DNA of 64,000 nucleotides, from positions 124,001 through 188,000 of the forward strand of contig NZ_SJDM01000004.1 of assembly GCF_004761865.1 (NCBI RefSeq). The letters are read 5' to 3'. Every line of letters starts with the position of its first letter. The first letter of the stretch is position 1. Made by a program: the position numbers and the translations under genes. A model generated the notes under the pieces. The model saw only the letters and a list, made by a program, of their open reading frames with translations. It did not search any database and had not been told where the DNA came from. Shown here piece after piece: positions 1-64,000 of the stretch. This DNA is from Crenalkalicoccus roseus (GTDB lineage Bacteria > Pseudomonadota > Alphaproteobacteria > Acetobacterales > Acetobacteraceae).

Positions 1-25
1 CTTCGCCAAGGCCTTCGCGGCCTGA
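1..25 (+). CDS. atpA: ATP synthase F1 alpha subunit, 3' end only
   Basis: The window opens in the last seven codons (FAKAFAA, stop TGA at 23-25) of a gene directly upstream of atpG. In the alphaproteobacterial operon atpH-atpA-atpG-atpD-atpC this position belongs to the catalytic-hexamer alpha subunit. The identification rests on gene order, because too little sequence is present for a domain call. Confidence 0.7.
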
Positions 26-50
26 GCGGGCGGCACGGGGGCAGAGGGCG

Positions 51-938
51 ATGCCGAGCCTGAAGGACCTGCGTGGGCGCATCAACAGCGTGAAGTCCAC
101 GCGGAAGATCACCCAGGCCATGAAGATGGTCGCGGCGGCCAAGCTCCGCCGCGCCCAGGCCCAGGCCGAGGCCGCCCGGCCCTATGCCGAGCGGATGGAG
201 CGCATGCTCGCTTCGCTGGGCGCGGCCGTCGCCTCCTCTCCCGACGCGCCGCGCATGCTGGTCGGCACCGGCGAGGACCGCGCGCATCTGCTGGTGGTGG
301 TGACGGCCGATCGCGGCCTCGCCGGACCGTTCAACACCAATGTCAGCCGCATGGCCCGGCTGGTGATCCGCCGCCTGGAATCCGAGGGCAAGACCGTCCG
401 CATCCTCTCGGTCGGGCGCAAGGGCGCGGCCTATCTGAGGCGGGAGTTCGCCAGCCGTTTCGTCGGCGAGATCTCCTTCATGGGCAAGAAGCGGATCGAG
501 TTCGCCGACGCGGAGGAGATCGCGCAGCGCGTGGTGGCGCTGCTCGAGGACGGCGCCTTCGACGTCTGCACGCTGATCTACAACCGCTTCCGCAGCGTCA
601 TCAGCCAGATCCCGACCGAGCAGCGGCTGATCCCGGCGCCGATCCCGGAAACCGCCGGCCAGCCCGCCGCCGCTGGCCCGCAGGCCCTCTACGAGTACGA
701 GCCGGCCGAGGAGGAGATCCTCTCCACCCTGCTGCCGCGCAACCTGGCGATCCAGATCTATCGCGCCCTGCTCGAGAACAACGCGGGCTTCTACGGCAGC
801 CAGATGACGGCGATGGACAACGCCACGCGCAACGCCGGCGAGATGATCAACAAGCTGACCCTCAACTACAACCGCACGCGCCAGGCCAACATCACCAAGG
901 AGCTGATCGAGATCATCTCCGGGGCCGAGGCGGTCTGA
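51..938 (+). CDS. atpG: ATP synthase F1 gamma subunit
   Basis: Encodes the central rotor shaft of F1, which couples c-ring rotation to catalysis at the beta subunits on the cytoplasmic face of the inner membrane. The 295-residue product has the typical N-terminal helix beginning [20 protein letters not shown] and the C-terminal helix ending [16 protein letters not shown]; these two form the coiled-coil stalk. Length matches the family. It lies 25 bases after atpA and 12 bases before atpD, with gcagagggcg in front of the start. Co-transcription with the atp operon is expected. Confidence 0.97.
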
Positions 939-2381
<1,443 letters not shown>

Positions 2382-2463
2382 TCCAGCCGTCCGGCGCCGC
2401 TGCGGCGGCCGGCGCGGGCCTCGCGCCCGTGCCTGCCGCCGCGGGCGAGGCAAGGAGCGTTAG

Positions 2464-2877
2464 ATGGCCACCTTCCTGCTTGAACTCGTCTCCCCGGAGC
2501 GGCTGCTGCTCTCCCGCCAGGTGGAGATGGCGGTGATCCCCGCCGCGGATGGCGAGATGGGCGTGCTGCCCGGCCACGCGCCGATGATGGTCGCGCTGCG
2601 GGGCGGCGTCATCCGCGTGCGCGAGAACGGCGCGGAGACCGAACGCCTGTTCGTCGCCGGCGGCTTCGCCGAGGTGACGGAGACGCGCTGCACGGTGCTC
2701 GCCGACGAGGCGACGCCCCTTGCCAGCCTCTCGCGCGCCGAGGCGGAGCGGCGGGTGAGGGAGGCGGAGGAGGCCTACGCCGCCATCACCGCCGAGGACC
2801 CGCCGGAGAAGCGCGAGGCGGCGATGAACCGCGTGCTCTCCATGCGTGCCATGCGCGACGCCGCCGAGGCGGCCTGA
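2464..2877 (+). CDS. atpC: ATP synthase F1 epsilon subunit
   Basis: Epsilon subunit, which links the gamma shaft to the c-ring and modulates ATP hydrolysis. The 137-residue product has the N-terminal beta-sandwich (MATFLLELVSPERLLLSRQV, then the IPAADGEMGVLPGHAPMM signature) and a C-terminal helical hairpin. AAGGAG sits about six bases before the ATG. It is the last gene of the atp operon here. The following 267 bases hold no convincing gene. Confidence 0.96.
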   Translation: MATFLLELVSPERLLLSRQVEMAVIPAADGEMGVLPGHAPMMVALRGGVIRVRENGAETERLFVAGGFAEVTETRCTVLADEATPLASLSRAEAERRVREAEEAYAAITAEDPPEKREAAMNRVLSMRAMRDAAEAA

Positions 2878-3144
2878 GCCCGGCGCCAGGAGCCGGAAGG
2901 CAGCGCCGCGGCATCCGCGGGTGGCGCGCGCCTCCCGCCATGCGCGCACTGCTTGAAACGCGCATTTCCACGACGAAAATGGGCCCGGGGCGGATCGCGG
3001 ATGGCCGGAAGCGGCCAGGGCGCGCGACTCCGTCCCGCAGGCAAGGATTCGGAGCCGTCGCCGCGGGCGCGGGCGGCTCCTGGGCGTTGCGGTCCGGGCC
3101 GGCACGATCCGGGCCGCCGCGCGAGCCGGGCGCGTGGGGGATGC

Positions 3145-4005
3145 ATGAAGCATTGGCGTATCGAGCAGGTGGCCTGGGACCGCTTCGACCCGTCGGCCGT
3201 GGACCCGCAGATCATCCCGCTGGTCAAGGCCGCGGCCATGGTGGAGCGCAACGGCGGCGATTACGCCCTCTATCTCAACCGCGTCTTCCATGACGATCCG
3301 GATTTCCGGCAGGCCGCGGACAATTGGGCGGTGGAGGAGATCCAGCACGGCGACGCGCTCGGGCGCTGGGCGACGCTCGCCGACCCGTCCTGGGACTACG
3401 CCGCCGCCTTCGAGCGCTACCGCAGCGGGTTCAAGATCAACATCAATGCCGACGCCTCCGTCCGCGGCAGCCGCACGGGGGAGCTGATCGCCCGCTGCAT
3501 GGTGGAGACCGGCACCTCCTCCTACTACACCGCCCTCGGCGAGGCGACGCAGGAGCCGGTGCTGAAGCAGATCTGCAGGCTGATCGCGGCGGACGAGTAC
3601 CGGCACTTCAAGCTGTTCTACGACCACATGAAGCGCTACCTGGCGCGGGAGAACCTCTCCTTCCTGCAGCGCCTGCGCGTCGCCGCGGGGCGGATCGGCG
3701 AGACGGAGGATGACGAGCTCGCCTTCGCCTTCCACTGCGGCAACGAGGATCCCGCCACCCCCTACGATCATCGCCGCTGCACCGCCGCCTACATGGCCCG
3801 TGCCATGGCGTTCTACCGCTTCCACCACATCGAGCGCGGCATGGGCATGATCTTCAAGGCGATCGGGCTTGAGCCGCGCGGCAGGCTCTCCGCGCTCGCG
3901 GCGCGTGGCGCCTGGCGGCTGCTGCGCTGGCGGCACGGCCGCTTCCGCCGGATGCTCGAAGGCGCGGCGCCACCCCGCGCCGCGCCGCTGCCGCAGGCGG
4001 CCTAG
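3145..4005 (+). CDS. Ferritin-like / acyl-ACP-desaturase-like di-iron protein
   Basis: A 286-residue helical protein with two ExxH motifs: E65-x-x-H68 in VEEIQHGDALGRW, and E151-x-x-H154 in ADEYRHFKLFYDH. This pattern is typical of ferritin-like di-iron proteins and of the acyl-ACP desaturase fold, so it may use a di-iron centre for redox chemistry or oxygen activation; the substrate is unknown. The open frame extends upstream to 2953, but the ATG at 3145 is preferred: the protein begins MKHWRIEQVAWDRFDP after a purine-rich cgtggggg, and the upstream extension is low-complexity and Arg/Gly-rich. The basic C-terminus is not conserved-looking. Confidence 0.75.
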   Translation: MKHWRIEQVAWDRFDPSAVDPQIIPLVKAAAMVERNGGDYALYLNRVFHDDPDFRQAADNWAVEEIQHGDALGRWATLADPSWDYAAAFERYRSGFKININADASVRGSRTGELIARCMVETGTSSYYTALGEATQEPVLKQICRLIAADEYRHFKLFYDHMKRYLARENLSFLQRLRVAAGRIGETEDDELAFAFHCGNEDPATPYDHRRCTAAYMARAMAFYRFHHIERGMGMIFKAIGLEPRGRLSALAARGAWRLLRWRHGRFRRMLEGAAPPRAAPLPQAA

Positions 4006-4071
4006 CGCGTCTTCCGTTCGCCCTGGCTCACGACGAACGCTTCTCGTCCTTCGACGTGCGGGCATCTTCAC

Positions 4072-4097
4072 CCGTTCGGGCGGATCCGCCTGAACGG
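4072..4097. repeat. 26-base near-perfect palindrome
   Basis: CCGTTC, then GGGCGGATCCGCCT, then GAACGG: the two halves are complementary except at one position pair, and the core GGCGGATCCGCC is a perfect 12-base palindrome. It could be a protein-binding site or part of a REP-like element. No regulator is identifiable nearby. Confidence 0.5.
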
Positions 4098-4108
4098 CAT
4101 CTGCCCCA

Positions 4109-4191
4109 CAGCGTGATCCGCGGTGACGGATCACGCCTCCGCCCTTTGAGCGGCCGGTTCTCCGCTCCGGTGCTCCCGCCTGCGCGGATCG
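4109..4191. repeat. REP-like palindromic element, copy A
   Basis: Begins CAGCGTGATCCG-CGGTGA-CGGATCACGC, an 8-base perfect stem with a 6-base loop, then CTCCGC, then CCGCTCCGG, and ends GCGGATCG. The same order of blocks (CAGCGTGATCC, GGATC-CGC-TTCCGC, CCGCTCCGG, GCGGATC) recurs at 25314-25400, where the loop and spacers differ. Two diverged copies of one intergenic palindromic repeat is the simplest reading. Confidence 0.45.
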
Positions 4192-4227
4192 GGGCCCAGA
4201 GCGGGTGGCGGCGGGCGGGAAACAGCC

Positions 4228-4267
4228 GGGAGCGCGGGGCGGCTTCGCGCCATCCCCTCCCATTTTT
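4228..4267 (+). terminator. Possible intrinsic terminator
   Basis: GGGA and GGGG (4228-4239, separated by a small bulge) can pair with CCCC and TCCC (4254-4261), followed directly by ATTTTT. This would end transcription from the di-iron protein gene. The stem is bulged and the loop long, so the call is weak. Confidence 0.3.
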
Positions 4268-4269
4268 CG

Positions 4270-4295
4270 TGAACCTCTCCGCGACGCGGGGCGTT
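4270..4295 (+). promoter_or_regulatory. EcfG-type general stress promoter (near-consensus)
   Basis: TGAACC at 4270-4275 and CGTT at 4292-4295 are 17 bases apart, counted from GAAC. The alphaproteobacterial EcfG/SigT consensus is GGAAC-N16/17-CGTT; only the first G differs. It lies about 100 bases before the secreted PepSY gene and points at it. This is a sequence match only. The sigma factor and the PhyR-NepR regulators are not in the window. Confidence 0.5.
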
Positions 4296-4395
4296 GCATC
4301 GGCAGGTGGCCCCTCGGGGCGGAATGTCCTTAGGGACGGAGCAACGGATACGCGGCGCGCGTGCCGACCGGCCGCTGCCGCAGCGGAGGCAAGAC

Positions 4396-4818
4396 GTGAA
4401 GAAGCTCGTTCCGGCGGCAATGGCCGTCTCCTTCCTGATGCTGGGCTTCCACGCCCCGTTGGCGGCCCAGGCGGTGGACCCCTCCGCGCCCGGCAGCGCC
4501 TCCGGCGGCGTGATGGCGCAGGCGGTGGACCCCTCCGCGCCCGGCAGCGCCTCCGGCGGCGTGATGGCCCAGACCGGACCGGCACCGCAGGGCCAGCCGG
4601 CGCCAAGCGCGGGGCAGGCGGGGGCTCCGGCGGCACGCGCCGCCCAGATGGATGAGGACCAGGTTCGCAGCCTGCTGCGCGCCCGGGGCTACACCGACAT
4701 CAGCGATGTCGAGCGCGACGGCGACACGGTGTCCGCCAAGGCGAAGCGGGACGGCCGCGAGGTGCGGCTGCGCGTCGACACCTCCACCGGCACGGTGACG
4801 CAGCAGGCCGCCAACTGA
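4396..4818 (+). CDS. Secreted PepSY-like protein with an internal tandem repeat
   Basis: A 140-residue exported protein. A signal peptide (MKKLVPAAMAVSFLMLGFHA, then a likely cleavage after PLAAQA) is followed by two identical 17-residue units of the type QAVDPSAPGSASGGVMA, a Pro/Ala/Gln-rich linker and a C-terminal PepSY-like fold (MDEDQVRSLLRARGYTDIS to TVTQQAAN). PepSY domains are small periplasmic modules, sometimes inhibitory to peptidases. The GTG start at 4396 is chosen because CGGAGG lies 6 bases upstream and it opens the signal peptide. An EcfG-like promoter lies upstream, suggesting stress induction. Confidence 0.75.
   Translation: MKKLVPAAMAVSFLMLGFHAPLAAQAVDPSAPGSASGGVMAQAVDPSAPGSASGGVMAQTGPAPQGQPAPSAGQAGAPAARAAQMDEDQVRSLLRARGYTDISDVERDGDTVSAKAKRDGREVRLRVDTSTGTVTQQAAN
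4468..4569 (+). repeat. Two tandem 51-base repeats inside the PepSY gene
   Basis: Units 4468-4518 and 4519-4569 are identical except for the last base (G versus C). Each encodes the same 17 residues in frame. Near-identity at synonymous positions indicates a recent duplication. Copy number could vary without a frameshift. Confidence 0.95.
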
Positions 4819-4890
4819 GGCATCGTCGGCGGGCGGCGGCCGGTCGCTTCCGCTGATCCTGGGAGCGCCCATCCGCGCGGAGGGGGTGTC

Positions 4891-6105
4891 GTGGCATCTC
4901 GGGCGGGTGGGTCGGTCGGGTTGCTGGTGGCCGGGGCGCTGCTGCTCCCACCCCGCCCCCTGGGGGCGGAAGAGGGGAAGCCGCAGCTCCGCCTATTCGG
5001 CGACACGCTGACGCTGCGTCCCACCGGGCTGCTGCAGCTCGATGCCGGCAGCGTCTTCGGCAGGACGCCGTCCGACGCCCCGGATGGGGGCCTCAATCCG
5101 CGCCGGCTGCGCCTGGGGCTGCAGGCGGAGTGGCGGGAGGACCTCACCCTGATCCTCGTCTGGGATTTCGGCGGCACTCCGGGCAGCCGTTCCCGCCTGC
5201 ATGAGGCGAGCATCGCCTATTCCGGCCTCGATCCCTTCACCCTCACCGTCGGCGTGTTCCGGCCCCGCCTGACGTTGGAAGGCTCTCAGCGCGCAGCGGA
5301 AACGCTGTTCCTGGAACGCGCCGCCATCGTCGGCGCGGCAAGCTCCCTCGCCGCCGGCTCCGGCCGGGTCGCGGCGGAACTCCGGGCCGAGGGGGAAAGG
5401 TGGATGGCCGCTGCGGCGCTGACCGGCGGACGCACCGGCCCGGGCGAGGACAGCACCCAGCGCGGCGCGACCGCCCGCCTCGCCGGGCTGCCGGTCAGGC
5501 GGGAGGAAGGGCCGGCCCTGCACCTTGGCCTGTCGGCCTCCTGGTCCTTCCGGCCGCCGCGCGGGGGCCTGGGCAGGGCGGTGGAGCTGTCCGAACCGCC
5601 CGAGCTGGCCCTCGACCGCACCGACCCTCCCCTGGACACCGGGGCGATCCGCGCCGGCGCCGCGCGCAGCGGCGGCGTGGAGGCCGGCCTGGCCCATGGC
5701 CGCCTCTGGGCACAGGGTGAATGGCATGGCATCGCGGTGGAACGCGCGGGCGGCGGTACGCTGCGCTTCTCCGGCTGGTACGCGCAGGCTGCCTGGGCCC
5801 TGATCGGCCAGCCGCGGGAATGGGAGCCCACCCTCGGCGCCTGGGGCGCCCCGAAGCCGTCCGGCGGCTTCGACCCCGCCGCCGGGCGGTGGGGAGCGGT
5901 GGAGATCGGCGCGCGCTATTCCGTGCTCGACCTGAACGATGGCGACATCCGCGGCGGGCGCCAGCGGGTCTGGAGCGCCGGCCTCGGCTGGTGGCCGGTG
6001 GAAAGCCTGCGCCTCCTCGCCCAGTACCAGTACGGCCAAGTGCGCGGCGGCGGGACCGATCGCAGCTTCCAGGCCCTCGCCCTGCGGGCGCAGTGGCGCT
6101 TCTGA
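4891..6105 (+). CDS. OprP/OprO-type outer-membrane porin
   Basis: A 404-residue protein with an N-terminal signal (GLLVAGALLLPPRPLGA) and a body of alternating amphipathic strands ending in aromatic WRF, as expected for an outer-membrane beta-barrel recognised by BamA. Features such as LRPTGLLQLDAG, NPRRLRLGLQAEW and GLDPFTLTVGVFRP resemble the phosphate-selective porin family. The family often passes phosphate or polyphosphate, but anion selectivity cannot be read here. The GTG start is supported by GGAGGGGG just upstream. No operon partner is obvious; the next gene converges from the minus strand 16 bases away. Confidence 0.75.
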   Translation: MASRAGGSVGLLVAGALLLPPRPLGAEEGKPQLRLFGDTLTLRPTGLLQLDAGSVFGRTPSDAPDGGLNPRRLRLGLQAEWREDLTLILVWDFGGTPGSRSRLHEASIAYSGLDPFTLTVGVFRPRLTLEGSQRAAETLFLERAAIVGAASSLAAGSGRVAAELRAEGERWMAAAALTGGRTGPGEDSTQRGATARLAGLPVRREEGPALHLGLSASWSFRPPRGGLGRAVELSEPPELALDRTDPPLDTGAIRAGAARSGGVEAGLAHGRLWAQGEWHGIAVERAGGGTLRFSGWYAQAAWALIGQPREWEPTLGAWGAPKPSGGFDPAAGRWGAVEIGARYSVLDLNDGDIRGGRQRVWSAGLGWWPVESLRLLAQYQYGQVRGGGTDRSFQALALRAQWRF

Positions 6106-6121
6106 GGAAGTGTGGCTCCCC

Positions 6122-8443
6122 CTATCCGTCCCGTGCCGTGCGGATCGCCTGCCAGACCCGGAGCGGCGTCGCCGGCATGTCGAGCGCGGTGACGCCGAGC
6201 GGCGCCAGCGCGTCCAGCACCGCCGCCATCACCGCCTGCGGCGCGGCGATGGCGCCGGCCTGGCCGCAGCCCTTCACCCCGAGCGGGTTGGAGGCGGTGG
6301 GGCATTCCCCGAAGCCGATCTCCAGCGCCGGCAGGTCCGCCGCCCGTGGCAGGCAGTAATCCATGAAGGAGGCGCTGAGGAGCTGGCCGGAGCCCGCCTC
6401 GTAGGCCACCGCCTCCATCAGCGCTTGGCCGATGCCCTGGGCGACGCCGCCCTGCACCTGCCCCGCGGTGAGCAGCGGGTTCACCAGCCGCCCGTAATCG
6501 TCCACCGCCTGGTAGCGGAGCAGGGCGATGGCCCCCGTCTCGGGGTCCACCTCCACCTCCGCCACATGGCAGCCGGCGGGGAAGGTGACACGGTCCTCCG
6601 GGTTCAGCGCCTCGGCCGCGAGGCCCGGCGCCATGCCCTCGGGCAGGCTGGCGGGGTCGCGCGCCGCCTCGGCGACGGCGGCGAGCGTCACGCCGCGCTC
6701 GGTGCCGCGCACGGTGAAGCGCCCGGCGGCGAAGTCGAGCTCGGAGGGCGCCGCCTGCAGCAGATGCGCGGCGATGGCGCGCGCCTTGCCGAGCAGCGCC
6801 TCCGCCGCCAGCACCAGCGCCCCGCCGCCGAGATGCAGCGAGCGCGCCCCGCCATGCCCGGCGCCGCGCGGAATCGCCGCGGTGTCGGCCTGCACCAGCC
6901 GGAACCGCTCCACCGGCAGGCCGAGGCGGTCCGCGGCGACCTGGGCGAAGCTCGTCTCGTGCCCCTGGCCGTTGGACTGCGTGCCGAGCAGGATGGACAC
7001 GGTGCCGTCCGCCTCGAAGCGCAGCCCGCCCCATTCCTGCGGCGCGCCGCGCGCCGTCTCCAGGAAGCAGGCGAGGCCGAGGCCGCGCCGCCGGCCGCGC
7101 GCCTCGCTCTCCGCGCGGCGGGCGGCGAAGCCGGGACGGTCGGCGAGGCGCGCCGCCTCCTCCAGGTTCTCGGCGAAGCGCCCACAATCCATCATCATGC
7201 CGAGGGCGCTGCGGTAGGGGAAATGCCGCACCAGGTTGCGCCGGCGCAGCTCCACCGGATCGAAGCCGCAGCGCCGCGCCGCCTCCTCCACCAGCCGCTC
7301 GGTCAGGTAGTTCGCCTCCGGCTTGCCGGCGCCGCGATAGGCGTCCACCGGCGCGGTGTTGGTGAAGGCGCCGCGCACCTCGACCAGCATCGCCGGGATG
7401 GCGTAGGGGCCGCCGACGGCGGTGGAGAAGGAGTTGGTCGGACAGGCCGGCCCGGCCGGCGAGCAGTAGGCGCCGAGGTCGGCGATCATCTCCGCGTGCA
7501 GCGCCAGGAAGCGCCCCTCCGCGTCCAGCGCCAGCCGCCCGCGCCCCTGCACCGCCCGCCCATGCACGGCGGCGAGGAATTCCTCGGTGTGGTCCGCCAC
7601 CCACCTCACCGGCCGGCCGAGGCGGCGCGCGGCGGAGAGCAGCATCACGTATTCGGGAAAGAGAAAGTTCTTCAGACCGAAGCCGCCGCCGACATCGGGG
7701 CAGTGCACGCGGATGCGCTCGCGCGGCAGGCGGAACACGGCATCGGCGAGCTGGTCGCGGATGTTGTGCACGGACTGGCCGGCGAGCAGCAGGTCGAAGC
7801 CGCCCGTCGCCGGATCGTGGCGGGCGATGGCGGCGCGCGGCTCGATCGGCGCGGCGTGGACGCGCTGGTTGACGAGGTCGAGCGCCACCACATGGGCGGC
7901 GTCGGCGAAGGCCGCCTCGGTGGCGGCGCGGTCGCCCTTCTCGAAGCGGAAGGCGAGGTTGCCCGGCGCCTCCTCCCACAGCAGCGGCGCGCCGGGGACG
8001 AGGGCCGCGGGCGCCTCGGTCACCGCGGGCAGAGGCTCGTAGGCGACGCGGATCGCCTCCGCCGCGTCGCGCGCCGCCGCCGCGCTGTCAGCGACGACGA
8101 AGGCGACGCCCTCGCCCACATGGCGCACGCGCTCCCGCGCCAGGGCATGGCGCGGCGGGATGATGAGCGGGCCGCCAACGGTCTGCACCGTCGCGGGGCA
8201 GGGCAAGGGACCAAGCCCCTCCGCCGCCAGATCCTCCCCGGTCAGCACCGCGCGCACGCCCGGCATGGCGCGCGCCGCCTCGGCATCCAGCGCGGCGATG
8301 CGGGCATGGGCGTGTGGGGAGCGCAGCACCACGCCATGGAGCTGTCCCGGCTCCTGGAGATCCGCGACATAGCGCCCCCGACCGGTGAGGAAGCGCGCAT
8401 CCTCCACGCGGCGCAGGCCGCGGCCGACGAAGCCTTCGGGCAT
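6122..8443 (-). CDS. Xanthine-dehydrogenase-family molybdopterin-binding subunit (CoxL-like, orphan)
   Basis: A 773-residue large subunit of the molybdenum hydroxylase family. It has the N-terminal a/b hammerhead (GRGLRRVEDARFLTGRGRY), the DVGGGFGLKN Moco-binding loop, the AYRGAGKPE segment of form-II CoxL relatives and the C-terminal LGVKGCGQAGAIAAP motif. In active family members the corresponding GxGE glutamate is the catalytic base; here it is Gln728 (CAG). Hydroxylases of this family normally need FAD and 2Fe-2S subunits, but neither gene is adjacent. An M20 amidohydrolase lies 9 bases upstream on the same strand. The substrate is unknown and activity is doubtful unless partner subunits lie elsewhere. 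Confidence 0.85.
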   Translation of the reverse strand: MPEGFVGRGLRRVEDARFLTGRGRYVADLQEPGQLHGVVLRSPHAHARIAALDAEAARAMPGVRAVLTGEDLAAEGLGPLPCPATVQTVGGPLIIPPRHALARERVRHVGEGVAFVVADSAAAARDAAEAIRVAYEPLPAVTEAPAALVPGAPLLWEEAPGNLAFRFEKGDRAATEAAFADAAHVVALDLVNQRVHAAPIEPRAAIARHDPATGGFDLLLAGQSVHNIRDQLADAVFRLPRERIRVHCPDVGGGFGLKNFLFPEYVMLLSAARRLGRPVRWVADHTEEFLAAVHGRAVQGRGRLALDAEGRFLALHAEMIADLGAYCSPAGPACPTNSFSTAVGGPYAIPAMLVEVRGAFTNTAPVDAYRGAGKPEANYLTERLVEEAARRCGFDPVELRRRNLVRHFPYRSALGMMMDCGRFAENLEEAARLADRPGFAARRAESEARGRRRGLGLACFLETARGAPQEWGGLRFEADGTVSILLGTQSNGQGHETSFAQVAADRLGLPVERFRLVQADTAAIPRGAGHGGARSLHLGGGALVLAAEALLGKARAIAAHLLQAAPSELDFAAGRFTVRGTERGVTLAAVAEAARDPASLPEGMAPGLAAEALNPEDRVTFPAGCHVAEVEVDPETGAIALLRYQAVDDYGRLVNPLLTAGQVQGGVAQGIGQALMEAVAYEAGSGQLLSASFMDYCLPRAADLPALEIGFGECPTASNPLGVKGCGQAGAIAAPQAVMAAVLDALAPLGVTALDMPATPLRVWQAIRTARDG

Positions 8444-8452
8444 CCGCCCCTC

Positions 8453-10066
8453 CTACAGCCGCTCGCCCGTGCCCGCGCCGTCCCGCGGCGTCGGGATCCA
8501 CCATTCCTCGCCGCGCGCGGTGGTGACGTATTCCGGCCAGCGCAGGTCCACCGGCGGAGGGAAATCGCGCGGCAGCAGCGGCGCCACCCACTCCGTGCCG
8601 CCGATGCCGCCGCCGGTGCGGCGCCGCCACTCCGCCTGCGCCGCCTCGAGCAGGCCCGGCTTCAAAGCGAGGTCAAGGAAGGTGAGCGCCATGGTGCGGC
8701 CGGCGACGAACATGCCCGGATCTATCGCCGCCGGCAGGCCGCCGAGGGCGTTGTGCGCCCAGGCAGGATACTCGTAGCCCGGCTCGGGCGGGCGCAGCCG
8801 CGGCCGCGCCGTCAGCAGCCGCACCGTCGGGCAGTGCCAGCAGAATTCCACGTAGTCGTCGGCGGAGAGATGCTTCTGCCAGGCGGGCAGGAAGGCGCGC
8901 AGGCCGGCCTCGAATTCCTGCGGCGAGGTCAGGCGGGTGTTGGCCGGGGCGAAGGGATCCTCCATCGGCGCGAGGCCGAGTGTCTTCTGGATCTCCCGCG
9001 CGAAGGAGACGGCCTCCTTCCCATAGGCGGGCGGCCCCACCTCCTGCAGATTGGCCCAGGTGGCCTCGGTCAGCACGGCGTTGGGCAGGCCGACCCGGGT
9101 CTTGGTCACCCAGCGCAGCGAGGCGACGCAATGCGTCGCCGCCGCCGCGCTGCGCGCGTTGGCGACGAGGATGTCGGCGATCCGCTGCTGCAGCGCCAGC
9201 GAGGGGGAGCGCCAGGAATACTGGATCTGCGCGAAGCGCGGCGCCAGGTTGTCCGAGGTGGCGTCGCCGCCGGCGAGGATGAACTCGTTCAGCGTCCAGG
9301 CCCCCGTGTGGGGGAACATCGCCTCCTTGGTGGTCTTGGTGGTCATGTACATCAGCATCAGCGCGTCGATCGCGCCCGGCGCGCGCGCCGCGGCGTGGCC
9401 GATGTCGCGGATCGGCAGCAGGGTCTTGTCTATCCAGGTCTCCGGGGCGAGGCATTCGAAGGTGAAGACCGCCGACCAGTAGGCGCCGAACTGCGTTTCC
9501 GCCGTGACGGTGCTGGTGGCGTGCGGGTGGTACACCACCGCGGCGTCGAGCCCGTCGTAATAGCCCTTGGCGGCGTGCACCGGCTTGGAGCCGCACACCT
9601 TCTCCGCCGGTTCTCCGAACAGCACGAGCTGCCCGGGAATGCCGTGCCGCTCCATCGCCGCCCTGGCCGCCAGGATGCCGGTCAGCGCCGCGGTGCCGAG
9701 GGAGGAGTGCGGGTCAGTATGCCCTGCCGCCCAGGGATGCAGACCCTCCCGCGGCGCCTTCCAGGGCACCACCTGCTGCGACTGCGCCGGCACCGCGTCG
9801 TATTCGGCGAAGCTGGCCAGCACCGGGCCGCCATTGCCCCGTCCCTGGCCCCAGCGGGCGCAGAAGGCGGTGGGCATGCCGCCCGAACCCTCCTCGACCT
9901 CGAAGCCTTCCTCGCGCAGCAGCGCCACGTAGGCGGCGGCCGATTTGTATTCGCGCCAGGCGGGCTCGGCGTAGTCCCAGATGCGCCGATTGAAGGCGGA
10001 GAGCCGTGCCTCGTTCGCCGCGATCCAGTCCAGCGCCGTCCGGCGCGCCTCCGGCAGCTCCGCCAT
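8453..10066 (-). CDS. M20-family amidohydrolase (AbgB/HmrA-like)
   Basis: A 537-residue metallopeptidase-fold hydrolase, likely cleaving an amide such as an N-acyl or aminobenzoyl amino acid in the cytoplasm. It shows ASFAEYDAVP, a metal-binding segment G-H116-T-D118-P-H120 where relatives have GHxCxH, GEPAEKVCG at residues 152-160, and a dimerisation-domain region rich in TKTTKEAMFPHTGAW. In most relatives the catalytic pair is Glu-Glu; here E155 is followed by K156. It sits just upstream of the CoxL-like gene, so the two may be co-expressed in degrading a nitrogenous compound; that link is inference. Confidence 0.8.
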   Translation of the reverse strand: MAELPEARRTALDWIAANEARLSAFNRRIWDYAEPAWREYKSAAAYVALLREEGFEVEEGSGGMPTAFCARWGQGRGNGGPVLASFAEYDAVPAQSQQVVPWKAPREGLHPWAAGHTDPHSSLGTAALTGILAARAAMERHGIPGQLVLFGEPAEKVCGSKPVHAAKGYYDGLDAAVVYHPHATSTVTAETQFGAYWSAVFTFECLAPETWIDKTLLPIRDIGHAAARAPGAIDALMLMYMTTKTTKEAMFPHTGAWTLNEFILAGGDATSDNLAPRFAQIQYSWRSPSLALQQRIADILVANARSAAAATHCVASLRWVTKTRVGLPNAVLTEATWANLQEVGPPAYGKEAVSFAREIQKTLGLAPMEDPFAPANTRLTSPQEFEAGLRAFLPAWQKHLSADDYVEFCWHCPTVRLLTARPRLRPPEPGYEYPAWAHNALGGLPAAIDPGMFVAGRTMALTFLDLALKPGLLEAAQAEWRRRTGGGIGGTEWVAPLLPRDFPPPVDLRWPEYVTTARGEEWWIPTPRDGAGTGERL

Positions 10067-10135
10067 AATGCCTCCCCCTCTCCGGTGCGCGCGCAGAGTA
10101 GGGCCCGGGCGTGGCCGCGCGCCAGCCGCCTGCGC

Positions 10136-10738
10136 TCAGGATGCGAGCCTTTCCTCGACGAAGTCGAGCCGGTCCTGTCCCCAGAAGATCTCCTCGCCGA
10201 TCACGTAGCTCGGCGCGCCGAACACGCCGCGCCCGAGCGCCGCCTGCGTGTCGGCCTCCCGCCTCTCCCGCCAGCGCGGCTCGGCGCCGAGGCGCATCAC
10301 CGCTTCAGCGTCCAGGTCGCATTCGGCGATCAGGGCCGAGAGGGTGGCGGGATCGCCCGTGTCCTTCTCCTCCTCCCACAGCGCCTTCAGGACGCGGTGG
10401 GCAAGGCGGAGGGCCGGCGCATCGCCCTGCGTCTCGCGCAGCGCGATGACGCAGCAGGCGGCGGGCAGCTCGTCGGCCGGGAAGTGCCTCGGCTGCAGCT
10501 GGATCGGGATGCCGAGGCGGTCGCGCCAGCGCCTGAGCTCCTGCAGCCGGTAGGCCTGGCGCTGCGGCGAGCGCTTCGGCAGCGGCAGCCCGCCCGAGCC
10601 GGCGAAGATGGCGCCGAAATCCACGGGGAACACGCGCAGGCCGGCGCCGTGCCGCGCCGCCATCGCCTCGATGCGCGCCGCGCCGAGATGCGTCCAGGGC
10701 GAGTTGAGGGAGACGTAGTAGTCAATGTGGCGGGCCAT
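10136..10738 (-). CDS. DsbA-fold 2-hydroxychromene-2-carboxylate isomerase-like protein
   Basis: A 200-residue thioredoxin-fold protein of the kappa-class GST/HCCA isomerase group. It begins MARHIDYYVSLNSPWTHLGA, with Ser-Pro-Trp where oxidoreductases would have Cys, and ends with GAPSYVIGEEIFWGQDRLDF, the cis-Pro region. The group includes the glutathione-dependent isomerase NahD of aromatic degradation and many proteins of unknown substrate. The frame stays open upstream, but the ATG at 10738 gives the family N-terminus. It overlaps the upstream GNAT gene by 17 bases. Confidence 0.8.
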   Translation of the reverse strand: MARHIDYYVSLNSPWTHLGAARIEAMAARHGAGLRVFPVDFGAIFAGSGGLPLPKRSPQRQAYRLQELRRWRDRLGIPIQLQPRHFPADELPAACCVIALRETQGDAPALRLAHRVLKALWEEEKDTGDPATLSALIAECDLDAEAVMRLGAEPRWRERREADTQAALGRGVFGAPSYVIGEEIFWGQDRLDFVEERLAS

Positions 10739-11261
10739 CGGGTCTCTCCTGGAAGGCAAGGAACTCCCGGCGGTCCAGCGCGCACCGCACCTCATGCCCC
10801 GCCGTCCCGCGCGGCCGCAGGCCGAGCTTGGCGGCGACGCGCAGCGAGGCGGCGTTCTCCGCATGGATGCCGGCGACGATGCGCGGCAGGCCGAGGGCGA
10901 CGAAACCGTGGCGCAGCACGGGCGCCGCGGCCTCGGTGGCGATGCCGCGGCCCCAGGCGGCGGGGCGCAGCCGCCAGCCGATCTCGATCTCCGGCCCCTC
11001 GCCATCCTCCGGGATCAGCAGCACCCAGCCGAGGAAGCCGCCCGCGGCGGCGTCCAGCACGCTCCAGTAGCCGAGGCCCGGCGGCCAGGGGCCGAGGGTG
11101 CGCGCCTCGATGAAGGCGCGGTGACCCGCCGGATCCTTCCAGGGGCCGTCCACGAAGCGCGTCACCCCCGGCTCGCGGTCCATCGCCAGGCAGGCCTCGG
11201 TATCCGCCAGGCGCCGGGGGCGCAGGCGGAGGCGCGGCGTGGCGAAGCAGGGCTGGCTCAC
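10722..11261 (-). CDS. GNAT-family N-acetyltransferase (RimJ/RimL-like)
   Basis: A 179-residue acetyltransferase opening with TPRLRLRPRRLADTEACLAM, the usual RimJ/RimL entry, and carrying the acetyl-CoA binding region WGRGIATEAAAPVLRHGF. The likely acceptor is an amino group on a protein or small molecule; it cannot be specified. The GTG start forms a GTGA overlap with the stop of the CoA-transferase gene upstream, so translation is probably coupled. Confidence 0.85.
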   Translation of the reverse strand: MSQPCFATPRLRLRPRRLADTEACLAMDREPGVTRFVDGPWKDPAGHRAFIEARTLGPWPPGLGYWSVLDAAAGGFLGWVLLIPEDGEGPEIEIGWRLRPAAWGRGIATEAAAPVLRHGFVALGLPRIVAGIHAENAASLRVAAKLGLRPRGTAGHEVRCALDRREFLAFQERPDGPPH

Positions 11262-11950
11262 CCGGCGAGAAGCGGGGCGCCGGTGGCCGCCCGCGCCGCC
11301 TCCAGCGAAATGCCCGGTGCCAGCTCCCGCACCCGGAAGCCCTCGCCCACCGGCTCGAACAGGCCGAGATTGGTGCAGGCGAGCGTCACCACCCCGCGCG
11401 CCGTCACCGGCAGGGCGCAGTCGCGCACCAGCCGTGGCGCCCCGTTCCTCTGCGTGTGCTCGAGGATGACGAACACCCGCCTCGCCCCGGCGGCCAGGTC
11501 CATCGCGCCGCCGATGGTGCCGCCCTTGGCGCCGGCGAGCTTCCAGTTGGCAAAGTCGCCGCGGCAGGAGACTTCGTAGGCGCCGAGCACGGTCACGTCG
11601 ATGCGGCCGCTGCGGATGATGGCGAAGCTGTCGGCGTGGTGGACGATGGAGGCGCCGGGGCGCAGCGACACGTTCTGTCCGCCGGCATTCACCAAGTGCA
11701 GGTCCTCCTCGCCCGGCGGCAGCACCGGGCCGTAGCCGATCACGCCGTTCTCCGCGTGGTAGGTCACCTCGCGGCCCCCGATGTCGGTATTGGAGCAGAG
11801 CGTCGGGATGCCGATGCCGAGATTGACCACCCAGCCGTCCTGGAACTCCTGCGCCACCCGGTCGGCCATCTGCTGGCGGCTCCAGCCGGTGGCCGGGGCG
11901 CTCGCGGGCGTGGGGGCCTGAGCCGGCCCGCCGGACAGGGGCCGGCTCAT
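11258..11950 (-). CDS. 3-oxoacid/acetate CoA-transferase, subunit B
   Basis: A 230-residue beta subunit of a class I CoA transferase, which moves CoA between acyl donors and 3-oxoacids or short acids. It shows VNLGIGIPTL, the signature ENGVIGYGP with the catalytic-site glutamate of the family (as in SxENG), and GGQNVSLRPGASIVHHADSF. An ATGA overlap with subunit A at 11947-11950 fixes the start. With its partner it forms the usual alpha-beta pair (AtoDA/PcaIJ/ScoAB); the exact acid is unclear. Confidence 0.9.
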   Translation of the reverse strand: MSRPLSGGPAQAPTPASAPATGWSRQQMADRVAQEFQDGWVVNLGIGIPTLCSNTDIGGREVTYHAENGVIGYGPVLPPGEEDLHLVNAGGQNVSLRPGASIVHHADSFAIIRSGRIDVTVLGAYEVSCRGDFANWKLAGAKGGTIGGAMDLAAGARRVFVILEHTQRNGAPRLVRDCALPVTARGVVTLACTNLGLFEPVGEGFRVRELAPGISLEAARAATGAPLLAG

Positions 11951-12687
11951 CGCGCGCGCTCCACCCGGCGGACGGTCCACAGCCCCTCGGGCGGAGGCGG
12001 GACCTTCACCATGCGCTGCACGAACATTCCCGGCAGGTGGATGTGGTCGGGGTCGAGGGCGCCGACGGGCAGGATCTCCTCCTCCACCTCGGCGATCGTC
12101 AGCTTCGCCGCCATCGCCATGATGGGGCAGAAATTCCGCTGCGCCAGGCGGAACACCAGGTTCCCCGCGGCATCGGCCTTCCAGGCGCGGATCAGCGCCA
12201 CGTCCACCGGCAGCGCGTATTCCAGCAGGTATTCGCGGCCGTTGATCACCCGCGTCTCGCGCCCCTCCGCCAGCTCGGTGCCGACCGCGGTCGGCGTGTA
12301 GAAGGCCGGAATGCCGGCGCCGGCGGCGCGCAGCCGTTCGGCCAGCGTGCCCTGCGGCACCAGCTCGGCCTCCACCTCGCCGGCCTCGTAATACCGGGTG
12401 AAGGGGATCACGTCGGTCGGGCGATTGGCGGCGGTGAAGCTGCAGATCACCTTCCGCACCTGCCGGTTCTCGACCAGCATCGCCACGTCGGGCATGCGCG
12501 GCTGGTGCGCCCCGCCGGTGGTGTTGGCGACGCAGGTGAGGTCCTTCGCGCCCTGGGCCAGCAGCGCCCGGATCAGGTTGTAGGGCGTGCCCGGCCCGGC
12601 GAAGCCGCCGAAGGCGATCACCGCCCCGTCCGGCATGTCCGCCACCGCCTCGGCGAAGCTGCCGAGGATCTTGCCTCGTCCCGCCAT
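11947..12687 (-). CDS. 3-oxoacid/acetate CoA-transferase, subunit A
   Basis: A 246-residue alpha subunit with the family features GAVIAFGGFAGPGTPYNLI near the N-terminus and the glycine-rich CoA-binding region, then YLLEYALPVDVALIRAW. It leads a likely four-gene minus-strand operon (subunit A, subunit B, GNAT, isomerase-like protein) whose junctions all overlap. The 139 bases upstream, shared with a divergent plus-strand gene, would hold its promoter; no clear match is visible. Confidence 0.9.
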   Translation of the reverse strand: MAGRGKILGSFAEAVADMPDGAVIAFGGFAGPGTPYNLIRALLAQGAKDLTCVANTTGGAHQPRMPDVAMLVENRQVRKVICSFTAANRPTDVIPFTRYYEAGEVEAELVPQGTLAERLRAAGAGIPAFYTPTAVGTELAEGRETRVINGREYLLEYALPVDVALIRAWKADAAGNLVFRLAQRNFCPIMAMAAKLTIAEVEEEILPVGALDPDHIHLPGMFVQRMVKVPPPPEGLWTVRRVERAR

Positions 12688-12826
12688 CGGTCCCGCGTTC
12701 CCTCCATGGTTTGGGGAAAGCTTAGGGCGGTCCGCGCGGGGGCGCGAGCGGGCAGCGTCCCGCCCCGCATTCCCGCCCGCGAATCGGTGACGAAACCTTG
12801 CGGCGCGCCATGCGTCCGGGCCGACA

Positions 12827-13837
12827 ATGAGGCTGTTCCGCTGCCAGGCCTGCGGCCATCGGCTGCATTTCGAGGAGCGGCGCTGCGGGCGCTGCGGGCA
12901 CGCGCTCGGCTACCTGCCGGGCGCCGAGACGCTGAGCGCGCTCGAGCCCGATGGCCGCGCCTGGCGGGCCCTGGCCATGCCGGAGGGGCGCTTCCGCTAC
13001 TGCGCGAATGCCGACCATGAGGCCTGCAACTGGCTGCTGCCCGCCCGCTCGCAGGACTCGCTCTGCCTCGCCTGCCGGCACAACCGCACCCTGCCCGACT
13101 TGGCGGCGCCGGAGAACCTTCCGCCCTGGCGCCGCTGGGAGGAGGCGAAGCGGCGCCTGATCTACACCCTCCGCCGCCTCAACCTTCCGATGCCGGATCG
13201 CCGGCAGGATCCGGCGCGCGGCCTCGCCTTCGACATCCTTCCCGATCCGCCCGGCGGCCCGCCCGTGGTGTCGCGACACGCCGATGGCGTGATCACCCTC
13301 GCCCTGGCCGAGGCGGAGGCGGCTGCAGGGTCTCGCCCCGGCGGGGAACCGGGCGGCCCTGGCTCCACCCTGCTGTGCCGCCTGCGCCAGCAGAGCGGGC
13401 ACTACTACTGGGACCTGCTGGTGCGGGATGGCGGGCGGCTCTCCGCCTTCCAGGCCGCCTTCGCCGGGGGGCGCCCCGCGCGGGCCCGGGGGGAGGAGGC
13501 GGGGGACGCGCCGCGGGAGGCCTTCGCCCGGAGCTGGGCGCAGTGGCTGCAGATGCTGGACATGCTCGAGATGGCGGCGTCGCTCGAACTCTGCCTCGGT
13601 TCCGGAGAGGGCGAGTCCTGGGCGGCGCGCGGCTTCGATCCCTATGCCGCGCCCGATGCGGAAGCGCTGGCGGCGCCGTGGCGGCACCTCGCGCGGGCGC
13701 TGGAGGGGCTGAACCGCTGCGCGGGCGCGCCGGGGCACGATCAGGCCGCACCGCCGTCCGAGGCCCTGTCCCGGATCGGCCTCATCCACCGGCTGGCGCG
13801 CGAGGCGAGGGGCGGCCAGGGCGAGGCGCGCCCCTGA
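12827..13837 (+). CDS. Zinc-binding metallopeptidase-like protein with lost HExxH
   Basis: A 336-residue protein of the COG4307/zinc-binding peptidase-like family. An N-terminal zinc ribbon (CQACGHRLHFEERRCGRCGH) and a second Cys/His set (YCANADHEACNW, CLACRHNRT) are followed by the alpha-helical domain. Family members usually read RHEIGHYYW at the active site. Here DNA 13385-13411 gives R187-QQSGHYYW, so the first His and the catalytic Glu of HExxH are Gln188 and Gln189. The protein may therefore bind zinc only through its ribbon and act non-catalytically. It stands alone on the plus strand. Confidence 0.7.
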   Translation: MRLFRCQACGHRLHFEERRCGRCGHALGYLPGAETLSALEPDGRAWRALAMPEGRFRYCANADHEACNWLLPARSQDSLCLACRHNRTLPDLAAPENLPPWRRWEEAKRRLIYTLRRLNLPMPDRRQDPARGLAFDILPDPPGGPPVVSRHADGVITLALAEAEAAAGSRPGGEPGGPGSTLLCRLRQQSGHYYWDLLVRDGGRLSAFQAAFAGGRPARARGEEAGDAPREAFARSWAQWLQMLDMLEMAASLELCLGSGEGESWAARGFDPYAAPDAEALAAPWRHLARALEGLNRCAGAPGHDQAAPPSEALSRIGLIHRLAREARGGQGEARP

Positions 13838-13862
13838 GCGAGGCGCCTCTCCTCCGGAGGGG

Positions 13863-14087
13863 TCAGCGCCCGCCACCCTCCACCCACAGCACCGCCCGCG
13901 CCAGGGCGAGCATCGCCTCCACGGCGCCGCAGGGCACCGCCAGCACCGCCGGGAAGGACAGCAGCGCCAGTACGAGGCCGCCGCCCTGGGCCAGCACCGC
14001 AAGGGGCGAGAGCAGGGCCAGCGCCATCAGCATCAGGAAAGGCGTTTCGGCACGCGCCGCGGGCGCGACCGCCATGGCTCGCCGCAT
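13863..14087 (-). CDS. Small hydrophobic membrane protein
   Basis: A 74-residue protein of unknown function, not recognised. After MRRAMAVAPAARAETP come two hydrophobic stretches (FLMLMALALLSPLAVLAQ, and GLVLALLSFPAVLAV to LARAVLW), so it is probably an inner-membrane protein with two helices. The ATG at 14087 is chosen because GGAGAC lies upstream at good spacing. It converges on the peptidase-like gene and sits 64 bases downstream of an oxidoreductase gene on the same strand. Confidence 0.5.
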   Translation of the reverse strand: MRRAMAVAPAARAETPFLMLMALALLSPLAVLAQGGGLVLALLSFPAVLAVPCGAVEAMLALARAVLWVEGGGR

Positions 14088-14151
14088 GATCGGGTCTCCT
14101 TCCTTTCCTTCCAGCGGCGCTCCCGCCCCGCGGTTGCACGGGCGGTCGCGG

Positions 14152-14736
14152 TCAGCGCCCCTGCCGGCCGATCCGCCGCAGCGTCCCGATCCAGGCGGCG
14201 CGCCTTGCCGGGCCCATGGCCTCAACCGGTCCGATCAGCGTCTCACGGATCGGGCCGAGGCCGACGAAGCGCAGCACGTTGCGCTCCAGGCTGCGCAGGC
14301 TGTGGGCGCCGAACCACCAGCGATAGACCAGCGCCGGCATGCCCATGGTGATGACGATGCGGGCGCTGCGCCCCTTCAGCAGCGGCGCGTGGCCGAGGCG
14401 GCCGGCGGAGCCGATCGCGAAACCCGGCCGCAGCACCTGCTCGAGGAAGGCCTTGAGCATGGCCGGCAGGGTGCCGAGCCAGAGCGGGTAGAGGATCACG
14501 ATGTGCTCGGCGCGCCGGATCGCCTCCTGGCAGGCGCGCAACGCGGCGGGCGGCTCCGCCGCCTGCCACTCGGCCTGGCTGCGCAGGAAGGGGATTTCGA
14601 GCGTGGCGACGGCGATGCGCTCCACCTCATGCCCGGCTGCCTGCGCGCCCTCGGCGTAGGCATTGGCGAGCGCGCGCAGGTAGCGCGCCGGGTCGGGATC
14701 CGGATGGCCCTCGATCAGCAGGATGCGCTTCGCCAT
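14152..14736 (-). CDS. NAD(P)H-dependent oxidoreductase, flavodoxin-like fold
   Basis: A 194-residue protein of the NQO/MdaB/KefF family, which reduces quinones or similar acceptors with NAD(P)H and FMN or FAD. It begins MAKRILLIEGHPDPDPARY, the family start with the phosphate-binding loop, and has IVILYPLWLGTLPAMLKAFL, the substrate and flavin contact region. The ATG at 14736 is chosen since the 25 upstream in-frame codons precede the conserved strand. Upstream, the divergent dehydrogenase gene starts 150 bases away. Confidence 0.85.
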   Translation of the reverse strand: MAKRILLIEGHPDPDPARYLRALANAYAEGAQAAGHEVERIAVATLEIPFLRSQAEWQAAEPPAALRACQEAIRRAEHIVILYPLWLGTLPAMLKAFLEQVLRPGFAIGSAGRLGHAPLLKGRSARIVITMGMPALVYRWWFGAHSLRSLERNVLRFVGLGPIRETLIGPVEAMGPARRAAWIGTLRRIGRQGR

Positions 14737-14886
14737 GCCCGGCCGTCCCATGGGGCGGCCCCGGATCGCCGCCGCCGCCCCAGCCTGCCAAGGGGGGACG
14801 AGGCGCGTCAATCGCGCCCCGGGGGCTTACCGGGGCGGCGGAATTGCGCCCATCATCGCCGCCGCTGCGGAAGGGGGAGAACCACC

Positions 14887-15939
14887 ATGCCCAAGGTCCA
14901 GGCGGAGCGGCTGCGGGAGATCGGGCAGGCGCTGCTCGTCGCCGCCGGCGTGCCGGAGGAGGAGGCGGCGACGGTGGCGCGCCATTGCGTGAACGCCAAC
15001 CTCGCCGGCCATGACAGCCACGGGGTCATCATGATCCCGAACTACATCGAGCGGGTGAAGGTCGGCCACATCCTTCCCGGCGCGCCCTTCACCATCGTGC
15101 GGGAGAGCCCGACCACCACCGTCGTGGACGGCAATTGGGGCTTCGGCTACGTCGTCAACGAACGCGCGATGCGGCTGACGATCGAGAAGGCCGCGGCGCA
15201 GGACATCGCCGCCACCACCGTGTTCCGCCAGGGCCATGTCGGGCGGCTGGCGAGCTATCCGCTGATGGCCGCCGAGGCCGGGATGATCGGCATGGCCTGG
15301 GCGGATTCCGGCCGCTCGCCGAAATCCGTCGCTCCCTTCGGCGGGCGCGAGGCGCGGCTCGGCACCAACCCCTGGGCGATCGCCGTGCCTTCCGACCTGG
15401 AGGGGCCCTTCTGCATGGACTTCGCCACCTCGGCGGTGGCGATGGGCAAGGTGAAGCTCGCCGAGGCGCGCGGGCAGGAGATTCCGCGCGGCTGGGTGGT
15501 GGACGGGGAGGGGGAGCTCACCACCGACCCGAAGAAGCTCGCGGGTGGCGCGCTGCTGCCCCTCGGCGGGCCGGGGGAGGGCTACAAGGGCACCGCCCTC
15601 GCCGCCATGGGCGAGGTGTTCTGCGGGATCCTGACCGGCCTCGGCTTCGGCGTGGAGCCTTCGGGACGGCACAATGACGGCTGCTTCCTCCTTGCCATCA
15701 AGGTGGAGGCGTTCCGCCCGCTGGCGGCGTTCCGCAGGGAGGTCGCGGAATTCGCGCGCTACCTGAAGGCGACGCCGCCGGCCAGGGGCAGCCAGGGCGT
15801 GCTCTACCCCGGGGAGGTCGAGCACCTGGCGGCGCGAAGCCGCGCCGTCGAGGGGATCGAGATCGAGGAGGCCACCTGGGCGAAGCTGCGTGGGCTGGCC
15901 GAGGCCTCCGGCCTGGCGGACCGGCTGGGCTTCGCCTGA
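14887..15939 (+). CDS. Malate/L-lactate-type dehydrogenase (Ldh/YlbC family)
   Basis: A 350-residue NAD(P)-dependent oxidoreductase of the LDH2/MDH2 family, unrelated to classical malate dehydrogenase. It shows NLAGHDSHGVIMIPNYIERV with the conserved catalytic-site His, then FRQGHVGRLASYPLMAAEAG, LGTNPWAIAVPS and the C-terminal PGEVEHLAARSR. Substrates in the family include malate, sulfolactate, ureidoglycolate and 2,3-diketogulonate; none can be chosen. AAGGGGGAGA precedes the ATG. It is monocistronic and faces truA. Confidence 0.9.
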   Translation: MPKVQAERLREIGQALLVAAGVPEEEAATVARHCVNANLAGHDSHGVIMIPNYIERVKVGHILPGAPFTIVRESPTTTVVDGNWGFGYVVNERAMRLTIEKAAAQDIAATTVFRQGHVGRLASYPLMAAEAGMIGMAWADSGRSPKSVAPFGGREARLGTNPWAIAVPSDLEGPFCMDFATSAVAMGKVKLAEARGQEIPRGWVVDGEGELTTDPKKLAGGALLPLGGPGEGYKGTALAAMGEVFCGILTGLGFGVEPSGRHNDGCFLLAIKVEAFRPLAAFRREVAEFARYLKATPPARGSQGVLYPGEVEHLAARSRAVEGIEIEEATWAKLRGLAEASGLADRLGFA

Positions 15940-15952
15940 TACCCCCACCCCG

Positions 15953-15990
15953 GATGCCCGGGGGCGATCCCGGAAACGGCCCCGGGCATC
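15953..15990. terminator. Bidirectional hairpin between convergent genes
   Basis: GATGCCCGGGG (15953-15963) and CCCCGGGCATC (15980-15990) form a perfect 11-base stem with a 16-base loop between the dehydrogenase stop and the truA stop, overlapping the latter. There is no T-run, so this is a likely but atypical bidirectional terminator or transcript-stabilising hairpin. Confidence 0.5.
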
Positions 15991-16750
15991 ACACCCAGCC
16001 CGGCTCCGGGTCGTAGCGGATTAAGACGAGGACGAGGCCGGCGGCGGGGGCAGTCTGCCCGGCGCGGGTCCGGTCCCGCCCCTCCAGCACCTGCCGAGGC
16101 CAGGAGACGGGCCGCCGGCCGAGCCCCACCTCGGCCAGCGTGCCGACCAGGTTGCGCACCTGGTGGTGCAGGAAGCTGCGCGCCTCGGCCACCACCACCA
16201 CCTCCTCCCCCTGGCGGGACACCTCCAGGCGGTCGAGGGTGCGGAGCGGGCTCTTCGCTTGGCAGGCGGCGGCGCGGAAGGCGGAGAAGTCGTGCCGGCC
16301 CAGCAGCGTCTGCGCCGCCGCATGCATCGCCTCGGCGTCGAGCGGGTGCTGCAGGTGCCAGACCCGGCCGCGGTCCAGCGCCGGCCGGGCGGGGCGGTTC
16401 AGGATGCGGTAGCGATAGCCGCGCCGGGTGGCGGAGAAGCGGGCATGCCAGCCCGGCGGCGCCAGGGCAGCGCGAAGTACCGCGACGGGATGCGGCCTGA
16501 GGTGGTAGTTCAGCGCCTCCCGCAGCCTTTCGGGCGGCATGTCCCGGGCGAGCCCGATCTGCACCACCTGGCCCTCGGCATGCACGCCGGCATCGGTGCG
16601 GCCGGCGGCGACGGCCTGGACCGGGGCGCCGCCATTCAGCCGCGCCGCCGCCGCCTCCAGCACCTGCTGCACGGAGAGCCCCTCCTCCTGCCGCTGCCAG
16701 CCGACGAAGGGGGCGCCGTCATACTCCAGGGTCAGGGCGTAGAGGGGCAT
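15989..16750 (-). CDS. truA: tRNA pseudouridine(38-40) synthase
   Basis: Converts uridines 38-40 of the tRNA anticodon arm to pseudouridine. The 253-residue protein starts [20 protein letters not shown] and contains the catalytic aspartate in [14 protein letters not shown], the [11 protein letters not shown] region and [13 protein letters not shown]. Length is standard. Its first 19 bases overlap the end of fmt, giving a def-fmt-truA operon as in many alphaproteobacteria. Confidence 0.97.
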
Positions 16751-17676
16751 GGGGCAAGCAGCGTGCCGGGCGGCAGCGGGAAGCCGCGCAGGAAGGCCGC
16801 GGCGGGCAGCGGCGCGCGGCCGGGGCGCTGCAGGCGGAGCAGGCGCAGCGCACCCCCGCCGCAGGCGATGGTGGCCGCGCCGTCCAGCACCTCCCCCGGC
16901 CGGCCGGCGCCGGGGACGGGCTCGGCCTCCAGCACCCGGATGCGCTCGCCGGCATGGTCGAAGAAGGTGCCGGGCCAGGGGTTCAGGGCCCGCACGCGCC
17001 GGTCGAGCGCGGCCGCGTCCTGGCGCCAGTCGAGCCGCCCATCCTCCTTGCCGAGCTTGGGGGCGTAGGTCGCGCCCTCCGCGGGCTGCGGGGTGGCGGG
17101 CGGATCGGTTTCCAGCGCCTCCAGGATCAGCCGGGCGCCGAGGGCGGCCAGCGCATCGTGCAGCTCGGGCGTGGTGCTGCGCGGGCCGATCGGGACGGCG
17201 GCCTTGAGCAGCATCGGGCCGGTGTCCAGCCCCTCCTCCATCCGCATGATGGTGACGCCGGTCTCGGCGTCGCCGGCCAGGATCGCGGCCTGGATCGGCG
17301 CCGCGCCGCGCCAGCGCGGCAGCAGCGAGGCATGGATGTTGAGGCAGCCGCGGCGCGGCGCGTCAAGCATGGGGCGGGGCAGGATCAGCCCATAGGCCGC
17401 GACCACCGCCGCATCGAGGCCGAGGGCCGCGAAGGCCGCGTGCTCCGCCGCCTCGCGCCGCAGCCGCGCCGGGGTGCGGACGGGAAGGCCGAGTTCGAGC
17501 GCGACGCGGTGGACGGGGCAGGGGGTCTCGCGGTGCCCCCGCCCGGCCGGGCGGGGCGGCTGGCAGTAGACGGCGGCGATCTCGTGCCCGGCCCCGTGCA
17601 GCGCCCGCAGCGCCGGCACGGCGAAATCCGGGCTGCCCATGAAGGCGAGGCGCAGCTTGGCGGCGGCCCGGCTCAC
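16732..17676 (-). CDS. fmt: Methionyl-tRNA formyltransferase
   Basis: Formylates initiator methionyl-tRNA using 10-formyl-THF. The 314-residue enzyme has [19 protein letters not shown] at the start, the formyltransferase signature [20 protein letters not shown] with the catalytic Asn/His, and the C-terminal tRNA-binding domain. The GTG start overlaps the def stop (GTGA), which implies coupled translation with the deformylase acting in the same pathway. Confidence 0.97.
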
Positions 17677-18206
17677 GCCCTCTCCCGCGCCTTCGCCTTC
17701 AGCTCCTTGGCCAGCTTGCGCAGGATCATGTTGCGCTTGAGCGGGCTCAGATGGTCCACGAACAGCACCCCGTCCAGGTGGTCCACCTCATGCTGCAGGC
17801 AGGTGGAGAGCAGCCCCTCCGCCTCGATCTCCCGCCGCGCCCCGGTGAGGTCCTGATAGCGCAGCCTGACCCGGGCCGGACGCGTCACCTCGGCATACTG
17901 GCCGGGGAGGGAGAGGCAGCCCTCCTCCCGCGTCGCCTGCTCGGCGCTCGTGGCGACGATCTCGGGGTTCACCAGCACCAGCGGGTCGCGCGCCTCGTCC
18001 TTCTGCAGGTCCACCACCACGAGGCGCAGCCCCACCCCCACCTGCGGGGCGGCGAGGCCGATCCCCGGCGCGGCGTACATGCTGGCCAGCATGCGCGGCG
18101 CCAGGTCGCGGACCGTGTCGGCATCGCCGGGGCCGACCGGGCGGGCCCTGGCGCGCAGCCTGGCATCGGGCACCAGCAGGATGGGCAGGAGGGCGTCGTC
18201 GCTCAT
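17673..18206 (-). CDS. def: Peptide deformylase
   Basis: Metal-dependent enzyme removing the N-formyl group from nascent proteins. The 177-residue product has all three motifs: [17 protein letters not shown] with the metal-ligand Cys, and QHEVDHLDG with the HExxH ligands and catalytic Glu. The ATG at 18206 gives [18 protein letters not shown], the family start; a longer in-frame extension runs antisense to the Hsp20 gene and is rejected. Confidence 0.97.
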
Positions 18207-18335
18207 GTCGGGGGGCGCATGTAGGGCCCGTGTGACCCCCTTGCAACGGCATGGCCGGCCGACAAGATCAGGGGACACAGGCGGGGTGCTTCGGGTCCCG
18301 CCGGACGCTTCGCTCTGGACGAGGAGGCTCGGATC

Positions 18336-18794
18336 GTGTCGCGCTCCCCCCTGTTCGGCTCCCCGCTCTTCCTGGGCTTCGACCATCTCGAGCAGATGCT
18401 CGACCGGGTGGCGAAGAACGCCGACGGCTATCCTCCCTACAACATCGAGCAGACGGGCGAGAACCGGCTGCGCATTACCCTTGCCGTTGCCGGCTTCGGC
18501 ATGGACGACCTGCAGATCACGCAGGAGGACAACCAGCTCGTGATCCGCGGCAAGCAGAAGGAGGAGCAGGAGGGGCGCGTGTTCCTGCACCGCGGGATCG
18601 CGGCGCGGCAATTCCAGCGTGCCTTCGTGCTCGCCGAGGGGATCGAGGTGGAGGGCGCCTGGCTCGACAACGGCCTGCTGCACGTGGACCTGCGCCGCCC
18701 GCAGCCAGAGGTCCGGGTCAGGACGATCGAGATCAGGAACCAGGGCAACGGGGCCACGCGGACCGTTGTCGAGGGACGTGCCGAGAAGCGGTAG
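18336..18794 (+). CDS. Small heat-shock protein (Hsp20/IbpA class)
   Basis: A 152-residue ATP-independent holdase with the alpha-crystallin domain: YNIEQTGENRLRITLAVAGF, the strand set DLQITQEDNQLVIRGK, and GLLHVDLRRP with a following C-terminal tail. FLHRGIAARQFQRAFVLAEG is the typical IbpA loop and strand. The GTG start is supported by GAGGAGG upstream. CCCCCTTGCAA at 18236-18246 resembles a heat-shock sigma -35 box, but no matching -10 is clear. DUF1150 follows on the same strand, a common alphaproteobacterial pairing. Confidence 0.92.
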   Translation: MSRSPLFGSPLFLGFDHLEQMLDRVAKNADGYPPYNIEQTGENRLRITLAVAGFGMDDLQITQEDNQLVIRGKQKEEQEGRVFLHRGIAARQFQRAFVLAEGIEVEGAWLDNGLLHVDLRRPQPEVRVRTIEIRNQGNGATRTVVEGRAEKR

Positions 18795-18906
18795 CGGCGC
18801 GGGATCGGAGCGCCGGACGGCGCGTTCCGGTCAGCGTCCCCCGACCGCTTCCAGGGGCGTCGTGTCCCGCATGGGCCAGCGTGCCGTGCAGGAAGGAGAC
18901 AACAAC

Positions 18907-19158
18907 ATGAACGGGAACGATTTCTCGGATGGGTCGCCGGGGCAAGCGCCCCTGGTCAGCCTTCGCCAGCTTTCCAAGGCGGATTGGGCCCGCTTCGGGA
19001 CCGGTGAGATCGCCTATATCCGCCCGGTGGTGGTGAACGGGGTCCGCATCATGGCGATCCATGCCGCCGACGGCACGCAGATCGGCGCCGCGCCGGATGC
19101 GCAGCTTGCCGCAGCCGCCATCCGCCAGCACGACATGGAACCCGCGCTGGTCCACTGA
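18907..19158 (+). CDS. DUF1150 family protein
   Basis: An 83-residue acidic protein matching the DUF1150 pattern: LVSLRQLSKADWARFGTGEI, then AYIRPV and IHAADGTQIG. Its function is unknown. Homologues lie beside hsp20 genes in many alphaproteobacteria, and this one follows Hsp20 by 112 bases. AAGGAGAC precedes the ATG at proper spacing. Confidence 0.85.
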   Translation: MNGNDFSDGSPGQAPLVSLRQLSKADWARFGTGEIAYIRPVVVNGVRIMAIHAADGTQIGAAPDAQLAAAAIRQHDMEPALVH

Positions 19159-19173
19159 GCGCGGAGACCCCGC

Positions 19174-19189
19174 CTCCCGCACGCGGGAG
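19174..19189. terminator. Hairpin between convergent DUF1150 and ABC operon
   Basis: CTCCCGC-AC-GCGGGAG forms a tight 7-base stem in the 42-base gap between two convergent stop codons. It has no T-run on either strand. Position suggests a bidirectional terminator. Confidence 0.4.
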
Positions 19190-19200
19190 TGGGCCGCGCC

Positions 19201-20298
19201 CTACCGGATGGCCGCCGCATCCTCGCCGGCGCCGCTGAACAGGTGCAGGCGCTCGGGATCGAGGCCGAGGGCGACCGTCTCGCCCGGATGCAGCACCGTC
19301 GCCGCCGGCGTGCGCACGATGACGGAGTGGCCGTTCAGGGCGATGAAGTGGAAGCGCTCCGCTCCGGCCAGCTCGGAAACCGTGACCTGCGCCGGAATGG
19401 CGCCCGGCGTGCCCGGCGGCACCAGGGAGATGTCCTCCGGCCGGATGCCGAGCGTCGCCTGGCCCGTGGTCCCCTGCCGCGCCGCGGCCGGGGGGACGGG
19501 CACGGTGATGCCGGGGGCGGAGAAGAGCAGGCGGCCGCCCTCCGGACGCAGGGTGCCCTCGATCATGTTCATGGAGGGGGTGCCGATGAACTCCGCGACG
19601 AAGCGGTTGGCGGGGCGGGAATAGACCTCCTCCGGCGTGCCGACCTGCTGCATCACCCCATGGTTCATGACGATGATGCGGTCCGACAGCGTCATCGCCT
19701 CGAGCTGGTCGTGGGTGACGTAGATCATCGTCGTGCGCACCTTCTGGTGCAGCGCGGCGAGTTCGGCGCGCATGTGCACGCGCAGCTTGGCGTCCAGGTT
19801 CGACAGCGGCTCGTCGAGCAGGAACACCGCCGGATCGCGGATCAGCGCCCGGCCCAGCGCCACGCGCTGGCGCTGCCCGCCGGAAAGCTGGCGCGGCCGG
19901 CGGTCGAACAGCGGGGTGATCTGCAGCATGGCGCCGATCGCCGCCACCTTGCGCTCCCGCTCCTCGCGCGGCACGCCGCGCTTCCTGAGGCCGTATTCCA
20001 GGTTCTGCCGCACCGACATGTGCGGGTAGAGCGCGTAGCTCTGGAACACCATGGCGATGTTGCGGTCCCGCGGCTCCAGCCCGGTGATGTCCTGCCCGTC
20101 GAACAGCACGCGGCCGGAGGTGGGCGTCTCCAGCCCGGCGATGATGCGCAGCGCCGTGGACTTGCCGCAGCCGCTCGGCCCGACCAGGGAGACGAACTCG
20201 CCGTCGGCGATGTCGAGGGTGAGGTCGCGCAGCGCGTGCACCGCGCCGCCGATGCTGCGGAACTCCTTGTGCAGGCGGTCGAGGCGGACCGTGGCCAT
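19201..20298 (-). CDS. CUT1-family ABC transporter ATPase (MalK/UgpC-like)
   Basis: A 365-residue ATPase energising carbohydrate uptake. It carries Walker A GPSGCGKST, the signature [15 protein letters not shown], Walker B VFLLDEPLSNLDA, the H-loop in YVTHDQLEAMTL and a C-terminal OB/TOBE regulatory domain (ATLGIRPEDISL). It is the last gene of a four-gene minus-strand operon, 3 bases after the permease gene. Sugars, polyols or glycerol-3-phosphate are typical cargos of this class. Confidence 0.93.
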   Translation of the reverse strand: MATVRLDRLHKEFRSIGGAVHALRDLTLDIADGEFVSLVGPSGCGKSTALRIIAGLETPTSGRVLFDGQDITGLEPRDRNIAMVFQSYALYPHMSVRQNLEYGLRKRGVPREERERKVAAIGAMLQITPLFDRRPRQLSGGQRQRVALGRALIRDPAVFLLDEPLSNLDAKLRVHMRAELAALHQKVRTTMIYVTHDQLEAMTLSDRIIVMNHGVMQQVGTPEEVYSRPANRFVAEFIGTPSMNMIEGTLRPEGGRLLFSAPGITVPVPPAAARQGTTGQATLGIRPEDISLVPPGTPGAIPAQVTVSELAGAERFHFIALNGHSVIVRTPAATVLHPGETVALGLDPERLHLFSGAGEDAAAIR

Positions 20299-20301
20299 CG
20301 C

Positions 20302-21120
20302 TCAGCCCTTCACGCCGCCGGCGCCGAGGCCGGTGACCAGGTAGCGCTGGATCAGCCCGAAGGCGAGGGCCATCGGCAGCGTGGCGAGGGTGGAGGCCGC
20401 CATGATCAGTCCCCAGTTGGTGTCGGTGGTGGAGACGAAGCGCATCATGCCGGGCGGAAGGGTGCGCAGCGCCTCGTCCGAGATCAGGATCAGCGCGAAC
20501 AGGTACTCGTTCCAGGCGAACAGGAAGGCGAAGATGCCGGTGGCGATGATGCCCGGCACCGCCTGCGGCAGCACCACGTCCCACAGCGCGCCGAGGCGCG
20601 AGGCGCCGTCGATCAGCGCCGCCTCCTCCAGGTCGATCGGGATGGAGGCGAAGAAGTCGCGCATCACCCACATGACGAAGGGCACCGCGAAGGTGAGGTA
20701 GGCGAGCGACAGGCCGAGATGGCTGTTGGTGAGGCCGAGCTGGCGGAACAGCAGCAGCAGCGGGATGATCAGCAGCGCGCCCGGGAACATGTAGGCGAGC
20801 AGCACCATCCGCCCGTACGCCTCCTTGCCGCGAACCTTCAGGCGCGCGAGCGCATAGGCGCCGAGGATGCCCACGGCCAGCGCCATGAAGGTGGACATCA
20901 GGCAGACCTGCAGGCTGTTGAGGAACAGCCTGCCGAAATCGGTGAGCAGGAACAGCTCCACGTAATGCTCGAGCGTCCACCGCTCCGGCAGCCAGGTGGG
21001 AGGGACGCGGAACACCTCGGTCTGCGGCTTGAGCGAGGTGATCGCCATCCAGTAGAGCGGGAAGGCGACGAAGATCAGCAGCAGGGCCGCGGCCCCGTAG
21101 ATGCGCAGCGCCCGCAGCAT
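20302..21120 (-). CDS. CUT1 ABC transporter permease (MalG/UgpE-like)
   Basis: A 272-residue inner-membrane permease with about six helices (for example IYGAAALLLIFVAFPLYWMA near the N-terminus) and the EAA loop EEAALIDGASRLGALWDVV-LP that contacts the ATPase. It overlaps the other permease gene by one base, so both are probably made together as the heterodimeric channel. Confidence 0.93.
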   Translation of the reverse strand: MLRALRIYGAAALLLIFVAFPLYWMAITSLKPQTEVFRVPPTWLPERWTLEHYVELFLLTDFGRLFLNSLQVCLMSTFMALAVGILGAYALARLKVRGKEAYGRMVLLAYMFPGALLIIPLLLLFRQLGLTNSHLGLSLAYLTFAVPFVMWVMRDFFASIPIDLEEAALIDGASRLGALWDVVLPQAVPGIIATGIFAFLFAWNEYLFALILISDEALRTLPPGMMRFVSTTDTNWGLIMAASTLATLPMALAFGLIQRYLVTGLGAGGVKG

Positions 21121-22079
21121 CAGTCGTTCTCCTTACGCAGGAAGGCGAAGTACACCGACATCACCGCGATCAGGATGAAGAACATCACCACGGCGATGGC
21201 CGAGCCCCGGCCGAGCTCGTACACGCCGAAGGCCTGCTCGTAGACCAGGATGGGCAGGGTCATGGTGGCGCGCAGCGGGCCGCCGCCCGTGAGCAGGAAG
21301 ACGATCTCGAAATTGTTGAACATGAAGATGGTGCGCAGCAGCGCCACCACCAGAAGCACGTCGCGGAGCTGCGGCAGGGTGATGTCGAAGAAGCGCGCGA
21401 TCGGGCCGGCGCCGTCTATGCGCGCCGCCTCGTAGAGGTCCTGCGGGATCACCTGCAGCCGCGCCAGCACGATCACCACCACGAAGGGGAAGTACTTCCA
21501 GACGCCGACGAAGACCACGCTCCAGAAGGCGCTGTCGGGCTGCGACAGCCAGGCGATGGGCCGGCTGACGATGCCGGTCTGCACCAGCACATAGTTGATC
21601 ACGCCATAGAGCGCGTTGTAGAGCAGCATCCACACCAGGATGACCGACACCACCGGCATCATGTAGGGGAACAGCACCAGCCCGCGCACCAGGGAGCGGC
21701 CCTGGAAGGACTGGTGCAGCAGCAGCGCCACCGCGGTGCCGAGCACGATCTGCAGCCCCACCGTCGCGCCCGCCCAGAAGGTGGAGATCAGCAGCGAGTG
21801 CCAGAAATTCGGGTTGGTGAACAGCCAGACGTAGTTGCCGAGCCCCACCCAGGTGCCCTCGGGGTCGAGGACATGCCGCTCGAAGAAGCTGGTGTAGATG
21901 CCGTAGGCCAGCGGGAAGACCAGCAGCACCAGGAAGGTGAGCGCGCTCGGCAGCAGCAGGATGATGCCGAGGTGGCGATCGAGCAGCGTCGAGGCGAGGG
22001 TGCGGGCCGCCCCGGCCCGTTCCCGCACCGCGCCGTCCTCGAAGGTCCGGACGGCGCCCTGGGGGGTGTCGGAGGCCAT
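21120..22079 (-). CDS. CUT1 ABC transporter permease (MalF/UgpA-like)
   Basis: A 319-residue inner-membrane permease. Helices include GIILLLPSALTFLVLLVFPL and the C-terminal AIAVVMFFILIAVMSVYFAF, with the EAA motif YEAARIDGAGPIARFFDITL-P. Gene order binding protein, MalF-like, MalG-like, ATPase is standard. The gap to the binding-protein gene is 16 bases. Confidence 0.93.
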   Translation of the reverse strand: MASDTPQGAVRTFEDGAVRERAGAARTLASTLLDRHLGIILLLPSALTFLVLLVFPLAYGIYTSFFERHVLDPEGTWVGLGNYVWLFTNPNFWHSLLISTFWAGATVGLQIVLGTAVALLLHQSFQGRSLVRGLVLFPYMMPVVSVILVWMLLYNALYGVINYVLVQTGIVSRPIAWLSQPDSAFWSVVFVGVWKYFPFVVVIVLARLQVIPQDLYEAARIDGAGPIARFFDITLPQLRDVLLVVALLRTIFMFNNFEIVFLLTGGGPLRATMTLPILVYEQAFGVYELGRGSAIAVVMFFILIAVMSVYFAFLRKEND

Positions 22080-22095
22080 CTGCGCCGCGCCCGGC

Positions 22096-23400
22096 TCAGG
22101 GCCTGATGTCGCGGGTGACGGCGACCGCCTCCCTATGCGCCTTCTCGACCGAGATCGCGACGGGCTCCCGCCCCAGCACGATGCGCTGCACCATGTCGGG
22201 GATGATGTTGCGGGCCTCGAAGGCGTCCCATTTGTAGTTGAAGGGATGATTCGGTCCCTCGTAGGCGGCGGAGATGCCGAAATCGATCGGCTCGATCAGC
22301 GTGGTCACGATCTCCGGATGCTTTCGTATCCATTCATGCTGGTGGAGCATGGGCATCACCGAGTTGCGCGTCGGCACCACATGCGCGATCACCGGCTCCA
22401 TCAGCATGAACATCTGCTGCGGCTGCAGCATGTACTTGACGAAATCCATAGCCAGGCGCGCGTTGCGTCCGCGATAGACCACGAACTCGTCCCAGCCATA
22501 GGCGGTCGCCGGACGCTTGTCGTAGGGGATGTGGACGGTGCGCGTCTTCGGCAGCAGATCCGGCGCCTGCTGGTAGAGGTGGGACAGCACCCGCCCCCAG
22601 TAGAAGGTGGTCGCCGCCTTGCCCGAGGTGTAGGCGGCCGAGGCCTCGCGGAAGCCGTACTGGCCGATGTCGGGCGGCGAGAAGCGGCACATCTCCGCGT
22701 AGTAGGTCATCGCCCGCCGCACCTCGGGCGTGTCGAGGGTGACGTTGAGCTTCTCGTCGAAGATCTGTCCGCCGGCGCTCCAGATGCAGATGCTGGCCTG
22801 GATCTGGGTGTTCCAGGTGCGCCCCGCCGGGAAGCATGCGCCGAAGATCCCCTGGGCGGGCTTGGTCATCTTCTCGGCCGCGGCGCGGTAGTCGTCCCAT
22901 GTCCTCGGCAGCGGCACCCCCGCCTCCTCGAACAGGTCGGTGCGGCACCACAGCACGGGCCATTGTGCCCCGTAGGGGATGGCGGCCTGCACGCCGTTGA
23001 AGTTCCAGGCCGCGAGGCTCGGCTGGTGGAAATCCTCCCGCCCCAGCTCGTCCACGATGGAGGAAAGGTCCATCAGCAGGTTGCGGCGCGCGGCGCTGGC
23101 CATGAAGCCGACGCGGCTCGATCCCGCCACGATCTCGGGGGGCGTGCCGGCCATCAGGTCGGCCGAGATCTTGCGCACCAGATCGTCCCAGGAGGCGTAT
23201 TCCGGCTGATAGGTCACGCCCCGCCGCTCGCCGGTCCAGGCGGCTCCCAGCGCCTGCCATACCCGGATCTGGCTCGGGTCGGTCTCGGGCGTCAGCAGGC
23301 GGACCGTCCCCTGTTGGGCGTGCGCGGTGCGGCCGATGCCGCCAAGGGCGACGCCAAGCCCGGCCAGCGCCCCGGTCCTGATCAGGTCCCGTCGGTACAT
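22096..23400 (-). CDS. CUT1 ABC transporter solute-binding protein, Tat-type signal
   Basis: A 434-residue periplasmic binding protein of the extracellular family 1 type. The N-terminus MYRRDLIRTGALAGLGVALG has a twin-arginine-like motif, with likely cleavage after RTAHA. The mature part shows YQPEYASWDDLVRKISADL, PEIVAGSS and GWDEFVVYRG, consistent with a sugar or polyol binder. The ATG at 23400 is chosen over an upstream in-frame start because it opens the signal peptide. The gene leads the importer operon and diverges from a GMC oxidoreductase gene that may process the imported compound. Confidence 0.9.
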   Translation of the reverse strand: MYRRDLIRTGALAGLGVALGGIGRTAHAQQGTVRLLTPETDPSQIRVWQALGAAWTGERRGVTYQPEYASWDDLVRKISADLMAGTPPEIVAGSSRVGFMASAARRNLLMDLSSIVDELGREDFHQPSLAAWNFNGVQAAIPYGAQWPVLWCRTDLFEEAGVPLPRTWDDYRAAAEKMTKPAQGIFGACFPAGRTWNTQIQASICIWSAGGQIFDEKLNVTLDTPEVRRAMTYYAEMCRFSPPDIGQYGFREASAAYTSGKAATTFYWGRVLSHLYQQAPDLLPKTRTVHIPYDKRPATAYGWDEFVVYRGRNARLAMDFVKYMLQPQQMFMLMEPVIAHVVPTRNSVMPMLHQHEWIRKHPEIVTTLIEPIDFGISAAYEGPNHPFNYKWDAFEARNIIPDMVQRIVLGREPVAISVEKAHREAVAVTRDIRP

Positions 23401-23453
23401 GCCCCGTCTCCTCCGTGGTTCCCGGCCCCGCGCCCATGTCGTTGCGGGAGCCG

Positions 23454-23490
23454 AGTTGTTGTATTTGCCGTCGAGCTTTGCAAAATGCCC
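23454..23490. promoter_or_regulatory. AT-rich divergent promoter region
   Basis: A patch unusually rich in A and T for this sequence (gagttgttgtatttgccg, then agctttgcaaaatgc) lies between the divergent binding-protein and GMC genes. On the plus strand TTGTAT and CAAAAT are 16 bases apart; on the minus strand TTGCAA and TACAAC are possible boxes with short spacing. Both directions probably start here, but no exact promoter can be fixed. Confidence 0.35.
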
Positions 23491-23567
23491 TTGGCCGTGC
23501 AACCCCGAAGGGTGCGGGCGGCCTGCCATGCGCGCGCCATCCGCGCGAACTCCCAGGAGAGAGAATC

Positions 23568-23642
23568 ATGCAGCTCGTCTCGTGCGCAGGCCGGGAGGTG
23601 CCACCGGCGCTTCCCATGGCATGGCGTGGCGCACCCCGATGA
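23568..23642 (+). CDS. Short upstream ORF coupled to the GMC gene (leader peptide candidate)
   Basis: A 24-codon ORF (MQLVSCAGREVPPALPMAWR, then GAPR) begins at an ATG with the best ribosome site of the region, CAGGAGAGAGAATC, and ends TGA at 23640-23642. That stop overlaps the GMC start codon as ATGA. The GMC start has no Shine-Dalgarno of its own, so ribosomes ending the short ORF probably restart there. The peptide has no recognised motif. Confidence 0.5.
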   Translation: MQLVSCAGREVPPALPMAWRGAPR

Positions 23643-25321
23643 CGGATACGGCACGCGACGCCGACAGCTTCGACTACGTCATCGTCGGCGCCGGCGCCGC
23701 AGGCTCGGTGCTCGCCAACAGGCTGACCGAGGATCCCGGCGTCACGGTCTGCGTGCTCGAGGCCGGGCCGCCCGACCGCAACCCCTTCATCCACATCCCC
23801 GCCGGCTTCATCAAGACGCTGCACGATCCCGCCATCACCTGGCAGTTCCGCACCGAACCCACGGAGAACACGGCAGGGCGACGCATCGCCACGGTGCAGG
23901 GGCGCACCCTCGGCGGGTCCAGCTCGATCAACGGCATGATCTACAACCGCGGGCAGCCCGCCGACCTCGATAGCTGGGCGCAGCGCGGCAATCGCGGCTG
24001 GAGCTACGCGGATTGCCTTCCCTACTACCGCCGCAGCGAGAACCGCATCGGCCTCTGCGACGAGACGAGGCGCGGCCGCCAGGTCGACGGCATCCCGATC
24101 ACCGACATGGACTGGATCCATCCGATATCGGAGGCCTTCATCGCCGGCTGCGTCGCCCTCGGCATCCCGCGCAACCCGGACTACAACAGCGGCGACCAGG
24201 TGGGGGTCGGCTACTTCCAGCGGGCCATACGCAACGGCCGTCGGGTCAGCGCCGCGCGGGCCTTCCTGCGCCCCGCCCTGTCGCGTCCCAACATCGAGGT
24301 GCGCACCAACGCCCGCGCCGCCGCCATCCTGTTCGAAGGGCGCCGCGCGGTGGGCGTGCGCTACCTCCATGCGCGGGGCGTGCCGGCGCGGGAGGTGCGG
24401 GCGCGGCGCGAGGTGATCCTCTCGGCGGGCACGGTGAACACGGCGCGGCTTCTGCAGGTCTCGGGCGTCGGCCCGGCGCCGCTGCTGCAGCGCCTGGGCG
24501 TCGGGGTGGTGCACGCGCTTGCGGGCGTGGGCGAGAATTTCCGCGACCATTACGCCTCCCGCTTCGTGGTCCGCGCCAGGCCCGGCGTGCCCACCTTGAA
24601 CGAACTCTCGCGCGGGCTCCGCCTCGGCGTGGAGATCCTGCGCTGGGGGCTGCGCCGCCCCTCCATCCTCGCCACGGCGCCGTCGCATGTGCACGTGTTC
24701 TGGAAGTCCTTTGAAGGGCTGGATGCGCCCGACCTGCAATGCGTGTTCACCCCGGGCAGCTACGCCGAGGGCAAGGTCTACGTGCTGGACGACTACCCCG
24801 GCATGACCGCGGGCGCCTGGCAGCACCGGCCGGAGAGCGTCGGCTGGGTGCGGGCGCGCAGCACCGATGTGTTCGAGGATCCCGAGATACAGCCGAACTA
24901 CCTTTCGCATCCCATGGACCGGCGCGTGCACCTCGCCGGCATGCGGCTGGTGCGGCGCCTGCTCTCCACCCCTCAGCTCGCCCCCTATGTGGAGCGCGAG
25001 ACGCTGCCGGGCCCGAAGGCGCAGAGCGACGACGAACTGCTGGACTTCGCCCGCCGCAACGGCTCGACCACCTATCACCTGATCGGCACCGCCCGCATGG
25101 GGCCGGCCACCGATCCGACCGCGGTCGTGGACGATCGGCTTCTGGTGCACGGAATGGAAGGGCTGCGTGTCGTGGATGCCTCCATCATGCCGAGCATGCC
25201 CTCCGCCAACACCTATGCGACCACGCTGATGATCGCGGAGAAGGCGGCCGACCTGATCCGCGGCCGCCAGCCCCTCGCGCCGGCCGAGGCGGAGCCGGCC
25301 GACGCCGCGTCGACAGCGTGA
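23639..25321 (+). CDS. GMC-family FAD oxidoreductase (choline/alcohol dehydrogenase-like)
   Basis: A 560-residue flavoenzyme of the BetA group that oxidises primary alcohols, polyols or similar compounds. It has the dinucleotide fold FDYVIVGAGAAGSVLANRL, the GMC signature 1 region (GRTLGGSSSINGMIYNRG), ILSAGTVNTARLLQVSG and the C-terminal VDASIMPSMPSANTYATTLM. The active-site His-Asn pair is usually in the C-terminal part; here HLIGTARMG and NTYATTLM are present. The start at 23639 is favoured by the ATGA overlap with a short leader ORF; an in-frame ATG at 23621 is possible. The divergent sugar importer suggests a shared catabolic route. Confidence 0.88.
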   Translation: MTDTARDADSFDYVIVGAGAAGSVLANRLTEDPGVTVCVLEAGPPDRNPFIHIPAGFIKTLHDPAITWQFRTEPTENTAGRRIATVQGRTLGGSSSINGMIYNRGQPADLDSWAQRGNRGWSYADCLPYYRRSENRIGLCDETRRGRQVDGIPITDMDWIHPISEAFIAGCVALGIPRNPDYNSGDQVGVGYFQRAIRNGRRVSAARAFLRPALSRPNIEVRTNARAAAILFEGRRAVGVRYLHARGVPAREVRARREVILSAGTVNTARLLQVSGVGPAPLLQRLGVGVVHALAGVGENFRDHYASRFVVRARPGVPTLNELSRGLRLGVEILRWGLRRPSILATAPSHVHVFWKSFEGLDAPDLQCVFTPGSYAEGKVYVLDDYPGMTAGAWQHRPESVGWVRARSTDVFEDPEIQPNYLSHPMDRRVHLAGMRLVRRLLSTPQLAPYVERETLPGPKAQSDDELLDFARRNGSTTYHLIGTARMGPATDPTAVVDDRLLVHGMEGLRVVDASIMPSMPSANTYATTLMIAEKAADLIRGRQPLAPAEAEPADAASTA

Positions 25322-25400
25322 TCCACCTTGGTGGATCGCGCTTCCGCTTCTTGCCAGATGGCCGAGTCACCGCTCCGGCGGGTTCGCTCCTGCGGATCAG
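25314..25400. repeat. REP-like palindromic element, copy B
   Basis: Begins CAGCGTGATCCACC-TT-GGTGGATCGCGC, a stem of at least 8 bases, then CTTCCGC, then ACCGCTCCGG, and ends GCGGATCAG. The block order matches copy A at 4109-4191. It starts inside the last codons of the GMC gene, includes its stop, and ends three bases before the stop of the convergent dctM gene, so it may also act as a bidirectional transcript end. Confidence 0.45.
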
Positions 25401-25403
25401 ACG

Positions 25404-26687
25404 CTAGTTGAACACCGGCACCACGAGCTGGCCCGGCAGCCATAGCGCCAGGATCGGGAAGAACATCACCAGCAGCAGCACGCAGCCATCCGCCAGCAGG
25501 AAGGGCGAGGAGCCCCAGATCACCTCGTGCAGTGGCACCCGCGTGGTGCCTGCGACGGCGAACAGGTTGAGCCCCACGGGCGGGATGATGACCCCCATCT
25601 CCATCGCCAACGCCACCAGGATGGCGAGGTAGATGGGATCTATGCCGAGCGCCATGGCGATCGGGAAGAACAGCGGCACCGTCAGCACCACGATGGCGAT
25701 GCCGGAGAGGAACATGGACAGGAACAGCAGGATCGGCATCAGCACCGCCAGGAAGCCGAGCGGCGAGAGGCCGAGATTGCCGGCCCATTGCGTCAGGTGC
25801 TGCGCCCAGCCCTGGTTGGCGAGCACGAACTGGAACACGCCGACGCAGCCGAGCAGGAAGATGATCACCGCGGTCAGGTTGAGCGAGCGCTGCGTCACCG
25901 CCACCAGATCCGCCAGGAAGGCACGCCGCCGGGCGATCGCACCATAGATGAGGGCATAGCCGCAGGCGGCGGCGCCGGCCTCGGTCGGGGTGAACAGGCC
26001 GCCATAGAGACCGCCCAGGATGAGCACCGGCATCAACAGCGCGGGCCAGGCCTCCTTCGTCGCGTCCAGGAGCGCGCGCCAGCGGAACTCTCCCGAGGGC
26101 AGCTTCAGGTAGAGGGCGAAGAAGACGAGCGCCACCGCGTTGCCGAGGGCGAGCAGCAGCCCTGGCACCACGCCGGCGAAGAACAGCGAGACGATCGAGG
26201 TCTCCGTCATCACCCCATACAGGATCAGGGTGATGCTCGGCGGAATCAGGATGGCGATGCCGCCGCCCGAAGCGATCAGCCCGGCGGCGAGCCAGGCGGG
26301 ATAGCCGCGCCGGCGCATCTCGGGATAGGCAATCACGCCCATGGCTGCCGCCATGGCGGTGCTGGAGCCGGAAATGGCCCCGAAGATGATCGCGGCGAGC
26401 AGAGTGGCGAAGCCGAAGCCGCCCGGCACCCAGCCGATGAGCGCGTCGGCGAAGCGAAACAGCCGGTCTATCAGGCCGGTGCGCTCCATCAGGAAGCCGG
26501 CGTAGATGAAGAACGGCACCGCCATCAGCGTGTACTTGCTGACGAAGTTGAAGAAGGAGCGGAACACCGTCGCTTCGCTCAGCAGCGGATCCTGCATGAT
26601 GAAGAGCAGGCTCGCACCGGCCAGCACGATGCCGATCGGCAGGCCGAGGGCGAGCAGCACGATGAAGGAGCCGGTCAGGATCGCCAT
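25404..26687 (-). CDS. dctM: TRAP transporter large permease
   Basis: A 427-residue inner-membrane protein with about twelve hydrophobic helices, the ion-coupled translocation subunit of a TRAP transporter. It shows the family segments PFFIYAGFLMERTGLIDRLF, FGAISGSSTAMAAAMGVIAY and VIIPPVGLNLFAVAGTTRVP. TRAP systems import carboxylates and related acids using the sodium gradient. It is the last gene of dctP-dctQ-dctM; the gap to dctQ is 74 bases. Confidence 0.95.
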   Translation of the reverse strand: MAILTGSFIVLLALGLPIGIVLAGASLLFIMQDPLLSEATVFRSFFNFVSKYTLMAVPFFIYAGFLMERTGLIDRLFRFADALIGWVPGGFGFATLLAAIIFGAISGSSTAMAAAMGVIAYPEMRRRGYPAWLAAGLIASGGGIAILIPPSITLILYGVMTETSIVSLFFAGVVPGLLLALGNAVALVFFALYLKLPSGEFRWRALLDATKEAWPALLMPVLILGGLYGGLFTPTEAGAAACGYALIYGAIARRRAFLADLVAVTQRSLNLTAVIIFLLGCVGVFQFVLANQGWAQHLTQWAGNLGLSPLGFLAVLMPILLFLSMFLSGIAIVVLTVPLFFPIAMALGIDPIYLAILVALAMEMGVIIPPVGLNLFAVAGTTRVPLHEVIWGSSPFLLADGCVLLLVMFFPILALWLPGQLVVPVFN

Positions 26688-26761
26688 GCCCTCATTTCCC
26701 CCTGCGGTGCCGGCGCGCCCGCCGGGCCGCGATGCCTCCTCGCCATGCCAGCCGGCTCATG

Positions 26762-27310
26762 TCAGAGCTCGAAATCGTCGTGCGGCGTATCCCAGGGGAA
26801 CGGGTCTCGTCCCGTCAGGGCCAGGAGGAAGTCGCGGTAGAACTGGAACAGCAGCGTCACCCCGAGCGACGCGATGCCGACCAGCAGCACGTACTGGAAC
26901 GGCCAGAGCGGGATGATCATGCTCTCGGTCATGCGGCCGATCCGCATCGTGCGCTCCGCCGCGGGCAGGCCCCACCAGATGAAGGCCAGGGCGAACAGCG
27001 CGCCCAGCAGGCTCGCCGCGGCGCGCACGGCGAAGGCGAACCGCACCCGTCCCGACCGCATCAGCCATTCCGGCAGGACGGTGACGGCGAGATGGGTGCG
27101 CTGGGCCTGCGCGGTGCCGAAGTAGAGGAAGGTCGCCGCGATCAGGAAGTAGGTGACCGCGTCCTGGCCCCAGTAGAAGGTCTGCCCGAACAGGTAGCGG
27201 CGGAAGATCTCGATGACGGCGAGCAGCGTCGCGCAGAACAGCGTCACCGCGGCGAGGGTGCCGAAGATCCGGTCCTGCAGGAACCGCCAGCCGCGGTAGA
27301 GTTGGTTCAT
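26762..27310 (-). CDS. dctQ: TRAP transporter small permease
   Basis: A 182-residue inner-membrane protein with four predicted helices (for example IFGTLAAVTLFCATLLAVIE and FQYVLLVGIASLGVTLLFQF) and the DctQ-family segment RRYLFGQTFYWGQDAVTYFL. It stabilises and completes the TRAP translocation complex with the large permease. It lies 77 bases downstream of dctP. Confidence 0.92.
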   Translation of the reverse strand: MNQLYRGWRFLQDRIFGTLAAVTLFCATLLAVIEIFRRYLFGQTFYWGQDAVTYFLIAATFLYFGTAQAQRTHLAVTVLPEWLMRSGRVRFAFAVRAAASLLGALFALAFIWWGLPAAERTMRIGRMTESMIIPLWPFQYVLLVGIASLGVTLLFQFYRDFLLALTGRDPFPWDTPHDDFEL

Positions 27311-27387
27311 GCCTCCTCCGCCACGATCGGAGCCATGGGGGCGGAGGGGGCGCAGGCCCCCGTCCGCTCTTCCAGCCGGCCCTCACC

Positions 27388-28527
27388 TCAGGAGCGCTGG
27401 AAATGCCCTGCCAGGGTGGTGCAGTCGGTCTGCTCGATCCAGGAGGAGCCGAGCGGATGCGCCTGCGAGGCGGCCCGCGCCTCCTCGATGAACCGGTCCA
27501 CCCATTTGTGCGCGTCCCGCGGGGTGTTCGCCTTCACCCAGCGCGTCGTCGCATCCCCTAGCGCCTCGGCAAGCCGCTGCCGCTCCTCCTCGGTGAGGAC
27601 GTAGATGCCCGGCCGGCCCGGATCCTCCGTGCGGTACTGGGCGAGCAGCCGCTGGTCGTTGCACCAGTTGAGCTGCTTCGACAGCGGGATCACCTCCTCC
27701 ACGATCAGCTTGCGCAAGGCCTCGCGTGTCGGCTCGTTCAAGCGGCCCCACCACCGCCGGCTCACCCCGACCCAGTAGTAGTCGCCGACGATGCCGTTGA
27801 TGCCGGCCACCGTGTAGAAGGGCGCCTGGTCGCGCGTGACGTTGAAGCCGCCGAGGCTGGTGAGCAGCCCATCGATCACCCCGGTCTGTATCGCCGGAGG
27901 CACGTCGCCGAAGGCCATTACCACCGGGGAGGCGCCCCAGGCCTCCAGCATGGCGTTCTCCGCCGGGCCCATGCTGCGAATCTTCTTGCCGCGGAAATCC
28001 TCCGGGGAGACCAGCCGCTGCCGCGCCCCGACGCCCATGAACATGCTGAGATGCGCGGTGCCGAGCACCTCGATGCCGTGCAGGTCGGCGAAGCGCTGGC
28101 GCAGCATCTTTATGGTCTCGAAATTGTCGAGCTGTTCCATCGCTCCCGGCGTGGTCAGCAGCATCGGGCCCGCGACCACGTTCATCCAGCGGTCCACGGA
28201 GGCGGTCTTGCCGAACTGGCCCCAGGCCATCTCCAGATTGCCCTCGGCCATCGCCTCCACCGCCTCGGGAATCGTGTAGAGCGCCCCGGCGTGATAGACG
28301 CGCAGCTCGCTGCCCGGGATCACTTCCGGCAGCCGCCTGCGGAAGAATTCCTGCGCGAGGGCCGCCGGATGCGGCGGCGGCGAATGGTCTGCGGCCAGCC
28401 GGATCACCACCGGCCGCAATTGCTGCGCGCGCGCCACATGCACCCGCGGCAGCCCGCCGGCCATCAGGCCGACGCCGGCCGCGACGGCGCCAAGGAAGGA
28501 TCGCCTCCTGGTCGGAGATCGCGTCAT
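27388..28527 (-). CDS. dctP: TRAP transporter substrate-binding protein, Tat-type signal
   Basis: A 379-residue periplasmic binding protein of the DctP family. The N-terminus has RRRSFLGAVAAGVGLMAGG, a twin-arginine motif, ending near VHVARAQQ. The mature part shows FFRRRLPEVIPGSELRVYHA, EAMAEGNLEMAWGQ and FRGKKIRSMGPAENAMLEAW, where the family arginine that grips a substrate carboxylate usually lies. The ATG at 28527 is preferred because GGGAGGCACGAC precedes it. The ligand cannot be inferred; two palindromes upstream may be regulatory. Confidence 0.92.
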   Translation of the reverse strand: MTRSPTRRRSFLGAVAAGVGLMAGGLPRVHVARAQQLRPVVIRLAADHSPPPHPAALAQEFFRRRLPEVIPGSELRVYHAGALYTIPEAVEAMAEGNLEMAWGQFGKTASVDRWMNVVAGPMLLTTPGAMEQLDNFETIKMLRQRFADLHGIEVLGTAHLSMFMGVGARQRLVSPEDFRGKKIRSMGPAENAMLEAWGASPVVMAFGDVPPAIQTGVIDGLLTSLGGFNVTRDQAPFYTVAGINGIVGDYYWVGVSRRWWGRLNEPTREALRKLIVEEVIPLSKQLNWCNDQRLLAQYRTEDPGRPGIYVLTEEERQRLAEALGDATTRWVKANTPRDAHKWVDRFIEEARAASQAHPLGSSWIEQTDCTTLAGHFQRS

Positions 28528-28616
28528 GTCGTGCCTCCCGGATCGCGGCATTCGCCGCTTCGTTCTTCTTTTTCAGGCAGGCCGGAGCCGTGGCTGCGGA
28601 GCTGCGGCATCCGGCC

Positions 28617-28645
28617 CCGGCGGCAACATAATCCGTCGCCGCCGG
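28617..28645. promoter_or_regulatory. Inverted repeat upstream of dctP
   Basis: CCGGCGGC (28617-28624) and GCCGCCGG (28638-28645) form a perfect 8-base stem around AACATAATCCGTC, the most AT-rich part of this gap. It lies 90-119 bases before the dctP start, so it could be an operator or a structured leader. Confidence 0.35.
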
Positions 28646-28663
28646 CACGTCACCCCGCGCGCG

Positions 28664-28689
28664 GCGGCACTTGCGAAATAGTGTGCCGC
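28664..28689. promoter_or_regulatory. Second inverted repeat upstream of dctP
   Basis: GCGGCAC (28664-28670) and GTGCCGC (28683-28689) are perfect inverted repeats around TTGCGAAATAGT, extended imperfectly by flanking CGCGCG tracts. It lies between the MBL-hydrolase stop and dctP. A terminator for the upstream genes or a regulator site for the TRAP operon are both possible. Confidence 0.35.
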
Positions 28690-28726
28690 GCCGCGCGCGA
28701 TGCTGCGGCGCAATACGTCCGCCGCC

Positions 28727-29548
28727 TCAGGGCGCGGGCATGGACCGGCTCCAGCGCAGGTACCGCTCCACCGACCGCATCAGCGCCGCCTTGCCGCCGT
28801 GCGGGATCTCGCGCTCGTGGAAGGCGCCGTAGATCGCCTCGAATTCCAGCGGTGCGAGCCGCGCCGCCATGCCCTCCACCACCTCGGGCGGCAGCGGGAT
28901 CAGGCAGGGATAGCTGCGCATGAAGCCGAGATGCTTCCGGTCCGGCAGCACCTGCAGGATGTCGCCCGAGAGCAGCGCGCCGCGCTCCTCTGCGCCGCCC
29001 TGCCAGTGCGCGACGGTGCCGCCGGCGAAATGCCCGCCGAGACGGTGCAGCGTGACCCCGGGCAGCACCTCCTGCGCCTCGCCCTCCCAGAAGCGCAGCA
29101 CGGCGGGGTCGTCGCGCATGACATGCGCGCGGTCCGCCGCGTGCAGCCAGACGGGGCAGCCGAAGGCGCGGCCCCATTCCACCATCGTCGTGTAGTAGTG
29201 CGGATGCGAGATGGCGATGCCGGCCAGGCCACCGAGCGCGCGCAGCACCGCCTCCGTCGCCGCGTCGAGCAGCGCCACGCAGTCCCACAGCAGGTTGCCC
29301 GCCGGCGTGCGCAGCAGCAGCGCGCGCTGGCCGATGGCGAAGGCGGGGAAGGTGAGCAGCGCGAGCAGGTCAGGGCCCAGCGCCCGCCAGCCATTGGTAT
29401 GGGTCTGGCGCAGGCGATCGAGCGTGGTCCAGCCCTGGCCGGTGGCAGGAACGAATTGCCGCTCGTCCTCGCAGATCGGGCAGGCGGGTGGCGGCGCCTC
29501 CGTCTCGGCGAATTGCGTGCCGCAGGCGGTGCAGAGGAAGCAGGGCAT
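28727..29548 (-). CDS. MBL-fold hydrolase with an N-terminal zinc-knuckle
   Basis: A 273-residue protein. The first residues (MPCFLCTACGTQFAETEAPP, then ACPIC) form a rubredoxin-like Cys4 knuckle. The rest resembles the metallo-beta-lactamase fold: ISHPHYYTTMVEWG at the position of HxHxDH, then LGGHFAGGTVAHW, LLSGDIL and GAFHEREI as further potential metal ligands. The usual Asp-His of HxHxDH is missing, so at most part of the di-metal centre remains. The ATG at 29548 is chosen since it begins the knuckle; the frame upstream runs antiphase through folC. It follows folC by 35 bases. Confidence 0.75.
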   Translation of the reverse strand: MPCFLCTACGTQFAETEAPPPACPICEDERQFVPATGQGWTTLDRLRQTHTNGWRALGPDLLALLTFPAFAIGQRALLLRTPAGNLLWDCVALLDAATEAVLRALGGLAGIAISHPHYYTTMVEWGRAFGCPVWLHAADRAHVMRDDPAVLRFWEGEAQEVLPGVTLHRLGGHFAGGTVAHWQGGAEERGALLSGDILQVLPDRKHLGFMRSYPCLIPLPPEVVEGMAARLAPLEFEAIYGAFHEREIPHGGKAALMRSVERYLRWSRSMPAP

Positions 29549-29583
29549 GGCGGCGCGAGTCTCGGCCTGCGCGCCTTCCGCCG

Positions 29584-30870
29584 TCAACCGACACCGTCCG
29601 CCTTCAGCACCTCGCCCGCGAGGTACAGGCTGCCGCAGATCAGCACCCGCGCCGGCGGCCCTTCCCGCGGCAGCGCCGCCAGCGCCCCGGCCACGTTTGG
29701 TCCCGGCCGTGCCGCCCCGCCGCTGGCGGCGCGGATCGCCTCCACCGGCATCGCCAGGTGCTGGCCGGGCTCCGCCACCGCCCAGAGCGTGTCGGCGAGC
29801 GGCAGCAGGGGGCGCAGGAATTCCGCCGCGCCCTTGCCCTGCTTCATGCCGACCAGCAGGTGCAGCGGCCGCCCGGGCTCCGCCTCCCGCCAGGCGGCGC
29901 AGTGCGCCGCAAGGGCAAGGCCCGCGCCGGGATTGTGGCCTCCGTCCAGCCAGAGCTCCCATCCGGGCGGCAGGCCCGCCGCGAGCCGCCCGGCCAGGCG
30001 CTGCAGCCGCGCCGGCCATTCCGCCCGCACGAGCCCCGCCGCGATGGCCGCGCCATCCAGCCAGGGCGGGTTCCAGGCGCGCAGCGCGGCGATGGCGATG
30101 CCGGCATTGTCGGCCTGGTGCGCGCCGGGAAGGGAGGGAAGGGGCAGGTCGAGCGCGCCCTCCGCATCGGCATAGCGCAACCCACCCGCGCGCGGCGTCA
30201 CGCTCCAGGCCTCGCCGCGCGCGAGCAGCGGCGCGCCGAGCGACCGTGCCCGCTCCGCGATCACCGCCAGCGCCTCCGGCTGCTGCGCGCCGGTGGCGCA
30301 GGGCACGCCGGGCTTGAGGATGCCGGCCTTCTCGGCGGCGATGCGCGCCAGGGTGTCGCCGAGGAAGTCCATGTGGTCCATGGAGATGCTGGTGATCGCG
30401 GTCGCCGCCGGCCGTGCCACCACATTGGTCGCGTCCAGCCGGCCGCCGAGCCCGACCTCCAGCACCAGCAGGTCGGCGGGGACGCGGCTGAACAGCAGCA
30501 GGGCAGCGGCGGTGGTGATCTCGAACACGGTGATCGGCGCGCCGGCATTCGCCCGCTCCACCTCCTCCAGGGCCGCCGCCAGCGCCTCCTCCTCTACCAG
30601 CGTGCCGGCGAGGCGGATGCGCTCGTGGAAGCGCACCAGGTGCGGAGACGTGTAGGCGTGCACGCGCCGCCCGGCCGCCTCGGCGATGGCGCGCAGGAAG
30701 GCGCAGGTGGAGCCCTTGCCGTTGGTGCCCGCCACATGCACCACGGGCGGCAGGCGCCGCTCCGGATGGCCGAGCGCGGCGAGGCAGCGCTCCATCCGGC
30801 CGAGGCTGAGGTCGATCAGCCTCGGATGCAGGGCGTGCAGGCGATCTATGATGGCTTCGGAACGGGGCAT
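29584..30870 (-). CDS. folC: Bifunctional folylpolyglutamate / dihydrofolate synthase
   Basis: Adds glutamate to dihydropteroate and to folates. The 428-residue Mur-ligase-type enzyme has the P-loop region VVHVAGTNGKGSTCAFL, the SPHLVRFHERIRLAG and GLGGRLDATNVV signatures and the DGGHNPGAGLALAAH C-terminal motif. The ATG at 30870 (MPRSEAIIDRLHALHPRLID) is favoured over a start 31 codons upstream. It follows accD, the usual neighbour, across a repeat-bearing gap. Confidence 0.95.
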   Translation of the reverse strand: MPRSEAIIDRLHALHPRLIDLSLGRMERCLAALGHPERRLPPVVHVAGTNGKGSTCAFLRAIAEAAGRRVHAYTSPHLVRFHERIRLAGTLVEEEALAAALEEVERANAGAPITVFEITTAAALLLFSRVPADLLVLEVGLGGRLDATNVVARPAATAITSISMDHMDFLGDTLARIAAEKAGILKPGVPCATGAQQPEALAVIAERARSLGAPLLARGEAWSVTPRAGGLRYADAEGALDLPLPSLPGAHQADNAGIAIAALRAWNPPWLDGAAIAAGLVRAEWPARLQRLAGRLAAGLPPGWELWLDGGHNPGAGLALAAHCAAWREAEPGRPLHLLVGMKQGKGAAEFLRPLLPLADTLWAVAEPGQHLAMPVEAIRAASGGAARPGPNVAGALAALPREGPPARVLICGSLYLAGEVLKADGVG

Positions 30871-30969
30871 GGCCTTGCCGGGGTCGCGCCCCGGCCGCAA
30901 GGGAAGCGCCTTGATCGCGGGGGGCTGGAAGCAGCCGAAAGCGTAACCCCGCTCCACGAACAAGGGGCC

Positions 30970-31051
30970 GGAGCCGTTTCCGCGATCACGGCCGGGTGGG
31001 AAACGGCTCCAGGGCCGTTGCCGCGCGCATGGCCGGGCGGAAGCGGCTCTA
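30970..31051. repeat. Tandem pair of inverted-repeat units between accD and folC
   Basis: The first unit has a perfect 12-base stem, GGAGCCGTTTCC (30970-30981) and GGAAACGGCTCC (30999-31010), with a 17-base loop. A diverged second unit, about 41 bases, follows at once (GGCCGTTGCCGCG to AAGCGGCTCTA) and overlaps the accD stop codon. It may terminate, attenuate or stabilise the accD-folC transcript. Confidence 0.6.
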
Positions 31052-31972
31052 GGCCTGCGCGCCGGCGGGCGCCGGAGGCGGCAGGGCCGGGACGGGCTCG
31101 CCCTCCGCGACCTCCGCCGCCGCCTCGGGCATGCGCAGCAGGCCGATCAGGCGGGCGAGGGTGGCACGCATCTCGCTTCGCCTCACCACCATGTCGAGGA
31201 TGCCGTGCTCCAGCAGGTACTCGGCGCGCTGGAAGCCCTCGGGGAGCTTCTCGCGCACCGTCTGCTCGATCACGCGCGCGCCGGCGAAGCCGATCAGCGC
31301 CCCAGGTTCGGCAAGCTGGAGGTCGCCGAGCATGGCGAAGCTCGCCGTCACCCCGCCCGTGGTCGGGTCGCAGAGCACGACGATGAAGGGCAGCCCCGCC
31401 TCCTTCACCATGCGCGTGGCGATGACGGTGCGCGGCATCTGCATCAGGCTGATCGCGCCCTCCTGCATCCGCGCCCCGCCCGAGGCGGTGAAGACGATCA
31501 GCGGCGCGTCCTGCAGCACGGCGAGCTTCGCCGCCGTGACCAGCGCCTCCCCCACCCCGGCGCCCATGGAGCCGCCGAGGAAGGAGAATTCGAAGGCCGC
31601 GATGACGGCGCGGTGACCCTCGATGGCCCCGTGCGCCACCATCACCGCGTCCTCCTGCCCGGCCCGCGCCTGCGCCTCCTTCAGCCGGTCGGCATAGCGG
31701 CGCTGGTCGCGGAAGCGCAGCGGGTCCATCGGCGCCTTGGGCAGCTCGATCCGCTGCCAGCCGGGATCGAAGGTGATGTCCAGCCGCTGCTTCGCACCGA
31801 TGCGCAGATGGTGGCCGCAATGCGGGCAGACATGCAGCGCGCGCTCGAGGTCGCGGTGGAAGATCATCTGCTCGCAGGCGGGGCATTTGTGCCAGAGGTT
31901 GTCCGGCACCTCGCGGGGGCCGCCGAAGAGCGTCTTGATCTTCGGCAGCGCCCATTCGCTGATCCAGTTCAT
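31049..31972 (-). CDS. accD: Acetyl-CoA carboxylase carboxyltransferase beta subunit
   Basis: Transfers the carboxyl group from biotin to acetyl-CoA in the first step of fatty-acid synthesis, working with AccA. The 307-residue product has the N-terminal zinc ribbon (CPACEQMIFHRDLERALHVC, then PHCG), the acetyl-CoA site FTASGGARMQEG and the region DPTTGGVTASFAML. The ATG at 31972 gives MNWISEWALPKIKTLFG, the family start. A proline-rich C-terminal tail follows the core. Confidence 0.96.
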   Translation of the reverse strand: MNWISEWALPKIKTLFGGPREVPDNLWHKCPACEQMIFHRDLERALHVCPHCGHHLRIGAKQRLDITFDPGWQRIELPKAPMDPLRFRDQRRYADRLKEAQARAGQEDAVMVAHGAIEGHRAVIAAFEFSFLGGSMGAGVGEALVTAAKLAVLQDAPLIVFTASGGARMQEGAISLMQMPRTVIATRMVKEAGLPFIVVLCDPTTGGVTASFAMLGDLQLAEPGALIGFAGARVIEQTVREKLPEGFQRAEYLLEHGILDMVVRRSEMRATLARLIGLLRMPEAAAEVAEGEPVPALPPPAPAGAQA

Positions 31973-32088
31973 GCGCGCATCCTGCCCCGCGGGGCGTGAC
32001 CGGGGCCGCGGCGGGGGTGGCGGCAGAGTAGAAGGCGGCGGGACGGGACGCAAGGCCCCGCATGCGCGCGGGGAGGGGCGGCCGCGGC

Positions 32089-32981
32089 TCAGCCCGCCTG
32101 GCGCGCCCCCCTGACCGCCAGGGCGAGGCCCCGCACCTGGTCGAGCACCTGCCGGGACGTGTCGGGCCGTGCCCGCCCCTGCTCGTCCAGGGAGGCGGCG
32201 AGCGTGTCCACCAGCGCCGTGCCCACCACCGCGCCGTCGGCGAGGCGCGCCGCCTCGGCCGCCTGCTGCGGCGTGCGGATGCCGAAGCCGATCGCCAGCG
32301 GCAGGCCGGTGTGGCGGCGGATGCGCGGAATCGCCGCCGCCAGCGCCTCCCGCGTCGCGCTGCGGGTGCCGGTGATGCCGGTGATCGAGACGTAGTAGAC
32401 GAAGCCGCTGGTGGCGGCGAGCACGCGCGGCAGCCGCGCCTCGTCCGTGGTCGGCGCCACCAGGCGGATCAGGTCGAGGCCCGCCGCCTTCGCATGCGGC
32501 TCGATCTCGTCCGCCTCCTCGGGCGGCACGTCCACCACGATCAGCCCGTCCACCCCCGCCGCCGCCGCATCGGCGCAGAAGCGCGCCACGCCATAGGCGA
32601 AGATCGGGTTGTAGTAGCCCATCAGCACCACCGGGGTGGCGGCGTCGCCGGCGCGGAACTCGCGCACCATGCCGAGCACGCCGGCGAGCGTCGCCCCCGC
32701 CTTCAGCGCCCGCAGCGCGGCGCGCTGGATGGAGGGGCCATCCGCCATCGGGTCGGTGAAGGGCACGCCGATCTCGATCACGTCCGCCCCCGCCTCCGGC
32801 AGGCCGCGCAGGATGGCGAGGGAGGTCTCCCGGTCCGGGTCGTAGGCCTGCAGGTAGGTGACCAGCGCGCCGCGCCCCTCGCGCTGCAGCGCGGCGAAGC
32901 GGGCGGCGATGCGGCCCGCCGGCGCGGTGGGGCCCGCGCCCCGCTCTCCGGAGGCCTGCGGCGCTCCGCGATCGGGCCGGC

Positions 32982-32985
<4 letters not shown>
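32089..32985 (-). CDS. trpA: Tryptophan synthase alpha subunit
   Basis: Cleaves indole-3-glycerol phosphate to indole, which passes to TrpB. The 298-residue TIM barrel has the catalytic residues in [18 protein letters not shown], the phosphate-binding VVGTALVD and [12 protein letters not shown], and [12 protein letters not shown]. The GTG at 32985 overlaps the trpB stop (GTGA), so production is coupled to its partner. The N-terminus has about 25 extra residues before the barrel. Confidence 0.96.
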
Positions 32986-34199
<1,214 letters not shown>

Positions 34200-34279
34200 G
34201 ATGGTTCCCCGGTTGCCGGGCTGACATAGCGCCGGAGCGCCGGGGCGGGTAGGGTGGCCGCTCCCGGACCGGAGGCGGC

Positions 34280-34924
34280 TCAGCCGGGAAGGCCCCGCGC
34301 CGCGGCGACGAAGGCGCGGATCAGCGCCGGGTCCTTCACGCCCCGCGCCCGCTCCACGCCCGAGGACACGTCCACCCCCGGCGCGCCGCTCATCCGCAGC
34401 GCCTCGGCGACGTTTCCGGGCGTGAGCCCGCCGGCCAGCAGCCAGGGGCGGGGAATGGCGCGGCCGGCGGTGAGCGACCAGTCGAAGGCCGCGGCGTTGC
34501 CGCCGGGCAGCGCGGCCCCCGGCGGCGGCCGGGCGTCGAGCAGGAAGCGGTCCACCGCCGGCGCATAGGCGGCGAGCGCCTCCAGATCCTCCGGCGCCGC
34601 GACGCCGATCGCCTTCATCACCGGCCTGCCGAAGCGGGCGCGGAGGACGGCGCAGCGGGCCGGCTCCTCGGTGCCGTGGAGCTGGATCAGGTCGAGCGGC
34701 AGCGCCGCCAGGACCTCCGCGACCGTCGCCTCGGCCGGGTCCACGAACAGCCCGACGCGCAGCGGCCCGCCCGGATGCCGCGCCGAGAGCGCCGCCGCCT
34801 GCGCCGGCGTCACCGCGCGCGGGGAGGGGGGGTAGAAGACGAAGCCGAGCATGTCGGCCCCGGCCGCCACCGCCGCGTCGAAGGAAGCGGCGTCGTTGAC
34901 GCCGCAGATCTTCACGGTGGTCAT
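34280..34924 (-). CDS. trpF: Phosphoribosylanthranilate isomerase
   Basis: Third step of tryptophan synthesis. The 214-residue TIM barrel begins [20 protein letters not shown], with the catalytic Cys in KICG, and includes [21 protein letters not shown] and [20 protein letters not shown] at the phosphate site and C-terminus. Its ATG overlaps the pyrF stop as ATGA. The 80 bases to trpB hold a small hairpin only. Confidence 0.96.
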
Positions 34925-35646
34925 CCGGCGATCCCGGCGGCGATCGCCGCCGCCGCCGCCGCCGGATCCGCCGCGCCGGTGACCGGCCGCCCGAGCACGA
35001 TCCAGTCGGCCCCGGCCGCCAGCGCCTCGGCCGGGGTGGCGGTGCGGGCCTGGTCGCCGGCGGCGCTGCCCGCCGGCCGCACGCCCGGCACCACCAGGAA
35101 GGGGGCCGGGCCGAATTCCGCGCGCAGCGGCGCCACCTCCCGCGGCGAGCAGACCAGCCCGTCCGCCCCGGCGGCGAGGGCGAGGCGGGCCAGCCGCAAC
35201 ACCTGCGCCACCGGCGCGTCGGCGACGCCGGTGGCCGCCAGCGCGGCGGAGTCGAGGCTGGTCAGCACCGTCACCGCGAGCAGGGCCGGGCGCCGCCCGC
35301 CCGCCCGCTCCGCCGCCTCCCGCGCCGCCTCCAGCATGGCGGCGCCGCCCGCGGCATGCAGGGTGAGCATGGCCGGGCCGAGCGGCGACAGGGCGCGCAC
35401 CGCGCCGGCCACGGTGTTCGGAATGTCGTGCAGCTTCAGGTCGAGGAAGACGGGGGCGCGCGCGCCGATGCGGCGCACCGCCTCCGGCCCCGCCGCGCCG
35501 AACAGTTCGAGCCCGACCTTCAGCAGGCCGCAGCGGGGCGCCAGCGCCTCCGCCAGGCGCTCCGCCCGGGAGAGGTCGGCGGTGTCGAGCGCCGCGACGA
35601 TCCGCGCCGCGGCGCTTCGCGGGCGTTCCAGGAGGAGGGCGGCCAT
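34921..35646 (-). CDS. pyrF: Orotidine 5'-phosphate decarboxylase
   Basis: Last step of UMP synthesis. The 241-residue barrel has the catalytic KxxD motif in [26 protein letters not shown] with the first catalytic Lys, and [16 protein letters not shown]. The ATG at 35646 gives [20 protein letters not shown]; the longer in-frame start is rejected as Arg/Ser-rich. It links lapA and trpF on the same strand. Confidence 0.95.
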
Positions 35647-35674
35647 CGGTGGGGCGCGCCTGGCGGCACCCGCC

Positions 35675-36022
35675 TCAGGCCGCCGGGCGGTGCAGGCGCA
35701 CGACGCCCGTGCCGGCGCCGGCGACCGGCGGCACCGGCCCGACCTCGCGCGCGGTGCGGGCGCGGAGATCGGCAAGCTCCGCCTCCAGCACCCGCGCCGC
35801 CTCCTCGAGCCGCCGCGCCCGGCGGCGGTACTGCAGCGCGCCGAGCCAGGCGACTAGCGCCCCGAACAGGAAGGCGAGCGCGCCGAAGACCAGCATCGCC
35901 ACGGAGAGCGGCACCACCCAGGCGACATCGAAGGGCCAGAGGCCGAGCGCCACCTCCTGCCGGTTGGACAGGCCGAACAGGATCAGCACCACGAGCAGGG
36001 GGAGCAGCAGCAGCCAGCGCAT
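35675..36022 (-). CDS. LapA-domain membrane protein
   Basis: A 115-residue protein of the LapA (DUF1049) type. Two membrane helices ([19 protein letters not shown] and [20 protein letters not shown]) flank the conserved [13 protein letters not shown], and a cytoplasmic coiled coil follows ([20 protein letters not shown]). Homologues help lipopolysaccharide assembly in enterobacteria. Its start codon shares one base with the ihfB stop (TGATG), so it is read as an ihfB partner. Confidence 0.8.
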
Positions 36023-36357
36023 CACGCCACCCGCGCCGAGGCGGCGCCCTGCGCCGGAGAAGTGGCCTTCTGCGGCGGGCCGCCATTGATGCGCTCGCGC
36101 AGCTCCTTGCCCGGCTTGAAGTAGGGCACCGCCTTGCCGGCGACCGCCACCGCCGCGCCGGTGCGCGGGTTGCGCCCGGTGCGCGGCTCCCGCCGCTTGG
36201 CCGAGAAGGCGCCGAAGCCGCGCAGCTCCACGCGGTCGCCGCGTGCCAGCGCGGCGGTGATCTCGTCGAAGATCGTGGCCACGATCAGCTCGACATCGGG
36301 CTGGCGGAGATGCGGATTCGCCGCCGCCAGCTGCGCGATCAGCTCGCTCTTCGTCAT
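36022..36357 (-). CDS. ihfB: Integration host factor beta subunit
   Basis: DNA-bending architectural protein acting as a heterodimer with IhfA. The 111-residue product begins [20 protein letters not shown], contains the DNA-contact signature [20 protein letters not shown] and [16 protein letters not shown] short Ala/Ser-rich tail is extra. The position after rpsA and sppA and before lapA-pyrF is conserved in alphaproteobacteria. Confidence 0.96.
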
Positions 36358-36371
36358 GGATGCTCCGTCGC

Positions 36372-37289
36372 TCAGCGGGGAGCCTGCCAGAGCAGGCGCG
36401 GCCCGTCAACGCCAAGCCATTCTGAAATCACGGTTTTTGCAAGGGAGCCGAGGGCAGCCCCGAGCAGCCGGTCGGTGGTGGTGCGCACCCGCACGTCGCG
36501 CACCGGCAGGGTCTCCGGCACCTGGCGCTCCGCGGCGAGCCAGGCGCGCGCCTCCGCCTCTCCCCCGATCGCGTCCACGAGGCCCGCGGCGAGCGCCTGG
36601 CGGCCGGTGAAGATCCGCCCGTCGGCGAGGGGGCGCACCGCCGCCGGGTCCATCCGCCGCCCCGCCGCCACCTTGGCCACGAATTGCTCGTGCAGGTCCA
36701 CCACGACGCGGTTCAGCTCCTCCCGCCCCTCGTCGGTGAGCGGGCGGAAGGGGCTCGGCTGGTCCTTGAACGGACCGGAGGCGATGACGTGCACCCGCAC
36801 GCCGAGCTGCGCCATCAGGTCCGAGACGTCGGGGGATTGCAGCAGCACGCCGATCGAGCCGGTGACGGTCGCCTCCCGCGCGAAGATCCGCTCGGCCGGC
36901 AGCGCCACCATGTAGCCCGCCGAGGCGGCGGTGCCGCGCATCACGGCCACCACCGGCTTGCGCGCCTGCAGCCGGGCGATCGCGGCGTGCAGCGCCTCGC
37001 CCCCCGCGACGCTGCCGCCCGGGCTGTCTATGGCGAGGATCACCGCCCGGGCGGCGGCGTCGCGCCGCACACGGTCCAGCGCCTCGATCATCCGGCGGTC
37101 GTCGCTGATGAAGCCCTCCACCTCCACCCGCGCCACATGGCCGCGGCCGGGCAGCAGCCCCTCCTCGCCGCGGCCCCAGAACAGCACCGCCGCCGCGGCG
37201 GCGAGCAGCAGCACGGCGGCGCCGCGCCAGAGGGCGAGCCGGCGCTTCAGCCGCCGGCGGTCGATCAGAAGGTCGGTCTCGAACGCCAT
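36372..37289 (-). CDS. sppA: Signal peptide peptidase SppA, short 36-kDa type
   Basis: Inner-membrane serine protease that degrades released signal peptides. The 305-residue protein has one N-terminal helix ([20 protein letters not shown]) and a ClpP-like domain: [34 protein letters not shown] with the serine nucleophile, and [14 protein letters not shown]. The ATG at 37289 with GGAGAGGAC upstream is preferred over an earlier in-frame ATG. It lies between rpsA and ihfB. Confidence 0.92.
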
Positions 37290-37358
37290 GTCCTCTCCAT
37301 CCCGAGCATCGTGCCGCGCCTTGTACACGCTTTGCCGAGTCCGGGGGGGACATGCGAA

Positions 37359-37388
37359 GGGGGGAGGGACCGCCCGGCCCCTCCCCCC
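37359..37388 (-). terminator. Strong GC hairpin after rpsA
   Basis: GGGGGGAGGG (37359-37368) and CCCTCCCCCC (37379-37388) form a perfect 10-base stem with a 10-base loop in the rpsA-sppA gap. There is no T-run. It probably terminates or stabilises rpsA mRNA. Confidence 0.45.
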
Positions 37389-37416
37389 CGTCGCGTGTCC
37401 GCGGTGTCGCGGATCA

Positions 37417-39141
37417 TCACTCCTCGCCGGCCATCTCCCGCCGGCGGCGGATGGCGGCGCCGAGGATGTCGCCGAGCGAGGCGCCGGAGTCGGTCGAGCC
37501 GTACTCCTTCATCGCCTCGCGCTCCTCGTCCACCTCCTTGCCCTTGATGGTGAGGGCGAGGCGCCGGGCGGCGCGGTCCACCGCCGTGACCTTGGCATCC
37601 ACCTTCTCGCCCACGGCGAAGCGCTCGGGGCGCTGGTCGGCGCGGTCCTTCGCCAGTTCGGCGCGGCGGATGAAGCCGGTGAGCACGTCGTCCACCTTCA
37701 CCTCGATGCCGTTCGACTGCACCGCGGTGACGACGCAGGTGACGATGTCGCCCTTGCGGACGCGGTCGAGCACCTCGGCCGCCGGGTCGGCCTCGAGCTG
37801 CTTGATGCCGAGGGAGATGCGCTCCTTCTCGACATCCACGTCGAGCACCTTGGCCTTGACCACGTCGCCCTTGTGGTACCTGGCCATGGCCTGCTCGCCC
37901 GGCAGGTCCCAGGAGATGTCCGACATGTGCACCATGCCGTCGAGCTCCGGGCCAAGGCCGATGAACAGGCCGAACTCCGTGATGTTGCGGATCTCTCCCT
38001 CGACGATCGAGCCGGGCGGATGCGCCTCGGCGAACAGCTCCCAGGGGTTGCCCTGGGCCTGCTTGAGGCCGAGCGAGATGCGCCGCTTCGGCTCGTCCAC
38101 GTCGAGGATCATCACGTCCACTTCCTGGCTGGTCGCGACGATCTTGCCCGGATGGACGTTCTTCTTGGTCCAGGACATCTCGGAGACGTGGACCAGCCCC
38201 TCCACCCCCGGCTCCAGCTCCACGAAGGCGCCGTAATCGGTGATGTTGGTGACGCGGCCGGAGAATTTGGCGCCCACCGGGTACTTCAGCGCCACGCCGT
38301 CCCACGGGTCGGCCATGAGCTGCTTCATGCCGAGAGAGATGCGCTGGGTCTCCGGGTTGAAGCGGATGACCTGCACCTTGACCTTCTGGCCGATCTCCAG
38401 CGCCTCGGAGGGGTGGTTGATGCGCCGCCAGGCGATGTCGGTGACGTGCAGCAGCCCGTCCACGCCGCCGAGGTCCACGAAGGCGCCGTAGTCGGTGATG
38501 TTCTTCACCACGCCCTCGAGGACCATGCCCTCCTTGAGGCCCTGCACGAGCTCGGCCCGCTGCTCGGCCCGCGTCTCCTCGAGCACGGCGCGGCGGGAGA
38601 CGACGATGTTGCCGCGCGCGCGGTCCATCTTGAGGATCTGGAAGGGCTGCGGCGTGCCCATCAGCGGCTGCACGTCGCGCACCGGGCGGATGTCCACCTG
38701 GCTGCCCGGCAGGAAGGCGACGGCGCCGCCGAGATCCACCGTGAAGCCGCCCTTGACGCGGCCGAAGATCGTGCCGGTGACGCGCTGGCCGGCCTGGAAC
38801 GCCTTCTCGAGGTTGGTCCAGGCCTCCTCGCGGCGCGCCTTCTCGCGCGACAGCACGATCGAGCCGTCGCGGTCCTCGTAGCGCTCGATGAACAGCTCGA
38901 CCACGTCGCCGGGCTTGACCTCGGGCTTCTGGCCGGGCGGCGCGAATTCCTTGAGGGGCACGCGCCCCTCGCTCTTCAGCCCCACATCCACGATGGCGTA
39001 GTCGTCATCCACGCGGATGACCCTGCCGGTCACGACCGAGCCGGCGAAGCCGGTGTCCGGGCCTAGGGTGGCGTCGAGGAGGGCGGCGAAATCCTCGGCT
39101 CCCGCGTGGTCGTGCGTGGCGAGGCTGGTGGCAGATGCCAT
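37417..39141 (-). CDS. rpsA: 30S ribosomal protein S1
   Basis: mRNA-binding protein needed to load structured leaders onto the 30S subunit. The 574-residue product has six S1 (OB-fold) repeats; repeats 3-6 show the typical YGAFVDLGGVDGLLHVTDIA, YGAFVELEPGVEGLVHVSEM and FGLFIGLGPELDGMVHMSDI signatures. Length is standard. The ATG at 39141 (MASATSLATHDH) is chosen; a longer in-frame extension covers the leader region. A structured 282-base leader separates it from cmk. Confidence 0.97.
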   Translation of the reverse strand: MASATSLATHDHAGAEDFAALLDATLGPDTGFAGSVVTGRVIRVDDDYAIVDVGLKSEGRVPLKEFAPPGQKPEVKPGDVVELFIERYEDRDGSIVLSREKARREEAWTNLEKAFQAGQRVTGTIFGRVKGGFTVDLGGAVAFLPGSQVDIRPVRDVQPLMGTPQPFQILKMDRARGNIVVSRRAVLEETRAEQRAELVQGLKEGMVLEGVVKNITDYGAFVDLGGVDGLLHVTDIAWRRINHPSEALEIGQKVKVQVIRFNPETQRISLGMKQLMADPWDGVALKYPVGAKFSGRVTNITDYGAFVELEPGVEGLVHVSEMSWTKKNVHPGKIVATSQEVDVMILDVDEPKRRISLGLKQAQGNPWELFAEAHPPGSIVEGEIRNITEFGLFIGLGPELDGMVHMSDISWDLPGEQAMARYHKGDVVKAKVLDVDVEKERISLGIKQLEADPAAEVLDRVRKGDIVTCVVTAVQSNGIEVKVDDVLTGFIRRAELAKDRADQRPERFAVGEKVDAKVTAVDRAARRLALTIKGKEVDEEREAMKEYGSTDSGASLGDILGAAIRRRREMAGEE

Positions 39142-39423
39142 GGAGTTCCGTGTTCCTGATGGGCCCGCGCTGCGGGCCAAGGCCTGCGCCCCCGCGGTCG
39201 GCGACGGCGGGCCGTCGGCCGGCGGGCACGACTTGGTCCGGCACCTTCCCCATTCCGGTGCCCGGCGACCCTGATGGCATGGGCGGCGTGACGGCCCGCC
39301 CGCTTCCGGTCCCGCAATCGGAGCGAGGGCGGCACGAGGTGCCACCCGTTTCCTGCAAGCGCGAACACCGCGCCCCGGCGAGAGGTCACGGCAGCATCGG
39401 CCTAGGCGCTCCGCCGCCCGAGG
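39142..39423 (-). other. Structured rpsA leader region
   Basis: No gene is seen. Three compact hairpins can form: GGCCCGC-GCT-GCGGGCC (39162-39178), 20 bases before the rpsA start; GGCACC with GGTGCC (about 39240-39262); and GGCAC-GAG-GTGCC (about 39331-39343). Alphaproteobacterial rpsA is known to be autoregulated in enterics; control through these hairpins is inference. Confidence 0.4.
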
Positions 39424-39427
39424 TCAA
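39400..39427 (-). promoter_or_regulatory. Possible rpsA promoter
   Basis: On the minus strand TTGACC (39427-39422) is followed after 16 bases by CTAGGC (39405-39400). The -35 box is good and the -10 poor. It would give rpsA a leader of about 255 bases and overlaps the end of cmk by four bases. Confidence 0.35.
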
Positions 39428-40104
39428 GCGGAAAGCGGCGCCCCCGCCTCCGCGAGCCGCGCCCGCACCAGCCGCAGCGCCGCGGCGAAGGCCGCCTCGG
39501 CGTCGAGGGCGGTGGTGTCGAGCAGCAGGGCGTCCGCCGCCGGCCGCAGCGGCGCGGCGGCGCGGCTGGAATCCTGCGTGTCCCGCGCCCTCAGCTCGGC
39601 CTCCACCTGGCCCGGATCGGCCTCGACGCCGCGGCCGCGCAGCTCCTCGAAGCGGCGGCGGGCGCGCACCTCGAGGCTCGCGGTCACGAACAGCTTCACC
39701 GGCGCGTCGGGAAAGACCACCGTGCCGATGTCCCGCCCGTCCAGCACCGCGCCGCGGCGCCGGCCGAACTCCCGCTGGAAGTCGAGCAGGGCGGTCCGCA
39801 CCCCGGGGATCGCGGCGACCGCGCTCGCCGCCATGTCGGCCTCCGGGCTGCGCAGGTCGGGGCGCTCGAGGTCGGCCGGCCGCAGGGCCCGCGCCTCGGC
39901 CTCGGCCACCCGCGCGTCGCGCGGGTCCACGCCGCGGTCGAGCACGCGGCGCCCGACGGCGCGGTAGAGCAGGCCGGTGTCGAGATAGGGCAGGCCGAGC
40001 GCCGCGGCGAGGCGGCGGGCCAGCGTGCCCTTGCCGGCGGCGGCCGGGCCGTCCACGGCGATGATCAGGGGCGCCCCGGGGGCCCTCTCCTCGGCCCCGG
40101 CCAT
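39424..40104 (-). CDS. cmk: Cytidylate kinase
   Basis: Phosphorylates CMP and dCMP. The 226-residue NMP kinase has the P-loop [51 protein letters not shown] and [18 protein letters not shown] with nucleotide-binding arginines. The ATG shares one base with the aroA stop (TGATG). The order aroA-cmk-rpsA is conserved widely. Confidence 0.96.
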
Positions 40105-41468
40105 CACGCCGGCCCGATCGCCCCGCCGCCGGCGGCCTGGTTCACCAGCGCGGCGAAGCCGGGGAAGCTCGTCTCGATGAAGCGCGCATCGTCCACCGCG
40201 ACCGGCGCGCGGGCGGCGAGGCCCATCACCAGCGCGCTCATGGCGATGCGGTGGTCCATGTGGGTCGCCACGACGCCGCCGCCCGGAACGGCGCCGCCCG
40301 CGCCGTGCACCACGAGGTCGTCGCCCGCGATCTCCGCCCGCACGCCGTTGGCGGCGAGCAGGGCGGCGGTGGCGGCGAGGCGGTCGCTCTCCTTCACCCG
40401 CAGCTCGGCGAGGCCGCGCAGCCGCGTCGTGCCCTCGGCCGCGGCCGCCGCCACGGCGAGGACCGGGTACTCGTCGATCATCGAGGGCGCGCGGCCGGGC
40501 GGCACCTCGACGCCGCGCAGGGCGGAGGCCTCCACCACCAGGTCCCCGACCGGCTCGCCCCCCTCGGTGCGGGCGTTCTCCACCGTGAGCGCCGCGCCCA
40601 TCTCCCGCAGCGTGGCGAACAGGCCGGCGCGCAGCGGGTTGAGCCCGACATTCTCGACGACGAGGCGCGAGCCCGGCACCAGCAGCGCCGCCACCACCAG
40701 GAAGGCGGCCGAGGAGGGATCGCCCGGCACCCGCACCGGCGCCGCCGCCAGCTCCGGCTGGCCCTCCAGCTCGATGACGCGCCCGCCGCCCGCCTCGGCC
40801 ACGTGGACGGTGGCGCCGAAATGGCGCAGCATGTTCTCGGTGTGGTCGCGGGTCGGCTCCGGCTCCACCACGCGCGTCGTGCCGGGGGCGCAGAGGCCGG
40901 CGAGCAGGCAGGCGCTCTTCACCTGGGCCGAGGCGACGGGAAGCCGGTAGTCGAGCGGCAGGGGGTCGGAGGCGCCGCGCACCGCGAGCGGCAGCCGCCC
41001 CCCCTCGCGCGACCAGAAGAGTGCGCCGGTGGCGGAAAGCGGCTCGGTAACGCGGCGCATCGGCCGCCGGCGCAGCGAGGCGTCGCCGGTAAGGACGGCG
41101 AAGACCGGGTGCCCGGCGAGCAGCCCGCAGAGCAGCCGCGCGGCGGTGCCGGAATTGCCCATGTCGAGCACGTCCGCGGGCTCCGCCAGGCCGCCGATGC
41201 CGCGCCCGGCCACCCGCCAGCGCCCCTCGCCCAGCCGCTCCACCTCGGCGCCGAGGGCGCGCATGGCGGCGGCGGTGCGCAGCACGTCCTCGCCCTCCAG
41301 CAGCCCCGTGATCTCGGTGGTGCCGACCGCGAGGGCGCCGAACATCAGGGCGCGGTGGCTGATGGACTTGTCGCCGGGCACGGCGAGGCGGCCGGAGAGG
41401 GGCGCGGCCGGCCGGCCGGCGCGGAGCGGCGTCGCGGCGGGGCCGTCGGCGGGGGCGGAACGGGGCAT
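40104..41468 (-). CDS. aroA: EPSP synthase (3-phosphoshikimate 1-carboxyvinyltransferase), class II-like
   Basis: Sixth step of the shikimate pathway and target of glyphosate. The 454-residue enzyme has [46 protein letters not shown] and NPLRAG, which match class II EPSPS motifs (RDHTE, SAQxK, NxxR). At the site where tolerant CP4-type enzymes carry Ala, this one has Gly107 in NSGTAARLL. The ATG at 41468 is preferred over an upstream in-frame ATG. It leads the long minus-strand block. Confidence 0.95.
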
Positions 41469-41479
41469 GAGGCGCGCGT

Positions 41480-41508
41480 TTGACACGGGGCGGAGCGCGT
41501 GGCAATCG
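41480..41508 (+). promoter_or_regulatory. Possible promoter for the FYDLN gene
   Basis: A perfect TTGACA (41480-41485) lies 17 bases before CAATCG (41503-41508). The -10 box is weak. It sits in the 176-base gap divergent from aroA and points at the FYDLN-recF-gyrB genes. Confidence 0.35.
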
Positions 41509-41644
41509 CCGCCCCCCGGCCGAGGCGCCCGCACCGGCCGCCCGCGCCTGTCCCGCCGGTCGCCGTGGCGCCGAAGCCCGCCGGTTCCGCCGCGCGCGGG
41601 ACCGACCCATCCACCCCCGGCACGGGGGCGAACGAGGTTTCCCG

Positions 41645-41971
41645 ATGGCCAAGCCCGAACTGGGCCTCAAGCGCGTCTGCGTCGCCTGCAACACGAAATT
41701 CTACGACCTGATGCGCGCGCCCGCGATCTGCCCGAAATGCGGCACCGAGCAGCCGGCCGAGCAGCCGCGCCTGCGCCGCCCCAGCGGCGGCGCCCAGGCC
41801 GAGGACAAGGTGAAGAAGCGCCTTCTCGCCCCGGACATCGAGGGGGAGGAGGTGGAGCTCGAGGATGTCGAGGCGGACGAGACCATCGAGGACGCCGAGG
41901 AGCTGGAGGACGAGGCCGAGGGCCTCGGCGAGGAGATCGAGGTCGAGGCCGACCGCGACGAGGAGAGCTGA
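41645..41971 (+). CDS. TIGR02300 / FYDLN-acid family protein
   Basis: A 108-residue protein found across alphaproteobacteria, with function unknown. The N-terminus [22 protein letters not shown], split here as the FYDL core plus [13 protein letters not shown], forms a Cys4 zinc ribbon, and the last 50 residues are almost entirely Glu/Asp. The position next to aroA is conserved in the group. The ATG follows GAGG by a short distance. The recF gene starts 34 bases downstream. Confidence 0.88.
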
Positions 41972-45697
<3,726 letters not shown>

Positions 45698-45722
45698 CCC
45701 CGCGCGGGCGTGGGCAGGCGGC

Positions 45723-45747
45723 GGAACGCGGCCTGCGGCGGGCCGTT
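45723..45747 (+). promoter_or_regulatory. Consensus EcfG general stress promoter
   Basis: GGAAC (45723-45727), 16 bases, then CGTT (45744-45747): an exact match to the alphaproteobacterial EcfG consensus GGAAC-N16/17-CGTT. It lies 55 bases before the start of the DUF2934 gene, giving a short leader. This is a sequence match; expression was not tested. Confidence 0.65.
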
Positions 45748-45802
45748 GTGCCGGGCGGGGCCGGGCTGCCGCCCTCGCCCCGCCGACGCAGGAGGCCACG
45801 CC

Positions 45803-46333
45803 ATGACGCGCATCGTCACCGGCCTGTTCCAGAAACGCCGCGACCTGGATCTGGTGGTGGAGCACCTGGTTCAGGAGTTCAACGTTCCCCGCGAGCGGAT
45901 CCAGGTCCACGCCTTCGACGCCGCCGGAGAGGAGGCGCGCTCGCCCCAGGATGACGACCTCGAGGCCTCCCTGGCCGAGCTCGGCCTGCCCGAGGAGGCG
46001 GTCCGGCGCCATGCCGAACGGATGCGCGGCGGCGGCATCCTGCTCGTCGCCTGGGTGGAGGAGGATCATCTGCGGCAGATCCTCGACGCCTGCCGCGAAT
46101 ACGGTGCCGCCGAGCCCCAGGCGCACGATCCCGAGCAGCGGATCCGGGAGCGCGCCTATCAGCTCTGGGAGCAGGAAGGCCGGCCGGAGGGCAGGGACGT
46201 GGAGTTCTGGCACCGCGCCCGCCAGGCGCTGGCGGGGGATGAGGGGGCACCCGCGGCGCGCGCGCCGCGGCAGTTCGGCGGCGAGACGGGAGCCTCGCCC
46301 CTGCCCGAGCGCGACCCGTCGCCGGGACGGTAG
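45803..46333 (+). CDS. DUF2934-domain stress protein
   Basis: A 176-residue cytoplasmic protein. Residues 1-90 (MTRIVTGLFQKRRDLDLVVE to GGGILLVAWVEEDHLRQIL) resemble a small ferredoxin-fold module of general stress proteins. Residues about 114-143 match DUF2934 (RIRERAYQLWEQEGRPEGRD). A charged tail with PSPGR follows. DUF2934 proteins often belong to the general stress regulon. CAGGAGG precedes the ATG, and an exact EcfG promoter lies upstream. Function is not known. Confidence 0.75.
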   Translation: MTRIVTGLFQKRRDLDLVVEHLVQEFNVPRERIQVHAFDAAGEEARSPQDDDLEASLAELGLPEEAVRRHAERMRGGGILLVAWVEEDHLRQILDACREYGAAEPQAHDPEQRIRERAYQLWEQEGRPEGRDVEFWHRARQALAGDEGAPAARAPRQFGGETGASPLPERDPSPGR

Positions 46334-46415
46334 GGCGGATCGCAAGGGCGGGAACGGCTGGCGCCGCCGCCGCGGCCGGGCGGAGACGGCGTCCGGCCCC
46401 TGACCGGCGGGGGCG

Positions 46416-47615
46416 TCACGCCTCGGGCCGGCTTCGCCCGCCCGCGCGTCCCGCCAGCCAGCGCGCCAGCCGCTCCGGCGCCTCCGCCATCTCGGCCTCC
46501 GGGCCGCAATAGCTGAGGCGGAGGAAGCGCGCCCCGCGCTCGCGGTCGAAATCGAGCCCCGTGGTTGCGGCAATCCCCGCCTGCTCCAGCATCTCGGCGC
46601 AGAAGCGCGCGCTGTCGTTGGTCAGGTGACCGACGTCGCACCAGAGGTAGAAGGCGCCGTCCGCCGCCGCGATCGAGGTGAGGCCCGCACGCGGCAGCCC
46701 CGCGAGCAGCGCGGCGCGGCTCCGCGCGTAGGCGGCCCGGTTCGCCTCCAGCTCCCCGGTGCAGTCCATCGCCGCTTCGGCGGCAAGCTGGGCGATGTGC
46801 GGGGCGCTGATGAACATGTTCTGCGCCAGGCGCTCCACCGGCCGGACCAGGTCCTCCGGCAACACCATCCAGCCGACGCGCCAGCCGGTCATCGACCAGT
46901 ACTTGGAGAAGCTGTTCACGGCCAGGGCGCTGTCGGAGAGCGCCGCCGCCGTCGCCTCGGGCACCGTGCCGTAGGTCAGTCCGTGGTAGATCTCGTCCGA
47001 GATCAGCCGCACCCCGTTGGCGTGGCACCAGCGGGCGATGGCGGCGAGTTCCGCCGGCGCCAGCATGGTGCCGGCGGGGTTGCAGGGGCTGGCCACGATC
47101 AGCCCGTCGGGCGGCGGGTCCAGCGCCTCCAGCATCGGCAGCGTCGGCTGCCAGCGCGTCGCGGCGTCGCAGGGCAGCAGCACCGGCCGCATGCCGAGCG
47201 CGGTCAGGATGTTGGCGTAGGGCGGATAGTAGGGCGATGCCATCGCCACCCTGTCGCCCGGATCGAAGGCGGCGAGGAAGGCGAGGGGGAAGGCGCCCGA
47301 GGCACCGACCGTCACCGCCACCCGCTCCGCCGGGACCGTGGCGCCGTAGCGCTCGGCGTAGTGGCGCGCGATGCGCTCGCGCAGGCTGCGCAGCCCGAAC
47401 GCCTCCGTGTAGCCGAGGGGCGCGCCGGCGCGCAGCGCCCGGATCGCGGCCTCGGCGGCGCCGCGCGGGGCGCCGGTGCCGGGCTGGCCGACCTCCATGC
47501 GGATCACGCCGGGCGTGCCCGGCGGCAGGGCGGCGGCGCGCGCATTGGCGGCCGCGATCACGTCCATCACCAGGAAGGGCGGCGCCGCGGCGCCGCGCCC
47601 GATCTTCAGCGCCAT
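46416..47615 (-). CDS. Class I PLP-dependent aminotransferase
   Basis: A 399-residue fold-type I aminotransferase of the aspartate/alanine group. It shows YTEAFGLRSLRERIARHYAE, ASPCNPAGTMLAPAELAAIA, RLISDEIYHGLTYG with the PLP-contacting Asp-Tyr, the Schiff-base Lys in NSFSKYWSMTGWRVGWMVLP, and the substrate-carboxylate Arg near RFLRLSYCGPE. The amino donor cannot be fixed. It is convergent with the DUF2934 gene. Confidence 0.9.
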   Translation of the reverse strand: MALKIGRGAAAPPFLVMDVIAAANARAAALPPGTPGVIRMEVGQPGTGAPRGAAEAAIRALRAGAPLGYTEAFGLRSLRERIARHYAERYGATVPAERVAVTVGASGAFPLAFLAAFDPGDRVAMASPYYPPYANILTALGMRPVLLPCDAATRWQPTLPMLEALDPPPDGLIVASPCNPAGTMLAPAELAAIARWCHANGVRLISDEIYHGLTYGTVPEATAAALSDSALAVNSFSKYWSMTGWRVGWMVLPEDLVRPVERLAQNMFISAPHIAQLAAEAAMDCTGELEANRAAYARSRAALLAGLPRAGLTSIAAADGAFYLWCDVGHLTNDSARFCAEMLEQAGIAATTGLDFDRERGARFLRLSYCGPEAEMAEAPERLARWLAGRAGGRSRPEA

Positions 47616-47697
47616 GGGCGCCTCCTCCCCGCCGGGGGCGGTACCGGCGCGCCGCGCCGGCCGGCCGGACCCGGCCCGGCCACTCCGTGCTCCGCCC

Positions 47698-49194
47698 TCA
47701 CTGGTCGAGCGTCCCCACCGCCACGCCGGTGCCGCGCGGGTCGCTGATCGCGGTGCAGCGCTCCGGCCGCCCGGGCAGGTAGTTGAGGCAGGCGGTGAAC
47801 TGCGTCCGCCCCGGTGGCGGCACGCCCGCCGCCACGGCCTCCATTGGCGCCGCGCCGCGCAGCAGGTGCAGCGCCGCCGGGCCGGCCACCGCCATCGGCG
47901 CCGCCCGCTGGCCCGAGCCCGCGACACCCATGCGGAAGGCGCGCAGGTTCGGGTTGTAGGCCATGGCCGCCGAGAGCAGCGCCGGCTGCACCGCCCCCGC
48001 ATTCGGCGCCGCGCCGAGCAGGAAGCCCATGCCCGGCGCCATCCGTCCGGTGCCGAACAGGTTGTTCAGGGTGAAGGCGCAGGAGACCGCCACCCCGTTG
48101 CGGTCGAACACCGCGAGCGCGGCCGAGGCCGGCAGCATCGCCATGCCCGCCGCCGCCGGCGCCGGCGCGGCGAGCAGCGCCCGGGGATCCCCTCCGCGCT
48201 CGCGCCAGGCGGCGGCGACGGCGAGGCCGCGCGCTTCCGCCTCGGCCAGGGACTGCCCGGCGGCGAGCGCGCCGAAGCTTGCGGCGGCGGCGAGGCCGCC
48301 ATCGGCCGGCGGCGGCAGGAAGGCGATGCGGTCGCCGCCGCGCGCCGGCAGCAGGATCGGCTGCTCCAGCCGCGGCAGGCCGGCGCGCAGCTCCTCAAGG
48401 GTCAGCCCGCCACCGGCGAGGCGCGAGACCTCCTCAAGCCGCCGTCCCAGCGCACCCTGGTGCAGGTCGCCCACCCCCTGGATGCGGAGCTGGGCGAGGG
48501 TCGCCGCCAGCTCCGGCTGCACCAGCCGCTCGCCCGCCGTCCTCGGCGATCCGTCCGGCCGGCCGAACACCGCCCGCGCCGCCGGGTCGGCGAAAAGGGG
48601 GCGGTGGACGGCGGCGAGATCCTCGGCGAGGCCGCGGCTGACCTCGGTGCCGAAGCGGGCGGCCTGCTCGGCCGCCGCCACCAGTTCCTCGAAGGGGCGG
48701 CCGGGGCGGCGGGTGTGCAGGGCGAACAGGCCGCGCGCCAGCATCGGCACCGCCGCCGGGCGGTCGGCGCCGGCGGGGATGGCGGCGCGGGGGCCGGGCG
48801 GGAACAGCACCGCCTCCACCCCCTGCCGCGCCGGGTCGAAGACCAGGCAGGCGCCGCCCCCGCCCAGGCCGACGCGGGAGGGCAGCGTCACCGCCATCAC
48901 GAAGCCCGCCGCCACCGCGGCATCCACCGCCGTGCCCCCGGCCGAGAGCACGTTGCGCGCGGCGAGCGCCGCCGCCGGGTCCTCGGCCGCGACCCCGCCG
49001 AGGAAGCCGCGGACGAAGCCCGGCGTGCCCGCCTCCGGCCCGGAGCGGGCGAAGGGGTTGAGGGAGGACAGCGTGCCGCAGCCGCCGAGCACGAGCGCCC
49101 CCGCGAGCAGCAGCGCGGCGCGCCCCCGCGCCCCGTTGCGCCGGGGGGCGGATCCTGGCCCGCCGCCCCGCGGGCGCGCTACAACCCCGCCCAT
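47698..49194 (-). CDS. Degenerate gamma-glutamyltransferase-like lipoprotein
   Basis: A 498-residue protein of the GGT Ntn-hydrolase family. The signal ends in a lipobox (ALVLGGC), so it should be a lipoprotein. GGT regions include LSAGGTAVDAAVAAGFVMAV, RVGLGGGGACLVFD and the late GVAGSGQRAAPM. Active GGTs self-cleave before a Thr in TTHxSVVD; the aligned segment here reads SAALAVFD, with Ser357 at the Thr site. Autoprocessing may be changed or lost. Its start codon overlaps that of the divergent M48 gene (CATG). Confidence 0.75.
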   Translation of the reverse strand: MGGVVARPRGGGPGSAPRRNGARGRAALLLAGALVLGGCGTLSSLNPFARSGPEAGTPGFVRGFLGGVAAEDPAAALAARNVLSAGGTAVDAAVAAGFVMAVTLPSRVGLGGGGACLVFDPARQGVEAVLFPPGPRAAIPAGADRPAAVPMLARGLFALHTRRPGRPFEELVAAAEQAARFGTEVSRGLAEDLAAVHRPLFADPAARAVFGRPDGSPRTAGERLVQPELAATLAQLRIQGVGDLHQGALGRRLEEVSRLAGGGLTLEELRAGLPRLEQPILLPARGGDRIAFLPPPADGGLAAAASFGALAAGQSLAEAEARGLAVAAAWRERGGDPRALLAAPAPAAAGMAMLPASAALAVFDRNGVAVSCAFTLNNLFGTGRMAPGMGFLLGAAPNAGAVQPALLSAAMAYNPNLRAFRMGVAGSGQRAAPMAVAGPAALHLLRGAAPMEAVAAGVPPPGRTQFTACLNYLPGRPERCTAISDPRGTGVAVGTLDQ

Positions 49195-49195
49195 G
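49179..49195 (+). promoter_or_regulatory. Possible leaderless start of the M48 gene
   Basis: CTACAAC (49179-49185) resembles a -10 box and ends 7 bases before the ATG at 49193, which would place the transcript start at or next to the start codon. No Shine-Dalgarno is visible. A leaderless mRNA would explain both, but the -35 region is poor. Confidence 0.3.
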
Positions 49196-50605
49196 CGAAA
49201 GGCGCTCGCCCTGCTCTCAGCGCTGATGCTCATGCTCGGGTCCCTGGCCCCCTCTGCGGCGCGGGCCCAGGGCCCGGCGACCGAACTGGTGCTGGTGCGC
49301 GACGCGGAGACGGAAAGCCTCATCCGCGCCATCCTCCACCCGCTGTTCGGCGCGGCGGGGGTGGATGCCGGGCTGATGCGCGTCATGCTGGTCCAGGCGC
49401 GGCCCATAAACGCCTTCGTCACCACCGGCAACCGGCTGTTCATCAACACCGGCCTGATCCAGCAGTCGGAGACGGCGCTGGAGCTGGTCGGCGTGCTGGC
49501 GCACGAGACCGGGCACGTGGCGGGCGGGCACATCGCCCGCCTGCCGGAGGAGCTGCGCAACGCCATGATCCGCTCCATCGCCGGCATGGTGCTCGGGGCC
49601 GGCGCGGCGGCGGCGGGGGCGCGGCACGGCGGCGCCGACGCGGCGGGCGCCCTCGTGCTCGGCAGCCAGAGCATGGCGATGGGCCAGCTCTACGCCTTCA
49701 CCCGCGCCCAGGAGCAGGCGGCCGACCAGGCGGGCGTCACCTACCTCGACCGGCTCGGCTGGTCGGCGCGCGGCATGGTGCGGGTGCTCGAGCGGCTGCA
49801 GGACCAGGAGCTGCTGGCGGTCGGCCGGCAGGACCCGTATTTCCGCACCCACCCCCTCTCCCGCGACCGGCTGGAGTTCCTGCGCGAGCACCTGGCGCGC
49901 AGCCCGCACCGCGACGCCGCGCTGCCGGCGGCGATCGAGCAGGGCTTCGCCATGGTGCGGGCCAAGCTCGACGGCTTCATAGACCCGCCGGCCGCCACCC
50001 TGCGCCGCTACCGGGAGGGCGACGCCTCGGCCCCGGCCCGCTATGCCCGCGCCATCGCCTGGCACCGCAGCGGGCGCAGCGAGGAGGCGCTGGCGCTGCT
50101 CGAGCCGCTGATCCGCGAGCGGCCGGCCAGCCCCTGGCTGCGAGAGCTGAAGGGCCAGATCCTGTTCGAGGCCGGCCGTCCCGCCGAGGCCGCGGCCGCC
50201 TATGGGGAGGCGGTGCGCCTCGCGCCCGGGGAGGCGCTGATCCGCACCGCCCATGGCCGGGCGCTGCTGGAGGCGGGGGGCGAGGCAGGGCTGCGCCAGG
50301 CGGTGGAAGCCTTCGAGGCCAGCCTGCGCCTCGACCGCGCCCAGGCCTTCACTTGGCGGCTTCTCGCCACCGCCCAGGGGCGGCTCGGGCGGATGGCCGA
50401 GGCGGAGCTGGCGCTGGCCGAGGAGGCGATGCTCAGGGGCGACTACGCGGCAGTGCGCCGCCTTGCCGCCCGGGCCGAGGCGACGCTGCCCCCCGGCCCC
50501 CTGCGGCTGCGCGCGCAGGATCTGCGCTTCGCCGTGCAGCGCGAGAACATGACGCGCGAGCAGCGCGAGGCGGAGGATGCCATGCGACGGAGGCCGGGAC
50601 GATGA
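49193..50605 (+). CDS. M48-family metalloprotease with TPR repeats (BepA-like)
   Basis: A 470-residue exported zinc protease. A signal peptide (MRKALALLSALMLMLGSLAP, then SAARA) is followed by the M48 catalytic domain: H104-E105-T-G-H108 in LAHETGHVAGGH and a third ligand E174 in QEQAADQAG. The rest is TPR-like (ARYARAIAWHRSGRSEEALA, LKGQILFEAGRPAEAAAAYG). In E. coli BepA has this layout and tends outer-membrane protein assembly. It overlaps the following DsbA-like gene by ATGA. Confidence 0.9.
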   Translation: MRKALALLSALMLMLGSLAPSAARAQGPATELVLVRDAETESLIRAILHPLFGAAGVDAGLMRVMLVQARPINAFVTTGNRLFINTGLIQQSETALELVGVLAHETGHVAGGHIARLPEELRNAMIRSIAGMVLGAGAAAAGARHGGADAAGALVLGSQSMAMGQLYAFTRAQEQAADQAGVTYLDRLGWSARGMVRVLERLQDQELLAVGRQDPYFRTHPLSRDRLEFLREHLARSPHRDAALPAAIEQGFAMVRAKLDGFIDPPAATLRRYREGDASAPARYARAIAWHRSGRSEEALALLEPLIRERPASPWLRELKGQILFEAGRPAEAAAAYGEAVRLAPGEALIRTAHGRALLEAGGEAGLRQAVEAFEASLRLDRAQAFTWRLLATAQGRLGRMAEAELALAEEAMLRGDYAAVRRLAARAEATLPPGPLRLRAQDLRFAVQRENMTREQREAEDAMRRRPGR

Positions 50606-51363
50606 GGCTGTGGCCAGGGGCGGTGCTGGCCGCCGCCATCCTGTGGGGCGCGCCGGCCGCGGCGCAGCCCTTCACACCCGAGCAGCGGCAGGAGATCATC
50701 GGCATCCTGCGCGAGGCGCTGCGGACCGACCCCTCGATCCTGCGCGAGGCCTTCGAGGCGCTGCGCCTCGCCGAGGCGGAGGCGCAGGAGGAGGCGCGGC
50801 GGGCGGCGATCGCCGCCGAGGCGGAGGCGCTGTTCCGCGACCCGGAGGCCCCGGTGCTCGGCAACCCGGCGGGCGCCGTGACGCTCGTGGAGTTCTTCGA
50901 CATACGCTGCGGCTACTGCAAGCAGCTCCATCCCGTGCGGGCGGAGCTGCTGCGCCGCAACCCGGATGCGCGGGTGGTGCTGAAGGACCTGCCGATCCTC
51001 GGGCCGAACAGCGTCCTCGGCGCCCGCGCCCTGCTGGCGGCGCAGCGCCAGGGCAAGTACGCCGCCCTGCACGACGCGCTGATGCGCCTGCGCGAGGAGC
51101 CGACCGAGCCGGTGCTGCGGCGGGAGGCGGAGCGCGCCGGCCTCGACTGGGCGCGCCTCCGCCGCGACATGGAGGAGCCGGCCATCCAGCGGCGGCTGGA
51201 GGGGAACATGCGCCTCGCCCGGGCGCTCAACATCGAGGGCACGCCAGCGCTGGTGATCGGGGAGACGCTGATCCCGGGCGCGGTGGATCTCGGCACCCTG
51301 CAGGCGCTGGTGGCGGCCGAGCGGGAGCGGCTGGCGCGGGACGCCGCCCCGGCGGGGCGTTGA
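50602..51363 (+). CDS. DsbA-family periplasmic thiol oxidoreductase
   Basis: A 253-residue exported protein. After the signal (MRLWPGAVLAAAILWGAPAA) comes a helical region rich in Glu/Arg (LREAFEALRLAEAEAQEEAR) and a thioredoxin fold with the redox motif C103-G-Y-C106 in FDIRCGYCKQLHPV, and the cis-Pro stretch NIEGTPALVIGETLIPGAVD. The CGYC pair suggests DsbA/ScsC-type thiol oxidation or isomerisation in the periplasm. It is translationally coupled to the M48 gene by ATGA. Confidence 0.9.
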   Translation: MRLWPGAVLAAAILWGAPAAAQPFTPEQRQEIIGILREALRTDPSILREAFEALRLAEAEAQEEARRAAIAAEAEALFRDPEAPVLGNPAGAVTLVEFFDIRCGYCKQLHPVRAELLRRNPDARVVLKDLPILGPNSVLGARALLAAQRQGKYAALHDALMRLREEPTEPVLRREAERAGLDWARLRRDMEEPAIQRRLEGNMRLARALNIEGTPALVIGETLIPGAVDLGTLQALVAAERERLARDAAPAGR

Positions 51364-51388
51364 CGGGGCGCAGGCGGCGCCGCTATAT
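51360..51388 (+). promoter_or_regulatory. Housekeeping promoter for rplU-rpmA
   Basis: TTGACG (51360-51365) is separated by exactly 17 bases from CTATAT (51383-51388), a good alphaproteobacterial housekeeping promoter. It starts at the last base of the DsbA-like coding sequence and leaves a leader of about 130 bases before rplU. Confidence 0.6.
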
Positions 51389-51525
51389 CCCCCGCCTCCC
51401 GGCGGCGCCCCTGCGCCGCCGGCGGCCGTTTCCGGCCGTCAGCAGGACCATGACCTCCCGGGCCGGGAGCCCGGGGCAGCGCCGCCCCGGCCGCATCGCC
51501 GGGGGGCGACCAACCGAGGCCGCAG

Positions 51526-51843
51526 ATGACCTTCGCAGTGATCCGCACCGGCGGAAAGCAGTACCGGGTGACGCCGAACGCCGTGCTGACGGTGGAGAAG
51601 CTCGAGGCCGAGCCCGGCTCGACCGTCACCTTCCACGAGGTGCTCGCGCTCGGCGGCGAGGGCGGGCTGACCCTCGGCGCGCCGACCGTGCCGGGCGCCT
51701 CCGTCACCGCCACGGTGCTGGAGCAGAAGCGGGGCGAGAAGATCATCGTCTTCAAGAAGAAGCGGCGGCAGAACTACCGGCGCAAGCGCGGCCACCGCCA
51801 GCACCTGACCGTGCTGCGCATCGCCGGCATCGCCGCCGCCTGA
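51526..51843 (+). CDS. rplU: 50S ribosomal protein L21
   Basis: Ribosomal protein binding 23S rRNA. The 105-residue product shows [35 protein letters not shown] and the basic [20 protein letters not shown] region. Length and the rplU-rpmA-obgE order are standard. A good promoter is present upstream. Confidence 0.97.
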
Positions 51844-51864
51844 CGAGCAAGGAGATCCAGGGCT

Positions 51865-52134
51865 ATGGCGCACAAGAAGGCCGGCGGCTCCTCCCGCAAC
51901 GGGCGCGATTCCGCGGGCAAGCGGCTCGGCGTGAAGCTGTTCGGCGGGCAGGCGGTGAAGGCCGGCAACATCATCGTCGCCCAGCGCGGCACCACGATGC
52001 GGCCGGGCGACAATGTCTATGTCGGCCGCACCCATTTCCTGCACGCCCGCGTGGACGGGGTGGTGCGCTTCGAGCGCAAGGCCGAGGGGCGCGTGCACGT
52101 CTCGGTCGTGCCGGCGCCGCAGGCGGCGGAGTAG
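51865..52134 (+). CDS. rpmA: 50S ribosomal protein L27
   Basis: Ribosomal protein near the peptidyl-transferase centre. The 89-residue product begins [20 protein letters not shown] and has [20 protein letters not shown]. The basic flexible N-terminus is intact, with no cleaved extension. AAGGAG precedes the ATG, 21 bases after rplU. Confidence 0.97.
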
Positions 52135-53280
<1,146 letters not shown>

Positions 53281-53332
53281 ACCCGACCCTCCGGGCATTG
53301 CCGCGCGCGGGACGCGTGGCACAGTCCCGGCC

Positions 53333-54133
53333 ATGCCGCCCCGCAGCACCGGCGCACCCCCGCGGGACCAGCGCCACCAACGCATCCTCGCCGCCCTCGC
53401 CACCGATCCGACGGTGCGCATCTCCACCCTCGCCGCCGAATTCGGCGTCTCTCCCGAGACGGTGCGGCGCGACATCGAGGCGCTGTCCCGCCAGGGCTCG
53501 GTGCGCCGCACCTATGGCGGCGCCTCGGTGGTCCATGCCGGGGTGCAGCCCGCGCTCGGCCAGCGCGAGCGCATGGCGGTCGCCGAGCGGGCGCGGATCG
53601 GCGCCGCCGCGGCGGCGCTGGTCGAGCCCGGCGCGGTGCTGATGGTGGATGCCGGCTCCACCACCGCGCATTTCGCCCGGGCGCTGGCGGCGCGCGACCC
53701 GGAGGGCACGGTGCTGACCAACAGCCTCGCGGTGGCCGAGGCGCTCGGCGCCGCGCCGCGGATGCGCGTGCTGCTCTGCCCCGGGGAGTTCCACCCGGTC
53801 GAACGCGCCGTCTACGGGCCGGAGGCGACGAGCTTCCTCGGCCGCTTCAACGCCGACATCGCCCTGATCGGCGCCTCCGGCCTCACCGCCGAGGGGCCGA
53901 GCGACGTGGAGAGCCGGGCGGGCTGGATCAAGCGCGCCATGCTGGAACGGGCGGCGCGGCGGGTGCTGCTCGTGGATTCGGGGAAGTTCGGCAAGGCGCA
54001 TCTGGAGCGGATCTGCGGCCTCGGCGCGCTGACCGACCTCGCCTGCGACGCGCCGCCCCCGCCCGAGCTGGCGGCGGCGCTGGCGCGCGCGGGGGTGCGG
54101 GTGAGGGTGGCACCGCCCGCGCCGGATGTTTGA
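53333..54133 (+). CDS. DeoR/GlpR-family transcriptional regulator
   Basis: A 266-residue repressor-type protein. The N-terminal winged helix-turn-helix (HQRILAALATDPTVRISTLA, then EFGVSPETVRRDIEAL and VRRTYGGA) matches DeoR regulators. The C-terminal domain has DAGSTTAHFARAL, the sugar-phosphate binding loop. GlpR-type members sense glycerol-3-phosphate. It directly precedes a candidate operator and the HAD-phnDCEE-glpD operon, so glycerol phosphate or a related ester is the likely inducer. The ligand is inference from the glpD neighbour. Confidence 0.9.
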   Translation: MPPRSTGAPPRDQRHQRILAALATDPTVRISTLAAEFGVSPETVRRDIEALSRQGSVRRTYGGASVVHAGVQPALGQRERMAVAERARIGAAAAALVEPGAVLMVDAGSTTAHFARALAARDPEGTVLTNSLAVAEALGAAPRMRVLLCPGEFHPVERAVYGPEATSFLGRFNADIALIGASGLTAEGPSDVESRAGWIKRAMLERAARRVLLVDSGKFGKAHLERICGLGALTDLACDAPPPPELAAALARAGVRVRVAPPAPDV

Positions 54134-54165
54134 CCTGCCACATGCAGATGTGGCACCTTCCACAT
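54130..54165 (+). promoter_or_regulatory. Candidate operator of the phn-like/glpD operon
   Basis: The 20-base perfect palindrome TGCCACATGCAGATGTGGCA (54136-54155, 8-base arms and 4-base centre) is followed by another half-site CCACAT at 54160-54165. TTGACC (54130-54135), touching the palindrome, could be a -35 box. It lies between the regulator stop and the HAD start (GGAGG at 54170-54174), the expected place for regulator binding. No binding data exist. Confidence 0.6.
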
Positions 54166-54178
54166 CAGCGGAGGTGGC

Positions 54179-55033
54179 ATGAACGAGGCGCGCACCCGGG
54201 ACAGGGCGGAAGGCGACGGCCCGGCGCCGCTGGCGGCGGTGCCGCCCGCACGCCTCCGCGCGCTGCGCTGGCTGCTCGCCGACATAGACGACACCCTCAC
54301 CACCGGGGGCAGGCTGACCGCCGAGGCCTATGCGGCGCTCGAGGCGTTGGCGCGGTCCGGGATCCGCGTGGTGCCGGTGACCGGCCGCCCGGCGGGGTGG
54401 TGCGACATGATCGCCCGCTTCTGGCCGGTGGCGGCGGTGGTGGGGGAGAACGGCGCGCTCTGGTACGCCTACGACCACGCCACGCGGCGCATGCGCCGCC
54501 ACCAGGCGCAGGAGGAAGATGCGCGCATCGCGGCGCAGGCAAGGCTGCGGGCGCTGGCGGCGGAGGCCATGGCGGCCGTGCCGGGCGCGGCCATCGCCGC
54601 CGACCAGCCCTTCCGCCTGTTCGACCTCGCGGTGGATTTCCGCGAGGATGCCGGGCCGCTCGGGCTCGACGCCGCGGAGCGCATCGCCGCCATCTTCCGC
54701 GCCGGCGGGGCGGAGGCGAAAATCTCCTCCATCCACGTCAACGCCTGGATCGGACGCTGGGACAAGCTTTCCGGCATCCGCCACCTCTTCGCCACGCTCT
54801 GGCGGCCGCTCGACGAGGTGCTGGACCGGGTCGCCTACTGCGGGGACAGCCCCAACGATTCGCCGATGTTCGCCGCCGTGCCGCTCTCGGTCGGCGTCGC
54901 CAACGTGCTGCCCTTCCTGCCCGCCATGCCGGCCGCGCCCGCCTTCGTCACGCGCGCCGAGGCCGGGGCGGGCTTCGTGGAATTCGCCACCGCCGTGCTG
55001 GCCGCGCGGCACCAACCGGGAGGAACATCATGA
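54179..55033 (+). CDS. HAD-superfamily phosphatase (Cof/IIB-like)
   Basis: A 284-residue cytoplasmic phosphatase. Motif I is D35-I-D37-D-T in LLADIDDTLTTGGRL, with D35 the nucleophile; PVTGRPAGWCD is motif II (Thr); the IIB-type cap holds VGENGALWYAYDHATRR; a Lys in DKLSG is motif III; GDSPNDSPMF (D223, N226, D227) is motif IV. Sugar phosphates and similar esters are typical substrates. GGAGG lies 4 bases before the ATG. The stop overlaps phnD (ATGA). It probably removes phosphate from the imported ester or a by-product. Confidence 0.85.
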   Translation: MNEARTRDRAEGDGPAPLAAVPPARLRALRWLLADIDDTLTTGGRLTAEAYAALEALARSGIRVVPVTGRPAGWCDMIARFWPVAAVVGENGALWYAYDHATRRMRRHQAQEEDARIAAQARLRALAAEAMAAVPGAAIAADQPFRLFDLAVDFREDAGPLGLDAAERIAAIFRAGGAEAKISSIHVNAWIGRWDKLSGIRHLFATLWRPLDEVLDRVAYCGDSPNDSPMFAAVPLSVGVANVLPFLPAMPAAPAFVTRAEAGAGFVEFATAVLAARHQPGGTS

Positions 55034-56106
55034 CCCGCTCGATCCTCGGCGCCGCCGCGATGGCCGCGCTGCTCGGCCTCGCCTGGCCCGTCGCGGCGCA
55101 GCCGGCCGACTGCCACCGCGGCGCGCTGGACGACGCCTATTGCGACGAGGACCGCGACCTGGTGGCCGACCCGCCGCGCGATCCGGCGCGCCTGCGCGAC
55201 CCCTCCACCCTGGTCTTCGCCTACACGCCGGTGGAGGACCCCGCGCTCTACGCCAGCCAGTTCCGGCCCTTCACCGACTACCTCTCGCAGTGCACCGGCA
55301 AGCGCGTGGTGTATTTCCAGGTGACGTCGAACGCCGCGCAGGTGGAGGCGATGCGCAGCGGGCGGCTGCACATCGCCGGCTTCTCCACCGGCCCCACCGC
55401 CTTCGCGGTGAACCTCGCCGGCGCCGTGCCCTTCGCGGTGAAGGGCAACGCGCAGGAATACGAGAGCTACCGCGTCGCCGTGCTGGTGCGCGCCGACAGC
55501 CCGTTCCAGTCGCTCGCGGACCTGAAGGGCAGGCGGGTGGCGCACACCTCCGCCACCTCCAACTCCGGCAACCTCGCACCGCGCGCCTTCTTCCCCGAGC
55601 ACGGGCTGGTGCCGGACCAGGACTACCGCGTGGTCTATTCCGGCGGCCATGACCGCAGCGTCATGGGCGTGAACGCGGGCGACTACGACGCGGCGCCCGT
55701 CGCCTCCGACGTGTTCAACCGCATGGTGCAGCGCGGGCAGGTGCGGCGCGAGAATTTCCGCATCATCTGGCAGAGCGACCCCTTCCCGACCTCCAGCTTC
55801 GCCCATGCGCACGACCTGAAGCCGGAACTGGCGCAGCGCATCCGCCAGTGCTTCTTCGACTTCCGCTTCCCCGAGGCGATGCAGCGCGACCTCGGCGGCA
55901 ATGACCGCTTCTGGCCGGCCACCTACCTGAAGGACTGGGCGCCGGTGCGGCAGGTGGCCGACGCCGCCGGCGCCCCCTACACCCGCGCCAATTTCGACGC
56001 CGAGGCGCGGCGCGAGGAGGAGGCCGCCGCCCGCCGCGCCGCGCAGCGCCAGCAGCAACAGCAACAGCAACAGCAGCAGGCGCCGGCGGCGCGCCCGCAG
56101 CAGTGA
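55030..56106 (+). CDS. PhnD-like phosphonate/organophosphate-binding protein
   Basis: A 358-residue periplasmic binding protein. A signal ([20 protein letters not shown]) is followed by the PhnD fold: [40 protein letters not shown], and the ligand-site stretch [19 protein letters not shown]. The S-T/S-N-S pattern binds phosph(on)ate oxygens in relatives. The C-terminus has an Ala/Arg/Glu helix and ten consecutive Gln (341-350), which is unusual. It is coupled to HAD and phnC by 4-base overlaps. Phosphate, phosphonate or phosphate ester are possible ligands. Confidence 0.85.
56050..56079 (+). repeat. CAG/CAA microsatellite coding a poly-Gln tail
   Basis: Ten consecutive Gln codons, mostly in CAGCAA hexamers, near the end of the PhnD-like gene. 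Slippage would change only Gln number, without frameshift. The tract is in the linker-like C-terminus. Confidence 0.9.
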
Positions 56107-56933
56107 GCGGCGCGGCCACCGTGCGGCCCCGGCCCACCGTGCCGGCTGGCGCCCCGACGGCGCCGGTGCCGACCGGGGCGCGCCGGGGGCTCGAGATCCG
56201 CGGGCTGGTCAAGGAGTACGTGCCCGGCCAGCCGGTGCTGCGCGGCATCGATCTCGACGTGGCGCCGGAGGGGATCACCGCCGTCATCGGCCCCTCCGGC
56301 ACCGGCAAGTCCACGCTGATCCGCTGCATCAACCGCCTGGTCGAGCCGACGCGCGGCGAGATCCGCCTGCACGGGGAGGCGCTGACGGGGCTGCGCGGCC
56401 GGGCGCTGCGCCTGGCGCGCCGGCGCATCGGCATGGTGTTCCAGGAGTACAATCTGGTGGAGCGCCTCTCCGTGATGGAGAACGTGCTCTGCGGCCGGCT
56501 CGGCTACGTGCCGGTCTGGCGCGCCTGGCTGCGCCGCTACCCGGCGGAGGACATCGAGCGCGCCTTCGCCCTGCTCGACGCGGTCGGCCTGCCGGACCAC
56601 GCGACGCGGCGGGCGGACGCGCTCTCCGGCGGGCAGCGCCAGCGCGTCGGCATCGCGCGGGCGCTGATGCAGCGGCCGGAGCTGCTGCTGGCGGACGAGC
56701 CGACCTCCTCCCTCGACCCCAAGACCGCGGTGGAGGTGCTGGAGCTGCTGGCGCGGCTGACCGCCGAGGCCGGGGTGCCGGTGATCGTCAACATCCACAA
56801 CGTGGAGCTGGCGAAGCGCTTCGCCGGCCGCATCGTCGGCATGGCCGGCGGCGCCATCGTCTTCGACGGCCCGCCGGAGGCGCTGGAGCCGGTGCACCTC
56901 CGCCAGATCTACGGCGGGGAGGACTGGCTGTGA
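56103..56933 (+). CDS. PhnC-like ABC transporter ATPase
   Basis: A 276-residue ATPase with Walker [10 protein letters not shown] (63-71), signature [15 protein letters not shown] (from residue 174), Walker [14 protein letters not shown] and the H-loop in [13 protein letters not shown]. The layout [20 protein letters not shown] is typical of PhnC. A 25-residue Pro/Ala-rich extension precedes the core. GTG start in a GTGA overlap with phnD. Confidence 0.9.
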
Positions 56934-57721
56934 CCGCGGCCTCCGCGACCGCTGCGCGGCGCGCCTTCGCGCCGAACTGGGCGGGGCGCGCCGGCCTCGC
57001 CGCGCTCGCCGCCTATGCGGTGTATGCGGCGGCGCAGCTCGACATCACCTGGGCCCGCCTGATGGTCGGCTTCGGCGAGGCGGGGCGGTTCCTCGCCCGC
57101 ATGGTCCCGCCCAACTTCGCGCGCTGGGAGCTGCTGGTGGAGGGGCTGCTGGAGAGCCTGCAGATCGCCATCCTCGCCTCCGCGCTCGGCATCCTGCTCT
57201 CGCTGCCGCTCGGGCTGATGGCGGCGCGCAACCTCTCGCCCTGGTTCGTCTCCGCCCCGACGCGGGCCTTCATCGCCCTCTGCCGCTCGCTGCACTACGT
57301 CATCGTCGCCATCCTGTTCGTGAAGGCGATCGGCTTCGGGGCGCTGGCGGGCGTCGCGGCGCTGACCATCGCCTCCATGGGCTTCATCGCCAAGCTCTTC
57401 GCCGAGGCGATCGAGGAGATCTCGATGAAGCCGGTGGAAGCGGTGCGCGCCGCCGGCGCGCCGGGCGCCTCGGTGCTGCTCTACGCCGTGCTGCCGCAGG
57501 TGGCCTTGCGCTTCCTCGGCTTCTGCCTCTACCAGCTCGATTCCAACCTCCGGAACTCGACGCTGGTCGGCATCGTCGGCGCCGGCGGGATCGGAGGGAC
57601 GCTGTTCGCCGCCTTCAAGCGCTTCGACTACGACTTCGTCGCGGCGATCCTGATCGCCATCATCGCCATGATCTTCCTGGCCGAGCTGGTCTCCGGCCGC
57701 ATCCGGGCGGCACTGCAGTGA
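56930..57721 (+). CDS. PhnE-like ABC transporter permease 1
   Basis: A 263-residue inner-membrane permease with about six helices. The N-terminal cytoplasmic tail is followed by [20 protein letters not shown], the EAA loop [20 protein letters not shown] and [20 protein letters not shown]. PhnE proteins form a heterodimer in several phosphonate systems. GTG start overlaps phnC (GTGA). Confidence 0.9.
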
Positions 57722-58548
57722 GCGCGACCGCCGAGGCGGTGCCCGATCCGCTCCGCCCCTTGCGGCGGGAATGGCAGCGCCTGACCCCGCGGCAGCGCAT
57801 CGGGCGCTGGGCGGTGTGGCTGCTCGTCGTCGCCGCCCTGGTCTGGGCGGTGCGCAGCATCGACATCATCCCGGAGTTCCTCGCCGACGCGCCGGAGCAG
57901 ATGGCCGACCTGCTGGTGCGCATGTGGCCGCCGGACCTCGCGCACTACTACCCCTCCGTCCATGCGGCGCTGGTGGAAACGCTGCACATCGCGACCCTCG
58001 GCACCATCCTCTCCTTCCTCCTCGCGGTGCCGGTGGCGCTGCTGGCGGCGCGCAACGTCTGCCGGGTGCCGGCGCTGAACGGGCTGGCGCAGCTCGTCCT
58101 GGTCTCCTCGCGCTCGGTGAACTCGCTGGTCTGGGCGCTGATCTTCGTCGCCGTGTTCGGTCCGGGGGCGGCGGCGGGCACCTTCGCCATCGCCTTCCGC
58201 TCGGTCGGCTTCGTCGGCAAGCTGCTGGCCGAGGCGATCGAGGAGACCTCGCCCGGCCCGCCGGAGGCGCTGCGCGCCGCAGGCGCGCCCTGGGGGTCGG
58301 TGATGCTGAAGGGCATCTGGCCGCAGGTGCAGCCCGCCTTCTGGGGCGTCGCCCTGTTCCGCTGGGACATCAACGTGCGCGAGAGCGCGGTGCTCGGCCT
58401 GGTCGGCGCGGGCGGCATCGGCGTGGTGCTGGACGACGCCATCAACTTCTTCCACTGGGACCGGGTGGCGACGGTGCTGCTGGCGATCCTCGCCGTGGTG
58501 GTGATCGCCGAGATCCTCGTCACCCGCATCAGGGCGAGGCTGATATGA
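57718..58548 (+). CDS. PhnE-like ABC transporter permease 2
   Basis: A 276-residue permease paralogous to its neighbour. It has TILSFLLAVPVALLAARNVC, the EAA loop LAEAIEETSPGPPEALRAAG and VGAGGIGVVLDDAINFFHWD. Two phnE genes with one phnC and phnD make a complete importer. GTG start overlaps phnE1; the stop overlaps glpD (ATGA). Confidence 0.9.
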   Translation: MSATAEAVPDPLRPLRREWQRLTPRQRIGRWAVWLLVVAALVWAVRSIDIIPEFLADAPEQMADLLVRMWPPDLAHYYPSVHAALVETLHIATLGTILSFLLAVPVALLAARNVCRVPALNGLAQLVLVSSRSVNSLVWALIFVAVFGPGAAAGTFAIAFRSVGFVGKLLAEAIEETSPGPPEALRAAGAPWGSVMLKGIWPQVQPAFWGVALFRWDINVRESAVLGLVGAGGIGVVLDDAINFFHWDRVATVLLAILAVVVIAEILVTRIRARLI

Positions 58549-60059
58549 GCGCCCCCATGCGCGAAGAGTGCGACCTGCTGGTGATCGGCGGCGGCATCAA
58601 CGGGTGCGGCATTGCCCGCGACGCGGCGGGGCGCGGCTTCTCCGTGGTGCTGGCGGAGCGGGGCGACCTCGGCGGCGCCACCTCCTCCGCCTCCTCCAAG
58701 CTGATCCATGGCGGGCTGCGCTACCTGGAGCAGTACGAGTTCCGCCTGGTGCGGGAGGCGCTGGCGGAGCGCGAGGTGCTGCTGCGCATCGCCCCGCACA
58801 TCATCTGGCCGATGCGCTTCGTGCTGCCGCACCGGCCGGAGATGCGGCCGCGCTGGATGATCCGCGCCGGCCTCTTCCTCTACGACCACCTGGCGCGCCG
58901 CGTCAGCCTGCCGGGCGCGGAATCCGTCCCTGTCGCCCGCCACCCCTTCGGCGCGCCGCTGCGCCCCGAGATCACGGCCGCCTTCGCCTATTCCGACTGC
59001 TGGGTGGAGGATGCGCGCCTGGTCGTGCTGAACGCCAGGGACGCGGCGCGGCGCGGGGCGGAGATCGCCGTGCGCACCGCCTTCCTCGGCGCCGAGCCGG
59101 GGCCGCAGGGCTGGGCCTGCCGCCTGCGCGACGGGGCGGGGCGGGAGCGGGTGGTGCGCGCGCGGGCGCTGGTGAACGCCGCCGGGCCCTGGGCGCTGCA
59201 GGCACGCGCGGCGGCCTGCGGCGCGGGGAGCACCGCCGCCTCGCTGCGGCTGGTGCGCGGCAGCCACATCGTGCTGCCGGCGCTCTACGAGGGGGAGCAG
59301 GCCTACATCCTGCAGAACGACGACCGGCGGGTGGTCTTCGTCATTCCCTACGAGGGGCGGTTCAGCCTGGTCGGCACCACCGATGTGCCGCATGAGGGCG
59401 ATCCCGGCAGCGCGGTCTGCACGCCGGAGGAGGCGGCTTATCTCTGCGCCGCCGTGGCGCGGCAGTTCCGCGCCGCGCCGCGGGTGGAGAACATCGTCTG
59501 GAGCTATGCCGGCGTCCGCCCGCTCTACGACGATGGCACCGCCGATCCCTCCGCCGTCACCCGCGACTACGTGCTGAAGCTGGAGACGGCCGGGCCGGGC
59601 GCGCCCGTGCTGTCGGTGTTCGGGGGCAAGATCACCACCTACCGGCGGTTGGCGGAGGAGGCGATGGAACGCCTCGGCGCCGCGCTCGGCCGCATCGGGA
59701 CGCCCTGGACCGCCACCGCCCCCCTGCCCGGCGGCGACTTCACGGGCGGCCTGGCGGCGCTGGAGGCGGAGATCGCGCGCCGCCACCCCTGGCTGGAGAG
59801 GGCGCTCCTGCGCCGGCTGCTGCGCGCCTACGGCACCGAGACCGAGGCGCTGCTGGGCGGCGCCCGCTCCGCCGCCGATCTCGGCCGCGACCTCGGGGCC
59901 GGGCTGACGGAGCGCGAACTCGACTGGCTGCGGCGGGAGGAATGGGCCTGCAGCGCCGAGGACGTGCTGTGGCGCCGCAGCAAGCTCGGCCTGCACATGA
60001 GCGCGGCCGAACGCGCAGCCGTGGCCGCGGCAATGGAGGGCGCCGCGGCCACGGCCTGA
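58545..60059 (+). CDS. glpD: Glycerol-3-phosphate dehydrogenase (aerobic, FAD)
   Basis: Membrane-associated enzyme oxidising sn-glycerol-3-phosphate to dihydroxyacetone phosphate and passing electrons to quinone. The 504-residue product has DLLVIGGGINGCGIARDAAG (FAD Rossmann), SSASSKLIHGGLRYLEQYEF (family signature), RGSHIVLPALYEGEQAYILQ and VFGGKITTYRRLAEEAMERL. Length is near E. coli GlpD. The ATG overlaps phnE2, so the importer and this catabolic enzyme are made together. The gene converges on hpf. Confidence 0.95.
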   Translation: MSAPMREECDLLVIGGGINGCGIARDAAGRGFSVVLAERGDLGGATSSASSKLIHGGLRYLEQYEFRLVREALAEREVLLRIAPHIIWPMRFVLPHRPEMRPRWMIRAGLFLYDHLARRVSLPGAESVPVARHPFGAPLRPEITAAFAYSDCWVEDARLVVLNARDAARRGAEIAVRTAFLGAEPGPQGWACRLRDGAGRERVVRARALVNAAGPWALQARAAACGAGSTAASLRLVRGSHIVLPALYEGEQAYILQNDDRRVVFVIPYEGRFSLVGTTDVPHEGDPGSAVCTPEEAAYLCAAVARQFRAAPRVENIVWSYAGVRPLYDDGTADPSAVTRDYVLKLETAGPGAPVLSVFGGKITTYRRLAEEAMERLGAALGRIGTPWTATAPLPGGDFTGGLAALEAEIARRHPWLERALLRRLLRAYGTETEALLGGARSAADLGRDLGAGLTERELDWLRREEWACSAEDVLWRRSKLGLHMSAAERAAVAAAMEGAAATA

Positions 60060-60065
60060 CGCGGA

Positions 60066-60680
60066 TCACGCGGCCGGGGCGTCGATCCAGCCGATGCAGC
60101 CGTCGGGCCGGCGATACACCACGTTCAGCGTGCCGGAGGCGCGGTTTCGGAACATCACCACGGGAGTGTGGCCGCCATCGAGGCGGCGCACCGCCTCCTC
60201 CACCGACAGCCGGGCAAGCTCCGCCGGCTGCTCGGCGACGATGGGGCCGAAGGCATCCCCCTCCACCGGCTGGCCGTTGAGCGGCGCCTGTTCCTCCTCG
60301 GCCTCCTCCGCCTCGGGCGCCGGGGTGGCGGCGAGGGTGGTGGCGGTCTCGCGCACCTCGGCGAGGCTGCGGGCATGGTCGTTCACGCGGCGGCGGTAGC
60401 GGCGGAGCTGCTTGGCCAGGTGCTCGACCGCCACCTCGAAGGCGCGGTGCGCGTCCGTGCCCTCGCCCTCGCCACGCATGAACAGGTTGCGCCCGGCCTT
60501 GAGGTTGATGTCGCAGAGGAAGAACGCCCCCTGCCGCCCCTTCGCGTCGCGGCGGAAGGTGACATTGGCCTCGAGCGCATGATCGAAATATTTGCGCGCG
60601 ACGGCCGCGAGGCCCTCCCGCACATGCGTCTTCAGCGCCTCGCCGGTGTCAACCTGCTTGCCAGCGACCGTGATGTGCAT
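60066..60680 (-). CDS. hpf: Ribosome hibernation promoting factor, long form
   Basis: Dimerises 70S ribosomes into inactive 100S in slow growth. The 204-residue protein has the N-terminal RMF/HPF fold (MHITVAGKQVDTGEALKTHV, DINLKAGRNLFMRGEG) and a C-terminal S30AE domain (IVAEQPAELARLSVEEAVRR, VVMFRNRASGTLNVVYRRPD). The length shows the long form. It follows rpoN, as in other alphaproteobacteria; a Glu/Ala linker joins the domains. Confidence 0.95.
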   Translation of the reverse strand: MHITVAGKQVDTGEALKTHVREGLAAVARKYFDHALEANVTFRRDAKGRQGAFFLCDINLKAGRNLFMRGEGEGTDAHRAFEVAVEHLAKQLRRYRRRVNDHARSLAEVRETATTLAATPAPEAEEAEEEQAPLNGQPVEGDAFGPIVAEQPAELARLSVEEAVRRLDGGHTPVVMFRNRASGTLNVVYRRPDGCIGWIDAPAA

Positions 60681-60780
60681 GAAGTCACGTCCCCTTCTTC
60701 GCCTGGGAGAAGGCCCGCCCCGCCCGGCTCCGGCGGCAACCCGGCGCGGGCGCGGCGGCCTCGCGGCCGGGGGACGCGGA

Positions 60781-62250
60781 TCAGGCCAGGGCAGCCTTTT
60801 CCCGCCTACGTTGCACCGATGATGGGATGCGCAACGCCTCGCGGTATTTGGCCACGGTTCGGCGGGCGATGTCCACGCCTTCCTGACGTAACCGTTCCAC
60901 GATTGCGTCGTCGGACAGAACCGCGTCCGGATCCTCGGCCTCAATCAGGGCACGAATGCGGTGCCGCACCGCCTCGGCGCTGTGGCTCTCGCCTCCGGTG
61001 CCGGGAATGGCGGTGGTGAAGAAATACTTTAACTCGAAGGTGCCCCGGGGGGTGGCGATGTGCTTGTTCGCCGTCACCCGGCTGACCGTGCTCTCGTGCA
61101 TCTCCACCGCCTCGGCCACCTCCCGCAGGATCAGCGGGCGGAGATGGCCGATGCCATGGCGGAAGAAGCCGTCCTGGCGGCGGACGATCTCGGCCGCGAC
61201 TTTCAGGATGGTGCTGGCGCGCTGCTCCAGGCTGCGCACCAGCCAATTGGCATTCTGCCACTGCTCGGCGAGGAAGGCGCGCCCCTCCCGGCCGCGCAGC
61301 CCCACCAGCGCCCGGGCATGGAAGCCTCGGTTGACGAGGACCCGCGGCAGGGTGTCCGGGTTGAGTTCCAGAAGCCAGGCCCCGTCGGGGGCCCGGCGCA
61401 TCAGCAGGTCCGGCACCACGGGCGGGGCCGGCGCCTCGTCGAAGCCGGCGCCGGGCTTGGGGTCGAGGCGGCGGAGCTCGGCGATCATGTCGGCGAGGTC
61501 CTCGGCGTCCACCCCGCAGCGCTCCATCAGCGCCGCCTTGTCGCGCCGAGCGAGCAAGTCAAGGTTGTCGAGCAGCGCCCGCATGGCCGGGTCCAGCCGG
61601 TTCCGCTCGGCGAGCTGGACGGCCAGGCACTCCCGGAGGTCGCGGCAGAACATTCCCACCGGGTCGAAGCGCTGCATCCGCGCGCGCACCGCCGCGACCC
61701 GCGCCGCCTCGCAGCCGAGCGCGCGGGCGATCGCCTCGTCCGGCAGCGCGAGCCGCCCGGCCGGATCCACCAGGGCGAGGAGCTGGGCGGCGATCAGCCG
61801 GTCCTGCGGGGCGGCGAAGGAGAGGCGGATCTGCTCCCCGAGATGCTCGCGCAGCGACCGCCCGGCGCCGGCGAGATCCTCGACCCCGCCGGGATCATCC
61901 TCGAAGGCGCCATTGGCTCCGCCGCCCCGGCCGGGCGCCTCGGCCTCATAGACATTGTCCCATTCGGCATCGAGGGGCGCCGCCTCCTCGCTCGGCAGGG
62001 TCTCGGAGACCGCGGCGGCGTGGCTGTCCTGCGGCGCCGAGCCCGCGGGCAGGGGGTCGGCCCGGGCGGCATCGGGGTCGGCAGCGGAGGTCTCGTCCCG
62101 CTCCAGCAGCGGGTTGCGCTCCAGCTCCTCCTCGACGAAGGCCGCGACCTCCAGGTTGCTCGACTGCAGCAGCCGGATCGCCTGCCGGAGCTGCGGCGTC
62201 ATCACCAGCGACTGGGTCTGGCGGAGGTCGAGTCGGGGGGTCAGCGCCAT
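60781..62250 (-). CDS. rpoN: RNA polymerase sigma-54 factor
   Basis: Alternative sigma factor for nitrogen and other regulons, needing an AAA+ activator. The 489-residue protein has region I (LRQTQSLVMTPQLRQAIRLL with EEELERNPLLE), an acidic region II, the core-binding region, the HTH EVAEAVEMHESTVSRVTANK and the RpoN box ARRTVAKYRE near the end. It lies between lptB and hpf. No classic -24/-12 promoter was seen in the intergenic gaps examined. Confidence 0.97.
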   Translation of the reverse strand: MALTPRLDLRQTQSLVMTPQLRQAIRLLQSSNLEVAAFVEEELERNPLLERDETSAADPDAARADPLPAGSAPQDSHAAAVSETLPSEEAAPLDAEWDNVYEAEAPGRGGGANGAFEDDPGGVEDLAGAGRSLREHLGEQIRLSFAAPQDRLIAAQLLALVDPAGRLALPDEAIARALGCEAARVAAVRARMQRFDPVGMFCRDLRECLAVQLAERNRLDPAMRALLDNLDLLARRDKAALMERCGVDAEDLADMIAELRRLDPKPGAGFDEAPAPPVVPDLLMRRAPDGAWLLELNPDTLPRVLVNRGFHARALVGLRGREGRAFLAEQWQNANWLVRSLEQRASTILKVAAEIVRRQDGFFRHGIGHLRPLILREVAEAVEMHESTVSRVTANKHIATPRGTFELKYFFTTAIPGTGGESHSAEAVRHRIRALIEAEDPDAVLSDDAIVERLRQEGVDIARRTVAKYREALRIPSSVQRRREKAALA

Positions 62251-62315
62251 GGTGCCAGGGTATCACGGGCGCCGGCCGAAATAACCGGCCGCGGAACGGA
62301 CCGGTGCCGGCCGGC

Positions 62316-63077
62316 TCACAGGCTGAACCGCTCCCCGAGATAGACGCGGCGCACCCCCTCATGCGCCACGATGTCGCGCGGGCTGCCCTCCATCAGCACC
62401 TTCCCGTCGTGCAGGATGTAGGCGCGGTCGATGATCTCCAGCGTCTCGCGCACGTTGTGGTCGGTGATCAGCACCCCGATGTCGCGGTCCTTCAGGTGCC
62501 GGACCAGGTCGCGGATCTCGCCCACCGCGATCGGGTCGATGCCGGCCAGGGGCTCGTCGAGAAGGATGTAGGAGGGGTGGGTGGCGAGGGCGCGCGCGAT
62601 CTCGCAGCGCCGCCGCTCGCCGCCCGAGAGGGCGAGCGCCGGGGCGCGGCGCAGGTGGGAGATGCCGAACTCGGCCAGCAGCGCGTCCAGCATCTGCTCG
62701 CGCCGGTCGCGCTGCGGCTCCACCACCTCGAGCGCGGCGCGGATGTTGTCCTCCACCGACAGGCCGCGGAAGATCGAGGCCTCCTGCGGCAGGTAGCCGA
62801 GGCCGAGGCGGGCCCGGCGGTACATGGGCAGATGGGTCACGTCGTGCCCGTCCAGCACCACCCGGCCTTCGTCCGGCCGCACCAGGCCCATGATCATGTA
62901 GAAGGTGGTGGTCTTGCCCGCGCCGTTGGGGCCGAGCAGCCCCACCGCCTCGCCCCGCCGCAGGCTGATCGAGACGTTGCGCACCACCGGCCGCTTCCGG
63001 TAGCGCTTGCCGAGGCCGGTGGCGACCAGCCCCCCCTCGCCGGGGATGGCGCGCAGCGCCGGGGCGTGGCCGCTCAC
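62316..63077 (-). CDS. lptB: LPS export ABC ATPase
   Basis: ATPase of the LptBFG-C machine that moves lipopolysaccharide from the inner membrane. The 253-residue protein has LLGPNGAGKTTTFYMIMGLV (Walker A), ALSGGERRRCEIARALATHP (signature), YILLDEPLAGIDP (Walker B) and LITDHNVRETLEIIDRAYIL. The GTG at 63077 overlaps the lptA stop (GTGA). It is followed by rpoN. Confidence 0.96.
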   Translation of the reverse strand: MSGHAPALRAIPGEGGLVATGLGKRYRKRPVVRNVSISLRRGEAVGLLGPNGAGKTTTFYMIMGLVRPDEGRVVLDGHDVTHLPMYRRARLGLGYLPQEASIFRGLSVEDNIRAALEVVEPQRDRREQMLDALLAEFGISHLRRAPALALSGGERRRCEIARALATHPSYILLDEPLAGIDPIAVGEIRDLVRHLKDRDIGVLITDHNVRETLEIIDRAYILHDGKVLMEGSPRDIVAHEGVRRVYLGERFSL

Positions 63078-64000
63078 CGCCCGCCTCCCTGGGCGCCGGG
63101 ACGCGCCTCCTCCGCCTGCTGCGGCACCACCAGCCCCTGCACGCGCGCGCCGGGGGCGGAAACGAGGCGGGCGACGCCGGTGCGCAGGTTCACGATCGCC
63201 TCCTGGCCGTTGATCTGGTTGTCGCCGCGGGTGATGCGCACGCCGCCGAGAAGGCGCGCCATGCCGGTGGCGGCGCTGTAGACGCCGCGCTCGCCGCGCA
63301 CCACCTCGGTCGGCGTGCGGATCTCGACGCCGCCGAAGGCCTCGACCCGGTCGAGGCGGCCGGCGCCCGGCACCTCCGTCCCCTCCGGGGTGCGCGGGCG
63401 CGGCGCCGCGGCGGCCGGGGCGGCGGTGCCGGGGGGGCCTTCCAGGAAGTAGGCGACGAGGGTGTCGGCGGCGATGCGGCGGTCGTTCTCGCGGTCCACC
63501 ACCACCGCCCCGCCGCGCGCCACCGCCATGCGCCGGTTCGACCAGTATTCCAGGCTGTCGCGCGCGGTGATGAGGTTCGGGCCGGTCTCCAGGGAGAGGT
63601 TGCGCCCGGTCAGCACCAGCACCGCCTGGTCCACGTCGTAGACGGCGCGGTCGCCGCGCGCGGTATCGGTGGCGGTGGCGATGCGCACCCGCCCCTCCGC
63701 CTCCAGCCGCCAGATCTCGCTGCTGCCGCCGAGGGCGGGCTCGGCCGCTCCGCCCGGCGCCGGCTCCCGCCCGGGGGGCTGGCGGTAGCGGGCGAGCAGC
63801 CGGTCCGCATCCACCGTGACCCCGTCCTTGACCGCGCGGGCGTTGCCGCGGGCGATCACCACCTGCTCGGCCTGGCGCCACTCGATGCCGTCCGTGGCGG
63901 TGACGTCCACCGGCCCGCCCTGGGAGAGGTCGATCGCCTGGGGCAGGGCGGCGGCGGGCCAGAGGGCGGCAAGCAGGACGAGGCGCGGCAGCAGGCGGCG
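63074..64000 (-). CDS. lptA: LPS export periplasmic protein LptA (start beyond the window)
   Basis: Periplasmic bridge for lipopolysaccharide. The visible 308 codons include the end of a signal peptide (LPRLVLLAALWPAAALPQAI) and OstA-like repeats such as QVVIARGNARAVKDGVTVDA, RGDRAVYDVDQAVLVLTGRN and VDRENDRRIAADTLVAYFLE. A Pro/Ala-rich insert lies in the middle. The start codon lies beyond base 64000; an apparent GTG at 63910 would delete the signal peptide and is rejected. The C-terminus ends in a Glu/Ala/Gln tail. Confidence 0.92.
   Translation of the reverse strand, partial: RRLLPRLVLLAALWPAAALPQAIDLSQGGPVDVTATDGIEWRQAEQVVIARGNARAVKDGVTVDADRLLARYRQPPGREPAPGGAAEPALGGSSEIWRLEAEGRVRIATATDTARGDRAVYDVDQAVLVLTGRNLSLETGPNLITARDSLEYWSNRRMAVARGGAVVVDRENDRRIAADTLVAYFLEGPPGTAAPAAAAPRPRTPEGTEVPGAGRLDRVEAFGGVEIRTPTEVVRGERGVYSAATGMARLLGGVRITRGDNQINGQEAIVNLRTGVARLVSAPGARVQGLVVPQQAEEARPGAQGGGR

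Follow-up and report, generated by a model that had tools for sequence, protein, structure and literature searches.

The gene and its surroundings

The question raised by this locus of Crenalkalicoccus roseus is why a gene of a zinc-peptidase family is still open when the HExxH motif of its active site has been replaced. Judging from sequence comparisons in this one genome, it is probable, if far from certain, that the partner genes of the peptidase have been lost, that its orphaned catalytic domain has been released from selection, and that the zinc-ribbon half remains under selection, probably because of a binding role. The features discussed are listed here in coordinates of the window, which is the whole stretch of 64,000 nucleotides that was analysed; G034 is the closest relative by identity (54%).

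12827-13837, plus strand: orphan Peptidase_Mx / Zn_ribbon_DZR_6 gene, 336 aa (open reading frame, Pfam)
12827-13105, plus strand: double zinc ribbon, residues 1-93, eight cysteines intact, ordinary rate (PF10005, branch length)
13106-13315, plus strand: front part of the peptidase domain, residues 94-163, near-ordinary rate (branch length, codon-position rates)
13316-13366, plus strand: strongly eroded stretch ahead of the active-site motif, residues 164-180 (branch length, alignment)
13388-13402, plus strand: QQSGH replacing HExxH, residues 188-192 (motif reading against relatives)
13463-13612, plus strand: second conserved motif, eroded, with about 19 residues deleted, residues 213-262 (alignment, branch length)
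12688-12826, no strand: 139-bp gap from the CoA-transferase gene to the peptidase gene (comparison with G034)
11947-12687, minus strand: CoA-transferase subunit, flanking marker common to G034 (81-82% identity)
14856-15939, plus strand: malate/L-lactate dehydrogenase (Ldh_2), flanking marker, start approximate

The gene at 12827-13837 is an open reading frame of 336 codons on the plus strand. Its product was matched in Pfam by Zn_ribbon_DZR_6 (PF10005) over residues 3-93, with 108.7 bits against a cut-off of 23.4, and by Peptidase_Mx (PF15887), in two adjacent pieces, with 130.5 bits against a cut-off of 27. In a profile search of the genome (4.43 Mb, 99.95% complete, 127 contigs) this was the sole PF15887 gene, which rules out a second intact copy elsewhere. 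No match to the 336-aa protein was found in NCBIfam, and PADLOC gave none among five proteins. A sigma-70 consensus scan at the gene found no promoter, and a terminator scan likewise found none. The AlphaFold2 model of the protein, made with an alignment of three sequences only, had a mean pLDDT of 33.8 and was set aside. The best match in a profile search of solved structures was weak (9urd, a zinc metallohydrolase lipoprotein, E 0.09) and lay over the second motif; it was given no weight in assigning ligands. Two very long open reading frames in the window, 5939-11113 on the plus strand and 12722-14002 on the minus strand, overlap opposite-strand genes; they are probably an effect of high G+C and not genes.

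Loss of the active-site motif

Residues 188-195 of the C. roseus protein read QQSGHYYW, so that the HExxH expected of an active peptidase is absent. A sequence-only reading of this DNA had reported this replacement of HEIGHYYW, with both the first zinc His and the catalytic Glu turned into Gln, and the reading frame and the alignment bear it out. The first His and the Glu of HExxH were kept in all 120 relatives that were read, and QQSGH is thus not the usual state of the family. Among 80 other aligned loci, His188 and Glu189 were each present in 80 and His192 in 79, and HExxH was found in a further 15 family-level and 25 class-level loci. The 80 loci were made up of 78 from the family sample, one from Methylobacterium gossipiicola and one from a Methylorubrum populi assembly. 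Of the 78 other genomes with the peptidase among 200 sampled, 77 supplied these 78 loci, G058 giving two and G199 being omitted. A larger search of the family gave a PF15887 match in 176 of 397 genomes, and the motif was read in part of these.

Two other loci departed from the usual form. In L054 (G095:C36:156000-157900) the motif is HEIGN, with Asn in place of the second zinc His, in a protein that otherwise resembles its relatives. The class-level locus L149 (G589:C37:3600-4768), an open frame of 249 codons near a contig end, matches the G034 protein only from residue 135; it is either a peptidase that lacks zinc ribbons or a gene truncated by the contig end.

Erosion of the catalytic domain

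Strongly conserved columns, meaning those conserved in 93% or more of the 80 relatives, numbered 92, with 27 before residue 149 and 65 after it. The C. roseus protein has kept 26 of the 27 front columns. After residue 148, 27 columns were kept, 34 were changed and 4 were deleted (26/27 against 27/61 with the deleted columns excluded; Fisher, 1.2e-6). The lost residues include Glu177, Tyr179, Arg180, His185, His228, Trp230, Asp232, Glu235, His239 and His242, and about 19 residues are absent between residues 214 and 222. Erosion was strongest at residues 164-180 and 213-336, and the stretch around the motif (residues 181-212) was better kept. The second motif, which presumably carries the third zinc ligand, is HPWEDFAE in most relatives and APREAFAR here; Glu231 is kept, and Glu235 is among the residues lost from it.

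All eight cysteines of the zinc ribbons are present in the alignment, and the sequence-only reading was right to call the ribbons intact. Its view that the remainder of the domain is also intact did not survive the column counts. The same counts support its description of the protein as a pseudo-peptidase, the catalytic part having lost the catalytic Glu along with the first zinc His and over half of its conserved positions. A hidden frameshift was ruled out, as the frame aligns with those of the relatives from start to end. Of the pattern that the sequence-only reading itself had named as a sign of simple pseudogenisation, a part is seen: relatives have the intact motif and the remainder of the catalytic domain has decayed, but neither a frameshift nor a stop codon was found.

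Evolutionary rates of the two halves

Terminal branch lengths were estimated for 81 sequences on a fixed topology under LG+G4. For the zinc ribbons (residues 1-93) the C. roseus branch was 0.225 (rank 42 of 81, median 0.232), for residues 94-163 it was 0.487 (rank 17 of 81, median 0.239), and for residues 1-163 together it was 0.315 (rank 34 of 81). For residues 164-336 it was 3.48, the longest of the 81, with the next at 1.17 and a median of 0.253; when this rear branch was forced to 0.3, twice the log-likelihood difference was 189. Within the rear half, the branch was 10.0 for residues 164-180 and 3.3 for residues 213-262 (both rank 1 of 81), and 0.50 (rank 6 of 81) for residues 181-212 with the motif excluded. 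Misalignment was rejected as the source of the long rear branch, which remained at rank 1 (2.76) when residues 205-262 were left out. With the split placed at residue 148 instead, the front branch was 0.27 (rank 39) and the rear branch was 3.18 (rank 1).

Changes were also polarised by codon position, starting from bases common to at least 90% of 13 near relatives, which were taken from the 80 and were among the best matches. Over residues 1-163, changes at codon positions 1, 2 and 3 were 9/90, 5/93 and 8/40 (0.10, 0.05 and 0.20). Over residues 164-336 they were 28/102, 42/118 and 15/55 (0.27, 0.36 and 0.27), and the corresponding values for G034 over the same residues were 6/107, 6/124 and 10/62. 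A looser threshold gave 0.31, 0.36 and 0.39 for the C. roseus rear half, with a small third-position excess. From the rate split and the codon-position changes, constraint seems normal on the front half and largely lifted from the rear half. The claim of the sequence-only reading that the protein has been retained is thus supported for residues 1-163 only, which evolve at an ordinary rate.

Genomic context in relatives

In seven of the 14 stretches examined in relatives (L087, L088, L090, L091, L093, L094 and L095), the peptidase gene stands at the end of an operon in the order DUF2126, ATP-grasp/Alpha-E, transglutaminase, peptidase. DUF2126 is missing from the L089 stretch, and in the L096 stretch (G003:C38:95000-110000) DUF2126 is the only one of the partners present, on the other strand. 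The peptidase and DUF2126 genes lie on opposite strands in L096, L004 and L005, which is unlike the operon order. None of the three partner genes was near the peptidase in five of the 14 stretches (L092, L097, L098, L099 and L123), and the link between peptidase and operon is therefore not universal.

In G034, the CoA-transferase gene and the next three open reading frames are collinear with those of C. roseus, at 63-81% identity. One of these three is a DsbA-like gene; the other two we take to encode an acetyltransferase and a second CoA-transferase subunit. Beyond the CoA-transferase gene in the opposite direction, G034 carries a DUF2126 gene that also has a transglutaminase domain, then an ATP-grasp/Alpha-E fusion gene, another transglutaminase gene and finally the peptidase gene. 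Counted from the CoA-transferase start, the peptidase start lies 7.2 kb away in G034 and 139 bp away here. The Ldh_2 gene adjoins the peptidase gene in G137, G062 and G185 (82-84% identity). As these flanking genes are common to relatives, the locus is most likely ancestral and the operon genes were most likely lost from it.

Mere distance from the operon was rejected as a sufficient cause of motif loss. In G185, G024, G167, G099 and G261, HExxH is kept and the three partner genes are absent from the stretches examined (E 1e-15); Alpha-E is present elsewhere in the genome in the first four of these.

Partner families across genomes

The C. roseus genome (99.95% complete) gave no match to any of the four partner families searched, namely Alpha-E, CP_ATPgrasp_2, Bact_transglu_N and DUF2126 (PF04168, PF14403, PF08379 and PF09899). 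In the sample of 200 family genomes, the peptidase was found in 79, Alpha-E in 160 and both in 76. Among the 79, the peptidase occurs without Alpha-E only in the C. roseus genome and in two others, whose completeness is 85% and 66%. No stand-alone zinc ribbon was found in this family sample, PF10005 occurring in the same 79 of the 200 genomes as the peptidase. Of 385 genomes in the class sample, 35 had some PF15887 match. All 26 other genomes with a full-length match also have Alpha-E; eight genomes had short matches of 28-76 profile positions, four of them above the cut-off and five with Alpha-E.

Alternative explanations

The whole gene could be a dying relic of the lost operon, with a zinc-ribbon half that became useless only recently and is yet to decay, and with a frame that owes its openness in part to the scarcity of stops at this G+C. 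We consider this unlikely, although the partner families are gone, the rear half has little or no third-position excess, and there is one copy in one genome. Uniform decay would hit both halves, and the rate split is strong; the eight cysteines are also kept. When the rear half was left to decay neutrally in simulations under 18 settings with 400 runs each, the frame stayed both open and unshifted in at most 0.5% of runs at the indel rates assumed, and was merely stop-free in 9-30%. This is weak evidence against full neutrality, because the indel rates were assumed and open reading frames are likelier to be noticed. As simulated neutral decay seldom left such a frame, some selection may still act on the tail.

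A further alternative is a full-length protein in a new role, its rear half having changed under new selection and not under none. The rear frame is open to the native end, with length differences in frame, residues 181-212 are better kept, and the G+C of third positions stands at 0.92-0.97 in residues 182-336, but at 0.79 in residues 149-181. This explanation nevertheless appears improbable, as the changes in the rear half are about equal at the three codon positions, as expected of relaxed selection, and as G+C at positions 1 and 2 is above that of G034 across most of the rear half, which fits relaxed and not redirected selection. That the protein is still a metallopeptidase with replacement ligands is very hard to sustain; His192 and Glu231 remain, but the catalytic Glu has gone together with the first zinc His and many more of the conserved residues. 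An error of sequencing or assembly can practically be dismissed. The sequence does come from a single assembly in 127 contigs, but dozens of in-frame changes are limited to one part of one protein, and the four partner domain families are independently absent genome-wide.

Discussion

On the preferred reading, loss of the partners with continued selection on the zinc-ribbon half, the gene would be all that is left of a peptide-ligase/transglutaminase operon (DUF2126, ATP-grasp/Alpha-E, transglutaminase, Peptidase_Mx). The partner genes would have been deleted, and without the ligase/transglutaminase system the peptidase activity would have lost its use, releasing selection on residues 164-336. 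This order of events, with operon loss before catalytic loss, is what we infer. The protein would now be a catalytically dead zinc-ribbon protein, in which the double ribbon and the segment to about residue 163 may still bind a putative partner, and the remainder would be a loosely constrained tail.

The domain order and the neighbours common to relatives place the protein with Peptidase_Mx (PF15887) and Zn_ribbon_DZR_6 (PF10005, formerly DUF2248), from which it differs in having lost HExxH. In a 2013 survey, HExxH is given for 100% of DUF2248 (PF10005) members, and no substituted HExxH is listed there for the Peptidase_Mx / DUF2248 family (PMC3650047). The same survey describes substituted HExxH in many zincin families, the Glu being most often replaced by Gln (PMC3650047). 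A substituted motif is thus shared with dead zincins (pseudo-metalloproteases), whereas here the first His and the Glu are both Gln and their loss coincides with the absence of the operon. Clusters of ATP-grasp, Alpha-E and transglutaminase genes have been proposed to act as a system for peptide synthesis or tagging (PMC5666114, PMC6376114, PMC3597751). The operon of the relatives has the ATP-grasp, Alpha-E and transglutaminase parts of such clusters, including the Anbu operon; in C. roseus, unlike those clusters, the four partner domain families searched are gone and the peptidase-derived protein alone remains. Neither the components nor the notion of a dead zincin is new. A literature search that did not cover the 2009 founding operon paper found no report of HExxH loss in Peptidase_Mx, of motif loss coinciding with operon loss, or of front and rear halves under such sharply different constraint. 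A text search for papers linking the peptidase with the ATP-grasp operon found none.

What the Peptidase_Mx family and the ATP-grasp/Alpha-E/transglutaminase operons do is not settled; for the Anbu operon, the authors of one paper state that they know of no suggested role with experimental confirmation (PMC6376114). The pattern in C. roseus suggests that the peptidase activity serves a purpose only alongside the partner genes. The conservation of the zinc-ribbon half at the level of working relatives suggests, from sequence comparison, that this half continues to do work of its own. It is possible, and only a little short of probable, that the double zinc ribbon is a self-standing module that remains fully selected after the catalytic site and the operon have gone. 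If so, the ribbon would also do something in the working relatives that does not rely on that system, such as binding a cellular partner. In this natural case of loss, the zinc ribbon is set apart from both the peptidase part and the operon, which hints at an independent role of the ribbon half.
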